Positions 1-64,000 of a stretch of DNA of 64,000 bases are shown here, in pieces (the stretch's first letter is position 1; each line of letters begins with the position of its first letter). A program made the position numbers and the translations under genes. The notes beneath the pieces were generated by a model, which saw only the letters and a list, made by a program, of their open reading frames with translations, was not told the origin of the DNA and did not search any database. Source of the stretch: Nitrospirota bacterium (GTDB taxonomy: Bacteria; Nitrospirota; Nitrospiria; Nitrospirales; UBA8639); the NCBI GenBank assembly GCA_003695915.1, contig RFGF01000003.1, positions 1 to 64,000 of the forward strand, given 5' to 3'.

Positions 1-1541
<1,541 letters not shown>

Positions 1542-1673
1542 TGCCCATCGCGCACCCCAATCTCGTGACGCTCGGCTCGTGACTGCTCCGGCTGCTTTCC
1601 CCGACAGAGAGCACCCCTCTCCACCAGCCTGAACATTCCGGCCGGTTCGCTGAACTACGTTCGATCAAAAACG

Positions 1674-1701
1674 AAGAAGCCGCGGGAGCGCGCGGCTTCT
1701 T
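1674..1701 (-). terminator. Hairpin between secA and hsp20, terminator of hsp20
   Basis: An 11-bp perfect stem (AAGAAGCCGCG, 1674-1684, with CGCGGCTTCTT, 1691-1701) closes a 6-nt loop. Read on the minus strand it is followed by CGTTTTTGAT, a short U-tract, so it should end the hsp20 transcript. On the plus strand no T-run follows, so its effect on secA is less certain. Confidence 0.75.
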
Positions 1702-1741
1702 CCCAGCCCCGCCGAAAGACAGAGAATCAGAGGGAATGTTG

Positions 1742-2176
1742 TTATTGGATCGTAATTTGGCGGGGCCGTGCGTGGGCCTTTTTGGGAACGGTGATCATCA
1801 CCAGCCCATCGCGGAACACGGCTTTGGCTTGATCGGGGTCCGCACTCGGCGGCAAGCAATAGGACCACGTAAACGCACTCACGGGAATCTGCCGCACATG
1901 ATAGGTCCGACCGTTCATCTGTGGCGTCTCACTCGACGGCTCGGCTTTTCCTTCGACACGGAGGACCCCGTTTTCAACTTGGATATCGATCTGCTCGGCC
2001 TTCCAGCCAGGGATGGCCAATTCGAATCCATATTGCTCATCGTCCTCCCACACATTGCAGGGAGGCACGCCCATGCTCGTCATTCCAGGTTGTCGGAACA
2101 TCTGCACGGATTGCAGAGCCTCGTTGAACATGCGTTCGATTTGAGCCTCGAAAGGATCATACGCTGTGAGTGCCAT
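1742..2176 (-). CDS. Small heat-shock protein, Hsp20/alpha-crystallin family
   Basis: This 144-residue protein is an ATP-independent holdase that binds unfolding proteins. The alpha-crystallin domain covers roughly residues 40-135: it starts at NVWEDDEQYGFELAIPGW, continues through VENGVLRVEGKAE, and ends with the A-x-x-x-DGLVMITVPK segment typical of beta-9. The C-terminal tail has ITIQ rather than a clean I-x-I motif. ATG is preceded by AAGGAGG at good spacing. About 125 bp upstream, before the CRISPR trailer copy, must hold its promoter; I see no clear sigma-32 box or CIRCE element. The length is normal for bacterial class A/B sHSPs. Confidence 0.93.
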   Translation of the reverse strand: MALTAYDPFEAQIERMFNEALQSVQMFRQPGMTSMGVPPCNVWEDDEQYGFELAIPGWKAEQIDIQVENGVLRVEGKAEPSSETPQMNGRTYHVRQIPVSAFTWSYCLPPSADPDQAKAVFRDGLVMITVPKKAHARPRQITIQ

Positions 2177-2302
2177 AGCAATCCCTCCTTGTTACAGCTA
2201 ATGAGTTATTGCTGAATAGAGAACGCACCCAACATTTCAATCAAGGCGGCAATCAAGTAATCCTCTTTCTGAAAAAGTCAAGAGGGGGTTTTGCTGAGCC
2301 GT

Positions 2303-2517
2303 CCTTCTCTTGAAAAGAGATTCAGCCGGCAAGCTCTTGCGGTTACGATAAGTAACCACTCGCTTCACCGGCTGCATGCCCTCCTCACCGAAAAAGCCGT
2401 TTCCACTTCGTTATCTGTAGCCAGGCGATCCAAGGCGTGAGCGCCTTGGAAAGCGAGACCACGCGAGTAGAAGCGAGAACCTCGCTTGTTCAGACCTCAA
2501 TCGACGGCGTCGCTTCC
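2303..2517. repeat. CRISPR trailer-side repeat, copy A
   Basis: About 210 bp align almost without gaps to 4142-4358 (roughly 85-90% identity by eye). Each copy directly abuts a degenerate CRISPR repeat with the same kind of damage in its first ten bases. Copy A contains an 8-bp hairpin CCAAGGCG-TGAG-CGCCTTGG at 2431-2450 that is broken in copy B. No credible coding frame is shared. It is best read as the conserved array-distal flank, duplicated with the end of an older array. Confidence 0.8.
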
Positions 2518-2625
2518 CCTACAGGCCCTTCTTCGTCAGGAAGGTCGATGCAACTAAGGGGAGTGCGTTTTCCGTATCCAGAATGATGTTCTTTCAGTTC
2601 CCCCTTCGTAGGAAGGGCAATGCAA
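2518..2625 (-). CRISPR. Fossil CRISPR mini-array (two degenerate repeats, one spacer)
   Basis: Two decayed copies of the local repeat lie at 2518-2553 and 2591-2625 with a 37-bp spacer (2554-2590). The first keeps the CTTCGT core and GGAAGGTCGATGCAA end but has lost the CTTTCAGTT end. The second starts with CTTTCAGTTCCC, then has CTTCGTAGGAAGGGCAATGCAA, with point changes and a 1-bp deletion. No further repeats follow in either direction. It is the remnant of an array older than the one at 4359-6076. Confidence 0.85.
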
Positions 2626-2844
2626 CACCGTATATGGATCTGACCACCATGGGACACATCATAAAGAAATTCCCTTATGTGCGGGGTTGAGGGTCGTAAT
2701 GCACAGAGATGGTTGACTTTCAACAGGCATGCATGAAAATCGATAGAGTGCTGAAAGTTGTGGATGGTTATGGTATGACCGTGTCCTTGAGTTTCCTCGC
2801 ACCTAGAGAATGGGTTACTTCAGTACCGCATTACGTGATGTGCC
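2626..2844. other. Non-coding stretch between fossil array and membrane pseudogene
   Basis: No reading frame with coding character, no further CRISPR repeat and no RNA gene were recognised here. It presumably holds the promoter of the broken membrane gene that begins at 2845. Confidence 0.5.
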
Positions 2845-3524
2845 GTGAAAAATTCTGAGTCCGCCCTATTCCAAAAGTTTTGGACCGTGGTGGTGTTGAG
2901 TTTTCTCATCACTTCCGCGATTTATGTGTGGGTGCCTTGGCTTCGCAAACCGCTTGTTCGGGAAAACAATATTCTGGAGCTAGTGACAGCCCTGCTCTTC
3001 CTGACGGTGGCTATCCTTGGAATAAAGCATTTGGTTAGGTGCGGGCTGACCTATCATGGAAAAGTCGCTTGGAGTATCCCGTTGTTGGGGCTTTTGGGGT
3101 TTTTAGAGGAAATCAGTTTCGGACAGAGTTTTTTGTATTATGAGGTGCCAATAGTGAAGGGGGCAAAAATCGATGCACTACATGATTTTCTACAAGTGCT
3201 GGTTAACTTGCTGCGGAAATGGCCCTCAGTTGGTTGTCCATTGGGTTGGTATTTGGGGCGTGTTGTCTGCTCGGGTATGCCATCGTGCGTTTCCGGCTTT
3301 ATGATTATCAATTCTATGCCCAACAGTTGCGATCATATCCTCCTTTGAAATTTGTAGCGCTCTGCCTAGGATTTTTAGCCGTAGCGACTGTTTTGGATTT
3401 GGAATGGCTAGAGCATCATTATTGGGTCTTTCTGGAAGAGTTTTTAGAAGCTGCTGCTTCTTTGGCCTTGTTGTTTGCCTATCTGATGATGCGCAGTTTA
3501 CCGATGAAGCAGCGGGTGGGATAG
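2845..3524 (+). pseudogene. Integral membrane protein broken by one frameshift
   Basis: Two overlapping frames together make one protein of about 225 residues. The first (GTG 2845 to about 3220) has a hydrophobic N-terminal helix (FWTVVVLSFLITSAIYVW), a second helix (VTALLFLTVAILGI) and the sequence GFLEEISFGQ. The second (from about 3219) continues with helices (LSIGLVFGACCLLGYAI, FVALCLGFLAVATVL and a last one ending LALLFAYLMM). LEEISFGQ resembles the EEISWGQ signature of an unnamed family of membrane proteins; function unknown. The break lies near 3200-3225. GTG 2845 has no visible ribosome site. It sits between two copies of a CRISPR flank, so it may be inserted cargo that has decayed. 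Confidence 0.6.
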
Positions 3525-4141
3525 GATCGCTCCTCCCTAAATAAATGCTACTGGCTAGCGATCATGCCCTAATTATGAAACCGCTTTGGATTCGCCATAC
3601 GGAGTTCATCGTTGGAATCGGGCGACCAGGACGACGTGCTTCCTGAAGCAGCTGGTATAAAGTAACGGGGCCACCGTGTGTGGTTAGCGGTTCAACCGAG
3701 CAGCCAAATCGGCGCGCAGGTACGGAGTTGGGAATTGGGCTTGAAGAGTTGCCCATGTCCCTCCTGCGAGCCGCCATCCTCATCGTGAAATTTCTGCGCC
3801 TCGTCAACCATCATGGCATTGACGTGGTGCGACGCATGGCCCTACTAAAAACAGGGGTACGGTCATGATAGCTGGACGGCATCGCTGGCCAGCCAACTGG
3901 CTCTTCGCCGTCCATTGGTGATCCGATCCCGTCACAACTCTACGCCCGTCTCTGCCACTGCGACGCGCGATCGCCCTCGTCGTGCCACATCTGCGGCGGC
4001 ACCTCATTCGCTTCCATAGCACCAGGCCCCAATGCGGCCCTCCGCTCTCAGATCATCCCCGGCGAGTCTGAGCAGGCGCCGCATTCCTACCCTGAGGACG
4101 GCGATTGCTCCTCAGCCTCCCCGCGGGCTCGGATGAACCGG
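3525..4141. other. Non-coding stretch before trailer copy B
   Basis: About 600 bp without a frame of convincing composition on either strand. Short open frames (for example 3562-3807 minus and 3680-3868 plus) have no ribosome site and no recognisable motif. It may be decayed coding sequence, but nothing is identifiable. Confidence 0.5.
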
Positions 4142-4358
4142 CCTCCTCCTGAAAAGAGATTCAGCCGTCGGGCTTCTATGGTTATCACAAGTAACCGCTC
4201 GCTTCACCGGCTGCATGCCCTCCTCACCGAAAAAGCCGTTTCCCCTTCGTCATCTGTAGCCAGGCGATCCAAGAAGTGAGTGCCTTGGGAAGCGAGGCCA
4301 CGCGAGTGGAAGCGAGAGCGCCTCTTGTCCAGACCCCCAATCGACGGCATCGCTTCCC
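4142..4358. repeat. CRISPR trailer-side repeat, copy B
   Basis: Second copy of the 2303-2517 element, offset by 1839-1840 bp with one indel. It ends directly at the degenerate terminal repeat of the main array. Its position at the end with the damaged repeat, opposite the cas genes, and the absence of a promoter pointing into the array argue that it is the trailer and not the leader. Confidence 0.78.
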
Positions 4359-6076
4359 CCAATAGGCCCCTCTTCGTAGGGAAGGTCGATGCAACCAATC
4401 GCTCACTTTCGCCGCATTCCCGTATGGATGACTTTCAGTTCCCTCTTCGTAGGGAAGGTCGATGCAACTGCGTTACGAGAAATGCCGCGTTGGAATCCCA
4501 GAGAATTGATCTTTCAGTTCCCTCTTCGTAGGGAAGGTCGATGCAACTCGTCTCTTCGAAGAAAACGCCGCGCATTATTCGCTCTTTCAGTTCCCTCTTC
4601 GTAGGGAAGGTCGATGCAACCGAAACCGAGCCTCAGTCTCCGGAAGCCCCCCAGTCTTTCAGTTCCCTCTTCGTAGGGAAGGTCGATGCAATGTGTTGCC
4701 TGACAGACCGGACACCAATGAGCATCCTTTCAGTTCCCTCTTCGTAGGGAAGGTCGATGCAATAACGAGCGCGAAATCGTCAAGCAGCAAAAAATCAAAT
4801 CTTTCAGTTCCCTCTTCGTAGGGAAGGTCGATGCAACAAGGTTTTCTGCGCATGATTCGCAGAGAACCAATCTCTTTCAGTTCCCTCTTCGTAGGGAAGG
4901 TCGATGCAACTTTGACGGAAAATTGGAGTCGCAATATCGGATATTGCCTTTCAGTTCCCTCTTCGTAGGGAAGGTCGATGCAACTGACCGTGTTCTCATC
5001 GACCATCACACCTAACCGGCGCAACTTTCAGTTCCCTCTTCGTAGGGAAGGTCGATGCAACTTCTTCAGCTGCCATCTTCGACGGAGGTTTCTCGTGCTT
5101 TCAGTTCCCTCTTCGTAGGGAAGGTCGATGCAAAGCTCACTCCGTTGTGAGAACCAAGTCGTGCCTTTGCTTTCAGTTCCCTCTTCGTAGGGAAGGTCGA
5201 TGCAATTTTCAATGGATTCCCCCGAATGCCTCCCCGTGGCCCTTTCAGTTCCCTCTTCGTAGGGAAGGTCGATGCAAGGCGGCATCACGAGCGGCCCGAC
5301 CATCGCTGGCGACTTTCAGTTCCCTCTTCGTAGGGAAGGTCGATGCAATTATTCGGAGCGCGGACCATTCACCGAAAATAATATGTCCTTTCAGTTCCCT
5401 CTTCGTAGGGAAGGTCGATGCAATTCGTGATGGCGATGGTATGGATCGTGGTGATCTGGCTTTCAGTTCCCTCTTCGTAGGGAAGGTCGATGCAATGCTT
5501 TGATTGCACCCGTTGTGCTTTATATTCGACCTTTCAGTTCCCTCTTCGTAGGGAAGGTCGATGCAAACCCTGACTGTTCAGCCATTTTGATTGAGGAACT
5601 CACTTTCAGTTCCCTCTTCGTAGGGAAGGTCGATGCAACTTGAACGGCAATGTAAGCAGATCGGTGTGAATGTGCGACTTTCAGTTCCCTCTTCGTAGGG
5701 AAGGTCGATGCAACTGCAGAAGGAGACCGACGCCTACGTCAGCCTCTACACTTTCAGTTCCCTCTTCGTAGGGAAGGTCGATGCAACTCAAGGACTTTCT
5801 TGACGTGCGAGCGCGGGTCATAGGCTTTCAGTTCCCTCTTCGTAGGGAAGGTCGATGCAAGCTAACTCATCGGGACTAAACAAGCCCCGCCCCTGCCTTT
5901 CAGTTCCCTCTTCGTAGGGAAGGTCGATGCAACCGGCAATGGTAAAGGGCATGGGTTCGATGAGTTCCACTTTCAGTTCCCTCTTCGTAGGGAAGGTCGA
6001 TGCAACTTGGGCATGGTTGATGTCTCCGGTTAAATGATGTCTTTCAGTTCCCTCTTCGTAGGGAAGGTCGATGCAA
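4359..6076 (-). CRISPR. Type I-B CRISPR array, 24 repeats and 23 spacers
   Basis: Twenty-three identical 36-bp repeats plus one degenerate terminal copy (4359-4394) are separated by spacers of 35-43 bp. Perfect copies start at 4432, 4511, 4584, 4656, 4727, 4801, 4874, 4948, 5025, 5098, 5170, 5242, 5313, 5388, 5460, 5531, 5603, 5678, 5751, 5825, 5897, 5970 and 6041. On the minus strand each repeat contains a 6-bp stem TTCCCT/AGGGAA with loop ACGAAG and ends in ACTGAAAG, a typical 8-nt Cas6 5' handle. This sets crRNA sense as minus, with the leader at the cas4 side and the oldest spacers at 4395. Spacers show no match I could see inside the window. The base following the repeat (plus strand) is C in 13 of 23 cases, so the repeat could also be scored as 37 bp. 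Confidence 0.98.
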
Positions 6077-6349
6077 CGCTCGGTAAGTCCCCGGAAAATC
6101 GGCACAATTTGCGGACGGTTCGACCAAAAATATCGAAACGGGAGAAATCGTTCAAGAGGGGGAGGGGTTTGCGAAAATTCGCTCTCGCGGCCGTCCTATG
6201 CCATCGAGTGCCAATCCGGAGGTCTCGTATGGACCACATCATTGTGCTTCTGATTCTGTTTTGACTTCTCCGGCAGCGGGGGTGAGACTCCCGCTGCCAT
6301 TCGCTTGCGCATGCCGCTTCGACCGAGCATTCCGACACGGTCGTGCATC
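6077..6349 (-). promoter_or_regulatory. CRISPR leader with promoter
   Basis: The stretch between the cas4 stop and the first repeat has no gene. On the minus strand it carries TTGAAC (6150-6155), a 17-bp spacer and TATTTT (6127-6132), a good sigma-70-type promoter. Transcription would start about 40-45 bp before the leader-proximal repeat (6041-6076) and run into the array. This agrees with the polarity given by the repeat handle and the degenerate repeat at the far end. Confidence 0.75.
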
Positions 6350-6934
6350 TTACCAGATGTCGCCGCAATAGTTCCGATATTCGCAGTCGGTGCAGCGCGC
6401 ACGGACGTTCGTCGCCTCCGGCAGTCGCTGGGTCACGATCATGCAGCGAATGGCGTCCATCGTGTCGCGGGTCTGCGCGCGCAGCGCGTCGGTGATCACG
6501 ATGCGCTCGATCCGATCGCCGGGGATGAGATAGAGAAACCCTTCGGTGACCTGGCACGCATAGGCCTCTTCGACCAGCATCGCATACCCGCACAACTGCA
6601 TCCGATGATTGGTTCGGACCGGCCCTGCCGTCTCCTTGAAGTCCACGAGATACCATCCCACGGACGATTCGATCAAGAGATCGAGTTTGCCGGATAGGCC
6701 GAGCCGTTCGGACGTCAACCATACGTGGAAATGCCGGCGGCCATCGGGCAACCGGTAACGCGCGAGCGTACGGCGCTGCTCCAAACGATCGATCCGCGCT
6801 TCGGCGGTCTGGCCGTGCGCCATTTTATAGGTCGGCGCTCGATCGACCGGCATGACATAGTGGTAGAAGACGATGCGCGGGCAATATTCGTACTGTTTCA
6901 GGTCAGTGACCTGCAGCATCAACGGTGCGGTCAT
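6350..6934 (-). CDS. cas4: CRISPR-associated exonuclease Cas4
   Basis: Cas4 is a RecB-like nuclease with an Fe-S cluster that trims prespacers and helps define PAM and orientation for Cas1-Cas2. The 194-residue product has the first cluster cysteine C18 (YEYCPR), the three C-terminal cysteines C181, C184 and C190 (CTDCEYRNYC), and the nuclease motifs GKLDLLIE and VDFKET followed by a QLCGYA motif. It overlaps the cas2 end by 32 bp; the second ATG (6919) would reduce the overlap. The order cas1-cas2-cas4 is less usual than cas4-cas1-cas2. It is the last gene before the leader. Confidence 0.95.
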   Translation of the reverse strand: MTAPLMLQVTDLKQYEYCPRIVFYHYVMPVDRAPTYKMAHGQTAEARIDRLEQRRTLARYRLPDGRRHFHVWLTSERLGLSGKLDLLIESSVGWYLVDFKETAGPVRTNHRMQLCGYAMLVEEAYACQVTEGFLYLIPGDRIERIVITDALRAQTRDTMDAIRCMIVTQRLPEATNVRARCTDCEYRNYCGDIW

Positions 6935-7208
6935 CGGACGGGTCGTCTTCGTCGAGCGGGTTGTCGATGGTCAGGCAGGTTCGCAGATCTTTGTCGCAGA
7001 CAGGCTGGATGAGGATTTTGCCCGATGCGTCGCCCAGTACGTCGCCGATGCGCAAATAGAGTTCCTCGCGTTTGTTGCGCGTCAACGTGCCGAGAAACGC
7101 GCTGAACTGCACGCGCTGGAGGCCATAGTCTTTGCACACCTCGGCCACGCGCGTTCGAATCGCATCGTTGGGAATATCGTACAGCACGTAGGTGGTCACC
7201 TCGTCCAC
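6903..7208 (-). CDS. cas2: CRISPR-associated endoribonuclease-like protein Cas2
   Basis: Cas2 is the ferredoxin-fold homodimer at the centre of the Cas1-Cas2 integrase. The 101-residue protein begins with a beta strand carrying the conserved aspartate (TYVLYDIPND) and has the typical LQRVQFSAFLG segment and a C-terminal LIQPVCDKDL strand. The last 16 residues are acidic and overlap cas4, so they may be a tail without a fixed role. It starts 9 bp after the cas1 stop, which suggests co-translation. Confidence 0.95.
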   Translation of the reverse strand: MDEVTTYVLYDIPNDAIRTRVAEVCKDYGLQRVQFSAFLGTLTRNKREELYLRIGDVLGDASGKILIQPVCDKDLRTCLTIDNPLDEDDPSDDRTVDAAGH

Positions 7209-7217
7209 GATCTCACC

Positions 7218-8525
7218 TCACCATTTGAAGCTGAAGGGACGATAGGGGCCTTCGCGCCGGAGGAAGGCGCAGAGCGCCCGGGCTTGCATTTGTATGATCG
7301 ATTTGATCTGAAATTTTTTGCCGCGGACCGATTCGGTCGATTCCAGGCGCTCGAGAATTTTGGCGGCGTAGCGGGCGCGCGTGTCTTCGTCCAGCAGACC
7401 GCCTTTCAGGACGACGGCCTCTCCCAAATTGATGTGGGCGATCACCGTGCGATCGACGACCGGCTGCCGGAATTCTTCGACCAGATCCAGCACGAGCGAC
7501 GGTTTGCCCGGCCGGTCGACATGGAGAAAGCCGGCGAACGGCTCCAGGCCGGCATTGAGCACGGCGCCCCAGACCTGGGCATACAAAATGCCGTAGCCGT
7601 AATTGAGCAAGGCGTTCACGGCGTCGGTCGCGCCACGATGCGTGCGGCCCAAAAACTCGGTCCGCTGGCCGATGATGATTTTCACGCCTTCCCAATACAG
7701 CCGTCCGGCTGTGCCTTCGTACCCCATCAGCGTCTCGCGCACCGCATCCGCGGTCGCCCCGTCGATCTGCTGAATGGCCGGTCGCAGTTGGCGAATTTGA
7801 CCAGCGAGGCGCGCGACGGATTCGAAGCGGGCCGGATCCTGCTGCTTGAGGTATTTCCCGAAATAGCGGAGCAGGCGCTCCTGGTTTTTGAGTTTGCCCA
7901 GCACGAAGAGTTTGGCGAGATCGCGCCCGCGGTCATCGTTCATGGCGGCCAATTGTTCGCGGCGGGAGACGACCGTGGCCGTGAGCATCGGCGAGGAGAG
8001 CATGGCATAGGGTTTCCCGCTATTGGTGAGAAAACTCAGGCGGATGCCACGCTTGCAGAGTTCTTCGATCACATCCGACGAGACCGTGATCCCGCGCGAG
8101 GCGACGACCACTTCGCTCAGGCGGAACAGCGGGACTTCGTAGATCGCTTTTTTGCCTTCCCGTACGATGAGCCGCTCGCTCTTTTTGGAGAGAAACATGC
8201 CGAACCCCGACAGCACGATCTGCGAGGTATCGCCGGTTTTGACCATGCGAATGCCTTCGTCGATGATGTAGGGCTCGCCTTCGTCGGGTTCGATCTCGAG
8301 CGGAATGACGACGGCTTCCGGCTCGCCGGTAAAGAGATTGAGCTGGGGCGGCGGACGATGCCAAAGACGAGACGGGGCGAAACGCTCAGCGGAGGCGGCA
8401 GCCGACTCCGGCGTCTCGGCGTGATCGGGGATTCGCGTAGGTTCGGGAGACTCCATGGCATGCATCCTTTTCCAGACGATCGGTGTTCTCCTTTCTCTGT
8501 CGGGAAAAGCGTGGAGAAACTTCAC
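7218..8525 (-). CDS. cas1: CRISPR-associated integrase Cas1, with N-terminal extension
   Basis: Cas1 catalyses spacer integration. The metal ligands of the family are present: E in YEGTAGRLYW, H in GFLHVDRPGK and D in SLVLDLVEEF. The N-terminal beta domain starts near QIVLSGFGMFLSKKSERL. The open frame gives 435 residues against about 330 for common Cas1, because some 95 residues precede the core. Part of this depends on the start: 8525 has no ribosome site, while ATG 8456 (MESPEPTRIP) has AAAAGGA about 8 bp upstream and would give 412 residues. The extension is rich in Pro, Ala and Glu and holds PPQLNLF; its role is unknown. It lies after the toxin-antitoxin pair. Confidence 0.93.
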   Translation of the reverse strand: MKFLHAFPDRERRTPIVWKRMHAMESPEPTRIPDHAETPESAAASAERFAPSRLWHRPPPQLNLFTGEPEAVVIPLEIEPDEGEPYIIDEGIRMVKTGDTSQIVLSGFGMFLSKKSERLIVREGKKAIYEVPLFRLSEVVVASRGITVSSDVIEELCKRGIRLSFLTNSGKPYAMLSSPMLTATVVSRREQLAAMNDDRGRDLAKLFVLGKLKNQERLLRYFGKYLKQQDPARFESVARLAGQIRQLRPAIQQIDGATADAVRETLMGYEGTAGRLYWEGVKIIIGQRTEFLGRTHRGATDAVNALLNYGYGILYAQVWGAVLNAGLEPFAGFLHVDRPGKPSLVLDLVEEFRQPVVDRTVIAHINLGEAVVLKGGLLDEDTRARYAAKILERLESTESVRGKKFQIKSIIQMQARALCAFLRREGPYRPFSFKW

Positions 8526-8805
8526 AACGGTGCGAATACACTATATGCCAGCACGGAGCAATTACAGCGGTTTTCCGCGCATAACAATAATTTCAGCGGC
8601 GATAGAGGAGGGTTCAAAAACCTTGTCGAGGGATCGAAACTGCGAATCGCTTTCCCGAGATCTTCTCGAGACAGTCAGAGGTAGTCGCAAGGGAGCCATT
8701 TCATCGGCACTGCGCGAAGAATTTTGGGGGACGAGCACACCATGGGCCGAGCGCTGTCACATCGCTCTTTAAAATTGTCCGCTGCGGCTTGCTTCTCAGC
8801 TGATT
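8526..8805. other. Gap between PIN toxin gene and cas1
   Basis: 280 bp with no convincing coding frame. It separates the adaptation genes from the genes before them and so should carry a separate promoter for cas1-cas2-cas4. A TATAGT element is visible on the minus strand in the 8530-8560 area, but without a good -35 partner. Confidence 0.4.
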
Positions 8806-9240
8806 TTACTTACGCCTGGACAGTTCATTACGGGGAAGAATGGAAAATCGGCCCAGCCTGGCCGGTCGGTACACGGTGAAATCCCGCCGATCTAGTGTAA
8901 AAATCCGACGGAGTTTTTCCCGCTCAGCCACCCGAACCAAGGCCGCATCGGCAAGATCCATAGGGAGATTTTTGTATTTTCGCATCAGATCTCGCATTCG
9001 GGGCACGTCGGCACGATCGAGAGGCAATATATCGAGGGCCTCTGCCTCCACCATCTCCCAAAGCGCTTCTTGCGCATTCTGAAAGGGGCGTAAAAGGTAC
9101 ATTGCCTCGGTGAGGACAGGCCATACCGTTACTAATGGATCGGTGATCGTCCGGAGTGTCGTCCGGCAAATATCATGGTTGGGATCACTTCGATCCAATA
9201 GCGCAATCAATGGCCCGGCATCAACGAGAATGGCGGGCAT
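8806..9240 (-). CDS. PIN-domain ribonuclease toxin (VapC-like)
   Basis: This 144-residue protein is a probable PIN-domain RNase of a type II toxin-antitoxin pair. The acidic residues expected in the active site are visible: D7 in ILVDAGPLIALLD, E45 in VLTEAMYLL, D94/D97 in LPMDLADAALV, and D116/D120 in FTLDRRDF. It overlaps the upstream RHH gene by 20 bp, the usual antitoxin-toxin arrangement. The pair sits between the interference genes (cas6 to cas3) and cas1, in the same direction, so it might help to keep the locus or might simply have inserted there. The target RNA cannot be told from sequence. Confidence 0.88.
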   Translation of the reverse strand: MPAILVDAGPLIALLDRSDPNHDICRTTLRTITDPLVTVWPVLTEAMYLLRPFQNAQEALWEMVEAEALDILPLDRADVPRMRDLMRKYKNLPMDLADAALVRVAEREKLRRIFTLDRRDFTVYRPARLGRFSILPRNELSRRK

Positions 9241-9490
9241 GAGCGTTTTCTCTCAAGAGGGCAGCAAATTTTTCTCCCGTTTTTTCAGAAAGCTTGGCCC
9301 CTCGGCTATCCACGCAGCCAATCAAATGGGCAATCAACTCATACGGGCGTTTACTGGGTTCCTGGCCTGTAGAGTGTTTCAGGAGAAGTTCGATTGCCTC
9401 GCGAACGACTTCGGATTTCGTCTGCCGCTTTTGTTTGGCGAGGCGTCGAACACAACGCTCTGTTTTAGGATCTAATCGTACACTCAACAT
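9221..9490 (-). CDS. Ribbon-helix-helix antitoxin (CopG-like)
   Basis: This 89-residue protein starts with an RHH fold: the strand LSVRLD, then helices TERCVRRLAKQKRQTKSEVVREAIELLLK. Such proteins bind their own operator and their C-terminal part (about 45-89) binds the toxin. ATG 9490 has GGGGAG about 9 bp upstream. The 3' end overlaps the PIN toxin. It is probably autoregulated together with the toxin, with the operator in the 9491-9833 gap. Confidence 0.87.
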   Translation of the reverse strand: MLSVRLDPKTERCVRRLAKQKRQTKSEVVREAIELLLKHSTGQEPSKRPYELIAHLIGCVDSRGAKLSEKTGEKFAALLRENAHARHSR

Positions 9491-9833
9491 CGAGATTGTC
9501 TCCCCATAATGGATGACAGCATCGCATGGCGCCAGCGCTGAGGATTTGCGCGCTTCTTGCTCTCGATACGATGTTTCGCATAGCAGTCGTGGAGCGCCGG
9601 CATCGCGTAGTCATCCTCATCGTTCCCCACGAACAGAAAAACAGTATTCGAGAACAGCCACATTCCCCATCATTGCCAGCGTGGTTTTCAGGTCGGTTAT
9701 CGACGGTGCTGGTACGATGTACGTAGCTTGGACGATTCGGGTCCCTCACTCTCTCTGTCAGACTTCATTGTATGACAGAGAGAGATTCTTGGCAATTTTT
9801 TTTGAACATCTCCCCATAGAGGGAAGGCTCTCT
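9491..9833. other. Gap with a 12-bp perfect inverted repeat
   Basis: No coding frame with proper composition is seen. A perfect stem CTCTCTCTGTCA (9749-9760) and TGACAGAGAGAG (9773-9784) with a 12-nt loop lies about 50 bp after the stop of the helicase relic. On the plus strand a run of eight T follows about 10 bp later (within 9785-9810). It could end or weaken the long cas transcript before the toxin-antitoxin genes. The rest of the gap should carry the promoter of the RHH/PIN pair. Confidence 0.5.
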
Positions 9834-11465
9834 TTACACTTTGCCGTCTACCCGGCAGGATCGTGCACTATGTCTTCGCCGCCATAGCTCAAGCAGGAGC
9901 AACGCCGCTCCGTCGAAGGCGAGGAGGTATGATCCGGCATCAAAAACGGGAATTCGCCAATCGAGCGCCTGCTCGACCGCCCTACGAGGGACTACGACAA
10001 AGATATGATTCTCTCGGGCCATGAGGTCAGACACGGGCGTGGCTTCCCCATCCTGATAGAGAAGCAGGTTCGGAAAGTCCTTCGTCTCCAAAATGACGCC
10101 ACAATCGTCGTCGGTGAAAATTTCGCTCGCATGCACCCGCCGGTACTTTCCGATGCCTTTAATCGTCAGCCTGCCGAGCTTTTCATTCCAAGCAAGGCCA
10201 ACCGCGCGCTTGAGCAATGTAGCAAGATCGGCTTCATACTCGCCCATTTCCCAATCCTGCCGCCGGTGTTGTTCCATAAAGTCATGCACCTTCACAGCCG
10301 GAAGAGAAGTCCGGAAACGATTGAGTCTCCGATACGCAGCAAGCCAGCGGCTGTGCTTCTTACCTTGAGCACATCGCTGAAAGGCCTCCTTTGCTTTTGC
10401 GTTCTCGGCCTCACATCCAAGGCGCTGAGCATGGTCGGCCAAAATAGCTTCAATCTTTTCCCGTAACTGGGTAAGAACCTCAGGCCGGGTATGGCTATCT
10501 CGCTCCACGACAGCTATTAGATTCTCGGCTAAGGCCCTGGTAGTAAGCATTCCGGATTCGGTAGTGACGAACCAGGCATAAGCGTTTGCCGATGGATACC
10601 AGGCATGGATCCGTTCTTCAAAATAGCTACGGTCAATCTCCGGAGGCAAATTGGCCATACCAGTGAACACATTCGGAGGTACAAGAGCGAAAGCCTTTCC
10701 TGGGCTATGGCGCCCAACGCGACCGAATCGTTGGAGGAAGGATGCCGCCTCTAATGCCTCGAACAGCAAATAGTCGCATCGAAAATCGACGCCCACTTCG
10801 ATAGCGGACGTGCCGAGAGCCAATAGCTTATCTTTTGGGGTTCGAATTGCTCGATGGGACAGGCCCCGGATGACGGCTAATGTGTCTCGCGGAAACCCAA
10901 CTTCAGCCAATCGATCTTCCAATCGGATAGCATTTACAACCGAGTTCACGATGACCACAGCAGGCAGATAGTCATCATCCGGTATTTCACAACGGAGCCG
11001 TTCTAACTCTGGTTTGAGGCACAGGATCTGCTCAAGCAGAATTTCTACCGGGTCGTTGCCGAAAACCTGGATAGGTGTGATCTCTACAGCATGTACAGCA
11101 GTACGCCAGCCATGTATAGCAGCATCAGGCATTACCCGTGGATCGATAAGCAAGGGATTGAGTACCTTTGCCAGTAAAGTACGAACATCGGGATGGGGCG
11201 TGGCGCTTAATAAGGTAATGCGCTTGAATATTTCAAAGCCACGAGCCAAAGATGCCATAGCCAGTGCATGGGCTAGTTCGACACCGTGGTATAAATGAAA
11301 TTCATCCATGATGAGCGTTTCATATCGTCGCAGGGGCTCGAACGGTTCGGCATGATATTGAAGGCCAAGAATCAGGAAGAGAATATCTGGATTGGTGAAA
11401 ACGATTTTAGGCTTGTCGGGATTGAGCAGACGCCGAAGCGGCTCGCCCCGGCTTTCGTATTGCAT
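9834..11465 (-). pseudogene. Second Cas3-type helicase (type I-D Cas3'-like), 5'-truncated
   Basis: The 543-residue frame has the DExH box (IMDEFHLYHGVEL), motif III (LLSATP), and the second helicase lobe (ALGTSAIEVGVDFRCDYLLFEA, then LQRFGRVGRHSPG). The wording DEFHLYHG and the C-terminal region resemble the HD-less Cas3' of type I-D loci. The N-terminal part with Walker A (GKT) is missing: the frame begins about at motif Ib (VFTNPDILFLIL), and a TGA lies in frame just before FTPRAIAEAM, only 97 bp from the cas3 stop. Without Walker A it cannot bind ATP in the normal way, so it is probably a relic, unless it works as a non-ATPase part. A complete cas3 lies next to it. Confidence 0.7.
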
Positions 11466-11562
11466 CGCCTCTGCAATGGCCCGTGGAGTAAATCATACAC
11501 GGACGCGACCACGCGAGCCCTTCAACAATCCTGCGTACAGGTTTACGGCCCTCTTTGAACCT

Positions 11563-13821
11563 TCAGAGTTCTAGTCCCCTTATAGAGGAGTACGGCGAGC
11601 TAAGAGTCCACGGGTCCGTTGAGGTATTGAGCTTATCTCTAAGGTAACTTAGTGATCTGACCCGTATCGGTACCAAAAGTGCATTCGCTTCGATCCACAG
11701 CCCCTGGGCCCGTTTGTTCTCATATTTCTCAACGAGGGATGTAGGTAACACCTCTAGAATTCCATCGGTGCTCTCAATAACCTGTTCGACCCAATCTTGG
11801 TGTGCGCCAGCGAGAAGGCGTTTTTCAAAGTCGGCAATGTCTGGGTGATTCAATCCCTCTTCAAAGGCTTGCCTCTCCTGACCCCGATACCCGACGCCAT
11901 AAACGTAATCAGCTGCCTTCATAAGATCATGCTCGCTGACTGGGTTTGGAATAGCCCGCAGCCTCTCAATTGAGATGAGAACCTTGCAACTTTCATCATG
12001 GGTTTCACCAGAGCATTCACAGTAAAGGTGATGTTTATTCACTTGCTTCGTAAACACCACTATCTTGGCAGGTTTTCTTTTGCCTCCACGGTTCACACGT
12101 CCCATACGCTGGATAATTGCATCAATTGGAGCTGGTTCAAGAAACGCTTGGTCAAAATCCACGTCTAAACTAACCTCAACAACTTGGGTAGCTATGAGAA
12201 CGCGTGGCAGTGGAAGACCAATCAACCGGCTTTCAATTCGATTGCGATCCTCATTGTTAAATCGACCATGGAGCAGGCAGACCTCGTCACCCAGATGAGA
12301 TTGCAAGTGATCAAATACCTGCTGGGCAGTACGAACATGGTTGCATACCAAAAGCGTCCTTCCTTCAGATTTCACAGCTTCGAGGATCTCATTTAGGTTG
12401 TCCCAGATGTTTCCTTCACGAAGCTCGACCATATGCCGCTTTCGGTCAAGAACTTCGCGATCCTCTTGCATGGAAGGATCGGGCGTAACAATAGAAATTT
12501 CTCCTAGTGAGTCACATATTAATACTTCCAAGAATTTAGGCAGCGTCGCGGACATAAACAGACAGCGCGCACCCCATCGGTTCGCCAGTTTTGCTGTGGC
12601 CAACGTCAGGCCAACCATGCGGGGATCATAGGCGTGTACTTCATCAAAAATGAAGCATGCCTTAGGGAATTCTGCCAGCATTAGTTCCCAACCTTTCCCC
12701 CTCAGGGCATAACGTAGGATTTGGTGAGGCGTACAGATTCTTATTGGGAACCATATTTGTCGGGCTAGGTCACTTAATGTTCTTGCGCCCTCTTGACGCT
12801 CAAGCCGGGAACAGTCATCTTCACTCGATTCCAACATAGAGTAGAGAGCCGCTGTAGCTCTGGAGTGAAGTAGACCCACGTGCTGTTTGCCGAACACGCC
12901 TGGCATACTCGAGGATGTCCCAGGGCCGAGCCTCTTATACATTGCGTTGATGCTAGCGGTGTAGGGGAGCACATAAAAAAGACGCGCATTAGGACATTGA
13001 TTGCGCTGAGCCCAGAGTAAGGCGGCCTCGGTTTTCCCCGATCCGGTTGGTGCCCGTAAAATCGCCGAACCTTGTATTGACCCTACGCGTTCCTGAAAAG
13101 GCCGCGGGTTCTGATGAAGTACTGTGAAACTTTTTAGGTCCGGGATCCAGCTAGGGATATAGCGCGCGCTCCCTAGATGATCGCTTGCTATGGTCAGACC
13201 ACGAACCAGCGCCGCGCGGTAGCGCTGGATGAAAGGTATTGCGTAGAGTTGCCCTCTTTTGCCGCTTCCTCGGATGAGCCATTCTCGGGCTAGGGAAAGG
13301 CCCTTCTTGAGTTCGAAACGAACAATAGTCAGGTCGTGCCGCCCAAGAACCCCGCAGATTTTCTCCCACTCATATTTAAACAGTGCTCTATTCTCTTCCC
13401 ACTCCTGAACCATTTCTTCAAAAATTGGCGTCACATCTCCCTCGTACGGAATTTGTTCAGGAGGTAGACATCCGAAAGCGGGACTTGTGATACCATCCGA
13501 GGGTAATGCCTTGTGATGCGTTAGGATTGCAAGGAGAACGCTTGGCATGATCCCAGGCAAAGACGACGCGAACGCTGCGGATAAGATTTCGTGTCGCTTT
13601 CCACCCCAGTTCTTCTGTTCACCGCGCAAAACGCGTTGAAAACCCGAAGCTGCTTTTCCCAGATCGTGAAGTGCAACCGCCAAAAGAACTTCTTGCTCAA
13701 GTGTTTGCCTTTCGGGGTCTGGAAATGGGAGCGTCGCAAGAAGCTCTTTAGCTGCCCGTAAGCACCATTCAGTATGTTCGGCGAGTGTCTCGCCTGAGCT
13801 TTTCGCCAATAACCTACTCAT
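11563..13821 (-). CDS. cas3: CRISPR-associated nuclease-helicase Cas3
   Basis: Cas3 is recruited by Cascade to an R-loop and degrades the target. The 752-residue protein has an N-terminal HD nuclease (H16 in EHTEW, HD at 52-53 in LHDLGKAASGF, HH at 102-103) and a C-terminal SF2 helicase: Walker A APTGSGKT at about 257-264, FIFDEVHAYD, the SAT motif LFMSATLP, the lobe-2 motif VLIATQVVEVSLDVDFD and motif VI QRMGRVNRGGK. All key residues are present. Its ATG overlaps the cas5 stop by 4 bp (ATGA), a sign of translational coupling. Confidence 0.95.
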   Translation of the reverse strand: MSRLLAKSSGETLAEHTEWCLRAAKELLATLPFPDPERQTLEQEVLLAVALHDLGKAASGFQRVLRGEQKNWGGKRHEILSAAFASSLPGIMPSVLLAILTHHKALPSDGITSPAFGCLPPEQIPYEGDVTPIFEEMVQEWEENRALFKYEWEKICGVLGRHDLTIVRFELKKGLSLAREWLIRGSGKRGQLYAIPFIQRYRAALVRGLTIASDHLGSARYIPSWIPDLKSFTVLHQNPRPFQERVGSIQGSAILRAPTGSGKTEAALLWAQRNQCPNARLFYVLPYTASINAMYKRLGPGTSSSMPGVFGKQHVGLLHSRATAALYSMLESSEDDCSRLERQEGARTLSDLARQIWFPIRICTPHQILRYALRGKGWELMLAEFPKACFIFDEVHAYDPRMVGLTLATAKLANRWGARCLFMSATLPKFLEVLICDSLGEISIVTPDPSMQEDREVLDRKRHMVELREGNIWDNLNEILEAVKSEGRTLLVCNHVRTAQQVFDHLQSHLGDEVCLLHGRFNNEDRNRIESRLIGLPLPRVLIATQVVEVSLDVDFDQAFLEPAPIDAIIQRMGRVNRGGKRKPAKIVVFTKQVNKHHLYCECSGETHDESCKVLISIERLRAIPNPVSEHDLMKAADYVYGVGYRGQERQAFEEGLNHPDIADFEKRLLAGAHQDWVEQVIESTDGILEVLPTSLVEKYENKRAQGLWIEANALLVPIRVRSLSYLRDKLNTSTDPWTLSSPYSSIRGLEL

Positions 13822-14537
13822 CCTGTCAGCCAGCGATGCAAGTAGATAGCGTCGTCATCCCGTTCTGAATCTAATGGGTGGAACAGATCTTCCCGCTCGA
13901 CCTGAAAGCGAAGATCTCTTACTATCGGCGGCATTGCGTGGTAGTGGCCGAAGGGCCCGGATCGCCGTGGCTGGCCCACTGCTGTGTTATCAAACCATTC
14001 GGGCAACCTGACGGCCAAACCAGGAATGCCCTCTTGTGGGTAGGGAATCAATGTAGGACCTACTGCGCCCGTCTTTACGGGGCGGAGATCTACCTCCCTA
14101 ACCCACTTGATCCACGCGATATCCTGGGATCGACCGAAACATGGTGTTGCTGCAGGTTTTTCAAATGCAATTCTGAGATCAAGGTTGGTGACGTACAAAT
14201 CAAGGCGCGGCCCCCAGTAAACCTGGCGGTAACTGATCCCTTGCCCTTTACTGTGTGGCCTGAGTCGCCTTTGTTTGTCGAGCTGCCAGCGAACCGTCCG
14301 CTCCAATTCCACATCGTGCGACAAACAGTGGAATTCAAAACCAATGCGCGTCTCGGACGGCGCAACTATGCGACCAGCGCAAGCGCTCATCATGCCTAAT
14401 AGATTACTGTAAGCGGGCATGGGTGTACTCACCTGCGTCCCACTGATTACCAAAGGGTGCCGAAAGGACGCCGTTAACCCCTCAAGTCTGACATGCAGGA
14501 CTTTGATCGAGCTCAAGGCAACAAATCTCCCATACAC
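13818..14537 (-). CDS. cas5: CRISPR-associated protein Cas5 (Cas5t, type I-B)
   Basis: Cas5 caps the 5' handle of crRNA in Cascade. The product of up to 239 residues has the Cas5t N-terminus VLHVRLEGLTASFRHP followed by a segment typical of the fold (TPMPAYSNLLGMMSACAGR). The frame opens with GTG 14537, which overlaps cas7 by 25 bp. TTG 14516, which overlaps the cas7 stop as TTGA, would begin closer to the family's usual N-terminus. The C-terminal half is rich in charged residues and ends with DDAIYLHRWLTG. It lies between cas7 and cas3. Confidence 0.9.
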   Translation of the reverse strand: MYGRFVALSSIKVLHVRLEGLTASFRHPLVISGTQVSTPMPAYSNLLGMMSACAGRIVAPSETRIGFEFHCLSHDVELERTVRWQLDKQRRLRPHSKGQGISYRQVYWGPRLDLYVTNLDLRIAFEKPAATPCFGRSQDIAWIKWVREVDLRPVKTGAVGPTLIPYPQEGIPGLAVRLPEWFDNTAVGQPRRSGPFGHYHAMPPIVRDLRFQVEREDLFHPLDSERDDDAIYLHRWLTG

Positions 14538-15940
14538 TTCACGCCGTCCATAGGAGTCAGCACCCTAACTTCAACTGCTGTAGTTTCGGATGGCTTCTCT
14601 CGTTCAGGCCCGACCAGCTTCGTTTTCGCACAAGCTTCAGACGGTCTTTCCACGCGGTACCAACCTTCGAGCGCACGAACATCAGCTTCATTTTTCAGGT
14701 AACCAGCACGCACACCTATTAGAATAGGCGTTGCAATGCGATCGGCGTAATCTTTGATAACTTCCTTGAAAGCCTCAATCTTGAATAGGGGCGCATCGCC
14801 ATCGTCCTGAAAAAGATGGTTGAATATGGGATTGCCACACGTGAGCCCAGCAAGAACGAGCACCTTGGGCGCGATGTCTGTTCCAAACTGCGCCTGCTTG
14901 GCTCCGCCACGAAGGACCGCGAGAGCCCGAAAGAGATCCGCAGCACGTTTCTTTCGGATCTCGTCTCGGTTTGCTAGTCGGTAGACACGGCCGATAGCTC
15001 CGCTTTGAGTCAGCATGTTATAAGGCTCTTGGTCTGTCACGTCCTCGATCTTGAGTTCTTGTAGAAATTTCTTGACCTTGGTCTCCTCCAGCTCAATCCG
15101 GTCGCCCACGTTCCAAAACACACCCAAGCGACTATAATCCAAGCAGAAGATTCCCTGCAGATGCGTGTTGTAAAAACGCGTTGTGTATGGCAGGGGACTT
15201 GTAGCGCTCTCAATGAAATTGACTTGTTTGCCCTTCTCTTTTGCTTTGCCAGACAATAATTCGCGAAGTTTTTCCAAATTCGGCTCTTCCGCTGCGGCTT
15301 TCACTTGCTCTACCCATTCCTTCCCAAACTCCTCCAGCCTTCTCCAGAGGTCCCCTTTCTTGTCCTGTTTCTTTTCCGAAACCGAACTGAGAAATCGCTC
15401 CACCTCGGCCTCCGCCAAGGCCTTGGGATCGTATTTGGTCAGATGGACAAATCCCTCGTCCTGCCCCCTCCATCCTGACGACCGTAGGGAAACAAGCAAA
15501 GAGGCTGCGAAGGGAGAGGCACGCATTACTGCCCTGGTAGTCTCGCTGCCCTCTTCCTCGCCTTCTTCATCATCTTCTTCGGTAGCCCTGCGGCGCCCCT
15601 GACCCTCTTGGGCCCGCATGTAGCCAAAGATGTCATCTTCAGGGAACTCGACGGGATTTAGTTTGCCTGCAATCTTGTTGACGTTCCCCTTTGGGTTCCA
15701 ACCGATGGCTTGGGGCTCACTGGCTGGCCAGCCTGCTTCCTGCACTGCCGTTGTCCGTAGCCATCGCTTCCAGGCCTGAGCGGAAACGTACGGAACTTCG
15801 TTGCGGCCGTCACGAAATGTCTTGGGAACAGTGACGTTCCGATCCTCTCCTTCACCTAGACCTGCGCCATTAAGAAACGCGCCATCGGCCTGAATCAAGA
15901 ACGTTCCCGCCACATGAGTCAACTTGCTGTTAGCGCTCAT
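14513..15940 (-). CDS. cas7: CRISPR-associated protein Cas7 (Cst2/DevR family)
   Basis: Cas7 forms the crRNA-binding backbone of type I Cascade. The N-terminus LTHVAGTFLIQADGAFLNGAG is typical of the Cst2/DevR group. A later segment (residues about 135-165, MRASPFAASLLVSLRS) matches the family's conserved RRM core. At 475 residues it is longer than common Cas7 (300-350), partly owing to an acidic stretch near residues 115-135 (EEDDEEGEEEGSE) and a Lys/Glu-rich helical insert at about 180-245. ATG 15940 has AAGGAGGAG 5 bp upstream; the TTG just before it is not needed. Confidence 0.92.
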   Translation of the reverse strand: MSANSKLTHVAGTFLIQADGAFLNGAGLGEGEDRNVTVPKTFRDGRNEVPYVSAQAWKRWLRTTAVQEAGWPASEPQAIGWNPKGNVNKIAGKLNPVEFPEDDIFGYMRAQEGQGRRRATEEDDEEGEEEGSETTRAVMRASPFAASLLVSLRSSGWRGQDEGFVHLTKYDPKALAEAEVERFLSSVSEKKQDKKGDLWRRLEEFGKEWVEQVKAAAEEPNLEKLRELLSGKAKEKGKQVNFIESATSPLPYTTRFYNTHLQGIFCLDYSRLGVFWNVGDRIELEETKVKKFLQELKIEDVTDQEPYNMLTQSGAIGRVYRLANRDEIRKKRAADLFRALAVLRGGAKQAQFGTDIAPKVLVLAGLTCGNPIFNHLFQDDGDAPLFKIEAFKEVIKDYADRIATPILIGVRAGYLKNEADVRALEGWYRVERPSEACAKTKLVGPEREKPSETTAVEVRVLTPMDGVKCMGDLLP

Positions 15941-15955
15941 CAAAACTCCTCCTTC

Positions 15956-17932
15956 TCAAGGTTTGTTGGCTTGTTGATAAAGGTTAGCAAGTACCAAATG
16001 CATCTGGAATAACCGCTCTTCAGCGCATGAGCGACCCTCCTCGTCCTTAAGGAAATCCTCCCACTCATCTTCCGAAATGGGTCCTTTCGTCGAGCCTTCA
16101 TCCTCCTTTCGTGTCAACTGCCTCTTGAACCATAAAATGCCGAGTTCTCGCCGGCGAAGGCGTAACAGCACATCGCGGTGAAAACGATCAAGACCCCGGC
16201 GCTCAACATATTGCGAAAAGGTTGTCCGGAGTCGTCTCTCCACGGACATTGGGAGTCCCGATTTTTGGGGCACGGTAGGTGCCACGGCCGCTGGCCCCTC
16301 ACCTCTTATCCACTCGCTCCACAGGAGCCGCATCTGGAACAGCAGCTCACTGATTACGAATTGCCCACGGTCATTCTTGCAGAGGGCTTCCCAGCCACCG
16401 TAAGTGAAGTTGGAATCTTCCTCTCCCAATACCAGAAACTGTCCCCTGAGCCACCGGATACCGGAGCCGCTGCGGCCCAATCGACCGAGTGCTTCCTTAC
16501 GAAATCTATCGAGCCCCCGCTCGCCCTGATAGTGCTGGAAGATGATCAAGGCATAGTACTGAAGCATGGTCAGTTTGGAGTCTGGGTTTGTGGCGGTCGC
16601 CAGCCGACCATCGGAGGGAGGTTCAAAAGCGTCAGAATGATGTAGATAGTACCGAATGATGTTCCACCCATCGCAGCTCACGTGGATACCGGGCCCATCT
16701 TCCCTCAGGGGAAAAAGCTCCAAGTAATCAGTATGGCTAAACTTCCCCTCCTCCGCCAGTTGAGTCATTAGACGCCTTACCTGATTGCGAGCAGCACCGT
16801 CAAAAAACGCTTCTTCTCGCTGGAGTCGCTTCAAATCTCTGGGGGTGAGCCCTTGTTTAAGCTGACGAGCCAGATTGCGCGCGGTTACTAGTGCATGAGG
16901 AGAGCGTCCGCAGACCTGGGTTTGGTAAAGCGTGAAGAGCTTTGGACTGGCACCTTGCCTTTTGCCGCGAGGATACAAGCCAAAGTAATCACGCCGCTCG
17001 GTGATGCATCTGAAAAACGACTCCTTCTTCCTTTCATGGTCGATAAGACTTTCAACTTCCTGACGGAGCCCTTGGCGCACGGCTCCCCACAGAAACACTA
17101 AAGCAGGGTTGGGAATCTCCTGGATCTTGCACTCTGGCGATGCTCCGGAGTTCGTAAAGCGCCACACCTGAAGCGTCGTTCCTTGTGGAATATCCCCGAA
17201 ACGGGCTGCACCTTGAAGTCGCTCAAAAAGCGCCAGTAGACGCTTTGCAACAGCCCGACTCCCTTCTTTGGCTCCAATGGTTGCGTAATTGTCAGCTTTA
17301 ATCCTGCTTTGAACCTCAATTACGATATCGCGCACAAGTTCATACCACAGTTCAACTGATGTGGACTGAAAGACCGCAAGTCGTCCCTCCAGCAAAATCA
17401 TGCCCAGAGGCAGGTAGTGCACAGCAAAAAGGCACGTGGCACACAGGTGAACAGGCCTGGAGGCTGCGGGAAGAGCTTGAGCGTCACTCCCGAGACTACC
17501 CGACAAAGGAAACCAATCTCGGCCAACGAATCGTACTTGTTCTTTAACCCCACGACCTTTCAAAGCCCTCCGGCAAAGGCTGTTAAAATCCACGGACCTG
17601 GCAGCACCGCAAGCTTCGCAACGACGAGAAAGCCCCTCCCTGCCGATGTCACTAAGTAAACCATGCAGAATATCAACATAGATGCGCACACGGAGGTCCG
17701 AATCCTTCATGGATGGATTAGTAAGTAAAGAATTCTTGGTAAAAATCATCGTGAAGTTTTTTAGCTGGCTGTTCCAAGAGGCGAGCTGACTGCCATCTCC
17801 GTGAACCTTTGTGACAGCGTCGACAGTGAGGGTGCGAATATCGTCTAGGCCAGCCAATGCTGCGAGCACAGCGAGCCCTGTATCCACGAATGGGTTTCCT
17901 GTTAAATCCACGTTTACCTCGGATGCACGCAT
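15956..17932 (-). CDS. cas8: CRISPR-associated large subunit Cas8 (Cst1, CXXC-CXXC family)
   Basis: This is the large subunit of type I-B Cascade, which recognises PAM. Its identity rests on the opening GNPFVDTGLAVLAAL and two zinc-like knuckles, CEAC at about 105-108 and CATC at about 164-167 (658-residue numbering). ATG 17932 has GGAG 9 bp upstream; the earlier ATG 17968 has none. The C-terminus holds two similar modules with a period of about 107 residues, from about 472 and about 579, each starting RGLDRF and ending with LLFQM or RLFQM. They are helical and charged and could be a duplicated Cas11-like part. Cas8 of this group is about 450-600 residues, so the duplication explains the extra length. 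Confidence 0.9.
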   Translation of the reverse strand: MRASEVNVDLTGNPFVDTGLAVLAALAGLDDIRTLTVDAVTKVHGDGSQLASWNSQLKNFTMIFTKNSLLTNPSMKDSDLRVRIYVDILHGLLSDIGREGLSRRCEACGAARSVDFNSLCRRALKGRGVKEQVRFVGRDWFPLSGSLGSDAQALPAASRPVHLCATCLFAVHYLPLGMILLEGRLAVFQSTSVELWYELVRDIVIEVQSRIKADNYATIGAKEGSRAVAKRLLALFERLQGAARFGDIPQGTTLQVWRFTNSGASPECKIQEIPNPALVFLWGAVRQGLRQEVESLIDHERKKESFFRCITERRDYFGLYPRGKRQGASPKLFTLYQTQVCGRSPHALVTARNLARQLKQGLTPRDLKRLQREEAFFDGAARNQVRRLMTQLAEEGKFSHTDYLELFPLREDGPGIHVSCDGWNIIRYYLHHSDAFEPPSDGRLATATNPDSKLTMLQYYALIIFQHYQGERGLDRFRKEALGRLGRSGSGIRWLRGQFLVLGEEDSNFTYGGWEALCKNDRGQFVISELLFQMRLLWSEWIRGEGPAAVAPTVPQKSGLPMSVERRLRTTFSQYVERRGLDRFHRDVLLRLRRRELGILWFKRQLTRKEDEGSTKGPISEDEWEDFLKDEEGRSCAEERLFQMHLVLANLYQQANKP

Positions 17933-18033
17933 GCCGTCTTTCTCCTGCTCGAAAATTGCAATTTCCATGTCCAGTTAATGGTGTTCGCCACCCCTCTCAC
18001 AGGGACAAGGCAAGAATTGGCCAATTTCTGTTT

Positions 18034-18317
18034 TCACCCGCGCGCCTGCATCCAGGCGGTAGCTTGTGTCAGTAGTGCTGTTCGATCCATTTCTTCGAAC
18101 TCCCTTGGCAATGATGAGATCGTTTCTTCCCATACCCTCTCTGCATACCAAGCACTTATGATTTCGTTCGAATCTTTGCGGCAAACGAACATGGTCTGCC
18201 ATTCCTGGACGTAACCGTTTTCGTAGGCATGATAGATCGGCGACCAGAAATCGCTTTTGCAATATGATCGAGCTGGATGACGATCATCGGAACCTTTGGC
18301 GCGAAATAGGCGCTCAT
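18034..18317 (-). pseudogene. Small gene between cas6 and cas8, apparently frameshifted
   Basis: ATG 18317 has a near-perfect ribosome site (AAGGAGGAGG, 18327-18336, 9 bp spacing). Its frame begins MSAYFAPKVPMIVIQLDHIA and after about 24 codons turns into low-quality sequence. The -1 frame from the same place reads as good protein (SDFWSPIYHAYENGYVQEW, later AERVWEETISSLPREFEEM) up to a stop at 18034. Joining them at the GCAAAAGCG run gives a protein of about 94 residues, LDHIAK-SDFWSP. I do not recognise a family. It could be a lost A in a homopolymer (mutation or sequencing error) or, less likely, programmed -1 slippage. Its place in the cas operon suggests an accessory role. Confidence 0.6.
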
Positions 18318-18361
18318 TGGTGCAAACCTCCTCCTTGCCCAATCGACGGGGCTCGCCATGC

Positions 18362-19327
18362 TCATTCGACTGTCACCGTGTACCATCCATTGCCCCACAC
18401 GGCGTACTTTCCCACATGCGTGTATTGACCGAGGAGCAAAAGGGGCAGGAATTCCGCAATGGCCCCTTCATAGGTGGCTTCGCCGATGAATCCTCCCATG
18501 TCATGCTGATGGCCGGTTTTCCACGAGCGCCGGGATCGATCTTCCCACTGCACAGCCATTCGTACCGTGCGGACATGCTCGGCACGCACGCCGAAGTGTT
18601 TGAAATCGAGCGCGAGCGTCTGATGCGCGTAAAAATAGGCGAGGGCATTGATGCGATCGCGTACGCGCTTGACGAGATGATGAAAGGCCGGCTGGCGAAC
18701 GATGGCTCCCTCGCTTTTGAGACAGGTCGGCGTATGAAAGCGCACGGTCACCCGTCCAATGTGCTGCATCGCGAGCTCATGGGCCTTTCGTTCGCATTCC
18801 GCGTAGGTCAGGCTGAGCGTGTGCGGGCGCACGATCTCGTCCTGTCCGTTGTAGATCTCGACGCCCTCGTGTGTCAGAGGGTGCTGCTGCACGACCTGGC
18901 GAATACGAAACCGACCCCGTGCGTTTCCCATCCCACGCTCTCCCAATTCGCGAAAGGTCACCAGAAAATAAGGAAACATGGCCATGGCCTTTCCCATCAG
19001 AATGAGGTCGAAGCGTAAAGGATCCATGAGACGGGACTGAGCTTCGATATCGAGCGGACGATAGACAAAGGGGCGAGGGATATCGGCGTTCCGTCGCAAC
19101 TGCTCGGCATCCGGCGGAGGACTCGGTTCGAACAGTTGGCCGTAGGGACATGTCTGTTTTTGTTGACAGCGAGCCCGACATTCGCGAGGCGTTGAACACA
19201 CGAGGCGCTTGAAGGCCAGGCTGAATGCTCCGCGCAAGGTATTGCCGGGATTATCGGGATGCAGGCACAGACGATCTTCGGGGACGAGGAAGAATCGATA
19301 CTTGGCCAAGGAAAAGCCGTCGAGCAT
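18362..19327 (-). CDS. cas6: CRISPR pre-crRNA endoribonuclease Cas6
   Basis: Cas6 cuts the repeat hairpin and leaves the 8-nt handle ACUGAAAG on the crRNA. The 321-residue protein has two ferredoxin-like folds. The C-terminal one ends in the Gly-rich RAMP motif (ATYEGAIAEFLPLLLLGQYT followed by HVGKYAVWGNGWYTV), typical of the wide Cas6 family. The N-terminal half has the pattern GNTLRGAFSLAFKRLVC with several cysteines (CRARCQQKQTCPYG), common in Cas6 of this branch. It is the first gene of the cas operon and is separated from the response regulator by a 215-bp gap with a strong hairpin. Confidence 0.9.
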   Translation of the reverse strand: MLDGFSLAKYRFFLVPEDRLCLHPDNPGNTLRGAFSLAFKRLVCSTPRECRARCQQKQTCPYGQLFEPSPPPDAEQLRRNADIPRPFVYRPLDIEAQSRLMDPLRFDLILMGKAMAMFPYFLVTFRELGERGMGNARGRFRIRQVVQQHPLTHEGVEIYNGQDEIVRPHTLSLTYAECERKAHELAMQHIGRVTVRFHTPTCLKSEGAIVRQPAFHHLVKRVRDRINALAYFYAHQTLALDFKHFGVRAEHVRTVRMAVQWEDRSRRSWKTGHQHDMGGFIGEATYEGAIAEFLPLLLLGQYTHVGKYAVWGNGWYTVTVE

Positions 19328-19486
19328 GCGTGTGGCTCACGGTTTGCGGCGTATTGTCGACTTTCGGCCGAAGACAATCAAATCGCGCCCGATGCTGCCC
19401 CGTCTTCATTCGATTGCCGCGACGAGAAAGCCCTGGCTATGCCTGCGCTTCTGTCGTGGCATCGCCCTTCATCGCTTTCGACAGCG

Positions 19487-19520
19487 TTCTCGAGGGTTCC
19501 GCTGGGAACCTTCGAGAACG
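19487..19520. terminator. Strong hairpin between response regulator and cas6
   Basis: A 15-bp stem with one G-U pair (GTTCTCGAGGGTTCC, 19487-19501, with GGAACCTTCGAGAAC, 19506-19520) and a 4-nt loop lies 22 bp after the stop of the response regulator gene. There is no U-tract, so termination is inferred. It would shield the cas operon from read-through. Confidence 0.5.
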
Positions 19521-19542
19521 CGGTGCATCGCGTTTCCACGAT

Positions 19543-19935
19543 TTAACGCATGCCTTCGTCCGGCGACGCTTCGGCTAGAACCTGGGCAATCGCACCCGCC
19601 AACGTGCGGAAGTCATAGGGTTTCGGGATCACTTTTTTGGCCCCGGCCTTGAAGGCCCGCTGGACGAGATCCTCGGTCAATCGACCGCTCACGAGAATCG
19701 CCGGGATTGTATGCCAGACCGGATGTCCTTGGAGTGCCTCCAGCAACGCGAGTCCATCCATGACCGGCATGTGCAGATCCGTGATGACGAGATGAATCGT
19801 CTGGGTGCATTCGAGAACGGCCAAGGCCTCCGCGCCGTGTTCCGTACAGACGTGATCGTACCCGAGATAGTTCAACAGATCGCGCAAAAGAGCCTGAGCG
19901 AACCGATCGTTTTCAACAATCAGAATACGGCGCAT
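19543..19935 (-). CDS. Single-domain response regulator (CheY-like receiver)
   Basis: The 130-residue protein is a receiver domain and nothing else: acidic pair (IVENDRF), phospho-acceptor Asp in VITDLHMPVMDG, the Thr/Ser site replaced in the ILVSGR segment (Ser), and Lys in VIPKPYD. It has no output domain, so it should act by protein contact or in a phosphorelay. No kinase gene lies nearby. It is transcribed in the same direction as the cas operon and just upstream of it, but a hairpin separates them. A link to CRISPR control is only suggested by position. Confidence 0.9.
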   Translation of the reverse strand: MRRILIVENDRFAQALLRDLLNYLGYDHVCTEHGAEALAVLECTQTIHLVITDLHMPVMDGLALLEALQGHPVWHTIPAILVSGRLTEDLVQRAFKAGAKKVIPKPYDFRTLAGAIAQVLAEASPDEGMR

Positions 19936-20260
19936 CGCACACAGAGAGACCGTTCTCTCGCTAGACAGGTCTTCTCGAACGATCAGGACAGCGCGGAGGT
20001 TTCGACGGCCTGACCTGATCCCTGCTCGTTTTCGATGGCCGGCGACTGCTAAGACTCGCGGCTGACCGGTCGATCTTCGAAGGTCACATCATCAAACGCC
20101 ACACAGTACCGAGTCGTCGATCGTGCTCGTGTTGCCCTTCCTGGACGTGTGTTGAGATTCCCGCCGACCGTGACGAAAAGACTCACAGGCCCGTGTAACA
20201 CATTCGTACAAAAATGAAAAGCAGGCACTTTTTGGTAAGGGTTGAAAATTTAGCCATATG

Positions 20261-20275
20261 TGTTAATACGTAACA
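20261..20275. promoter_or_regulatory. Inverted repeat upstream of the HxlR-type gene
   Basis: TGTTA-ATACG-TAACA lies 31 bp before the start codon of the HxlR-type regulator, in an AT-rich part of a 371-bp gap (19936-20306) that is otherwise empty. It has the size and symmetry of a winged-helix dimer site, so autoregulation is plausible. Confidence 0.45.
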
Positions 20276-20306
20276 ATACATTCGACCCCTGCCTGGAGGC
20301 GCAGCG

Positions 20307-20642
20307 ATGACCACGAGAACAGAGAATGTCTTTTCTATCGCAGAAAAGGTCTTGGGCTGCAAATGGATGCTTCAGATTCTTCACCACATCAGCAAAAACG
20401 TGAACCGCCCGAGTGCCTTGGAACGCGCGATTCCCGGATTGACGACCAAAGTCTTAAATGAACGGCTTCGCACGTTACTGCGTTTTGGCATTCTGGAGAA
20501 GAACAGTTTTCGCGAATCGCCGCCGCGCGTCGAGTATCGGCTTACGAGATTCGGTCGGCGTTTGGTCTCGATCCTCGAACAACTCGAAGCGCTCCAGCAC
20601 GAGATCGCGCGCTCGAATTCCGAACAGCGGCGGTCATCCTGA
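20307..20642 (+). CDS. HxlR-family winged-helix transcriptional regulator
   Basis: The 111-residue protein matches the HxlR/MarR-like winged helix: KVLGCKWMLQILHHIS, then the recognition-helix region LTTKVLNERLRTLLRFGILEK and the wing PPRVEYRLTRFGRRLVSIL. Such proteins bind palindromes as dimers and often respond to stress signals through cysteines; here only one Cys (C18) is present. GGAGG lies 7 bp before ATG. It is convergent with nuoN. Its targets are unknown, apart from a possible site in its own promoter. Confidence 0.88.
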   Translation: MTTRTENVFSIAEKVLGCKWMLQILHHISKNVNRPSALERAIPGLTTKVLNERLRTLLRFGILEKNSFRESPPRVEYRLTRFGRRLVSILEQLEALQHEIARSNSEQRRSS

Positions 20643-20736
20643 GACTTCTAGAGAGACCCAGCATCCTGGCTTCACGGGTAGAATCGAGAGAGCTGGCCTG
20701 CTGCGCATGCACTCCTCGCATGGAGCGCATCACCGA

Positions 20737-22218
20737 TCAGGGGAGAGGAATGGCTGACGAAAGCGTGACAGCGACCAAGGGACCGGGATAGAGACCGAGG
20801 ATCACCACTCCGGCGACGGCGCAGGCCAGAACCACGGCTGTCGCCGGGGTCAGCGCTAAGCGCGTCTCCTGCAGTTGCGCGGCACTGGGTTCGCGCATGT
20901 ACATCACCATCACGACCCGCAAATAATAAAAGGCCGACACGGCGGCAAAGATCAGTCCCACGACGACCAACCACGTAAGCCCCGCATCGATGGCAGGCAT
21001 GAAGAGATAGAGTTTCCCGATGAACCCGGCCGTCGGCGGAATGCCGGCCAAGGACACCATAAAGACCAGCATGAGAAACGCCGCGCCTTTGTGCCGCCGC
21101 GCCAAGCCGGCAAAATCATCGAGCTCGTCGCCTTCGAGTCCGCCTCGCCGCAAGATGGCGACGATGGCAAACGCTCCCAACGTCATAAACGAATAGACCG
21201 CTAAATACAGCATGACGCTCGAGACACCGCGCGCAACCAGCGGGTCGCCATTGGCGGCGGAACTCGCGACGACGAGACCGATCAACGCATAGCCGGCATG
21301 GGCGATGCTGGAATAGGCTAACATCCGCTTGACGTTCGTTTGCACGACCGCCACGATATTCCCGAGCATGATCGTGACCAAGCACACCGCAAGGATCAAT
21401 CCATTCCAGTTCGGTTTCACGCCTCCAAAGCCTTCGAGGAAGACACGCAGGAACGTGGCGAAGCTCGCGGCTTTCGATGCGACAGCCATGAAGGCCGTAA
21501 CCGTGGTGGGCGCGCCTTGATAGACATCCGGCGTCCACATGTGAAACGGCACCGCGGCGACTTTGAATCCGAAGCCTACGACAAGGAGTGCCAAGGCGAT
21601 CAGCACCAGGGGATCGTCCAACCCACGGGCCGTCACCCCCTGCGCAATCTCCTCGAGGCGCGTGCTCCCGGTGGTGCCATAAAATAGCGAGATGCCATAC
21701 AGCATGATGCCGGATGAAAAGGACCCGAGCACGAAATATTTCGCCGAGGCTTCGATCGACCGTGGTTCGAACCGCTTGAAGCCCGCCATAACATACAGGG
21801 AAATGGACATGAGCTCGATGCCCAAATAGATCGTCAACAGATCGGCACCCGAGACCATGATCATCATGCCGGCGAGGGACAGGAGCACGAACCCGTAGAA
21901 TTCCGCCAGGTCAATGCGTTCTTCTTTCAAGTGGGTGAGCGAGAGGAGGATCGTGAGTCCCGAGACCAGATACAGCAACAGCTTCCAAAAAGCCGCATAG
22001 GCATCGAGGACCACCAAGCGATTAAAAGCGAAGACGCGATCGCCCATGGATCCAGCCGTAATCAAGAAGCAGAGGAACACAGTCCCCAATGCGGCCCAGG
22101 CTAAAGAGTCTTTCTTCGATGCCGGCGTGATGGGGTCCAACACCAGAATGAGGCAGGCCGCCCCTACCACGAGCAATTCCGGGACAATGGCAAGAAGATC
22201 GGCAAGAGGGAGCGTCAT
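20737..22218 (-). CDS. nuoN: NADH-quinone oxidoreductase subunit N
   Basis: NuoN is one of three antiporter-like proton channels in the membrane arm of complex I. The 493-residue, strongly hydrophobic protein shows the Mrp/antiporter domain (DLLTIYLGIELMSISLYVM with the key Glu, then KVAAVPFHMWTPDVYQGAPT with the Lys in the broken helix and MLAYSSIAHAGYALIG). The start overlaps the nuoM stop by 4 bp. It is the last gene of the nuo operon and converges with the HxlR gene. Confidence 0.97.
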   Translation of the reverse strand: MTLPLADLLAIVPELLVVGAACLILVLDPITPASKKDSLAWAALGTVFLCFLITAGSMGDRVFAFNRLVVLDAYAAFWKLLLYLVSGLTILLSLTHLKEERIDLAEFYGFVLLSLAGMMIMVSGADLLTIYLGIELMSISLYVMAGFKRFEPRSIEASAKYFVLGSFSSGIMLYGISLFYGTTGSTRLEEIAQGVTARGLDDPLVLIALALLVVGFGFKVAAVPFHMWTPDVYQGAPTTVTAFMAVASKAASFATFLRVFLEGFGGVKPNWNGLILAVCLVTIMLGNIVAVVQTNVKRMLAYSSIAHAGYALIGLVVASSAANGDPLVARGVSSVMLYLAVYSFMTLGAFAIVAILRRGGLEGDELDDFAGLARRHKGAAFLMLVFMVSLAGIPPTAGFIGKLYLFMPAIDAGLTWLVVVGLIFAAVSAFYYLRVVMVMYMREPSAAQLQETRLALTPATAVVLACAVAGVVILGLYPGPLVAVTLSSAIPLP

Positions 22219-23789
22219 GGTTCCTGATCTAGCCTACTTTCAAGACCTGCTGGCTCGAATGGTCGAGTGCCGCTCGATAGGCGGATGACGTTCTCTTGAA
22301 CCGCACGCGGAGCCTCGGCGGTCATGACTAAGCCCTGACGCGCCAGCAATTGGTCCACGCTGGCATGCATCACATCCAAGACAGGCTTGGGGTAGAGCCC
22401 GATCCAAAACACGAATCCCACGAGTGGCACGAGCATCCCGAATTCCCGCCAATTCACATCGACCAGTTTCCGTGACGGCTCCACCCCTGGCATGCCGTAC
22501 ACGACGCGTTGCACCATATAGAGGATGTAGGCCGCAGCCAAAATCACGCCCAACGCGGCCAATGTGGCGACGAACTTATCCCACACGAAGGCCCCGACCA
22601 AGACGAAAAACTCGCCCACGAAACTATTCATGCCCGGCAACCCCACGGAGGACAACGCGAAAATAACGAAGAACGTCGCATACCGCGGCATGGGCTTCGC
22701 CAAACCGGCGTTGTCCACGATCTGCCGGCTGTGCGTCCGCTCATAAATGATCCCCACGCACATGAACAAGGCACCGGTCGTGATTCCATGATTGATCATT
22801 TGCAAAATGGCGCCTTCGATCCCTTGCGGGTTCATCGCGAAAATCCCCAAGGTGACGAAACCCATATGGCTGACGCTGGAGTACGCGATGAGTTTCTTGA
22901 GATCTTCTTGCGCCAAGGCCATGTACGCCCCGTAAATAATGGCAATGACCGAGAGCACCATCATCAGCGGCGTAAACGTCGCCGACGCATCGGGAAGCAT
23001 CGGGAGCGAAAACCGGAGAAAACCGTATGTGCCCATTTTCAACAAGACGCTCGCCAGAATGACGCTGCCCGCCGTAGGGGCTTCGACGTGCGCATCGGGC
23101 AACCATGTATGAAATGGAAACATGGGCACTTTGACGGCGAACGCCGCGAACATAGCGAGAAACAGCCAGAACTGGAGATCCTTGGCATAGGAAGCCTGGC
23201 TGAGTGCCAGGATATCGAACGTCTGTCCACCTTGAAAATATAGGACGATCAAGGCCACGAGCAGCAAGATGCTTCCGGCCAACGTGTACAAGAAGAACTT
23301 GATGGCGGCATAGATCCGATTGGGTCCGCCCCACACGCCGATCAAGAGATACATGGGGATGAGCATCGTTTCCCAGAAAATGTAGAACAGCACGAAATCC
23401 AGGGCACAGAATACCCCGATCGTCGCCGTCTCCATCACCAACAGGCTGATCATGAATTCCTTGACGCGCTTCTCGATCGCGGTCCAGGACACGAGCACGC
23501 ACAACGGCGTCAAAAACGTGGTGAGGAGCACGAGCGGTAGGCTGATGCCATCGATCCCTAATGCGTAATAAATGGGCGGAGAGGCGATCCATCGATGCCG
23601 TTCGACAAATTGCATGCCGGCAGAGGATGGATCGAAAAGCGCCCAGAGTGGGAGCGACAGCAGGAGCACCAACGTGGAGCAAGCCAAGGCGATCTGACGG
23701 GCCAGGGATTCTTTCGCCACGGCAATCATGCCTGCGCCCACCAACGGCAGGAAGATGATCAACGTTAACCAGGGGAACCCGTTGGTCAT
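22215..23789 (-). CDS. nuoM: NADH-quinone oxidoreductase subunit M
   Basis: NuoM is a proton-pumping antiporter-like subunit in the membrane arm. Visible features are the Glu-bearing helix (ETMLIPMYLLIGVWGG), the broken-helix Lys segment (FAVKVPMFPFHTWLPDAHVEAP) and KKLIAYSSVSHMGFVTLG. ATG 23789 (MTNGFPWL) has GGGGAGA about 10 bp upstream; an in-frame start at 23825 lacks support. 524 residues is normal. There is one NuoM only, not the doubled NuoM seen in some Nitrospira complex I variants. Confidence 0.96.
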   Translation of the reverse strand: MTNGFPWLTLIIFLPLVGAGMIAVAKESLARQIALACSTLVLLLSLPLWALFDPSSAGMQFVERHRWIASPPIYYALGIDGISLPLVLLTTFLTPLCVLVSWTAIEKRVKEFMISLLVMETATIGVFCALDFVLFYIFWETMLIPMYLLIGVWGGPNRIYAAIKFFLYTLAGSILLLVALIVLYFQGGQTFDILALSQASYAKDLQFWLFLAMFAAFAVKVPMFPFHTWLPDAHVEAPTAGSVILASVLLKMGTYGFLRFSLPMLPDASATFTPLMMVLSVIAIIYGAYMALAQEDLKKLIAYSSVSHMGFVTLGIFAMNPQGIEGAILQMINHGITTGALFMCVGIIYERTHSRQIVDNAGLAKPMPRYATFFVIFALSSVGLPGMNSFVGEFFVLVGAFVWDKFVATLAALGVILAAAYILYMVQRVVYGMPGVEPSRKLVDVNWREFGMLVPLVGFVFWIGLYPKPVLDVMHASVDQLLARQGLVMTAEAPRAVQENVIRLSSGTRPFEPAGLESRLDQEP

Positions 23790-23895
23790 GCTGGTCGTCT
23801 CCCCTTGTCCGACACGAGCGAGCAAGCTCCGACGTGCCGCGGCGGCGTGTTCGAGTATGGAACACTCGTCATGCTGTTACTCCACCCCCCAGGTC

Positions 23896-25788
23896 TCAAT
23901 ACAACAAATAGACGGTCAAAATGATCATGGCACCGGCCGTCATCCCCAATGCATAATGTTGGGTCTCGCCGCTTTGGAGCAACCGGATAAGCCATCCGCA
24001 CCACGCGACGGCACGGGCCGTGCCGTTGACCGCTCCGTCGATCACGGCCATATCGATTCGTTTCCACAAACGGTTCGCCATCTGGAACGTCGGATTCACG
24101 AACAGCGCATCGTACAGATCGTCCACATACCACTTGTGCAAGGAGAGCTGATACAGGGACTGCCATCGTGCCGCCCATCGATCGGGCAAGGACGGTAATC
24201 GGACGTACGCGACATAGGCCATGTAGATTCCGAAGATCCCCAACACCGTCGCGACTCCTCCGATCAGCCAGGCCTCGCTGCCATGATGATCGCCGATGCC
24301 GGTGGGGAAACTCGGCCGGAGAAAGTCCGGGATGCCCAGATAGCCCGTGACAATGCTCAGCACGGCGAGAATCACTAACGGAACCGTCATCACCTTGGGG
24401 GGCTCATGGATATGGTCAGCATGATGGGGATCGACGCGCGATTCACCCCAAAAAGTCACGAACACCAATCGAAAACTGTAAAAGGCCGTCAAAAACGCCG
24501 TGAACAATCCCAGAACCGTAAGAACCTTTCCCAAGCCGCCAGCCATCCAGGAGGCCACCAACAATTCATCTTTACTGAAAAACCCTGCTGTGAACGGGAA
24601 CCCGGCGAGCGCCAGCGACCCGATCACGAATGTCCAATAGGTGACGGGAAGACGGTCTTTGAGTCCGCCCATGCGTCGCATGTCTTGTTCGTGATGCAGC
24701 GCGATGATGACCGACCCGCATCCTAAAAACAGCAACGCTTTGAACGCGCCGTGGGTCAAGAGGTGATAGATGCCTGCCACATAGGCCCCGAGCCCGCAGG
24801 CCATCATCATGTATCCCAACTGGCTCAGCGTGGAGTAGGCCACAATGCGTTTGATGTCGGTCTGGGTGAGTGCAATGGTCGCTCCCAACACCATGGTTAT
24901 TCCGCCAACGAGCGCCACGACGTCCATGGCCATTGGAGAGAGCGAATACAGGGGCGCGAGACGGGCGACCATAAACACCCCTGCCGTGACCATCGTCGCG
25001 GCATGGATGAGAGCGGAAATGGGCGTCGGACCTTCCATGGCATCGGGAAGCCACACGTGCAAGGGCACTTGGGCGGATTTGCCGACGGCTCCGACGAACA
25101 AGAGCAGGGTGAGGAGGGTGATCGTCGAGACTTCCCAGTGACCGCCGATGCTCGCCAGGAGGTTGATCGGCGTTGTGGCCAACGATGGGGCTTTGGCAAA
25201 CGCCTCGTGATACGCCAAGCTCCCGACGCTCGTCAAAACCAGCAAGATGCCCAGTAGGAAGCCGAAATCGCCTACGCGATTCACGATGAAGGCTTTAGTC
25301 GCGGCGGCACGCGCGGATTGGCGCTCGTACCAGTGCCCGATCAATAAATACGAACAGAGTCCCACCGCCTCCCAAAACACGAACAATTGCAGGAAATTAT
25401 CGGCCATGACCAGCATCAGCATGGAAAAGGTAAACAACGCGATGTTGGCAAAAAATCGGGCATACCCCGGTTCGCCGTGCATATAGCCGATGGTGTAGAT
25501 GTGGACCAAGGAGCTGACAATGGTCACGAGCAACAACATGGCGACCGTGAGCTGATCGACATAGAGCCCCAAGTCGATGGTGAAATCACCGGAGACTGCC
25601 CAGGTGTACAGTTGAATGGAAAGCGTCCGGCCTGAGGCCACTTCCCAAAACGCGGCGACCGATAACACGAAGGACAGCAGCACCGCGGGCACGGCCACCC
25701 AATGACTGCGGTCTCGCAACCAGTGACCGAAGAGCCCGATGACGAGAAAGGCGAAGAAAGGTAGGAGCGGGATTAAGACGTATAGCAT
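23896..25788 (-). CDS. nuoL: NADH-quinone oxidoreductase subunit L
   Basis: NuoL is the distal proton channel, with the long lateral helix at its C-terminus. The 630-residue protein has VFWEAVGLCSYLLIGHWYER (Glu helix), KSAQVPLHVWLPDAMEGPTP (Lys helix), and IVAYSTLSQLGYMMMACGLG. The C-terminal 100 residues contain the lateral helix and a final transmembrane anchor (ALGMTAGAMIILTVYLLY). It starts 4 bp after the nuoK stop. Confidence 0.97.
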   Translation of the reverse strand: MLYVLIPLLPFFAFLVIGLFGHWLRDRSHWVAVPAVLLSFVLSVAAFWEVASGRTLSIQLYTWAVSGDFTIDLGLYVDQLTVAMLLLVTIVSSLVHIYTIGYMHGEPGYARFFANIALFTFSMLMLVMADNFLQLFVFWEAVGLCSYLLIGHWYERQSARAAATKAFIVNRVGDFGFLLGILLVLTSVGSLAYHEAFAKAPSLATTPINLLASIGGHWEVSTITLLTLLLFVGAVGKSAQVPLHVWLPDAMEGPTPISALIHAATMVTAGVFMVARLAPLYSLSPMAMDVVALVGGITMVLGATIALTQTDIKRIVAYSTLSQLGYMMMACGLGAYVAGIYHLLTHGAFKALLFLGCGSVIIALHHEQDMRRMGGLKDRLPVTYWTFVIGSLALAGFPFTAGFFSKDELLVASWMAGGLGKVLTVLGLFTAFLTAFYSFRLVFVTFWGESRVDPHHADHIHEPPKVMTVPLVILAVLSIVTGYLGIPDFLRPSFPTGIGDHHGSEAWLIGGVATVLGIFGIYMAYVAYVRLPSLPDRWAARWQSLYQLSLHKWYVDDLYDALFVNPTFQMANRLWKRIDMAVIDGAVNGTARAVAWCGWLIRLLQSGETQHYALGMTAGAMIILTVYLLY

Positions 25789-25792
25789 CCCC

Positions 25793-26098
25793 TTACCATT
25801 TCAACAACCGAAAGTCGTCCACATTGATGCTGACGGCATGGCGGTAGAGCGCAATGATGATCGCTAACCCCACGGCGACTTCTGCGGCGGCGACGGTAAG
25901 GGCGAAAAACACGAAGACTTGGCCCGACAGATTTCCGAGGTAGGACGAGAACGCCACGAAGTTGATATTCGTAGCGTTGAGCATCAATTCGATGGACAAC
26001 AAAATGATAATAATATTCCGACGAATCAAGACGCCGACTAGTCCGATGACGAAGACCAGCCCGCTCAAAATCAAATAATAGGTAATCGGGACGGCCAT
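25793..26098 (-). CDS. nuoK: NADH-quinone oxidoreductase subunit K
   Basis: NuoK has three transmembrane helices with two conserved glutamates used in proton transfer: E in [18 protein letters not shown] and E in [19 protein letters not shown]. It is 101 residues, the usual length. ATG 26098 overlaps the nuoJ stop by one base (TGATG). A longer open frame reaching 26596 is a shadow of nuoJ in another frame. Confidence 0.96.
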
Positions 26099-26754
26099 CA
26101 GGACTTGGGCTCCAACAATCCTTTTTTGGAAAGAATCACGGCACCGATCATGGCGACGAGCAGAATTAACGAGGCGATTTCGAACGGGAACAAATAGGCG
26201 GAATACAAGACCTCGCCGATGGATTCGGTATTTCCAGCCACCATCGTGTCCGATTGAACCGCGGGTGTAAAGAACACGTGCTGAGTGCCCTTTTGGAGCG
26301 ACAACACAAAGGCTTCCCCCAGGAGAACCAAGCCCAACAGTACCGCCACCGTCGCCTGCCGATGAAACCGTTCCTCGCGCTTGACGTTCAGAAGCATGAC
26401 GACAAAAAGGTACAGGACCAGGATGGCTCCGGCATAGACGATAATGTGAATGGCGGCAAGAAACTCGGCGTGCAAGGTGACATAAAGACCGGCGACGTGA
26501 AAGAACATCACCAGCAGCGACAGCGCGCTGTAGACGGGATTCCGAGAGGCCACGACCAAGGCGGCCGTGATGACGATGACGCTGGCGAAGTAACAAAAGA
26601 CAAGCTGAGCCATGATGCTGCGGTTAGGGGTTAGCCACTCCAACGCATCCAGATAATTGCCGTCGCCGTGCACATCGGCTTTGCTGGCGAACCCTCCGGC
26701 ACTTCCCCACAGGCCGTTCAGCGCGACTCCCCTCTGCCTCTTTGTGTACGACAT
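26098..26754 (-). CDS. nuoJ: NADH-quinone oxidoreductase subunit J
   Basis: NuoJ has five transmembrane helices, the third of which ([20 protein letters not shown]) carries the pi-bulge that links quinone chemistry to pumping. The family normally starts close to the first helix, here at ATG 26613 ([14 protein letters not shown]). ATG 26754, however, has a GAGGTG site at 9-bp spacing and lies 13 bp after nuoI, while 26613 has no visible site. The longer form adds 47 polar, Gly-rich residues. I list the longer form and regard the start as open. Confidence 0.9.
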
Positions 26755-26767
26755 TCATCGTGGCACC

Positions 26768-27328
26768 TCAGTCGTCTTTTGGCGGCAGGTGGTGAAAGGC
26801 GACGTTGAAGTACGCCACGTTCGGATGCTGAAATTCCAACGGCTTCTCGCGCACGGGAAAGGCACGGTCGCCGATCGCCAATAATTGTTCTTTACATAAC
26901 AACAAATCCCGTTTGTCGTACACGGCCCATTCGTATTCCTGCGACATCCCCAAGGCATCGACAGGACAGGCCTGCACGCATAAACCGCAAAACAAACACC
27001 GCGTCATATCCATATAATATTCTTTGGCATACCGCTTCGTGGGTTCACCCGGAACCTCCGCGCTATAGACCCGAATGACCCGAGAAGGACAGGCCGCCTC
27101 GCACAGATCACAGCCCACGCATTTCTCCGTCCCATCGTCGTATCGCAGCAAGGCGAGCATGCCGCGATAGTTGTGCGGAAGCGGTTTCCGCTCATGCGGA
27201 TATTGGATCGTGACTGGACGATAGTGAAGGAAGTGCATCAACGTGGCCTTCATCCCCATGAGAATTTCATAAAACGTGAGCGTTTTGACCCATTGGCGGA
27301 ATTTGACGCTCGCTCCCCTCATCGTCAT
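26768..27328 (-). CDS. nuoI: NADH-quinone oxidoreductase subunit I
   Basis: NuoI carries clusters N6a and N6b that pass electrons to N2. Both 4Fe-4S motifs are intact: [12 protein letters not shown] and [15 protein letters not shown] 27328 ([10 protein letters not shown]) overlaps the nuoH stop as ATGA; a longer frame to 27403 is only a read-back into nuoH. The product has 186 residues with the amphipathic N-terminal helix expected for a membrane-bound peripheral subunit. Confidence 0.96.
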
Positions 27329-28386
27329 GCTCCCGGGAACAAATAGGCCAACACCGAAGTGACCACGATATTGCCCAATGCAATCGGCAAGAGGACTTTC
27401 CACCCGAATCGCATGAGCTGGTCATAGCGAAGCCGTGGCAACGTCGCACGCAGCCAGAAGAACAAGAACAAAAAGAAATAGACTTTCAACGTAAACCAGA
27501 TGAGTCCCGTCAGCCAGGCCCATTCGCCTGGCGCTTGCAGAAAGGGCAAAGGCGCATGCCAGCCGCCGAAAAAGAGGATTGAGGCCACACACGACACCAG
27601 AATCATGCTCGCGTACTCGGCGAGAAAGAAAAAGGCAAAGCGCATCCCGCTGTATTCGGTAAAGAAGCCGGCGACCAATTCGCTTTCAGCTTCTGGCAGA
27701 TCGAAGGGCAGACGGTTGGTTTCCGCGACCGAGGCAATCAGAAAAATCACGAAGGCCACAGCTTGAGGTGCCGGCAACGCAAAGAAATACCAATTCCAAA
27801 ACCCGCCGGCTTGCGCTTCCGCGATCTTGACCAAACTCAACGATCCGGCGAGGAGCAGCACGCCGACGATCGACAATCCGACGTTCAACTCGTAACTGAT
27901 CAATTGGGCCGCCGATCGCAGTCCGCCCAGCAGCGAGTATTTGCTGTTCGATGACCAGCCCCCCAAGATAATGCCATAGGCCCCGATCGAGGCGAACGCG
28001 AGAATGTACAGAATGCCGATATTGATGTCGCTGATAATGAACGGCTTGAATTCGACGCCGGCCATGTTGATCGTCAGGGGAGGGCCGAACGGAATCACGG
28101 CAAACCCGATCAAAGCCGGAACCAAGGAGATGACCGGTGCCAGACTGAACATCAACCGGTTTGCACCGGCAGGGATGATATCTTCCTTAAAAAAGAGTTT
28201 GAGCCCATCCGCAATCGGCTGCAGAATGCCATACGGCCCGACTTCCATGGGTCCCATTCGATCCTGCATCCAACCGAGCACCTTTCGTTCCAACAAAGTC
28301 AAGAACGCCACGGTCAGGAGCACGACACCCATGACCACGCCGATCTGAACGACCGTCAATGTCAGTCTTACACCCGTCTCGATCAC
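27325..28386 (-). CDS. nuoH: NADH-quinone oxidoreductase subunit H
   Basis: NuoH forms the floor of the quinone site with NuoB and NuoD. The 353-residue membrane protein has the loop [21 protein letters not shown], then [15 protein letters not shown], and the conserved acidic loop [18 protein letters not shown]. All are family hallmarks. It overlaps nuoI by 4 bp and follows nuoG after an 89-bp gap. Confidence 0.97.
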
Positions 28387-28475
28387 GAACCGCTTCCTCC
28401 TTTACTCGATTCTCGTTGTGTGGAGACCGCTCTTTTCGTCTGTGACCCGTGCATGATACCGACTCCTGGAGAACC

Positions 28476-31142
28476 CTATACCTTTTCCACACTCACGCGG
28501 GCCAATTTGCAATAGGGCACCCCAGTCCGGGGATCGACGGTGACAGACATCACTTGGCGGAGATCCTGGTCGAAATGCTCCGGGAAGACCACCACACCCT
28601 CCGGGACGCGTTCCCATGCTCGGACCGGTGTGATCGCCGATCCGCCCTCGTTCCGTATTTCGATCCGATCGCCGGTCCGCACTCCCAACCGCTCGGCATC
28701 CTGGGGATTTAAATTGGCTACTCCTGCCGATTGAATCTTCAGCAACCCTTTTGCCTTGGTCGAAAACTTTCCCGAATGGAACAAGGATTGGGCAAAGCTC
28801 AACGTCATGGTCCCGGTGGTTTTCGTGACAGGCGGCGGCGTCAGCCGACCATCGAGATCGTCCCTATATCCACCGAGGATGTATCGGCGCAACACCTCTC
28901 GATCGGGCCGAGGCGGCAATGGCGCTGGACCAAGCACACGGCTCGCGGGAATCATATTTCTGATCTCTTTCGTTAAATCCTTCGCGGTTTCATATTCCAT
29001 CGGGCTATCCAACAGCACAGACAGCGCGGAGAAGATTTCCCAATCCGGTCGACTTTCGCCCAACGGTTCGATGGCTTTTCTCACCGCCTGAGTATGACCT
29101 TCGGTATTGATGCATGTCCCATCTTTTTCCGCATAGGAACAGGCCGGCAACACCACATGTGCGCGCTGAGCCGTCTCCGTGAGAAAGAGTTCCTGACAGA
29201 CCAACAACTCCACACGATCGAGCGCCTCCGCGACGCCGGCCGATGGAGGAAGGGACCCCAGCGGATTCTCTCCCACAACAAATAGCGCTTTGAGATGTCC
29301 GGTCTTGGCTCGCTCGATCATCTCCATCATCGTCAAACCAGGTGTCCGTGGCGGTTCCTGGCCCCAGGAAGCGGCCACGGCCCGGCGGGCTTCAGGATCC
29401 GAAACCGGTAAGGCCCCGGGGAGCAGATCCGGCACGGCTCCCATTTCGATGGCTCCCTGCTCGTTGTTTTCTTCAGCCAAGGCGGCGATCCCGCAGCCTG
29501 GCCGATCGAGACGCCCCAAGAGCAGCAGGACATCGTGGATATTGACCATCGTCGCGTAGCCCCCTGGCGAGCGCAACACGCCCTGGCCCACCACAACGAT
29601 CGATCGGGCGCCTTGCTCGAAAGTTCGGACAGCCGCATGAAACATTGACGGGGTCAACGTCGAATGCGCCAAGAGGCGATCCCACGTGATCGCCTCGATT
29701 TTTGTCCGCAAGGCACCGACATACTCCGGCGCTTCCTGTTCGAGAGCCGAATCGACCAACCCCTGCTCGAACACCGCTTTGATGAGACCGAGCACGCCGA
29801 TCCCAAATTGATCAGGGGAAAGTTCCAGATGATGCGTCGCCAACGTCGCAATGTTGCTGATGGTCCCACGCACCGGCTTGAGAGATTCGAGCGTGATCAA
29901 ACGGGCGCCGCGTTGCTTGACGGCTTCCTTGATCTTCAGGCCAGTGATGGGATTGGTTTCCGTCACATTGGTGCCGATCAGCATCAAGGTGTCGGCAGCC
30001 ACCACGTCATCGAACGTCACTGTCCAGCGATGCAGCCCCTGCACACGACGAAAGGCCTCGATGGCATTCATATAGCCATAACGCACGCTGCTATCGAGAT
30101 GATTGGTCCCCAGGACCAGTCGCATGAATTTCTGGAACAGATAGAGATCCTCATTCGTACAGCGGGCAGAGATCAGGCCGCCGATGGCCTCGGGGCCATA
30201 CTCGTCCTTCACCCATCCCACCTGCGCGGCGACGGTCTCCAGCGCTTCTTCCCAGGTGACCTCGACCAAGTGTCCATCTTTGCGGACCAGCGGGGTGGTC
30301 AGCCGGTCCGGGTGCGTACTGGCATGGTAGCCGAAAAATCCGCGCGCACAGAGGTCGGCGTTATTACGGCCACCGCCGAGAGTGGAATTGACTTCGATCA
30401 AACGGTTCTCTTTCGTTTGCAGCGTGATTTCGCATCCATCCCCGCAATACCCGCAGATCGTTTCCGCTCGTTTGAGCATCCAAGGCCGGAATTCATACAT
30501 CGACAGCCGGCTGGTGATCGCCCCCACTGGACAGATCTGCACGCAGCCGCCGCAAAATTCACAGTCCAGCTCGTGATGGCCGAACGATTTGATTTCCGTC
30601 AGGGTCCCGCGTCCTTGCGGCGCCAAGGCTTTGACATCCATCACTTGGTCGCAATACCGGACACACCGCAAGCACTGCACACACCTGTTCATCTGCGTTT
30701 CGATCAGCGCGCTGAAGTATTCCTTGGGAAAGACCCGCTTGAGCTCCGTAAAGCGGCTCACCGGCGGAGTGTATTCATGGGAAAAATCCTGAAGATCGCA
30801 TCGGCCACCTTGATCGCACACCGGACAGTCCAAGGGATGATTGGCCAAAATAAATTCCAGCACCGACTTTCTGGCTTGCTGGACCGTCGGCGAGGTGGTG
30901 CGAACGACCATTCCTTCGGCAACTTTGGTGCTGCACGAGGTTTGGAGACGTGGCATCTTTTCGATCTCCACGAAGCACATCCGGCAGTTGGCGTCGGGAG
31001 CCAATTTCGGGTGATAGCAGAAATGAGGAATCATGACCCCCGCTTGCCTGGCCGCTTCAATGACCAAGGTATCTTTGGGCACCGTGATCGTCATGCCGTC
31101 GATCGTGAGGGTGACGGTGGGTTGTCCTGTTTCCTGACTCAT
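28476..31142 (-). CDS. nuoG: NADH-quinone oxidoreductase subunit G
   Basis: NuoG is the large Fe-S subunit of the peripheral arm. The 888-residue protein has the 2Fe-2S domain (FCYHPKLAPDANCRMC and a later Cys), the HxxxCxxCxxxxxC motif (HPLDCPVCDQGGRCDLQ), two 4Fe-4S motifs (CVQCLRCVRYC, CEFCGGCVQICP), an extra CGYCGDGC cluster motif and a molybdopterin-oxidoreductase-like domain that no longer binds cofactor in complex I. The C-terminal MopB-type domain is complete (NLNPQDAERLGVRTGDRIEI). The CGYCGDGC motif corresponds to cluster N7 of many bacterial NuoG. Confidence 0.96.
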   Translation of the reverse strand: MSQETGQPTVTLTIDGMTITVPKDTLVIEAARQAGVMIPHFCYHPKLAPDANCRMCFVEIEKMPRLQTSCSTKVAEGMVVRTTSPTVQQARKSVLEFILANHPLDCPVCDQGGRCDLQDFSHEYTPPVSRFTELKRVFPKEYFSALIETQMNRCVQCLRCVRYCDQVMDVKALAPQGRGTLTEIKSFGHHELDCEFCGGCVQICPVGAITSRLSMYEFRPWMLKRAETICGYCGDGCEITLQTKENRLIEVNSTLGGGRNNADLCARGFFGYHASTHPDRLTTPLVRKDGHLVEVTWEEALETVAAQVGWVKDEYGPEAIGGLISARCTNEDLYLFQKFMRLVLGTNHLDSSVRYGYMNAIEAFRRVQGLHRWTVTFDDVVAADTLMLIGTNVTETNPITGLKIKEAVKQRGARLITLESLKPVRGTISNIATLATHHLELSPDQFGIGVLGLIKAVFEQGLVDSALEQEAPEYVGALRTKIEAITWDRLLAHSTLTPSMFHAAVRTFEQGARSIVVVGQGVLRSPGGYATMVNIHDVLLLLGRLDRPGCGIAALAEENNEQGAIEMGAVPDLLPGALPVSDPEARRAVAASWGQEPPRTPGLTMMEMIERAKTGHLKALFVVGENPLGSLPPSAGVAEALDRVELLVCQELFLTETAQRAHVVLPACSYAEKDGTCINTEGHTQAVRKAIEPLGESRPDWEIFSALSVLLDSPMEYETAKDLTKEIRNMIPASRVLGPAPLPPRPDREVLRRYILGGYRDDLDGRLTPPPVTKTTGTMTLSFAQSLFHSGKFSTKAKGLLKIQSAGVANLNPQDAERLGVRTGDRIEIRNEGGSAITPVRAWERVPEGVVVFPEHFDQDLRQVMSVTVDPRTGVPYCKLARVSVEKV

Positions 31143-31184
31143 TCGCGACAGCGCCTTTTCTTTTTCCTGTCCTAAGTTCCTATC

Positions 31185-32492
31185 TTAAGCCACGACCGGC
31201 AACTCTTTCTTCGACGATCGGCTGGCTTCAGCTCGTGCGATGAGCTCTTCGTACTCCGAACGCCAATAGCGTAGTGTACTGAGAATCGGGGCCACTTCCG
31301 CATCGCCGAACGCGCAGACCGTGCGTCCTTCGATGTTTTTACACAGATCCACGAGCAGATCCAGATCGGACATCCTCCCCTCCCCTTGCCAGATCCGTTG
31401 GAGAATCTGTACGAGCCAGGAACTGCCTTCCCGGCACGGCGTACATTTCCCGCAGGACTCATGATAGAAAAACTCCATCAGCCGGAGCGCGGCCCACACC
31501 ATGCTGGTCCCTTCTTCCATGACCGTCACGCCGCCGGAGCCCAACATGGATCCTGCCATCGCGACCGATTCGAAATCCATTTTGACATCGAGATGGTCCG
31601 GAGTGAGGAACGGCGCAGATGCCCCGCCGGGGATAAAAGCTTTCAGCGGTTTCTCGCCTCGCATGCCGCCGCCGTGTTCAAAAATCAGTTCACGGAAGGT
31701 CGTTCCCATCGGCAGCTCGTAGTTCCCCGGCCGTTTGACATGGCCGCTGAGACAAAAGACGCGCGTGCCGGTGCTCTTGGGCGGCGAGCCGATCGAGGCA
31801 TACCACTCGGCTCCGCGCATGATAATGTGCGGGATGTTGGCGAGCGTTTCCACATTGTTGACGACGGTCGGCTTTTGATAGAGCCCATGCGTCGCGGGAA
31901 ACGGCGGTTTGAATCGGGGCAGTCCACGCTTGCCCTCCAAGGATTCCAAAAGTGCGGTCTCCTCCCCGCAGATATAGGCACCGGCCCCGGCATGGACATG
32001 AATTTGGACATCGAGTTCGGAACCGAGAATTCTCGAACCCAGATAGCCAGCCGCTCGGGCCTCTCGAATCGCTCGCTCCAAGATCTTGGCCGCCAACCGG
32101 AATTCCCCTCGTATATAAATGTAGGCGAGCGAGGCCCTGATGGCATAACAGGTGATGATCATGCCTTCGAGGACCTGGTGGGGATCGCGTTCCATGAGCT
32201 GGCGATCCTTGAACGTCCCCGGTTCGCTTTCGTCAGCATTGCAACACAGAAATCGTGGGCCGGGATGATCTTTGGGAATGAATCCCCACTTCACGCCGGT
32301 CGGGAATCCTGCACCGCCGCGGCCCCGAAGCCCCGACCGCTTGACGATGTCGATCACCTCGTCGGGCGGGATTCCTCCCAGAACCTTGCGCAAGGCCTGG
32401 TAGCCTCCCGCCTTTTCATAATCCTGGAGCGAGCCCGTATAGCCGGGCTGTTCCATATTCTTCAGCAGAATTTTCTCGTATTTTGAAGCCAT
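31185..32492 (-). CDS. nuoF: NADH-quinone oxidoreductase subunit F
   Basis: NuoF binds NADH and FMN and oxidises NADH. Motifs seen: SGLRGRGGAGFPTGVKW (FMN loop), CNADESEPGTFKDR, GAYICGEETALLES and the N3 cluster ligands SCGKCTPCREG plus TVCAFGD. I place the start at ATG 32492 (MASKYEKILL), which gives 435 residues; a further in-frame start at 32525 adds 11 non-conserved residues. Presence of NuoE, F and G means this complex uses NADH and not only ferredoxin. Confidence 0.96.
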   Translation of the reverse strand: MASKYEKILLKNMEQPGYTGSLQDYEKAGGYQALRKVLGGIPPDEVIDIVKRSGLRGRGGAGFPTGVKWGFIPKDHPGPRFLCCNADESEPGTFKDRQLMERDPHQVLEGMIITCYAIRASLAYIYIRGEFRLAAKILERAIREARAAGYLGSRILGSELDVQIHVHAGAGAYICGEETALLESLEGKRGLPRFKPPFPATHGLYQKPTVVNNVETLANIPHIIMRGAEWYASIGSPPKSTGTRVFCLSGHVKRPGNYELPMGTTFRELIFEHGGGMRGEKPLKAFIPGGASAPFLTPDHLDVKMDFESVAMAGSMLGSGGVTVMEEGTSMVWAALRLMEFFYHESCGKCTPCREGSSWLVQILQRIWQGEGRMSDLDLLVDLCKNIEGRTVCAFGDAEVAPILSTLRYWRSEYEELIARAEASRSSKKELPVVA

Positions 32493-32535
32493 CAGCTTAG
32501 TCGTGCCGTCTGAGCCTGGATCCATCCCCGGTCGG

Positions 32536-33066
32536 TTACGATGTCGGTTCCGGCACCATAAACGGACCGCTTTTCAATGGGCAATCGCCCTGCTGTTTGA
32601 GCTCATCGAGAATCCGGCACACGGTTTCCTTTGTCAGGCGTTCGTAATAGTCATCATTGATCTGCATCATGGGCCCGGTGGCACAGGAACCCAGACATTC
32701 GACTACGCTCAACGTAAACAAACCGTCATCCGTCGTTTGGCCGACACGGATTCCCAGTTTTTCTCGAATCCACTCGATGACGTCGTCCGACCCCACGAGG
32801 GCACACATGAGCGATTTGCATACTTGCACATGAAATTTCCCGATGGGCTTGAGATTGAACATGGTATAGAAGGTGACGGTCTCATAGACCTGCGGGGGTG
32901 TCAAATCCAAAAGGGCGGCGATGGCCTTCATGGCTTCTTCGCTCACATATCCTTCTTCGCGCTGCGCGAGGTTCAGAAGCGGAAGCAAGGCGGACCGCTT
33001 CACCGGATACCGACCGATGATATCTTGTACTTCCTCTTGCAGATGATCAAAGATCGACCCGGCCAT
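32536..33066 (-). CDS. nuoE: NADH-quinone oxidoreductase subunit E
   Basis: NuoE carries the off-path 2Fe-2S cluster N1a. The four cysteines are visible as CKSLMC and CLGSCATGP. The N-terminal helical bundle has LLPLLNLAQREEGYVSEEAM. The 176-residue size is usual. It follows nuoCD by 18 bp and precedes nuoF. Confidence 0.96.
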   Translation of the reverse strand: MAGSIFDHLQEEVQDIIGRYPVKRSALLPLLNLAQREEGYVSEEAMKAIAALLDLTPPQVYETVTFYTMFNLKPIGKFHVQVCKSLMCALVGSDDVIEWIREKLGIRVGQTTDDGLFTLSVVECLGSCATGPMMQINDDYYERLTKETVCRILDELKQQGDCPLKSGPFMVPEPTS

Positions 33067-33084
33067 CCGCCACCCATCGAATGT

Positions 33085-34872
33085 TCAACGATCGCATTCG
33101 CCCATCACAATATCGTAAGTACCAAAGATCGTCACAATATCGGCAATCAAATATCCGCGCGCCATAAAATCGAACGCTCCCATATGCACGAACGAAGGCG
33201 AGCGGATTTTCAGCCGATAGGGACGAGGACTTCCATCACTGACAATGAAAAAGCCTAGCTCGCCTTTGGGCGCTTCAGTGGCACAGTAGGTTTCGCCTTT
33301 GGGCGGCTTAAACCCTTGGGTAAAAATAATAAAATGATGGATCATACTTTCCATATCGCGCATGACTTTGGGCTTCGGTGGCGGGATCACACAGGCATGC
33401 TCGGCCATGATGGGCCCGTCCGGCAGTTGATCGAGGCATTGCTGAATGATCCTGGCACTTTGTCGCATTTCTTCCATCCGGACCCAATAGCGATCATAGG
33501 TATCACCGTCTTTCCCTACCGGCACTTCCCAGTCCACTCGATCATAGGCGCCGTACGGTTCGAGCTTTCGCACATCATACGCTACGCCGGACCCTCGCAA
33601 GACCGGGCCGGTCAAGCCGAAGTTGATCGCATCTTCCCCGGAAATGACCGCCACGCCCTTGGTGCGGGCCAGCCAAATGCGGTTTTGCTGCAACAAAGTA
33701 TCGTATTCATGAATACGCTCGGGAAAGGTTTTGAGAAACGCTTTGAGCTCGCCGATGATTTCCGGCGTCAAATCATTATCAACGCCCCCGATTCGATAAT
33801 AGTTCAAGGTCAAGCGGGCCCCGCACAGTTTTTCAAAGAGATCCAACAGCACTTCCCGTTCCCGAAAGGTCCAGAAAAAGACGGTCATGGCTCCAATATC
33901 CAGCGCCTGCGTCCCCAGCCAGAATAGGTGTCCGACGATCCGCTGCATCTCCGCCACGATGGTCCGCACGTATTCGGCACGCTCCGGGACCGTGATGCCC
34001 ACGAGTTTTTCGACGGCCCGGACATAGGCGTAGTTGTTGGTCATGGCGCACACGTAGTCGAGCCGATCCGTATGGGGAATCACTTGCATGTACGTGAGCC
34101 CTTCGGCCAGCTTTTCCACTCCCCGATGCAAATAGCCCATATCCGGCGTGGCTTTGGTAATGCGCTCACCATCGAGTTCCAAGACCACGCGCAAAACCCC
34201 ATGCGTACTGGGATGTTGTGGCCCCATGTTCAACAAGAGTTCAGCCGTCTGTGGAGATTCTCCATTATGAGACATGAATTGCCGGCGTTGCTCTTCGGGG
34301 ATTTCTGCTTCCAACCATTCGCCTGCCGGCTCGTCGAGGCGCGGAAGAAAATCGAACCGACTGCGCCAGCCTTTTCCTTCGGCAGGAAAATCTTTGCGCA
34401 AGGGATGCCCTTCGTCATAGTCCTCGGGCAACAAAATCCGCCGGAGATCCGGGTGACCCGCAAAGCGAATGCCCATGAGGTCATACACCTCGCGCTCCAT
34501 GAAATTGGCCCCTTTCCAAATATCGCAAATCGAGGCGATCGTCGGATTGTCTTCCGGCACCCGGGCCTTGAGACGAATGCGGGTCCGATGAGGAAGCGAG
34601 AGGAAATGATAGACCACTTCGAACCGCTCGAGCGCATCGGGATAATCGACCGAACACACATCCGTAATATGGTCGAAAGCTATCGAAGGCTCGTCGTGAA
34701 GGAATTGCGCCACCTCTCGCAAACCATCGGCGCGAATGTGCGCGACGAGATCGCCACGCTTCGGGTCTTCCCAGACGGACAACACTTGCTTCGGGAATCT
34801 TGCTGCGAGTGTATCCAACACACGATGCACGGTCGAAATTCCTTCGTCTAGTAGCTCCACCGAACGGCTCAT
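33085..34872 (-). CDS. nuoCD: NADH-quinone oxidoreductase fused subunits C and D
   Basis: One 595-residue protein joins NuoC (about 1-185; ERFEVVYHFLSL, FMEREVYDLMGIRFAGHPDLRR-type segment) and NuoD (about 205-595). NuoD lines the quinone pocket: NMGPQHPSTHGVLR with the His used for quinone, and a C-terminal DIVMGECDR. The C-D fusion is known from several bacterial groups including enterobacteria. The conserved arginine region next to N2, target of NDUFAF7-type methylation in mitochondria, lies in this subunit, which matters because a MidA homologue heads the operon. Confidence 0.96.
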   Translation of the reverse strand: MSRSVELLDEGISTVHRVLDTLAARFPKQVLSVWEDPKRGDLVAHIRADGLREVAQFLHDEPSIAFDHITDVCSVDYPDALERFEVVYHFLSLPHRTRIRLKARVPEDNPTIASICDIWKGANFMEREVYDLMGIRFAGHPDLRRILLPEDYDEGHPLRKDFPAEGKGWRSRFDFLPRLDEPAGEWLEAEIPEEQRRQFMSHNGESPQTAELLLNMGPQHPSTHGVLRVVLELDGERITKATPDMGYLHRGVEKLAEGLTYMQVIPHTDRLDYVCAMTNNYAYVRAVEKLVGITVPERAEYVRTIVAEMQRIVGHLFWLGTQALDIGAMTVFFWTFREREVLLDLFEKLCGARLTLNYYRIGGVDNDLTPEIIGELKAFLKTFPERIHEYDTLLQQNRIWLARTKGVAVISGEDAINFGLTGPVLRGSGVAYDVRKLEPYGAYDRVDWEVPVGKDGDTYDRYWVRMEEMRQSARIIQQCLDQLPDGPIMAEHACVIPPPKPKVMRDMESMIHHFIIFTQGFKPPKGETYCATEAPKGELGFFIVSDGSPRPYRLKIRSPSFVHMGAFDFMARGYLIADIVTIFGTYDIVMGECDR

Positions 34873-34908
34873 CGCACGGTCGGAAGCGCCAGAGCAGATG
34901 CAGCGTTC

Positions 34909-35388
34909 TTACTTGACAAACACCTTTTCGCGTTGAATTTTTTCTTGGAGTTTCATCAGACCATCCAATAAGGCCTCGGGCCGCGGCGGGCAGCCAGCAA
35001 TATAGACATCGACGGGGACAATTTGATCGACTCCTTGGACGACACTGTAACTATTGTAGTGATTACCGGAGGTTGCACAGGATCCCATCGAAATCACATA
35101 CCGGGGTTCCGCCATTTGATCATAAATTCTCCTGATGACCGGTGCCATTTTCCGACAGACCGTCCCGGCTACGATCATCAGATCGGATTGGCGAGGCGAG
35201 GCCCGGAACACGCCGGCCCCGAACCGATCGATGTCGTAGCGCGAGGACACCGAGGCGATCATTTCGATCGCGCAACAAGCAAGCCCGAACGTCATAGGCC
35301 ATAAAGCGGATTTTCTCGCCCAACTGACAAGATAATCGAGCTGGGTCGTGATGATGTTGGGCTCGAATTGCCGTTCAAGAACACTCAT
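34909..35388 (-). CDS. nuoB: NADH-quinone oxidoreductase subunit B
   Basis: NuoB holds cluster N2, the last before quinone. The ligands are present: tandem Cys in [11 protein letters not shown] in [11 protein letters not shown] and C in [13 protein letters not shown]. The 159-residue length is normal. It is placed between nuoA and nuoCD with short gaps of 93 and 36 bp. Confidence 0.97.
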
Positions 35389-35481
35389 AACACTCGAACA
35401 CTGTTATTAAAGATTTCTCCAAAATGTGCGCTTCATTGTATACGGATAGAATAAGAATACGCTAGGCCTAAAGACCTATTT

Positions 35482-35853
35482 TCAATCCCATTCCAAGGCT
35501 TGTTTTTTCCAGGCATACCAAAATCCTACGACCAAAATAGCAATGAATACGCCCATTTCGATGAGACCAACTATGCCTAATTTATGGAAAACCACCGCCC
35601 AAGGAAACATGAACACAATTTCGATATCGAAAATGACGAACAACATCGCAATAATGTAGTAGCGCATGGGAAACTGCACACGCGCATCCATAAACAAAGG
35701 ACTTCCACTTTCGTAGGGAAGCAATTTGGCACGATAGGGTCGCCGCGGTCGAACGAGCCATCCCACCAGCAACGAACCCAAGCCGAAGGCGGCCGCCAGC
35801 GCGCCAAAGACCAGGATGGGCAGATAATTGAGCGGGACCGATTGGGCATTCAT
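35482..35853 (-). CDS. nuoA: NADH-quinone oxidoreductase subunit A
   Basis: NuoA is a three-helix subunit at the quinone site entrance. The 123-residue protein has the family loop YESGSPLFMDARVQFPMRYY and FVIFDIEIVFMFPWAV. ATG 35853 overlaps the midA stop as ATGA, so nuoA is probably translated by coupling from midA. Confidence 0.97.
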   Translation of the reverse strand: MNAQSVPLNYLPILVFGALAAAFGLGSLLVGWLVRPRRPYRAKLLPYESGSPLFMDARVQFPMRYYIIAMLFVIFDIEIVFMFPWAVVFHKLGIVGLIEMGVFIAILVVGFWYAWKKQALEWD

Positions 35854-37109
35854 GCGTCGCTCCGTCGAACATCGAGTACGCCGTCGAAAAACGGGCGAAA
35901 CCGCAAGCCTCGCAACGTCGGAGCAGACAAGCCTTTCTGCTGAATGAGCACTTTAAAAGTTCCTCCGAACCCCTGTGGGCGAAACAATTCAGCGGCCCGG
36001 CGCAAGTCATGAGAGTCGAAGGAGCCGTCAGCCAGCAATTCTTCCGCCCCCAACCCAATCAGATAGTGAGACAGGTTCGTAAAGCCCGCGACCGATGCCC
36101 CATGCTCCTCGCCTGCGAGTGCTAAAGCCGAAAAATTCACATGAGCGGTCATATCCTGTTCGCCGATCATCGTGTACGGATCGCGAACAATCCGGTGTCG
36201 TGAATAGCACAAGAGGGTGCCATCCCGCCTCGTTGGCGCATAATAGTCCTGTGCCGTATGTCCATAATCGATCGTGACGAGCAGCCCTCGATCCAGTGCC
36301 TGGGCTACGGATTTCATCCATCGCACCGCCTCGAGATGAATTTCGGTGGTATAGCCTTCCGGCAACGTGATGCCCTGCCGCCGTAAATACTCCCCCAACT
36401 CCGGCGTCGAAGGATCGGCGAGCGATTCGATGAATTCAGCACCCGCGACATCGACCATGATCTCTTTGAGAGCGCCTCCTCGAACGGTTACGCGATGGAT
36501 GGGCAAGGCATCGACCAGCTCGTTCGAGTAAATCAGCCCAGTCACCGCTCGGTCGCCCAATTCTTCGACCGCTGTCACCCATTGGAGGTGATTGCGTCGC
36601 CGCTCATACGGAGCCAGCATTTGTTCTTGTGCCCTCCGCATCATGGGACTTCGCTCGACGAGTACATAACGCAATCGCGTCAAGAGATCAGGATCGGACC
36701 GTGAACAGGCATGCAGCAGGTCGCGGACAAGCGTGCCTTTTCCCGGACCGATTTCGACGACCGTGAGCGGGCGAGGATGATCGAGAAGCGCATCGACTTC
36801 GCGAATTTGCCGAAACAGAATCATCCCCAACAAGGGATGAACATCAGGCGCCGTGAGAAAGTCGCCTTCCCACCCAAGTCGTGTTTCCGCATCGGCACCC
36901 CGAGCACGCTCGTTCGCTCCCGTCATGTAATAGCCGTGCTCCGGATCGTACAATGCCAATTCCATGAATCTGGCAAACGTGATCGGTCCGTGCTCGGCGA
37001 TTTCAGCCCTAATTCTGTCGACTAAGACAGAATCGCTTCGGTGTATCCGTGTCTGCATCGCAATGTTTCCAAGCGATTCCAAGCAATTAGGAAAATCTCG
37101 GGCATTCAC
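35850..37109 (-). CDS. SAM-dependent methyltransferase of the MidA/NDUFAF7 family
   Basis: Mitochondrial NDUFAF7 (MidA) methylates an arginine of the NuoD-type subunit and is needed for complex I assembly. This 419-residue protein has the family N-terminus (GPITFARFMELALYDPEHGY, then GDFLTAPDVHPLLGMIL), the SAM motif TVVEIGPGKGTLVRDLL and YSNELVDALPIHRV. The start is uncertain: 37109 or ATG 37058 (MQTRIHRSDS). It is the first gene of the nuo unit and overlaps nuoA, which supports the same role in bacteria. Substrate methylation is inferred from the family and the neighbourhood. Confidence 0.9.
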   Translation of the reverse strand: MNARDFPNCLESLGNIAMQTRIHRSDSVLVDRIRAEIAEHGPITFARFMELALYDPEHGYYMTGANERARGADAETRLGWEGDFLTAPDVHPLLGMILFRQIREVDALLDHPRPLTVVEIGPGKGTLVRDLLHACSRSDPDLLTRLRYVLVERSPMMRRAQEQMLAPYERRRNHLQWVTAVEELGDRAVTGLIYSNELVDALPIHRVTVRGGALKEIMVDVAGAEFIESLADPSTPELGEYLRRQGITLPEGYTTEIHLEAVRWMKSVAQALDRGLLVTIDYGHTAQDYYAPTRRDGTLLCYSRHRIVRDPYTMIGEQDMTAHVNFSALALAGEEHGASVAGFTNLSHYLIGLGAEELLADGSFDSHDLRRAAELFRPQGFGGTFKVLIQQKGLSAPTLRGLRFRPFFDGVLDVRRSDA

Positions 37110-37387
37110 AGAAGCGCGGTACCTTAACTTTCCACTTGGAGCAAGTCAAGGCAAGAAACGCGCAGAGCCCTTGCCTTACATGCCTGTTTGATCATAATAG
37201 CAGAGGGTGCCCGCGACCGGCGAAACGCCTGAGCCCGGCAGCAATTGTCGGACCGCTGCCTCACTCGTTACACTCACATCACAGCCAAGCTCATCTCGCA
37301 GAAGGCTGGCGAGAGCGAACCAGGGACAGCTGTGATCCTGACCAAGAACGAAGCAATGGACTGAAAAACTCGCTCGAGGAGCCGACC
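37110..37387. promoter_or_regulatory. Divergent promoter region for midA-nuo and DUF2130 gene
   Basis: About 280 bp separate two divergent genes and so must hold both promoters, including that of the complex I operon. I saw no clear operator, riboswitch or small gene. Confidence 0.45.
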
Positions 37388-38671
37388 ATGATCGAACCGA
37401 CCATCGTGTGTCCGAATTGTCAGACAGAAATCAAGTTGACGGAATCCCTGGCCGCCCCACTTATCGAAACGATACGTCGCGAGTATGAGCAGCGCCTGGC
37501 ACAAAAAGATGACGAGATGAAGCAACGCGAAAGAGCTTTGCGCGAACAGGAGGATGCCATCGCTAAGGCGAAAGCCTCGCTCGATGAACGAGTGGCTGAG
37601 AAATTGAAACAGGAACGAGCCAAAATTGCAGAGGACGAGGCGCGAAAAGCCAAGCTCGCTCTGGCCATGGACTTGGAAGAAAAATCCAAAGAACTGGCCA
37701 CCCTTCAGGAAGTTCTGCGACAACGTGACGAGAAGCTAGCCGAAGCCCAGAAGGCCCAGGCCGAACTGCTGAAAAAACAGCGGGAACTGGATGATCGATT
37801 GCGGGAACTCGATCTCACGGTCGAACGGCGCGTCCAGGAGAGTCTCGTGGCGGAGCGCGAAAAAGCCAAAAAGGAGGCCGAAGCGTCTTTGAGTCTCAAA
37901 GTGATGGAAAAAGACCACATCATTGCCCAAATGCAGCGGCAAATCGAAGAACTCAAGCGCAAAGCCGAGCAAGGCTCCCAACAACTCCAAGGCGAGGTGC
38001 AAGAATTGGAGCTCGAGGCCTTGTTAAGCGCGAAATTTCCTCTGGATCGTATTCAGCCGGTCCCGAAAGGCGAGCATGGGGGCGACATTCTCCATCAGGT
38101 AATCGGCCCCATGGGGCAATCCTGTGGAACCATCTTGTGGGAATCGAAACGCACCAAAAACTGGAGCGATGGCTGGCTTGCGAAACTTCGCCAGGATCAA
38201 CGAGCGGCCAAGGCCGAGATCGCCGTCTTGGTCAGTCAGGCTCTGCCCAAAGATGTCGAATCGTTCGAGCTGATCGAGCAGGTGTGGGTCACCCACCCCC
38301 GGTCCGCCCTCCCCGTCGCCGTCGCCCTTCGTCATCTGTTGATGGAGGTGGCGCTTGCCAGACAGGCCAGCGAGGGGCAACACACGAAAATGGAACTTGT
38401 GTACCAATATCTGATGGGACCCCGATTCCGCCAGCGCGTGCAGGCGATCGTGGAAGCCTTTACCACCATGCAGGAAGATCTCGATAAAGAGCGAAAGGTG
38501 ATCATGAAACAGTGGGCCAAGCGCGAAGAGCAGATTGACCGTGTCATGCAGGCGACTGTCGGCATGTACGGAGACCTCCAAGGTATCGCCGGCAAGAGTT
38601 TACAGGAAATCGAAGGATTGAACTGGACCGCCTTGAATCCTCCCGAAGACGAACAGGCGTCGTTGTTGTAG
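37388..38671 (+). CDS. DUF2130 protein: coiled coil plus PD-(D/E)XK-like domain
   Basis: The 427-residue protein starts with a CxxC ribbon of which one half is seen (IVCPNCQTEI), then a long charged coiled coil (about 30-215), then a globular domain. The latter has GGDILHQV and GTILWESKRTKNWSDGWLAK, a pattern D...E-x-K that fits a restriction-like nuclease fold, followed by EIAVLVSQALP. A second helical stretch ends the protein. ATG 37388 has GAGGAG 7 bp upstream; an open frame from 37136 lacks such a site. DUF2130 proteins have no settled function. DNA binding or cleavage is inferred from motifs. Confidence 0.85.
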   Translation: MIEPTIVCPNCQTEIKLTESLAAPLIETIRREYEQRLAQKDDEMKQRERALREQEDAIAKAKASLDERVAEKLKQERAKIAEDEARKAKLALAMDLEEKSKELATLQEVLRQRDEKLAEAQKAQAELLKKQRELDDRLRELDLTVERRVQESLVAEREKAKKEAEASLSLKVMEKDHIIAQMQRQIEELKRKAEQGSQQLQGEVQELELEALLSAKFPLDRIQPVPKGEHGGDILHQVIGPMGQSCGTILWESKRTKNWSDGWLAKLRQDQRAAKAEIAVLVSQALPKDVESFELIEQVWVTHPRSALPVAVALRHLLMEVALARQASEGQHTKMELVYQYLMGPRFRQRVQAIVEAFTTMQEDLDKERKVIMKQWAKREEQIDRVMQATVGMYGDLQGIAGKSLQEIEGLNWTALNPPEDEQASLL

Positions 38672-38987
38672 AGCGAACTCGTTGTGCATCGAGCACCATG
38701 CCGAGTCTGATGCTTAACCGTTCATCCTGAAAGACCGCTGTTGAACAATGGAGAAAGATGTGCCTGTTTCCGCACAGCCACGTCACGATTTTAGACGTAA
38801 TCGAAAAGAGAGAGGTATCGTGAACGATCCGGAAACTTCTCGCTCAGTTTGGGCCACGCCGACATCGAGAAGGCTCGCTACAGACGATAGTGCAGGATTC
38901 GTATGTTGGGCGTGCTCTGTGCAAGAACGGCAGATCCTTCTCGAGCTTCCCATATCAATTGAGCAGGTCCAGCCATGTGGTCAACCC
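38672..38987. other. Convergent gap with no recognised feature
   Basis: About 315 bp between two convergent genes. Small open frames here lack ribosome sites and motifs. I did not find a clear terminator hairpin. Confidence 0.4.
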
Positions 38988-39455
38988 TCAAAAATCCATT
39001 GGCGGTTCCTTTGGGAGGCTTTTGGGCAAGAGGGCGCGAATTTTTGCTTCTACCACCTCCGGATCTTTCACTCCTCGTAACCGCACATCTCGATCAGACC
39101 CAGCGCGGACAATGATCGTACCGATGCCAAACCATCTCGCGATCGGCCCTTGCCGACACTCGATGGCCGTGATCTGTTCCAGCCATAGCGCTCCGATGTC
39201 ACGATTGGTATAACCGTTTCGGATGATCAACTTGGTCGGGGTGAGCAAGTATCGCGCCCAATGCCGCACAACTGCTGCCAGCCCGCATAAGATCGCAGCC
39301 CCTGCTATCCATGCTTCCCAGCCAGGAAGGTCGACGCGGTAAAAAAGGACGCCGCGCAAGGCCGCCAAGGCTGCAAAAAAATACAACCAGCTAAAGTGTG
39401 CCCAAGACGGAAATGCCTGCCACACCACTCGTTCTTGTTCATCATGGCGAGTCAT
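38988..39455 (-). CDS. Membrane protein with bacterial PH-like domain
   Basis: The 155-residue protein has two transmembrane helices (SWLYFFAALAALRGVLFY, WIAGAAILCGLAAVV) followed by a bPH2/DUF304-type domain: RYLLTPTKLIIRNGYTNRD, LWLEQITAIECRQG, then GIGTIIVRAGSDRDVRLRGV and VKDPEVVEAKIRAL. Such proteins sit in the inner membrane with the domain in the cytosol; their role is unknown. ATG 39455 is chosen because residues before it (up to 39710) look non-coding. Confidence 0.8.
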   Translation of the reverse strand: MTRHDEQERVVWQAFPSWAHFSWLYFFAALAALRGVLFYRVDLPGWEAWIAGAAILCGLAAVVRHWARYLLTPTKLIIRNGYTNRDIGALWLEQITAIECRQGPIARWFGIGTIIVRAGSDRDVRLRGVKDPEVVEAKIRALLPKSLPKEPPMDF

Positions 39456-39685
39456 AGTCTTTCGTGAACTGGACGGCGAGTACCATTCACCACTCCTCTC
39501 AAGCGTGCCGTAAGATCGCGCTGAAAGGCACAACCCAAGCACATCGGTTTTCTGTGTAGTCTCGAAGCGTCTGCCACCGGCGCAAGGCCATCTGGCTGCA
39601 TCAAGTCTGTGAAGCTCCATCCGAGTAGTCAAACAAAACGTACACTTTTGTTGGCAAAAAGCACTATACGATTCGAGAACGAGCC

Positions 39686-40984
39686 ATGAGACAGGTATCC
39701 AAGAGGCCACGCAAGAATCACATGGAAGACCTGCCCATAAATCGGCAGCTATATCTTGGCAACCGAAGAACCTGTGAGCTTTGCTTCATGTTGGCAACAT
39801 ATCATGTCTTCCTCCTGTGCTGTCTATCAATGATCGTGGGCTCCCTCCTTCACGCAACTCCTCTTCACGCGAGCAACCGTGCCGAGATGCCGTCGATATG
39901 GATTGGTACAGTTCCCGCACAGCAAGGAGAGCGATTGGACTTTGCAGCTGGAGATCCATCACAACACAGACTTGTGGCAAAGGATCTTGGCGCTCCTCCG
40001 AAACTCATCTCCCAAACCGACATCAGATTGAATTGGCTCGAGCGGGAACTGCATGATTTCCTGATTTCCGCGGGAAAAGGAAATTTCGTAAGAGGCCTCA
40101 TCAAGATGGGCCGCTCGTTCGTGAGCCAGGCGGGACAGCCTGGCGAGCCCTTGGCATTACCCTGGCTCACGACGCTCTTTCCTCGCTTTGACATTCCTCC
40201 TTGGATGAAACGCATCGATCTCGACATCGATCTTCAGGGACACGAAGGCTCCATATACTCTATTCGCACGCGGCAGCCGTTGTTTCAATCCTTGAACAGA
40301 CACCACACGCTGTTTACCCAAGTGCGCTGGGGGAAGATCTATCAGCTTGGGCAGTGGCGCGACACCACCAATCTGGGAGTGGGCTATCGCCGGCTTTTGC
40401 ATGACCGCACGATTTTGCTCGGGGCCAATGCCTTTTATGATCGGGATTGGAGAAAGGATCACAATCGGATCGGTGCTGGATTGGAAGCACGGTGGTTCGG
40501 CGTCGACGTGTATGTCAATGGGTATTGGGGCATTTCCGCCGACCATTCAGTGAACGCCACCACAAAAGAAAAGGTACTGGATGGATGGGATGCGTATCTC
40601 CTGCTCCAGGTGCCATACATACCGTCCATGCGCCTGACGGGACGTGTGTTTCAGTGGGATACCCGTTCAGGAAACAACTGGGATGGGTGGAGTGCGGGCC
40701 TCGAAGCGGATGTGACGCCGTTTGCTCAGCTCCAAGCCGGCGCGACGGACAGCGACCGCGATCGTCTTGCGGCGTTCGTTCAGCTCCGCATCAATTTCGG
40801 CTATTACGAGGATCGTCCTGTCTTGCTCAGCAAGCACCCATTTAGCAGAGAAGCCTGGCGCTTGCGCGATATGAGCGGATATACCCTCGATCGAGTCCGA
40901 CGCCAGGAAACGATCGTTCTCGAGCAAATCCGGACGACCCCTGGCGGGACAGGAGGCATTACCATAGTCGTAGGACGAAGCTGA
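39686..40984 (+). CDS. Outer-membrane inverse autotransporter beta-domain protein (intimin/invasin type)
   Basis: The protein begins with a long basic leader and a hydrophobic signal core (FLLCCLSMIVGSLLHATPLHA), with probable cleavage after HAS. The body is a 12-strand-type barrel with the inverse-autotransporter signature: RTRQPLFQSLNRHHTLFTQ, TTNLGVGYRRLLHDRTILLG, ANAFYDRDWRKDHNRIGAGL and the linker RVRRQETIVLEQI, where intimins have RVERNNNIVLEY. In intimin and invasin an Ig-like passenger follows this point; here the protein stops 18 residues later. ATG 39722 or 39788 may be the real start. The next gene encodes a secreted protein. Confidence 0.82.
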   Translation: MRQVSKRPRKNHMEDLPINRQLYLGNRRTCELCFMLATYHVFLLCCLSMIVGSLLHATPLHASNRAEMPSIWIGTVPAQQGERLDFAAGDPSQHRLVAKDLGAPPKLISQTDIRLNWLERELHDFLISAGKGNFVRGLIKMGRSFVSQAGQPGEPLALPWLTTLFPRFDIPPWMKRIDLDIDLQGHEGSIYSIRTRQPLFQSLNRHHTLFTQVRWGKIYQLGQWRDTTNLGVGYRRLLHDRTILLGANAFYDRDWRKDHNRIGAGLEARWFGVDVYVNGYWGISADHSVNATTKEKVLDGWDAYLLLQVPYIPSMRLTGRVFQWDTRSGNNWDGWSAGLEADVTPFAQLQAGATDSDRDRLAAFVQLRINFGYYEDRPVLLSKHPFSREAWRLRDMSGYTLDRVRRQETIVLEQIRTTPGGTGGITIVVGRS

Positions 40985-41045
40985 GCGGCCGACCGGTGAT
41001 GTAATACGCAAACGATGATGACGCCCAAAGAAAGGAGAACTGGCT

Positions 41046-41756
41046 ATGACCCGAGGACTGTTGCAACCACGCAAGATCCGGTGCCTTCTAGGCTCCACGA
41101 TCGTGGGTGGATCGTTGTTGTTGGTCACGTTGGCCTATGGAGAAACCTGCGGTGTATTTGGATTGCCCTGCTGCAATACGGTCGCCTCGACGACCAATGG
41201 CGTCTGCGTGGCACCGGCGAACAACAAATACGAATTCACTCTCAAACGATTTTGTTTGGAAAAGAGCGATGGAAGCCTAGTGTGCGTGGGATCTACCACG
41301 ACCTTTAATGCGGCCTCGGTGACTGTTGGGGCGGATATGGGAAATTTTATCTCCGGCGCGACTTCTGAGCATCTGAACGTGGGAGATACGATTGTTGCCA
41401 TGCGGCCCGAAGTCTCCAAGACGTTTACGGTCAACGGTGGCGCAGGGAGCCAGCATACCACGAGCGATGCCGTGACATGCTCCACAGGCGGAGATCAAAC
41501 CGTGATCATGGCCACCGATCCGAATCACCAACCATTTCCTTCTTGTGCGACATCTCCATCCGCTGATCCCTGTGAGACGAGCGATGGATTTCTGCGGATT
41601 CGCGACACCAGTCTAGGAACCATCACGGTGACACAAGAGCCCTTGGTCATCCATTTCGACTTCGATGTCGGCAGTGGTGTGACCTTTGCTACCGGCGGCG
41701 GAACCTGCACCTATCAAGGGATCGGGCCATTATCCGTCACGATGTCACGTCAATAA
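41046..41756 (+). CDS. Secreted protein of unknown function
   Basis: The 236-residue protein has a signal peptide (LLGSTIVGGSLLLVTLAYGE) and a Cys-rich mature part of beta-strand type: ETCGVFGLPCCNTVAST, RFCLEKSDGSLVC, CSTGGDQTVIM, PSCATSPSADPCE, GGGTCTYQGIG. The ten or so cysteines suggest disulfides. No family is recognised. AAAGGAGA lies about 9-12 bp before ATG. It follows the beta-barrel gene by about 60 bp in the same direction, so the two may be co-expressed. Confidence 0.7.
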   Translation: MTRGLLQPRKIRCLLGSTIVGGSLLLVTLAYGETCGVFGLPCCNTVASTTNGVCVAPANNKYEFTLKRFCLEKSDGSLVCVGSTTTFNAASVTVGADMGNFISGATSEHLNVGDTIVAMRPEVSKTFTVNGGAGSQHTTSDAVTCSTGGDQTVIMATDPNHQPFPSCATSPSADPCETSDGFLRIRDTSLGTITVTQEPLVIHFDFDVGSGVTFATGGGTCTYQGIGPLSVTMSRQ

Positions 41757-41892
41757 CCGCACCTTTTCACACATCCGGATTCCGCTCATGACACTCGTCA
41801 GGAGCGGAATCCAGCAAGCCCATACGCCATTGAAGGATACAGCCGAGCCATCCACTACAAGGCTGGCATTGCGAGGCCATCTGCGCCACATA

Positions 41893-42522
41893 TTACGGAC
41901 AAGACAACACATCAGCAATTGGGGTTGAGTGCAAAGATCTCAAGGCAGGATGTCGTAAAATGGCTTGTAGGTGTTCCTGCACGGATGCCCTGTCGTCTGC
42001 GTTAGGTATCTGCTGATGGAAAAAGTGGGTCAAGCGAATCAGGACATCTTTGATCGTGGGCGAAGGAAGCACCGGATTGTGCCCTACCTCTTGCTGAGGC
42101 AAGGTCTTAGCCGCGCGCTCGCGCTTCAGAATCCCGCTCTGCATATAGAGACACACGGGCGCCGAATGGAGCACCGACTCGGGCGGTTGCGATTCTAACG
42201 TCGTCACCATAGTCCCCAGATCATGGATCACAAAATCAAGATGCCAGGAGTCACCATGGGCCGAAAATGCCAAGCGATAGACATCGAGAAGCTGGCCAGT
42301 CACCATATCCAGACGATACGGCCCTTGGCTAAGGGCAGCAATCGCGTCGGCCAATTGATCGTATTCTTGGCGGAGTTTATCTCGAGAGGCCTCAATGTCG
42401 GCGGAGACCATGGGTTCACGCTCATCATGAGTCGAGCAATGGTCTTGCGACACGAGGGCGCGATACCGCACGACCTGGTTTCGAAAATGGGTTAAACGTT
42501 CCCAAAGATTTTTTCTCGTCAT
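41893..42522 (-). CDS. Hypothetical protein
   Basis: About 209 residues, mostly helical and polar, with no signal peptide or membrane segment. The N-terminal third looks like a coiled helix (ASRDKLRQEYDQLADAIAAL). The middle has HLDFVIHDLGTMVTTLESQPPE and the end HFFHQQIPNADDRASVQEHL. ATG 42522 has AAAGGA about 9 bp upstream; the TTG three bases before is not needed. I do not recognise a family. Confidence 0.6.
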   Translation of the reverse strand: MTRKNLWERLTHFRNQVVRYRALVSQDHCSTHDEREPMVSADIEASRDKLRQEYDQLADAIAALSQGPYRLDMVTGQLLDVYRLAFSAHGDSWHLDFVIHDLGTMVTTLESQPPESVLHSAPVCLYMQSGILKRERAAKTLPQQEVGHNPVLPSPTIKDVLIRLTHFFHQQIPNADDRASVQEHLQAILRHPALRSLHSTPIADVLSCP

Positions 42523-42850
42523 CAACCCGTCCTTTCTTCATCCAACCTCCACGCCAGCCCACAATGCCGGGCACATGCACAGGGTTGCCAATCACAGTAC
42601 TTCATGGCACATGCGAGAGGGAGCTGAAATAGGCAGAAAACCGCAGCCCTAATGGACGCAACCCGTTCAAACCTTTTCCAGTAGCGGGGTATCTGTTTAG
42701 CATAGGAGATTTAGTGTTCTCAACTTTAATGTTCTCAACCACCGCGATGTTACTAATCCTGCTTGAAAAAGCATGGAAGGGTCAGGATCATCCGGTCATC
42801 CTGACGGATGGGAGGAGGCAAATGCTGAGAGGATTCTCTACGATGTCTCT
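42523..42850. promoter_or_regulatory. Divergent gap with a short direct repeat
   Basis: No gene is seen in this 328-bp gap between divergent genes. TGTTCTCAAC occurs twice with a 15-bp period (42715-42724 and 42730-42739), which could be a regulator site for the downstream protease gene. Confidence 0.35.
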
Positions 42851-43780
42851 ATGAAGCGGATTCGGAGAACATGGCAACTATTAGGGCTCACCCTAGCCCT
42901 GCTTTGGACGGTAGGCAATGTTCAGTTTGGGGCTGGTGCTGAACCTGGTTTCCATCGCCTGCCGATTTCGTTCATCGTAGAGGCGCCTCCAGATCTGGCA
43001 CCGATCGCAGACCGCATCAGGAACCTTCCAGCGTCACGGTTCAGCCATGTTCTCGAATGGGTGTCACCGATCTCTTCCTATATTTCGCATCAACCGATCC
43101 GTGTCATCCTGGCCAAATCGCCATCGCCCTGGGCCCGGACCGCTCCCCAGTGGGCGGCTGCCTATGCGCTCTCATCACAGAACCTCATTGTCCTCTTTCC
43201 CGATCGAATCGGACACTATCCCTATGATTCGCTAGAAGCCGTTTTAATCCACGAAGTGACACATATTCTCATTGACAGGGTGGCCGGAACGCGTGCTCTT
43301 CCCCGATGGTTCGATGAAGGAATGGTTATGGTAGCCGCGCGAACCTTGGGGCTTGACGATCATGCACGCTTGATATGGGCGGTGATTGCTGGAAATCCCG
43401 TGTCTTTCGCGGAGGTGGATGCCTTATTCCTGGGAGATCGCGCATCGGCTCATCGCGGGTACATCTTGGCCAATGCCATCGTGCGATTTTACCTCCAGCA
43501 GTTTGGCGCACGCTGGCCACAGTACATTTTGACGGCGTTAGCCCAGGATCGGCTGTTCCCCGCAGCATTTGCAGAAGCGAGCGGCCGCTCACTGAAAGCC
43601 GTTGAAACAGCGTTTTGGACCTCTCAGACGAGCTGGACACGATGGGTGCCGGTCATGGCCAGCTCGACCACCTTATGGATCGGAATCATCCTGCTCGTTG
43701 TGTGGTTGTTGACCCGTCAGCGCGGTCGGACACGCGCGATTCGGCAACAATGGCGAAAAGAGGATGAAGACGGTCCATAA
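42851..43780 (+). CDS. Membrane-anchored metallopeptidase, peptidase MA (gluzincin) type
   Basis: The 309-residue protein has an N-terminal hydrophobic helix (LLGLTLALLWTVGNVQFGAG), a zinc motif HEVTH in EAVLIHEVTHILIDR, and the downstream glutamate in LPRWFDEGMVMVAA, the usual layout H-E-x-x-H...E of peptidase MA-like proteins. A C-terminal helix (LWIGIILLVVWLL) and a basic tail anchor it in the inner membrane with the catalytic part outside. ATG 42851 is preferred over 42773, because the signal-like helix then stands near the N-terminus. The substrate is unknown. Confidence 0.78.
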   Translation: MKRIRRTWQLLGLTLALLWTVGNVQFGAGAEPGFHRLPISFIVEAPPDLAPIADRIRNLPASRFSHVLEWVSPISSYISHQPIRVILAKSPSPWARTAPQWAAAYALSSQNLIVLFPDRIGHYPYDSLEAVLIHEVTHILIDRVAGTRALPRWFDEGMVMVAARTLGLDDHARLIWAVIAGNPVSFAEVDALFLGDRASAHRGYILANAIVRFYLQQFGARWPQYILTALAQDRLFPAAFAEASGRSLKAVETAFWTSQTSWTRWVPVMASSTTLWIGIILLVVWLLTRQRGRTRAIRQQWRKEDEDGP

Positions 43781-44092
43781 AAGTACAGGGGGTAGGAACA
43801 ACGATTCGGCCTTAGTTCATAATCTGTGAGCCGTTCGAATTACATTATTTTCACCTCATAAGCGGTTACCGCTCAAGGCATTGTGCTTGACAACGTGATG
43901 CCATGCAGTTTCCAACCAAGTCTGTCGGGCTCTCGATCAGGCATCAAGAAAAAGACATTCACGAGACATCAATATTCTCGCCTCCGCCCTTGAACCCGCA
44001 CAGCCCACATGGCACAATGCCGCGTCGCTATGCAAGCCACATGCGAGACCCCGCGCACTTCTCGTGTTCACTGACCAAGAAGGAGGTTGCCT
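43781..44092. other. Gap with no recognised gene
   Basis: About 310 bp upstream of the small exported protein. Open frames here have poor composition. Only the ribosome site of the next gene (AAGGAGG at 44079-44085) is clear. Confidence 0.4.
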
Positions 44093-44440
44093 ATGCGTAT
44101 GAAGACGGTCGGAATCGTCGTCGTCGTAAACCTCTTAGGGTTAAGCACGCTCGGCTGGACGGCAGGAACACAGCTCGACGTACATGATGGTTCGGCCATT
44201 ACCATTACCTCACCTAAAAACGGTGACACTGTACCGCAATCGTTTCCTTTGACCTATGTCCTGCGCAAAGGCCTTCAGGCGGATCATGTTCATGTCTATC
44301 TCGATGGACAATATCAAAAAGGATTCAAAGGTCGCTTGGAGAATGTCCCTCCAGGACTGCATACCATTACGGTCAAGGTCGCGACGAAAGATCACGACAT
44401 GGTCGCCGTCTCAGACTCGGTGCAGATCGTGGTCCAATAA
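44093..44440 (+). CDS. Small exported Ig-like protein
   Basis: The 115-residue protein has a signal peptide (VGIVVVVNLLGLSTLGWTAG) and one beta-sandwich-like domain: ITITSPKNGDTVPQSFPL, HVHVYLDGQYQKGFKG, ENVPPGLHTITVKVATKDHD. This pattern is that of bacterial Ig-like or cell-surface adhesion domains of small periplasmic proteins. ATG 44093 has AAGGAGG at 7-bp spacing. Function unknown. Confidence 0.75.
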   Translation: MRMKTVGIVVVVNLLGLSTLGWTAGTQLDVHDGSAITITSPKNGDTVPQSFPLTYVLRKGLQADHVHVYLDGQYQKGFKGRLENVPPGLHTITVKVATKDHDMVAVSDSVQIVVQ

Positions 44441-44625
44441 CTGCGCAGCCAAGAACAGCACTAAAAGAAGTTTCTCGCCGACAATCCAAGAATCCTGTGT
44501 CAAATGTTGACCAATGAAAACATCCTCAGCGTATCACTACCCGTGTAGCATAGAGGATTGGGTGCATTATGTGGCGTCTGATTTTGTGCAACGCCAACCA
44601 CAGGGTTGCATGTGGATAGAATCGC

Positions 44626-45234
44626 TTACGCTCGGCAGAAGGCTAGCAAGGCGTCCTTGGCCCCACCAATGATGGGATCTCCATGGGCAAAGAGAAGATG
44701 ATCAAAAGTTTCTTCCTCGCACAGCCGGAGGAGAGCGGCCTTCAACCCGCGCTTGACAGCCGGCGGATCGTCGCCAATTAACGTGTCGGGGACGAAACTC
44801 AGCTCTCCATCTTCATGAATGACGGCGTCGCCGATCGAGAGGACTCCGCCCGATGTCGGGAGAAGCAAAGCGGTCTCTTCAGGGCACAAGACATTCACTT
44901 GCAGGGCTTTGATGCCACCCGGCAACGCATCGCCGAAACGAAATCCTTTGACGGCCAGGTCCCCATCGGCAAATTCGTGCAAGCCGGCCTCATGACACCA
45001 GACCACGGTGCCAAATGCACGGACGAATTTCCGACTGTCCCGGTCATGGAGGCGATTGGTGAGATAAATGTGTTGCGGGGGTTGCGCGTTGAAACAGTCC
45101 AGCCCTTCCGGCGGCACGAGCGGATCGATCAGACACGCCGGTTGAACGGCAGACACAAAATAACTGTCCACTTCGATCTGAATGTCGGGATGCACGACCC
45201 GCCAGTGAACGATGCCTGGTAAGATTTCTCGCAT
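44626..45234 (-). CDS. MBL-fold-like protein with degenerate metal site
   Basis: The 202-residue protein follows the metallo-beta-lactamase fold: an opening strand pair (VDSYFVSAVQPACLIDPLVP), the loop region HIYLTNRLHDRDSRKF, CHEAGLHEF, then GGVLSIGDAVIH and LLFAHGDPIIGGAKDAL. The canonical HxHxDH motif is changed to N-R-L-H-D-R-D, so metal binding is probably altered or lost, while a later Asp and His remain. The substrate is unknown. Confidence 0.7.
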   Translation of the reverse strand: MREILPGIVHWRVVHPDIQIEVDSYFVSAVQPACLIDPLVPPEGLDCFNAQPPQHIYLTNRLHDRDSRKFVRAFGTVVWCHEAGLHEFADGDLAVKGFRFGDALPGGIKALQVNVLCPEETALLLPTSGGVLSIGDAVIHEDGELSFVPDTLIGDDPPAVKRGLKAALLRLCEEETFDHLLFAHGDPIIGGAKDALLAFCRA

Positions 45235-45708
45235 GGAATTAATTTTATCGTATCTCTCTTGTCGAGGAAGCCATTGCCACCAGCATTATTTCGGCATCAG
45301 CAAGATCCGATCAAGTCTTGCGGTCTGACGATGTCAGGGCTATCGATGACCGTCAAGGACCGATTGCCCAGTGCTGGAGCCTCGCTCGTTCGCATTCCTG
45401 AATGTCGGACCCGTTCACCTGTCCTCGAGGCATACACGCGACCTGTTCCGATCATCCAGAAGAATCTATCTGAATGAAGACTCAGCTTTGTTGAACCATT
45501 GCCGAGTCGCATCCCCTCCAATCAATCGGCCCAAATCATGGCGAACTCGTGGACGGTCTCGTAACATGTTCTTCTCTTCTCACCACGAAACATGCTTTCT
45601 GCCTCAAGAGAAGGTATGCGCCAACATCTGCTCAAGACTTCGGCGTATCGCATCAAGCGGTTAATATAATTCGCAGAGATGCCCGGAACGTGGGATCCGA
45701 GTCTTCTC
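45235..45708. other. Gap with no recognised gene
   Basis: About 470 bp between the rarA stop and the MBL-like gene. The small open frames have neither ribosome sites nor motifs. No RNA gene is recognisable. Confidence 0.45.
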
Positions 45709-47067
45709 TTAGCTTATCCGGTTCCGGGACCCATCGCTCCGGATATCCGTTTCGCGCCTCCCTAGTGATAGGGAATCGTTCGCAATCGGCCGATAATATC
45801 GGCGACCATGAAGAGCATCCGGGAAATGCGCCTGAGCTTTGGCGCCTTCGGGATCGTCATGGGCATAGCGATAGTCCTGACCATAGCCGAGTTCGCGCAT
45901 GAGGGTCGTCACCGCATTGCGAAGATGCAAGGGAACAGGAAGATGACCATGCTCACGAACATCGCGACGGGCCTCGAGGAGTCCAACGTAGGAGGCGTTG
46001 TCCTTGGGAGCCGTGGCGAGATAGGTCGTTCCCTGGGCCAGGTTGATCTGCGCTTCAGGAAGCCCAACAAATTCCACGGCCTGTGCCACCGCCGCGGCCA
46101 GGAGGAGTGCCTGCGGATCGGCATTGCCGATATCCTCGGAGGCAAAGATGACCATCCGCCTGGCAATGAATCGGGGGTCTTCTCCGCCTTCCAGCATCCG
46201 CGCCAGCCAGTAGAGCGCCGCATCGGCATCGGAATCGCGGAGGCTTTTGATATAGGCGGACACGATGTTGTAATGCTCTTCGCCATCGCGATCGTAGCGG
46301 AGCGATTTTTTCAACAAGGCCGCGTCGACCTGCTCGTGCGTGATGGTTACCGGTTCGCGCGGAGTCGGCGGCAGTTGTGCGGCGATGAATTCCAACATAG
46401 TGAGCATAGCCCGCGCATCCCCGTTCCCGTACCTGACGAGAGCCATCCGGGCCTCGGGAGTCAAACGAAGCTTCTGTGTTCCCAAACCGCGAACGGGATC
46501 CTGCAACGCACGATCGAGGATCCGTCCCATGGCCGTATCGTCCAATGCCTGGAGCACCATGACCATGCAACGCGACAACAACGGGGCGATCACTTCGAAG
46601 GACGGATTTTGGGTGGTTGCTCCGATCAAGGTGACCTCGCCTCGCTCGACGTACGGAAGAAAGGCATCTTGCTGGGCCTTGTTGAAACGATGAATTTCAT
46701 CGACGAACAGGATTGTTCGTTGGCCGGAAAGGCGCTGCCGCTGTTGCGCCTCTTTCAAGACCCTCCGCAGTTCGGGCACGCCGCTCAACACGGCCGAAAA
46801 TGGTACGAAGGCCGCCTTGGTGTTGCGGGCAATCAACCCAGCAAGTGTCGTTTTGCCCGAGCCCGGGGGTCCCCACAAAATCAGCGATGGAATCTGATCG
46901 CGTTCGATGGCGTGCCGCAGGGGTTTTCCTTCCCCGAAGATGTCCTCTTGGCCTTCGAATTCGTGAAAGTGCTGAGGACGCAAGCGGTCAGCTAGAGGCG
47001 CGTGTTTTCTGCTTGCCTCTTTGGGCGATCCGCCAAAAAGATCGGCTTGTTCGTCACGTGGAACCAT
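45709..47067 (-). CDS. rarA: Replication-associated recombination protein A (MgsA/RarA, AAA+ ATPase)
   Basis: RarA acts at stalled replication forks. The 452-residue protein has ADRLRPQHFHEFEGQEDIFG, Walker A WGPPGSGKTT, Walker B LFVDEIHRFNKAQQDAFLP, sensor 1 LIGATTQNPSFEV and the C-terminal tetramerisation part with SLRDSDADAALYWLARMLEGGEDPRFIARR. The last residues after YYRPI are divergent. It is divergent from the alpha/beta hydrolase gene. Confidence 0.95.
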   Translation of the reverse strand: MVPRDEQADLFGGSPKEASRKHAPLADRLRPQHFHEFEGQEDIFGEGKPLRHAIERDQIPSLILWGPPGSGKTTLAGLIARNTKAAFVPFSAVLSGVPELRRVLKEAQQRQRLSGQRTILFVDEIHRFNKAQQDAFLPYVERGEVTLIGATTQNPSFEVIAPLLSRCMVMVLQALDDTAMGRILDRALQDPVRGLGTQKLRLTPEARMALVRYGNGDARAMLTMLEFIAAQLPPTPREPVTITHEQVDAALLKKSLRYDRDGEEHYNIVSAYIKSLRDSDADAALYWLARMLEGGEDPRFIARRMVIFASEDIGNADPQALLLAAAVAQAVEFVGLPEAQINLAQGTTYLATAPKDNASYVGLLEARRDVREHGHLPVPLHLRNAVTTLMRELGYGQDYRYAHDDPEGAKAQAHFPDALHGRRYYRPIANDSLSLGRRETDIRSDGSRNRIS

Positions 47068-47245
47068 CGTTCAGGCATTGGCTTTGAGGTGCTGTTTTTC
47101 AGGATTCATCGCGCTCGTTGCCTTTGCTATGCTAACCTGCTCCGCTCAGAGGTCGCAATCGTCGCTGATTGTATCCATCGCATGAGCGCACGGCACGAGC
47201 ACATCGAACCATCCACTAACTCGTTCACCGATCGAGGAGGACATC

Positions 47246-48034
47246 ATGCGTGTATCCGTTCGAGGCATCAATTTGGGCTATACCGATGAAGGACACGGCG
47301 AACCGCTGGTTTTCATCCATGCTTTTCCCTTATCTCGTATCATGTGGGAGCCGCAACGGGAAGCGCTCGCTTCTCGATATCGGGTTATCAACATCGATCT
47401 GCGCGGACATGGAGAGTCCGATAGCATCTTGTGGCATTTTACCCTAGACGATTATGCGGAGGATGTCGTCGCGTTGGTTCAGCACCTGCATATCGAACGC
47501 GCGACGTTTGTGGGGTTGTCGATGGGAGGCTATATCTTGTTTTCGCTCTACCGCCGACGTCCCGAGCTCATCAAAGCCCTGGTTCTAGCGGATACGCGAG
47601 CCCAAGCCGATAGCGAGGAAGCCAAAGCCGGACGAATGGCGCTGGCACAAGTCGCTTACCGAAAAGGGATGTCCGCCGTAGCCGACCAGATGCTGCCCAA
47701 GCTGCTCGCTCCCGGATCGTTGAAAACACGACCGGAGCTCGTCGAACGCATTCGTTCGATTATTCTCAACAATGATCCCGCCGGAACGATCGTCGATCTG
47801 ATGGCCATGGCCGAGCGCCCGGATTCGACACCGCTACTGGCATCGGTGACGTGTCCCACGCTGGTGATCGTGGGCGAGGACGATATCGCAACACCCCCAT
47901 CTGAAGCGCATTACATGGTTGACCGTCTTCCTCAATCCAAACTGATCACCATTCCCGGCGCCGGACATTTGTCGAACATCGAGCAACCCGAGCGGTTCAC
48001 TCAGGCGCTGATGGATTTTGTGTCCGCTCGATAG
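47246..48034 (+). CDS. Alpha/beta-fold hydrolase
   Basis: The 262-residue protein has the alpha/beta hydrolase core: the HAFPLSRIMW oxyanion loop, DLRGHGESD, the nucleophile elbow VGLSMGGYI (Ser), the acid Asp in VIVGEDDIATPP and the His in IPGAGHLSNIE. It resembles 3-oxoadipate enol-lactonase- and esterase-like members, but the substrate cannot be read from sequence. GAGGAGGA lies 7 bp before the ATG. Confidence 0.88.
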   Translation: MRVSVRGINLGYTDEGHGEPLVFIHAFPLSRIMWEPQREALASRYRVINIDLRGHGESDSILWHFTLDDYAEDVVALVQHLHIERATFVGLSMGGYILFSLYRRRPELIKALVLADTRAQADSEEAKAGRMALAQVAYRKGMSAVADQMLPKLLAPGSLKTRPELVERIRSIILNNDPAGTIVDLMAMAERPDSTPLLASVTCPTLVIVGEDDIATPPSEAHYMVDRLPQSKLITIPGAGHLSNIEQPERFTQALMDFVSAR

Positions 48035-48051
48035 CGACAAGACGGGCGCGG

Positions 48052-48480
48052 TCAATCTGGAAGTTCGATGGCCCCGCCTTCCAGATCCATATCGACGCCT
48101 TTGAGTTCCATTTTGTTTCCCACGCGCCACCATTCGGACGTCGCTTCGGACAGCACCCCTTTGGTCGTGTAAAATTTGGCTTGGGGAACACGCACCTGAT
48201 CATGATCATCCTGCACCACTTCGATGACCACGTTTTTCAACATCGTGTCGGTCAACACGACGGATCGGCCTTCTTGCGTGAGCACAAAACGATCGCCTTC
48301 GTTCGAAATCCAGACATTTCGTTCCAGTTTCCCGACCTCACGCCCGGTCGGCATACAGAGGGGCATAGTCAGGAGGGGAGGACCATCCGGCTGGCATTCG
48401 ATTCGAAGCTGTTCTTGGCCATGGGCAAGAACGATGCCGTTGGTGTTTCGCAAGACATTGGTGCCAATCAGAATTGTCAC
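48052..48480 (-). CDS. Hypothetical protein, beta-rich
   Basis: The 142-residue protein has no signal peptide and consists mainly of predicted strands (LIGTNVLRNTNGIVLAHGQE, GDRFVLTQEGRSVVLTDTML, WWRVGNKMELKGVDMDLEGG). GTG 48480 has AGAGGTG just upstream. No family is recognised. It converges with the hydrolase gene. Confidence 0.6.
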   Translation of the reverse strand: MTILIGTNVLRNTNGIVLAHGQEQLRIECQPDGPPLLTMPLCMPTGREVGKLERNVWISNEGDRFVLTQEGRSVVLTDTMLKNVVIEVVQDDHDQVRVPQAKFYTTKGVLSEATSEWWRVGNKMELKGVDMDLEGGAIELPD

Positions 48481-48510
48481 AATTCACCTCTTGGTTGAGA
48501 TAGGGACGAG

Positions 48511-49584
48511 TTATTGAAGCATCTGTTGCTCTTGAGGCCGTTCACTCTTTGGTGGATTCGGGTATGCGTCAACTCGGCTTTGCTGCTTTAACCAGACAAG
48601 ACACCCCAGACCAATCAGAATCCACAGTATTTCGCGGAGACGGCGCACCAGCGCAAAGGTCACGCCCGTGATTTCCGAATAGCCGAACATCATCAACAAC
48701 AAGACATAGCCGCCTTCTTGCGCACCCAAGCTACCGGGAATGAAAAACGTTCCCCCTTTGATCAACACCGTCAAGGCTGCCAGCGACACGGATGCGAGAA
48801 TATCCGTCTCCTGTCCCAAAAAATACAGAATGGCGTAGACTTCGAGCGCTTCTGTCATCCATGCCAGAAAAAATGTGCACAACGCAAGATAAAAGGTGCG
48901 GGCATGGTGCGTGTAAAAAGATTGAATCATGCGATCCAGATCACGAAGCTTCGCTTTACGTTGTTCCAAATACGCGATCCGGATCCCCACTCGCTCCAGC
49001 AGTGCGACGCACCCCATAACCAACCCATAACGCTGAAACGCCACGAACATGCCCACGCCGAATCCCAGCAACATCAGGCTCACGATCATGGCCATCAAGT
49101 GGTGATCGACGGAGCCCAACAGGCCCACCGCGAGCCCCATCCCTAACAGGATAAACAAGACTTGCGCCATGGTCATGGTCGTTTTGGCGGTAATGACGGA
49201 GGCCAAGGCATCGACCATCGGCACGCCGTAGTGTTTCAGGAACAACGCTTTCATCGGTTCGCCGCCGATATACGCAGTCGGAGTTGTGACGTTAATGGTC
49301 TCTCCGGCCATTCGAATCGCAAACAACCGCGCGAATCCGATCCGAGCTGAAAAGGGACCGAGCGTGAGTCTCCATCCCCATGCCTCCAGGGCATAGACCA
49401 TCATCATGGGGATCATGATCACGAACATGGCCGGGAGGCCAAACTGCGCGATGGCTTCAAGAATGGACTGCGGTCCTGCATGCCACACCAGACCGACGAG
49501 GAAGACAAGACCGAATGCGAGGCAAGCGAGTTTAAGCACGAAGGCGAATAGCGCCACGCAGGAGCCATCCCATGGTTGCAGCAA
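48511..49584 (-). CDS. Flippase-like integral membrane protein (UPF0104 / LPG-synthase TM family)
   Basis: The 357-residue protein has about eight transmembrane helices and the family segments MAGETINVTTPTAYIGGEP, KTTMTMAQVLFILLG and GTFFIPGSLGAQEGGYVLL. Members of this family move or modify lipids or glycolipids; the transmembrane part of MprF is related. It overlaps the end of the CDP-alcohol phosphotransferase fusion gene by 53 bp, so the two are probably made together. A role in moving the product lipid across the membrane is inferred. Confidence 0.85.
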   Translation of the reverse strand: MLQPWDGSCVALFAFVLKLACLAFGLVFLVGLVWHAGPQSILEAIAQFGLPAMFVIMIPMMMVYALEAWGWRLTLGPFSARIGFARLFAIRMAGETINVTTPTAYIGGEPMKALFLKHYGVPMVDALASVITAKTTMTMAQVLFILLGMGLAVGLLGSVDHHLMAMIVSLMLLGFGVGMFVAFQRYGLVMGCVALLERVGIRIAYLEQRKAKLRDLDRMIQSFYTHHARTFYLALCTFFLAWMTEALEVYAILYFLGQETDILASVSLAALTVLIKGGTFFIPGSLGAQEGGYVLLLMMFGYSEITGVTFALVRRLREILWILIGLGCLVWLKQQSRVDAYPNPPKSERPQEQQMLQ

Positions 49585-51013
49585 AAAAGAGGGAGCCGGG
49601 CGCGGCTAACCACAAAAACCAACTCAGCATGTCGAGACAGGCAAAGACCATGACAACGATGGAAAAATCACGATTCGCCACGCGACTGAGCATGAATTCG
49701 ATGCGATCCCTGGTTTGGACACCCAATCGTCGAAGCACATGGGGACGCGAGCGGAGCGAGCGAGCATAATTCACAAACAAAAACGACAAGACATTGGCCA
49801 TAACGGTCACGGCGCCGAGTATCAGAGGGATTTGGCTCCCCGCCCAAGGACCATATCGATACGCTCCCCACGCTATTCCAGCAAACACGGCAATATGCAC
49901 GACATTGTCAGCCCAGATGTCCAATTCTTGGCCGAACTTGGTTTCCGAATAGGTCAACCGCGCCACTTCTCCGTCACAACAATCAATGATCACAGCCAGT
50001 TGCAACAACAGTGCCCCGAGCACACCGAGCGCATAGCTGCCGACGGCAAAGCACCCTGCTGACACCAAACCCAACAGCATGGACAGAATCGTGATGGCAT
50101 TGGGAGACCACCCTGCCTGCAAAAACCACCGCGTCAAGATACCGGAAAATTTCCGGTTCAGGTGCGTATCGATAAACCCGTCGAGTCCGCCTTTCAGGGA
50201 CTGGAGCGATCGCAATAACTTTGATTCCGCGAGACGAGGTCCGTCTGGACACCGAATATCACAATATTGATGAGGCTCCCCATCGATCGGCTGCAAGACG
50301 CCTTCGACGGCCGCCTGTTCCAAGGCCAACCGCAATGGATTGCTTCCGTGTGCTCGTAACATACCTGACACCCCGAACAGGCGTGCTGGCAGAACGACCA
50401 CATCGCCGGCCACTAACCGTGGTTCCTCTTCGTTCGCAATAGGCTGGTCTTGGGATGCTGATGATCGATCATGAAAGACGATCTGAGGGATATGCCTGAG
50501 ATGCCGAATTTCCTCCGCCGTGATATTCACACGCGGATTATCCGGATAGCCGCCATGCCCGACGTAGCCCACAACCACGAGAACCCGACCATCGGCCCCT
50601 TCCTTCCGTAATCGATGGATCAAGGATGGCGAACAGACGGCATGGCAACTCATTACCACGCACGAACCTTTGATTTCTTCTGCGAGCGTTTCCCAGGTTT
50701 CCGCTTGCGCGGGAGGGAATTCTCGGATGGGAAGCCACCGAACAGCGGCGTGGATGCGATGATCCCGCTGGAGAATCGCTCGAAGCGCCCGCTCTTCAGG
50801 ACCCGCCAGCACCCAAATTTGAGAGATGCCGCCCCGTTGAAGAGTCAAAAGCGTCCGCTGGAAAGGGGAAAGCCCTGCCACGCACTGTGCATCGCCATGA
50901 GCCTGTGAAGCATCGGGACGCGTTTCAGTCGTCAAAGCGAAGAGACCGGACGACGTCAAGACGATGGCGGTATCAATCGTTTTCGTGGCTGGTTCATGGA
51001 GTGTGCGGTCCAT
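49532..51013 (-). CDS. NTase-like domain fused to CDP-alcohol phosphotransferase
   Basis: Residues 1 to about 275 have a sugar-nucleotidyltransferase-like fold that seems degenerate: LSPFQRTLLTLQRGGISQIWVLAG and later VVVLPARLFG, without the GxGxR-P-K signature. Residues about 290-493 form a CDP-alcohol phosphatidyltransferase: the motif D-G-x2-A-R-x8-G-x3-D-x3-D is intact as DGEVARLTYSETKFGQELD-IWAD, with about six transmembrane helices. Such fusions are known in inositol-phosphate lipid or DIPP synthesis. With the neighbours, the predicted reaction is transfer of a CMP-activated head group to a lipid alcohol. The acceptor is unknown. Confidence 0.82.
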   Translation of the reverse strand: MDRTLHEPATKTIDTAIVLTSSGLFALTTETRPDASQAHGDAQCVAGLSPFQRTLLTLQRGGISQIWVLAGPEERALRAILQRDHRIHAAVRWLPIREFPPAQAETWETLAEEIKGSCVVMSCHAVCSPSLIHRLRKEGADGRVLVVVGYVGHGGYPDNPRVNITAEEIRHLRHIPQIVFHDRSSASQDQPIANEEEPRLVAGDVVVLPARLFGVSGMLRAHGSNPLRLALEQAAVEGVLQPIDGEPHQYCDIRCPDGPRLAESKLLRSLQSLKGGLDGFIDTHLNRKFSGILTRWFLQAGWSPNAITILSMLLGLVSAGCFAVGSYALGVLGALLLQLAVIIDCCDGEVARLTYSETKFGQELDIWADNVVHIAVFAGIAWGAYRYGPWAGSQIPLILGAVTVMANVLSFLFVNYARSLRSRPHVLRRLGVQTRDRIEFMLSRVANRDFSIVVMVFACLDMLSWFLWLAAPGSLFFAATMGWLLRGAIRLRA

Positions 51014-51058
51014 CGTATCCTCGACGTTCCCGATTACGTGGACGTAAGCTCAGGTCTT

Positions 51059-51805
51059 CTACGATACAGAAGAGGGCTCCATCGCCGATATCGCGGGGAG
51101 GATTTCCTGCTCGGCTCGAATCACATCTTCCGGAAAATCGATTTCCATCCAAGGAAGTCCGCCCACGCGCTCGTATCCGACGGCGACATGCTCAAAAAAT
51201 TCCTTCAAGGCATCTTCGTATTCCATATCCCAGGCGCCGGAGTCCATGCACCTCGCGACGGCATCGAGCAGCACGGGAACGTCCGTGCGAGCGACTTTCA
51301 AAAAGCCGACCCCTTCTCCCAGACAATCGCAATCGGCCGGCACCTGTTTGGTCAGTGCCTTGATCCGTCCGTCGCGCGCGACGACCATACATTCTTCCGT
51401 CGTCTGCGTTACCGTTTCGTCGACAAGCAAGGCAGAGGGAAATGGCGATTCGACCAACCGACGCAGAATCACCGGATGATACAAGACATCGGCGTCCATG
51501 ATGAGGACATCTTGGGTCATTTCGTTGCGTGCAGCCCATAAAGAACAAATACTTCCTCGCTCATATGCCTCGTTCACCACATAGGTCACCGTTCCGGCAC
51601 GCGATTCAGCCGCTACCGCTTCCTGTACCGCTTCGCGCCGATAACCGACAACGAGAGCGATCGCGGTCACACCCAAATTCGTCAGGTTTTCCAAATGCCG
51701 CGACAGCAAGGTTCGTCCACCAATGTTCAACAAGCACTTCGGACGCCCACCACTTGCAGCTTGCAATCGCTTCCCTACTCCCGCAGCCAGAATAATGGCT
51801 TTCAT
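51059..51805 (-). CDS. Nucleotidyltransferase, LicC/PntC-like cytidylyltransferase
   Basis: The 248-residue enzyme has the NTase signature MKAIILAAGVGKRL, then GGRPKCLLNIGGRTLL, VLIMDADVLYHP (metal Asp) and a second Asp in MEIDFPEDV. The best fit is LicC (CTP:phosphocholine) or PntC (CTP:2-aminoethylphosphonate cytidylyltransferase). It overlaps the aminotransferase gene by 4 bp. The aminotransferase next to it favours AEP as substrate, giving CMP-AEP; a fused PntC-aminotransferase is known in Treponema. A sugar-1-phosphate substrate cannot be excluded. Confidence 0.82.
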   Translation of the reverse strand: MKAIILAAGVGKRLQAASGGRPKCLLNIGGRTLLSRHLENLTNLGVTAIALVVGYRREAVQEAVAAESRAGTVTYVVNEAYERGSICSLWAARNEMTQDVLIMDADVLYHPVILRRLVESPFPSALLVDETVTQTTEECMVVARDGRIKALTKQVPADCDCLGEGVGFLKVARTDVPVLLDAVARCMDSGAWDMEYEDALKEFFEHVAVGYERVGGLPWMEIDFPEDVIRAEQEILPAISAMEPSSVS

Positions 51806-52896
51806 ACATTCCGTTCAGCTTTTCGGACCACGTCCTGAAAGGCGTCTAAAAATTCGAGAATATGGCGATCCTCAAGCGCCCCAATATTGGCTACACGAAA
51901 AATCTGGGACTCGAGTCGCCCCTGCCCAGCATAGATCACAAAACCTCGAGCTTTCAATCGATCATGCAACGAAGCATACGTCATGCCGCGAGGCAAGGCA
52001 AACGCTGTCAAGGAATTGGACCGATATTCTCGTGGGACGATGGGCGTAATCCCCATCTCCTCCATACGACGGCGAATCAGCTCTGCATGGCGTCGATAGC
52101 GACGAATCCGATTGGCGACGCCTTCTTCCAACAACTCGGCCAACGCTTCCCGAAAGGCATAATACACTTGGATGGCCGGCGTAAAGGGAATGCTCCCTTT
52201 CTCCTGCGCTTCATAGTACGTCGCCAAGTTCAAATATATGCCCCTTTTCGGGTATTTGAGCATGCGTTCCATAAATCCCTTACGGACGAGAACAAACGCG
52301 GCCCCGGGAAACCCCTGGATACATTTTTGGGCAGCGCCGGCCACAAGATACAGATGAGCCCCCGCAATATCCAAAGGCTCGCCCCCCAATCCGCTCACGG
52401 AGTCCACCAAAAACACCCGATTATGGCGATCGACAACCTCTGCCAGTTCCTCGATGGGGTTAATCACCCCCAAGGAAGTTTCGTGATGAACCGCGGCAAC
52501 CACATGAACTTCAGGATGTTGTTTCAAGGCCAAATCGACTTTGGCAGGGTCGAGACGGGTTCCCCATTCGAATTTCAATTCCGGAATACCTAGACGTTGC
52601 GTGTTGACAATGGCGCTCAGCCGTTCACCGTACACGCCGTTATTCAGCACCAAGGCGCGTTTGGCTTGGGGAATACTGGACAGCAGGGCAGCCTCGACCG
52701 CTGATGTTCCAGATCCGGTCAACACGATGGCCGTGTATTCGGATTCCGCTCCCGGAACAAAAGCCTGGAGCAGCTTGTGTCGGATATCCGCCAAGAGATC
52801 GGAAAATTCCGATTCGCGATGACAGATGTCCGGTTCGAGCAACGCACGCCGGACGCGATCGGAGACATTGACCGGACCAGGATTCAATAAAATCAT
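51802..52896 (-). CDS. Aminotransferase, 2-aminoethylphosphonate (PhnW/AepT) type
   Basis: The 364-residue PLP enzyme has LLNPGPVNVSDRVRRAL at its start, LTGSGTSAVEAAL (phosphate cup), DSVSGLGGEPLDI and the PLP lysine in GAAQKCIQGFPG, matching the AEP aminotransferase branch of the alanine-glyoxylate aminotransferase family. In biosynthesis it would turn phosphonoacetaldehyde into 2-aminoethylphosphonate. It follows the split decarboxylase after about 140 bp. If the decarboxylase works on sulfopyruvate instead, the product would be taurine. Confidence 0.85.
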   Translation of the reverse strand: MILLNPGPVNVSDRVRRALLEPDICHRESEFSDLLADIRHKLLQAFVPGAESEYTAIVLTGSGTSAVEAALLSSIPQAKRALVLNNGVYGERLSAIVNTQRLGIPELKFEWGTRLDPAKVDLALKQHPEVHVVAAVHHETSLGVINPIEELAEVVDRHNRVFLVDSVSGLGGEPLDIAGAHLYLVAGAAQKCIQGFPGAAFVLVRKGFMERMLKYPKRGIYLNLATYYEAQEKGSIPFTPAIQVYYAFREALAELLEEGVANRIRRYRRHAELIRRRMEEMGITPIVPREYRSNSLTAFALPRGMTYASLHDRLKARGFVIYAGQGRLESQIFRVANIGALEDRHILEFLDAFQDVVRKAERNV

Positions 52897-53035
52897 TGGA
52901 CGGATCTCGACGGATCACGCATCGAGGCAAGAGCCGCCGACCGAAAACCTGTACGATGCTTCGGAGATCGGTGCTCACAGTCATGCATCCGTATGATCAT
53001 GCCCATCTTCATCCAAGATTGTCTCACTGGCTCCG

Positions 53036-53641
53036 CTATCGAGTCGATGACCGGTTGAGAGCGGTTTGGAAGCGTGCAGCGATCGCGTCAGGGTCAAGCG
53101 GAACGCGGTCGACATCCTCGATCTGTTCATTCACTTTAATGAGCAGCATGCTCGGCCCATCCTGATTCAACATCGCCTTGAATTCGTAGAGGATATCATC
53201 GCGTTCCCTGACGCGTTCGACGTTGACATACCCGACAGCTTTGGCCACCTTATCCAAACAGACTACGCGCGAATAGGTCGGCTGATTTCCCGTGCTCCCA
53301 TATACCTCGTTATCGAATACTACGTGAATGAAGTTTTTGGGTTTCAAGGCTCCCACCGTGGCGAGAGTCCCGAGACTCATTAAGACATTCCCGTCGCCAT
53401 CAAACACAATTACCTTCTCGTGTGGTCGTTCCAATGCTACGCCCAACCCAATCCCCGCTGCCGCGCCCATGGAACCGATCATGTAAAAATTTTGGGCTCG
53501 ATCGCGGATTTTGTAGGCCTCCCGCGACGGAAACCCATTGCACACGATTACCGGTTGATCCGTGATCAAGGAGAACACCGCTTCCATCGCTTGTGCACGA
53601 CTCTGCATGACACCTTCTTCGGGACCGAGCATGGATCGCAT
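53036..53641 (-). CDS. Phosphonopyruvate (or sulfopyruvate) decarboxylase, beta subunit
   Basis: This is the TPP-pyrophosphate-binding half of a split decarboxylase. It has GSMGAAAGIGLGVALE, the TPP/Mg motif VFDGDGNVLMSLG with the closing Asn in VVFDNEVYGSTGNQP. ATG 53641 or 53632 follows AGGAGG directly behind the alpha stop (53656); an open frame to 53740 only overlaps alpha. 201 residues is usual for ComE-like subunits. Phosphonopyruvate is favoured over sulfopyruvate by the AEP-type aminotransferase next to it. Confidence 0.85.
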   Translation of the reverse strand: MRSMLGPEEGVMQSRAQAMEAVFSLITDQPVIVCNGFPSREAYKIRDRAQNFYMIGSMGAAAGIGLGVALERPHEKVIVFDGDGNVLMSLGTLATVGALKPKNFIHVVFDNEVYGSTGNQPTYSRVVCLDKVAKAVGYVNVERVRERDDILYEFKAMLNQDGPSMLLIKVNEQIEDVDRVPLDPDAIAARFQTALNRSSTR

Positions 53642-53655
53642 CGCCTCCTGGTCGA

Positions 53656-54153
53656 CTATGGTTGGACCGTTTTGACGAGCCCCTTTTTCAAGAGCAGCGC
53701 GACGGGGATACGCTGATCCATAAACGTTCGCGCTGTCCACGAGAAATCTTCGGTCAAGGTTTCCAGGGACAATGTTCGGTAAGGAATCTTGAGCGTCTCG
53801 AGCAACTGCGGAAGCGTTTGTCCGATAACCAAATGCTCGGGCGCGTCTTTTCCTTGAAAGCCTCGCCAGGAAATGATGAGCAAGCAGGGAATTCGATAAA
53901 TGAGATTGAGCGAAGCCAAGACGTTTAAGGAATTGCCGAGTCCGGAATTTTGCATCAGCACAACGGGAATGCGGCCGGCCAGATAGGCTCCTGAAGCCAT
54001 AGCCACCGCTTCATCTTCTCGGACTGCCGGAGTATACAGGCGTTGTTCCATGAGATAGGCGATAATGCCGCCTAAAATAGTATCGGGCACCCCCGTAAAA
54101 AAATTGCATCCCATGTGCTGCAACGATTTCACGAACTCGTCGCTCTCGATCAT
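53656..54153 (-). CDS. Phosphonopyruvate (or sulfopyruvate) decarboxylase, alpha subunit
   Basis: This is the pyrimidine-binding half of the same enzyme (165 residues). It has FFTGVPDTILGGIIAYL, the activating Glu in VREDEAVAMASGAYLAGR, and LMQNSGLGNSLNVLASL, the pattern of Ppd/ComD proteins. It is the first gene of the cluster and is divergent from queF. The usual partner PEP mutase (EDKxxPK-type motif) is absent from the window. Confidence 0.86.
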   Translation of the reverse strand: MIESDEFVKSLQHMGCNFFTGVPDTILGGIIAYLMEQRLYTPAVREDEAVAMASGAYLAGRIPVVLMQNSGLGNSLNVLASLNLIYRIPCLLIISWRGFQGKDAPEHLVIGQTLPQLLETLKIPYRTLSLETLTEDFSWTARTFMDQRIPVALLLKKGLVKTVQP

Positions 54154-54395
54154 GGCCGTATTCCAAATCTTTCCGAGTAGGGATCGGTCTTTTCGTTCCG
54201 CCGACGACTAGCCACGCTGCCCACGTCTGCTTGAGTGAGACGGATAAGGACGAACCCATTTCGTGAGACGGTCTCAGCGAGGAGCAGATTATATCCAACT
54301 GTGACAGATCGACTCAAGAAACGGTGGGTATCTTGCGAGCAGCGAATCGAGCGGCTACACTAGCCTCACTGATTGCTTGCACAGCGTGAGAGACA
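54154..54395. promoter_or_regulatory. Divergent promoter region, phosphonate cluster and queF
   Basis: The 242-bp gap must contain the promoters for both directions. I searched for a preQ1 riboswitch in front of queF and did not see its C-rich stem-loop plus A-rich tail. Confidence 0.4.
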
Positions 54396-54809
54396 ATGGG
54401 AACAACGAAAACGCGTTCACGTCGTACGTCGCCCTCTCGTTACACGGAGCGTCATGCAAAAAGCGGATTGACAGCCAAATTGCCGCCCCTGGAGACCTGG
54501 CCCAACCAATACAAGGGATACGAAATTACCATCGATATTCCCGAGTATACGGCCATTTGTCCCAAAACCGGGCTGCCCGATTTCGGCACCATCCGCATCC
54601 GATACGTACCAGATAAAGCATGCATCGAGTTGAAGTCCCTCAAACTGTACATTCACGCCTATCGCAATCTCGGCATCTTTTACGAAAACGCGGTGAATCG
54701 CATTCTTGCCGACGTCGTCGCCGCTTGTCGCCCGATCACTGCCACAGTGATCGGGGAATTCGCAGCCCGCGGTGGCTTGCGGAGTACGATCGAAGCCAAA
54801 TACCCCTAA
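54396..54809 (+). CDS. queF: NADPH-dependent preQ0 reductase QueF
   Basis: QueF reduces the nitrile of preQ0 to preQ1 in queuosine synthesis. The 137-residue single-domain (type I) protein has the thioimide-forming Cys and the Asp in EYTAICPKTGLPDFG, the helix segment CIELKSLKLYIHAYRN and the substrate Glu region. The N-terminus is basic and not conserved. Other queuosine genes are not in the window. Confidence 0.95.
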   Translation: MGTTKTRSRRTSPSRYTERHAKSGLTAKLPPLETWPNQYKGYEITIDIPEYTAICPKTGLPDFGTIRIRYVPDKACIELKSLKLYIHAYRNLGIFYENAVNRILADVVAACRPITATVIGEFAARGGLRSTIEAKYP

Positions 54810-54903
54810 AGCAAGCGGAACCCATGCCGCGACACGCGCCCACTGCTGCGCTTTCCCTAAAAGCTCGGGGTTTCAATCTGTGATTTCTTTTTGGGCACGG
54901 GAG

Positions 54904-54926
54904 GTTCACCCACCTTGCGGGTGAAC
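54904..54926. terminator. Hairpin between convergent queF and the DegT gene
   Basis: An 8-bp perfect stem GTTCACCC (54904-54911) and GGGTGAAC (54919-54926) with a 7-nt loop lies in the 167-bp convergent gap. No T-run follows, so the terminator role is likely but not certain. Confidence 0.5.
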
Positions 54927-54976
54927 GCCAAGCTCGCGCTCCCACGTTCAGAGCAGAATCCGATGACCAGGAGCGA

Positions 54977-56095
54977 TTAGGTGGCGCAATAGAAGGTTTT
55001 GATCGTCTCAACGACCAGATGCTGCTGATCGACACTGAGCTCCGGATAAATCGGCAAAGAGAGCACTTCCCGAGCCGCTTGCTCGGAAACCGGAAATTGA
55101 CCCTCTCGATAACCGAGTGCCCGGTAGCATTCTTGAAGATGAAGGGGGATGGGATAATAGATACGAGTCCCGATGCCCTGCGCAGCAAGGTAAGCGTGTA
55201 ATCGATCGCGGTCCTGCACCCGGATCGTAAATTGGTTGTAGACATGATAGTTGGCCGGATCGACAACGGGCAGTTTGATCCGATCCAAGAGCCCCGCCTC
55301 GTGAAACAGTTTTTCGTATCTCGCTGCATTATGCCGACGACGTTCCGTCCACCGATCCAAATACTTGAGCTTGACTCGCAAGACTGCAGCTTGAAGGGCA
55401 TCGAGTCGGCTGTTGATCCCGATCGCATAATGATGGTACTCGTATCGGCTTCCATGTACTCGGAGCTCCATCAGTCGGTCAGCAAGATCGACAGCATTTG
55501 TCGTAATAAGTCCGCCGTCCCCAAATGCTCCCAGATTTTTTGACGGGAAAAAGCTGAAACAGCCTAACGTGCCGAGCGCGCCAGCTCGAACCGTCCGTCG
55601 GGCAGCCCCGATAGCCTGACAGGCGTCTTCAATGACAGGAATCCCGTGGTGGACGGCAATCGCCGAGATTTGTTCCATATCGGCGCATTGACCGAACAAA
55701 TGCACGGGGATAATGGCTTTGGTCTTAGGGGTGATATGGTCGGCGATCCAAGCCGGATCCATGTTGAGGGTATCGTCACAGATATCGACGAAGACCGGCT
55801 TGGCTCCTAAACGCGAAATGACTCCTGCCGTCGAGAAAAACGTAAAGGGAACAGTGATGACTTCATCCCCAGGCTCTACTCCCAATACCATGAGCGACAA
55901 AAGGAGCGCATCGCTTCCAGACGCAACACCGACGGCGCGCCCAGTCCCCACGAACTTGGCCATAGTCTCTTCGAAATCGGCAACACGGGTCCCAAGAACG
56001 AATCCCTGTTCGTCGCAAACTTCTTCGATTGCCGAAAGAATTTCCTCTCGAATAGAGGAAAATTGAGCTCGTAAATCCAACAAAGGAACTTTCAT
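54977..56095 (-). CDS. DegT/DnrJ/EryC1/StrS-family aminotransferase
   Basis: The 372-residue PLP enzyme begins MKVPLLDLRAQF and has GSDALLLSLMVLGVEPGDEV, PVHLFGQCADME, the Asp in PVIEDACQAIGA and the PLP lysine in FFPSKNLGAFGDGG. Such enzymes aminate keto sugars of nucleotide-linked sugars. No sugar dehydratase or epimerase is adjacent, so the sugar is unknown. ATG 56095 is preferred to 56104 because the family starts with MKVPLLDL. Confidence 0.92.
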   Translation of the reverse strand: MKVPLLDLRAQFSSIREEILSAIEEVCDEQGFVLGTRVADFEETMAKFVGTGRAVGVASGSDALLLSLMVLGVEPGDEVITVPFTFFSTAGVISRLGAKPVFVDICDDTLNMDPAWIADHITPKTKAIIPVHLFGQCADMEQISAIAVHHGIPVIEDACQAIGAARRTVRAGALGTLGCFSFFPSKNLGAFGDGGLITTNAVDLADRLMELRVHGSRYEYHHYAIGINSRLDALQAAVLRVKLKYLDRWTERRRHNAARYEKLFHEAGLLDRIKLPVVDPANYHVYNQFTIRVQDRDRLHAYLAAQGIGTRIYYPIPLHLQECYRALGYREGQFPVSEQAAREVLSLPIYPELSVDQQHLVVETIKTFYCAT

Positions 56096-56329
56096 AGCTG
56101 GCATAGTGGGCGCTGTAGGTATCTCACTAAAGCGTGTGTCAAATACGACACAGATTGATTCATGTCGTTATCCATTCTTTGTGGACGTAGTTTCAGTAAA
56201 CGAATAGACTTTGTTCATGCTATCGTGGCTCGGCATGAGAAAAATTCACAGCATCGAAATGTATTTAGCAAAATTGAGACCAATTCAAACAAGAAAGCTA
56301 GCGTCTGCTTCATCCGCACTTTTCGAGCC

Positions 56330-56752
56330 CTAAACCATGTTCAGGAGGACGGCATAACGAACCAATTTCCCTAAGCCTATCAGCATCAGAGCGAGCCATC
56401 CATTAACGCCGAGCCATCCGCCAGCCAAACACAAGGGATCTCCAATCACCGGCATCCAAGCAAAAAGCAGCACTGGAGCCCCCCATTTTTTTATCTGTCC
56501 CAAGGCCTTGAGATCCCATGGCTGCCATAGCTTTTGGCCCGGGAATCGCCACCGCAACCAACGTCCGAGAATCCAGGATGTCATCCCGCCCAATGTATTT
56601 CCAGCCGTCGCCACGAGAAGAAGGGGCCAGAAACCGTTAGTCTGCTGGGCCTTGAGGATGACGAGAACGATTTCTGAGCTTCCTGGCAAGAGCGTCGACG
56701 AGAGAAATGCGCTGAGGAATAAACCGCCAAGCGTGAATGTGTCAGAAAACAT
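56330..56752 (-). CDS. YqaA-type (DedA-like) membrane protein
   Basis: The 140-residue protein has four or so hydrophobic helices with the family features FLSSTLLPGSSEIVL, NTLGGMTSWILGRW and VLLFAWMPVIGDPLCLAGGWLG. Proteins with this VTT domain are linked to lipid flipping and membrane stress. It lies 9 bp after the DUF2835 gene, in the same direction. Confidence 0.88.
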   Translation of the reverse strand: MFSDTFTLGGLFLSAFLSSTLLPGSSEIVLVILKAQQTNGFWPLLLVATAGNTLGGMTSWILGRWLRWRFPGQKLWQPWDLKALGQIKKWGAPVLLFAWMPVIGDPLCLAGGWLGVNGWLALMLIGLGKLVRYAVLLNMV

Positions 56753-56761
56753 CGGTGAATG

Positions 56762-56998
56762 TTAAGGTGTATCAGACTCGCGTATAACGGAAACAAATTT
56801 GTGGTCCGGTCCATATTCGATGACGAACGTTCCCACAATGCCCCGTTGGGTCAAAAATGGACGAAGGACTCTGGCAGGAAAGCGAACGGTTCGTCCATCA
56901 TGAGCGAGAGCAAAAATCTCCTCCGCCGCTCCTCGATAATACATCAGATACCGATGATGGGGAATCTTCAATGTCACTCGCAGCTTGGCCATGGGCAT
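56762..56998 (-). CDS. DUF2835 family protein
   Basis: The 78-residue protein matches the small DUF2835 family: a strand LRVTLKIPHHRYLMYYRGAA followed by GRTVRFPARVLRPFLTQRGI and GTFVIEYGPDHKFVSV. Its function is unknown. The start may be 56998 or the second Met at 56992. It probably shares a transcript with the YqaA-type gene. Confidence 0.8.
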   Translation of the reverse strand: MPMAKLRVTLKIPHHRYLMYYRGAAEEIFALAHDGRTVRFPARVLRPFLTQRGIVGTFVIEYGPDHKFVSVIRESDTP

Positions 56999-57157
56999 GC
57001 CTATCGAACAGAATATCGAGCAGACCGAAGTGATCCTTCAAAATCTTTGGGCAACGATGTCATTCCGATGTGCGGCTCAGTATAATGCCTGGCTGTTATG
57101 CGCGGCGCCAGTGTCTAGTCATGACACGCTTGCGCATGAACGGCTCACTCTCTTTCT

Positions 57158-57949
57158 ATGATATTTCCCTATCAACACGAACTCGAGACGTTGAAACCCC
57201 TTGTCCGAGAGGCAGGCAACCGTGTGCTGGAGTTATCCCGCACGGGCTTTCATGTTCACAGAAAATCCGACCGATCTCCTGTGACCACCGCGGACTTGGA
57301 AGTCAACCGATATTTGAAAGAACAGTTGCTTCAAATCTATCCAGACGATGGGTGGCTATCCGAGGAAGAGCCTGACGATCACACCAGGCTGACGAAATCA
57401 CGGGTGTGGATCGTCGATCCGCTAGACGGCACCAAATACTTTATCGCCGGTGTACCCCAATTCGCTATTTCCATCGCCCTCGTTGAAAATGCGGAGCCTG
57501 TGGTCGCCGTCATTTTCAATCCCGCCACGAATGAATTTTTCTCGGCCGTTCAACGCCAGGGCGCTTTTTTGGATGGCTCTCCCGTTCATGTTCGGACGGA
57601 GACGCCACACTCGATAACGCTTTTGGTCAATCCGCCGGCGCTCCATCGCGGATTGTTCCGCAACATGGATTCTGCTGTGACGTGCCAACCGATGGGATCC
57701 ATAGCTTATACATTGGCCTTAATTGCATCCGGCAGGGCTGACGGCACCATCAATGTGGCCAGACAAAACGAATGGGACCTAGCCGCCGGGACCCTTCTCG
57801 TTCACGAGGCTGGAGGCCAGGTAATGGACCGATACGGTCACCCCCTCCGATTCAATCAACGCACGCCCTTCGTTCGGGGAGTCATTGCCACAAGACCGGA
57901 TCTTGCAAGTCGGCTCTTGGATCTTGCCAAGCGTCTATTCTCCAAATAA
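57158..57949 (+). CDS. cysQ: 3'(2'),5'-bisphosphate nucleotidase CysQ / IMPase family
   Basis: The 263-residue phosphatase belongs to the lithium-sensitive inositol monophosphatase superfamily. Metal ligands are seen in WLSEEEP, WIVDPLDGTKYF and the late EWDLAAGTLLVHEAGG. SPVTTADLEVNRYL and the FIAGVPQFAISIAL segment fit CysQ, which removes PAP from sulfate assimilation. An inositol or fructose phosphate substrate remains possible. It is convergent with mobA. Confidence 0.85.
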   Translation: MIFPYQHELETLKPLVREAGNRVLELSRTGFHVHRKSDRSPVTTADLEVNRYLKEQLLQIYPDDGWLSEEEPDDHTRLTKSRVWIVDPLDGTKYFIAGVPQFAISIALVENAEPVVAVIFNPATNEFFSAVQRQGAFLDGSPVHVRTETPHSITLLVNPPALHRGLFRNMDSAVTCQPMGSIAYTLALIASGRADGTINVARQNEWDLAAGTLLVHEAGGQVMDRYGHPLRFNQRTPFVRGVIATRPDLASRLLDLAKRLFSK

Positions 57950-58202
57950 TGTTCTCCTGGCAAGGCGAGCAAAAAGTGCGCCCCGACCGGATTCGACAGT
58001 TTTCGATATCAAAAGACAATACCAAAGCAATTTGGACGACGAATCCTTTGCCACGCATATCAATACAGCCTCTCGGTCTAGTGAATCGAGAAAATATTGG
58101 CAACCTTTGCAGGATGATGTGCAGGCATAGTTGTTCATCGTACAAACCGAATCCCCTTGAAACACACCCAAGTGCTCTGCCTGCGGCCTTCACCTGTTGC
58201 TC

Positions 58203-58874
58203 TTATTCCGAATCAGACTTTCGCGATGGGAGCCCACTTCGATTTCTGAGAAGTTTTTCAGCGAATTCCAGATCCATCGGCGTATTGATATTCAGAAACG
58301 ATAATCCCTGCGGATCCCATGGTTTAATCTCATCGCCGAGAAGAATTCGAACGGCCAAATCTTCTCTTGTGCATAAATTTTGTATTTTGAATTGCTTCTC
58401 TTCAAGCATGGCGGCGAGGACCGGTACGCATTGCTTCGAATACAGGGCATGCATGGGATGGACCTTTCCCGCCATGTTAACCATGAGGACATCGGCATTC
58501 GGATCGAACGCGCATAAATGACGAACAAGATCCGGATTGAGAAACGGCATATCGCAAGCGACGACAAACGCTCGAGGAGTCGGCGAACATGCTAATCCGG
58601 TGTACAGCCCTCCAGCAGATCCGCAATTCGGGATCAGATCTTGCACGATTTCGACACCGGCAGGAAGCTCGCTATCGGGCATAGCGTCTCTTCTGGCCAC
58701 AACCACGATAATGCGTGTAAACACGGCGATCAGAGCCGTTAAAGTCCGATGGAAAAGCGGGATACCTTCGAGCGTGACCCAACGCTTATCTTGACCCATT
58801 CGCCGACTCTGTCCGCCCGCAAGAAGAATCCCGGTTACATCGGGCGTAAAGGGTGTATCCCTATTCGCTGACAT
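58203..58874 (-). CDS. mobA: Molybdenum cofactor guanylyltransferase MobA
   Basis: MobA joins GMP to molybdopterin to give the guanine dinucleotide form used by DMSO-reductase-type enzymes such as nitrite oxidoreductase. Signature: GILLAGGQSRRMGQDKRWV, VVACDMPFLNPDLV and LSFLNINTPMDLEFAE. ATG 58874 (MSANRDTPF) is chosen; an in-frame start at 58928 adds 18 basic residues. Its vicinity to the nxr region is suggestive but a relic region lies between. Confidence 0.92.
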   Translation of the reverse strand: MSANRDTPFTPDVTGILLAGGQSRRMGQDKRWVTLEGIPLFHRTLTALIAVFTRIIVVVARRDAMPDSELPAGVEIVQDLIPNCGSAGGLYTGLACSPTPRAFVVACDMPFLNPDLVRHLCAFDPNADVLMVNMAGKVHPMHALYSKQCVPVLAAMLEEKQFKIQNLCTREDLAVRILLGDEIKPWDPQGLSFLNINTPMDLEFAEKLLRNRSGLPSRKSDSE

Positions 58875-58928
58875 GTTCCGCTTTGCCAATTCGTTTCTTC
58901 TCCACCTGCTCAAAGCTCTAATCGACAA

Positions 58929-59539
58929 CAGATATGCTCATTGGAAGGTCGCTCGACAACGTCGCTTGAAAACTTGCAACTGTGCATAACCTGTTTCGGA
59001 ACGAAGGAACCTTCATTCGACAATCTATCTGCGCATTGTGATCTAACATATTAACATATAGCTCTTATTTCTCTTTAACTACCTGTCAATGGTTCCTGCA
59101 AGCGGACGGACTGTCTCTAGCGGTTGCAGGCTTTGGTTAGTGTGCGGCGCACAGCGCGTCTCCCTTCAAGGCCTCTATATGATGGTGGTCTCATTGTGGA
59201 GAGTCATCGACTCCGCAATGATCTCGGTCTCTTTTTGTCCCACTAACAGATAGCGATCGAGCACTGCAATCCGATACGTCCGATTCAACCGTGTCACTAG
59301 GAATCTTGCATCGGGCGTCCCGCGTAACTGTCAGAGTTTGGTATCCCCTTAGCATTCCTCTCATCTTGCAGAGACTGCACAGGCGACCCCAGTGTACGCG
59401 CAAACCATATGCGGAGATTCGCGTTCGGTCTTCACGCAATGGAGAACCCGAAGCATCCATACTACTCTGAACGAAGTCAGCATCTCGATCGCAATGGCTT
59501 CCTGGAGACTGCTCCCCTAAGCAATCGGGCACGTTAAAG
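58929..59539. other. Gap with no recognised gene
   Basis: About 610 bp beyond the mobA start, AT-rich near 59030-59090. No coding frame of good composition and no RNA gene was recognised. It probably holds the mobA promoter and decayed sequence bordering the IS relics. Confidence 0.4.
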
Positions 59540-60030
59540 CGTCAGTCGAATCTATCTTCCAAGCATTTGAGTACGACGAGCACGGTTGCTCGGTGTATAA
59601 AGTGCAAAAAGCCTCGGCGTACTATTACCATCGGACTTGGAAGCGGCGTTGCGCGCGAATCTCTGCAAAGGACCGTTCCATCAACCCGACATTGGTATTG
59701 GCGCAGCCATCTCCATCTGCCGCCGCTTCCGATTTCGGTGACGCGGCGCGATCATTCCGACACCTCGCAGTCACAACTTGTCCTTCAAGTCATCGCTGTC
59801 ATACGCACCATCCCTCATCATCAGATGATCCAGTTGGGATTCCCGCATGGAACAGCCAAACTCCGAGGCACCAGGGTCACTTCGTGATGACAAGCCGCAT
59901 GCGGACCGATCGTCAGCGGTAACGCCTGGAGCGTTACAATCGCCAGGAGCTTCACGCCTTTACCACGTTTGGTCGGCCCGAACGGTGTTCCTCCTCCCCA
60001 GAGCAGGAATATCGCCGACCTCGCTCAAAC
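59540..60030 (-). mobile_element. Decayed IS5-family transposase
   Basis: Pieces of an IS5-type DDE transposase can be read on the minus strand in changing frames with stops: GPTKRGKGVKLLAIV (59948-59986) with LPLTIGPHAACHHEVTLV after it, AYDSDDLKDKL (59773-59806), a MIAPRHRNRKRRQME segment (about 59710-59758), and MERSFAEIRAQRRFQVRW (59681 downward) with YYAE-like and SSYSNAWKI ends. The order and wording agree with the IS5 family (IS427-like). The gene is far gone, and I could not fix the terminal inverted repeats. Confidence 0.75.
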
Positions 60031-60464
60031 ATTTCTGTTCATCCGAATGATCGTCGTTCCGGAGCGAATCGGCTAGATCGACCAACACCTCTCCTAAGAC
60101 CGCATGTCGACACTACCGGTCAACTCTCCGATGAACGGTTTGTCGCTGGACAAACACTCAAGCAACCTGTGCCATTAGGCTCAGCGTTGAGCATCCACAC
60201 CACAGGAAAACCGCACGAACCGGGACAGGGATTGGGGCCAAGCCTATGGCCCAGCCTATGGCATTCAAGAAGAATTGGCGAATACGCGCTCATGTCCCAT
60301 CGCCCACGAGCAGCATTGACCACCCATATCGGTTAAGCCATCAGGTTCGGTAGGGTGCGGGTCTCTTGAACTTGACCCCATTGTGGGACCATTGGTGGTG
60401 AGAATTGCTCCGGGTCATGGATGACCAACATTCTTGTGCATGGACCGGCTGTCACAATGCTCAG
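60031..60464. other. Spacer between the two IS relics
   Basis: About 430 bp with no convincing gene. It may hold the decayed N-terminal part of the IS5 transposase and the end of the IS3 element (CCCATTGTGGG at 60378-60388 is a short inverted repeat), but nothing is certain. Confidence 0.4.
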
Positions 60465-61030
60465 GGAGTGAGGGTGCCTAACGCGCCATGAGCCCGAACC
60501 AAGTTGTCGGCTCGATGCCATGTTTCGAGCGTTGCCGTGCATCCGCTATCTCCAATAAACCAGTGTGGATGCACGCAATCCAAGCGCAAGCGGCTATTCA
60601 CTGCCTTGGTACAGCCAGTGTCAGGGCGGTCGAGGACAATCCAGCTCTACCCAGTGCCCATAGGTCCAACCGTCGAGCGCTCATCCGATAAACGCGGGCC
60701 CATTGTCAATGCGCAGACTCTGGGGACCCCCCATACACCTGAGTCGCGTGTGCCAACGCGTGCTCCTTCTCACGCCCATACTTACCAGTGCCTCTGCCTA
60801 TAGCCGGACAGATCTTCCAGGAGCCAGCGAGCACGGTCAGCAAGTTGAGCGGTGCTCCGTGACCACTCGATGCGGGACAAATTCTATCGCCCAACACCCA
60901 TTCGTAGCCTAAGCCTCTCAGTCTGGGCTACTCGGCCTTTGACCGTCATGCGGCGTTGAGGGACGCCTGCAAGCCCTCGGCCCGATCCAACCGATACACA
61001 CGGTTTCGCTGAATCGCCAGTCTTCTCGCC
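60465..61030 (-). mobile_element. Decayed IS3-family transposase (OrfB)
   Basis: On the minus strand from 61030 downward, IS3 OrfB segments occur in the right order but in shifted frames: RNRVYRLDRAEGLQASL (about 60970-61020), EWVLGDRI then APLNLLTVLAGSWK (about 60815-60905), SLRIDNGPAFIG (about 60685-60720, holding the second catalytic Asp), ALDGWTYGHWVELDCPRP, VNSRLRLDCVHPHWF (about 60558-60605) and TLETWHRADN with ALGTLTP (60467-60535). Several stops and frameshifts make it non-functional; the catalytic Glu region (normally IESFN) has decayed. Confidence 0.78.
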
Positions 61031-61298
61031 GTACCAGTGCATCAATCCGACGATCTCTATACCGGGTGCAGGGGTACCAGCTTCCGGATCTTTTTCCGCC
61101 AGGTGCAGCGGCTGTTCTCCCAAAGATTGGCCTCCCCTTTCAGGCATGGGACCGCGATCAGTCAATCTGTTCCAGCTGATGTATCGATGTTCTGCTATAG
61201 GCAACACTTGATCTCTTACTGGTGATCTGGCATTCAAGAAGTGCATGACAATTTCTTCGAAATTATAATGTAATTGATAAACTGCTTGGACATAAAAA

Positions 61299-61330
61299 AA
61301 AGAGGGAATGCGAAAACCCATTCCCTCTTT
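61299..61330 (-). terminator. Rho-independent terminator of nxrC
   Basis: A 12-bp stem AAAGAGGGAATG (61299-61310) and CATTCCCTCTTT (61319-61330) with an 8-nt loop is followed on the minus strand by a run of T (61293-61300). It lies 28 bp after the nxrC stop. Confidence 0.93.
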
Positions 61331-61357
61331 TCGTATCTTGCTATTGCCTAGCGGGTT

Positions 61358-63253
61358 TTACGTTGTAATTTTCCCTTTTCGCCGATTGGCTCGCCTAACA
61401 AGCACCCATCCTTCGACAATCACCAAGCCGATTGCCATTAATACCGGATAAACATAGGCTTCGGTGGGAATTTCAGGCTCGAGTACGAGATAATAAAAGG
61501 CTGATACCGCCATCTTTCTCCCGACATCTCCATTGTGCCCATCCCAGGCAAAGAAGTTCATAGGTATGTATTTGCCGAGCTCGATATAGGCATCTTCTTC
61601 ATAATCCCCTTTCAAGGGTCTTTGAATGATGACGGTCCAGCGTCCGTCTTTCCATTCAGCTTTTTTCACCTCGATTTGATCGGCAAAGTCCCGTTCTTCG
61701 AAATCCTGATCCCAGCCCGTACCGGTAAACGTATATAGGTTTCCGTCCGCATCCCACTTGGTGATATCGACAGAAAATTTTTCATCACCCCAGAAATACC
61801 GCGGTTTCTGTGGCGCTGGGAGCTCTTGCCACTTCACAGGAAACTGGAACGCAATGGAATCGTTGTAAACGGGATATTGGTTCTGCTTGGCTGCAATCGA
61901 TTCCGAATGGAATGGATCGTCTTCGAATAACGACCCACCGGGTGGCTGTTCTTCCACACCATAATCCTCCAGATTCACCTCTGTTGGATCCCATTCCACT
62001 TCTTCTTGCAATACACTTTTTGTCCGATCGTCCCATCGGAACATAAACACGATATGGGTATCATTATACAGGGATTGAACCCAGATATCGTCGATGCGAT
62101 TCACGAAATTTCTCGGTTTATGAGTAATCTGGCCGCCCATCGCGACCCATCGTCGGGGAACGATATTCCATCGTTCATCGTGTTCGTCAGATGGAAGATC
62201 ACCTTCGACATATTTTGAAGGAATAACGAAATTGATCTTGGGCTTATCGGTCAGAGGATCGATCTCTAGCGCTTTGCCTTTGGAAAGTGTTTCAGCAATT
62301 TCTTCGGTCACCTTTCCACCGGCAATATCGATATCTTTCTCGCGCTCACACAGCGAGTTGACATAGTTCGCGATATCCCATCGCTCCTCGATGGTCGTAC
62401 TGTCGGCAAAGGAGGGCATGGGCGTTCCGTTCAATCCAGTCGAGAAGGTCCGGAAAATATTTCGCACATTGTAAGGATCTTGCCTGCTTCCTCTGAAATT
62501 CCAGCATTTATGCCAATCGGCCGGTTGAATAGGAAACCCCCAATCGTCCTTTAAATTAAAGGCATTGCCATCCCCACGGCCTTCAAGCCCATGACACTCG
62601 ATACATTTTTTTTCGACTACCAATTCGGAGCCGCGCTTGATGGATTCTGGCGTCGCTTCTTTTGGTTGAATCTTATCGAGCTGCAAGACCGTAAACGTTT
62701 CAAATTCTTCGTCTTGCCAATCTCGGTCTACGACGAGTTCTTCGGTCACAAACGCCAATACATCCCTGCGTTGCTCTTCGGTCAAAATTCCATCCCACGG
62801 GGGCATGGCTGACCCGGGAAGACCATGGGTCACCGTGCGGAATAAGTCGACATCGATCAGCGGCAATTCACCACTCGCCGTATGCCGAATTTTAAAGGTT
62901 CCGGCATTGAAATTCCTCGGTCTCGGCCACAACCTATCTGCTGCCGGCCCATCTCCGGATCCTTTGACTCCATGACACCACACACATTTGGTGAAATACA
63001 CCCGTTTACCAGCTTCGATCTGCTCCGGCGTCGGAGCCGACGGTGGTTGTTGCTTGACAAAGCCTTCAGGAATTTCCTCTTCCTGAGCAAAGGAGACGGC
63101 GAATCCTCCAAAAATGAGGACAACCGATACAAACAAGACTGACGCCACGGCCAGGCCGCGAAACCAGACTCCTTGGTGTTCGTTCTTTTGCTCTGTTTTA
63201 CACATCTCGTCCCTCATTGTTCCTGTTCCGGGTGGCAATTCGTTCACTAGCAC
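61358..63253 (-). CDS. nxrC: Nitrite oxidoreductase gamma-type subunit (NxrC-like), cytochrome c / haem b
   Basis: This 631-residue protein is the putative haem subunit that passes electrons from the NXR Mo/Fe-S core to cytochromes in the periplasm. It has a signal helix (GLAVASVLFVSVVLIFGGFA), two c-type haem sites (CVWCHG at about residue 91, CIECHG at about 217) in mono-haem domains with distal Met segments (GSAMPPWDG, GTPMPSFADS), a C-terminal ethylbenzene-dehydrogenase-like haem b domain (VMFRWDDRTKS-type, HNGDVGRKMAVSAF) and a last transmembrane helix (VYPVLMAIGLVIVEGWVLV). The start is open: 63253, or GTG 63247, which stands 9 bp after GGAGG. nxrA and nxrB are not in the window. Confidence 0.85.
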   Translation of the reverse strand: MLVNELPPGTGTMRDEMCKTEQKNEHQGVWFRGLAVASVLFVSVVLIFGGFAVSFAQEEEIPEGFVKQQPPSAPTPEQIEAGKRVYFTKCVWCHGVKGSGDGPAADRLWPRPRNFNAGTFKIRHTASGELPLIDVDLFRTVTHGLPGSAMPPWDGILTEEQRRDVLAFVTEELVVDRDWQDEEFETFTVLQLDKIQPKEATPESIKRGSELVVEKKCIECHGLEGRGDGNAFNLKDDWGFPIQPADWHKCWNFRGSRQDPYNVRNIFRTFSTGLNGTPMPSFADSTTIEERWDIANYVNSLCEREKDIDIAGGKVTEEIAETLSKGKALEIDPLTDKPKINFVIPSKYVEGDLPSDEHDERWNIVPRRWVAMGGQITHKPRNFVNRIDDIWVQSLYNDTHIVFMFRWDDRTKSVLQEEVEWDPTEVNLEDYGVEEQPPGGSLFEDDPFHSESIAAKQNQYPVYNDSIAFQFPVKWQELPAPQKPRYFWGDEKFSVDITKWDADGNLYTFTGTGWDQDFEERDFADQIEVKKAEWKDGRWTVIIQRPLKGDYEEDAYIELGKYIPMNFFAWDGHNGDVGRKMAVSAFYYLVLEPEIPTEAYVYPVLMAIGLVIVEGWVLVRRANRRKGKITT

Positions 63254-63262
63254 GTCCCTCCA

Positions 63263-64000
63263 TCAATCCCAGGTCCGTGGGTAATACCCGGTATGCCAGT
63301 ACTCGAACATGATGACTTTCCAAATTTCATCGACCGTCAAATGTTGCTCCCATGGCGGCATAACCGATGCCCAGGGAAACCCTTCGCCAGGAAGACCAAT
63401 CCCGCCTTTTGCCACTCGCCAAAACACAAATGTTTCTTGCAACTGCGCGATTGTTCCCGCATCTGTAAAGTTGGCAGGAATGGGATTGAACGCGTAAGCC
63501 CACAAGCCACGACCATTCAGATTGTCGCCATGGCAGAAATGGCAATTTTGGAAAAAGATTTCTCCTCCTTCACGAACATACTTGATATACCCTTCTGCAT
63601 TGGGATTCCAGGGATTATCCTCGGGCCCTAGACTCTTCATGAGGCGTCCCATCGCCTGTTCCGTAATATGGGCGTTCGTGTACTCCTGATCATATTTACC
63701 TTCTTTATTCACTCTATAGGGGTTTTGCGCGACTTGAAGCACATATGTTTTTCCATGCACTTTCGTCGTAGCAGGAGGAGCGGGATGCACCGTGCGAAGC
63801 TCGATAGGTTCCTCAAAGCTTGGCTTGAATGAATTAAATGCAAATGCCCCTAAGCCTATAGGCAAGGCAACTAATAAAACTGCCCGCACCGCTCGATGAA
63901 GGGGAGTCTTCCCATCCAATACATCGAGAATCGGTCGCCGAAATTCTTCCCATTCAGCTTGGGACCCCGATACCCACATGAAAATACCGCAGAGCGAAAC
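63263..64000 (-). CDS. Membrane-anchored cytochrome c, 5' end beyond window
   Basis: The frame is open to the right edge (VSLCGIF before the Met at 63979), so the N-terminus is missing. It has a transmembrane helix (VRAVLLVALPIGLGAFAF), a linker and one c-type haem domain: CHFCHGDNLNGRG with the distal Met in WASVMPPWEQHL. The text before the helix (W-SGSQAEWEEFRRP) may be the end of a cytochrome b-like part. Its stop is 9 bp before nxrC, and the nxrC ribosome site lies at this junction, so the two are co-transcribed. A role as electron partner of NXR is inferred. Confidence 0.82.
   Translation of the reverse strand, partial: VSLCGIFMWVSGSQAEWEEFRRPILDVLDGKTPLHRAVRAVLLVALPIGLGAFAFNSFKPSFEEPIELRTVHPAPPATTKVHGKTYVLQVAQNPYRVNKEGKYDQEYTNAHITEQAMGRLMKSLGPEDNPWNPNAEGYIKYVREGGEIFFQNCHFCHGDNLNGRGLWAYAFNPIPANFTDAGTIAQLQETFVFWRVAKGGIGLPGEGFPWASVMPPWEQHLTVDEIWKVIMFEYWHTGYYPRTWD

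Follow-up and report, generated by a model that had tools for sequence, protein, structure and literature searches.

Why does the distal end of a type I-B CRISPR array occur twice in this genome, and what became of the copy that lies away from the array? The question is raised by an element of ~223 bp found in two copies near one end of a 64-kb stretch of DNA (the window, which is the whole of the 64,000 nucleotides analysed). The outer copy is located at 2295-2517 and the inner copy at 4134-4357, both on the minus strand.

The two copies and their repeats

That an element of about 210 bp is present twice had been claimed from the letters alone, and the coordinates and description of the copies given in that sequence-only reading were right. 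Aligned with each other, the two copies are 86% identical (E 2e-70), and a faint similarity extends leftwards to about 2286/4125. A common origin, which too low an identity would have spoken against, therefore withstood the comparison. Over 271 aligned columns, transitions account for 29 of the 39 substitutions, and such transition-rich differences look like natural divergence. The element was also considered as protein-coding and rejected as such: two frames of the inner copy have no Pfam hit, and the differences are not, by eye, enriched at third codon positions. Over 1500-6400, no Rfam model matched at E≤1.

Both copies abut a terminal CRISPR repeat that has suffered an identical loss of its 3' end, as had been noticed. 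In the crRNA orientation, the canonical repeat end ...GAGGGAACTGAAAG is replaced by ...GGGGCCTATTGGGG in the inner terminal repeat (4358-4394, minus strand; 30/36 match at 4359) and by ...AGGGCCTGTAGGGG in the outer terminal repeat (2518-2554, minus strand; 29/36 match at 2518). Degenerate distal repeats are common in CRISPR arrays. The alignment through element and repeat shows that the two array ends are of common ancestry.

On the outer side, a 36-nt remnant spacer (2555-2590, minus strand) lies between the terminal repeat and a second repeat (2591-2626, minus strand; 25/36 ungapped match), which carries substitutions and a 1-nt deletion. The outer unit consists of these two decayed repeats and one spacer, in agreement with what had been read from the sequence, and is situated ~1.8 kb from the working array; no additional repeats above chance were found in 2627-4140. 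No leader was found beside the outer repeats, where the flank is unlike the leader-side region of the main array. As it is without a recognisable leader, the outer end would be unable to acquire spacers by the usual route. The first 23 nt of the remnant spacer do not recur in the genome when as many as 3 mismatches are allowed, its 19-nt core is absent from IMG/VR contigs, and a comparison with phage and plasmid records gave no match and no protospacer.

The sequence between the copies had been described as a broken membrane gene and dead sequence. A frameshifted membrane-protein gene is indeed located at 2845-3524 (plus strand): its two frames jointly match an intact protein of 226 aa, 54% identical, in a genome of the same family (G001:C39:16006-16686). 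The frameshift, at about 3200-3250, is the sole visible lesion of the gene and may stem from an error in sequencing or assembly. No recognisable gene follows in 3525-4133, which showed no Pfam hit in six frames and no phage or plasmid match; the Pfam search likewise found no family match over 3525-4141.

The working array and its orientation

The main array (4432-6076, minus strand) has 23 perfect repeats of 36/37 nt in addition to the truncated terminal repeat, from which a spacer separates them. A leader-side region (6078-6349, minus strand) separates it from cas4, cas2 and cas1 (6350-8525, minus strand; NCBIfam), so that the array of identical repeats adjoins the adaptation genes, and cas3, cas5b, cas7b, cas8b and cas6 follow at 11563-19327 (minus strand; NCBIfam and PADLOC). 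These cas genes are apparently intact. Cas8b, Cas7b, Cas5b and Cas3 are encoded in one operon, and the system is of type I-B.

A related locus is found in Nitrospira sp. S1bin.12 (L094), whose Cas1 is 77% identical and whose repeat is 89% identical and in the same orientation. There, too, cas4 leads into the array and the repeats end in GGGAACTGAAAG, and the leader-side region found here has the same position and orientation; that locus differs in that its last repeat is intact, its trailer is unstructured and no trailer element is present. Its gene order, together with the polarity of the repeats, shows that the direction of reading of the array is leftwards, away from the cas genes. The element is thus distal to the leader, and its description as a CRISPR trailer holds; the terminal repeat of the array is degenerate, as at a trailer end. 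In having Cas4-Cas2-Cas1 at the leader side, Cas3/5/7/8b/6, a polarised array and a truncated distal repeat, the locus resembles an ordinary type I-B array with a degenerate trailer-end repeat, but differs in that the trailer end is present twice.

Several other features of the locus were observed. Spacer s12 of the main array (5278-5312) matches one fecal phage contig at 91% and, less well, minor tail protein genes of Microbacterium phages; as these phage matches are too few, no PAM was derived. The cas8b gene product (15956-17968) is matched by PADLOC models and by no NCBIfam model, so its sequence may be divergent. Within the type I-B operon, a second helicase of the Cas3 kind (cas3_cyano, type I-D-like) is encoded at 9834-11465; its match begins at profile position 96, and the N-terminal part, with the expected Walker A site, seems absent. 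Between cas1 and this helicase, 8806-9490 holds a two-gene unit of a 144-aa protein and a ribbon-helix-helix protein, the former giving no PADLOC hit and resembling, we presume, a PIN-domain toxin. Two more Cas1-like genes, 34% and 30% identical, occur elsewhere in the genome (L086 and L093; G000:C94:17228-18196 and G000:C49:149751-150410).

Hairpins of the outer copy and a possible function

The outer element contains four perfect hairpins (stem lengths 6, 6, 9 and 7 bp), whereas the longest stem in the inner copy is 5 bp. The first hairpin (2306-2320, TCTCTT-GAA-AAGAGA) has its stem broken in the inner copy, and the second (2341-2357, GGTTAC-GATAA-GTAACC) is reduced there to a stem of 5 bp. 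The third (2429-2450, TCCAAGGCG-TGAG-CGCCTTGGA), whose 8-bp core has no second site in the genome, and the fourth (2471-2487, AAGCGAG-AAC-CTCGCTT) are both broken in the inner copy. Folded as the minus strand, the outer element has a z-score of about -4.4 (-4.2 to -4.8) and the inner element one of about -0.7 (-0.5 to -1.1); the lowest value among 170 control folds from the window, made with fewer shuffles, is -3.05. A run of 46 nt free of differences between the copies exceeds the expected length (p 0.014). These z-scores and the p-value are uncorrected for the examination of both copies and of several folds. The 46-nt run hints at constraint or gene conversion. In the minus-strand fold of the outer copy, 12 of the 17 changed pairs are broken and none is changed on both sides, which, with two sequences only, is a weak test of covariation.

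Although the repeats on the outer side have decayed, the element there has not decayed further than its inner counterpart. The hairpins are most simply taken as ancestral features of the trailer that the inner copy has lost; it is also a possibility that they arose in the outer copy by template switches that make palindromes. Should selection have acted on the structure of the outer copy and been relaxed on that of the inner copy, the outer unit may have been kept as a functional RNA. This would consist of a crRNA-like mini-array and, after it, an RNA of four hairpins that lies upstream of hsp20, and would serve either as a guide in regulation or as a structured RNA of the trailer. We consider such a role improbable. 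On a separate point, AGCAAT/ATTGCT arms were seen by eye around the Shine-Dalgarno region of hsp20 (2172-2215), and might form an RNA thermometer.

A more specific function would be that of an ectopic mini-CRISPR, encoding a crRNA-like guide of the CreA kind through which Cascade would repress either the cas promoter or a toxin RNA encoded nearby. In creA, one spacer is flanked by two degenerate repeats, and the unit is linked to a type I-B system (PMC8501985, PMC9458426). The outer unit has the same architecture and is likewise linked to a type I-B system, and its 8-nt crRNA 5' handle, ACTGAAAG, is intact in the repeat at 2591-2626, which keeps the ...GGGAACTGAAAG end. However, a creA guide is defined by a match of its spacer nucleotides 1-5 and 7-11 to a promoter close by, next to a PAM, and no such match is present in 1500-6400 (best run 6), the cas promoter region has no seed match (best run 4), and the best match in the 64-kb window, a run of 10 inside cas8, is no better than those of ordinary spacers. 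The outer unit further differs from creA in that no creT was recognised and in that the damage to its terminal repeat is common to the ordinary array end. With no seed-matching target nearby or at the cas promoter, the outer unit was ruled against as a CreA guide or a guide for cas autorepression, and we regard this role as very improbable.

How the array end came to be present twice

The element had alternatively been proposed to be a mobile or structured repeat targeting the ends of CRISPR arrays. Both copies do lie at terminal repeats, and the outer one is rich in hairpins, so that the word structured fits the outer copy alone. A search of the whole genome, as had been suggested for the genome and its relatives, found two copies, both at CRISPR repeats, and not the many copies at unrelated sites that a MITE-like element would show. 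A search of 295 other Nitrospirota genomes did not find the element, matches of 18-44 bp (E 8e-4 or worse) being taken as chance. Nor was it found in six genomes with related Cas1, in a search run without a positive control, or in plasmid and phage records, and one of its core 22-mers is absent from IMG/VR viral contigs. Since it is confined to two sites and absent from the collections searched, a many-copy mobile element is disfavoured. Moreover, the homology takes in the terminal repeat as well, a better fit to duplication of the array and its flank than to two insertions. We therefore give insertion of a mobile or structured repeat hardly any weight.

The 86% identity over 223 bp and the same replaced repeat end point instead to an old doubling of the distal end of the type I-B array, whether it was duplicated directly or gained through recombination with a related locus; the outer copy is now a remnant. 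We argue that this is probably what happened. The distal end that became present twice would have comprised the trailer, the terminal repeat, which had been truncated before then, and probably one or more spacer-repeat units. The inner end would have stayed with the array whose cas genes are apparently intact, and the outer end, being leaderless, would have been reduced to a two-repeat remnant, cut off by the frameshifted membrane gene and the unrecognised sequence. That the duplication spanned more than the terminal repeat is something we infer, as we do its mechanism, its timing and the lack of present function.

Two claims of the sequence-only reading are modified by these results. It had proposed that an array end was duplicated or an older array split by an insertion; the common origin of the ends stands, but a plain insertion split would not itself yield two trailers. 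It had also proposed that the outer part decayed while the inner array stayed active. The decayed outer repeats and the missing leader agree with this, but of the two elements the outer is the one with more structure. The same observation counts against the duplication favoured here, as a plain remnant should not retain hairpins that the other copy loses. The unexpected length of the 46-nt run and the failure to find a relative with the ancestral layout count against it as well.

It is conceivable, though unlikely, that the two ends are xenologs. The outer end would then be what is left of a CRISPR locus that was there first, and the inner array would have come later, together with the cas genes, from a related strain. 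The 14% divergence between the copies, the flanks without homology past the element and repeats, and the absence of a close relative of the array's Cas1 among 40 same-family genomes are consistent with such a lateral replacement. The locus was not found in a close relative, so that arrival and local duplication are indistinguishable. Synteny did not locate the ancestral site, as no secA, hsp20 or cas1 was found in the nuoN-flanking regions from four same-family genomes, and nuoN and the array are on separate contigs in the Nitrospira sp. S1bin.12 genome. No relative with the ancestral layout was found in the comparison set, which is without a same-genus genome.

With duplication of the distal end as the preferred explanation, the locus would be a clear case of the old end of a CRISPR array that was copied and then stranded. 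Its history is mostly one of ordinary genome decay, with one unexplained structural oddity in the outer hairpins. Were the structured outer copy functional, it would be one more CRISPR-derived regulatory RNA, of which few are known.
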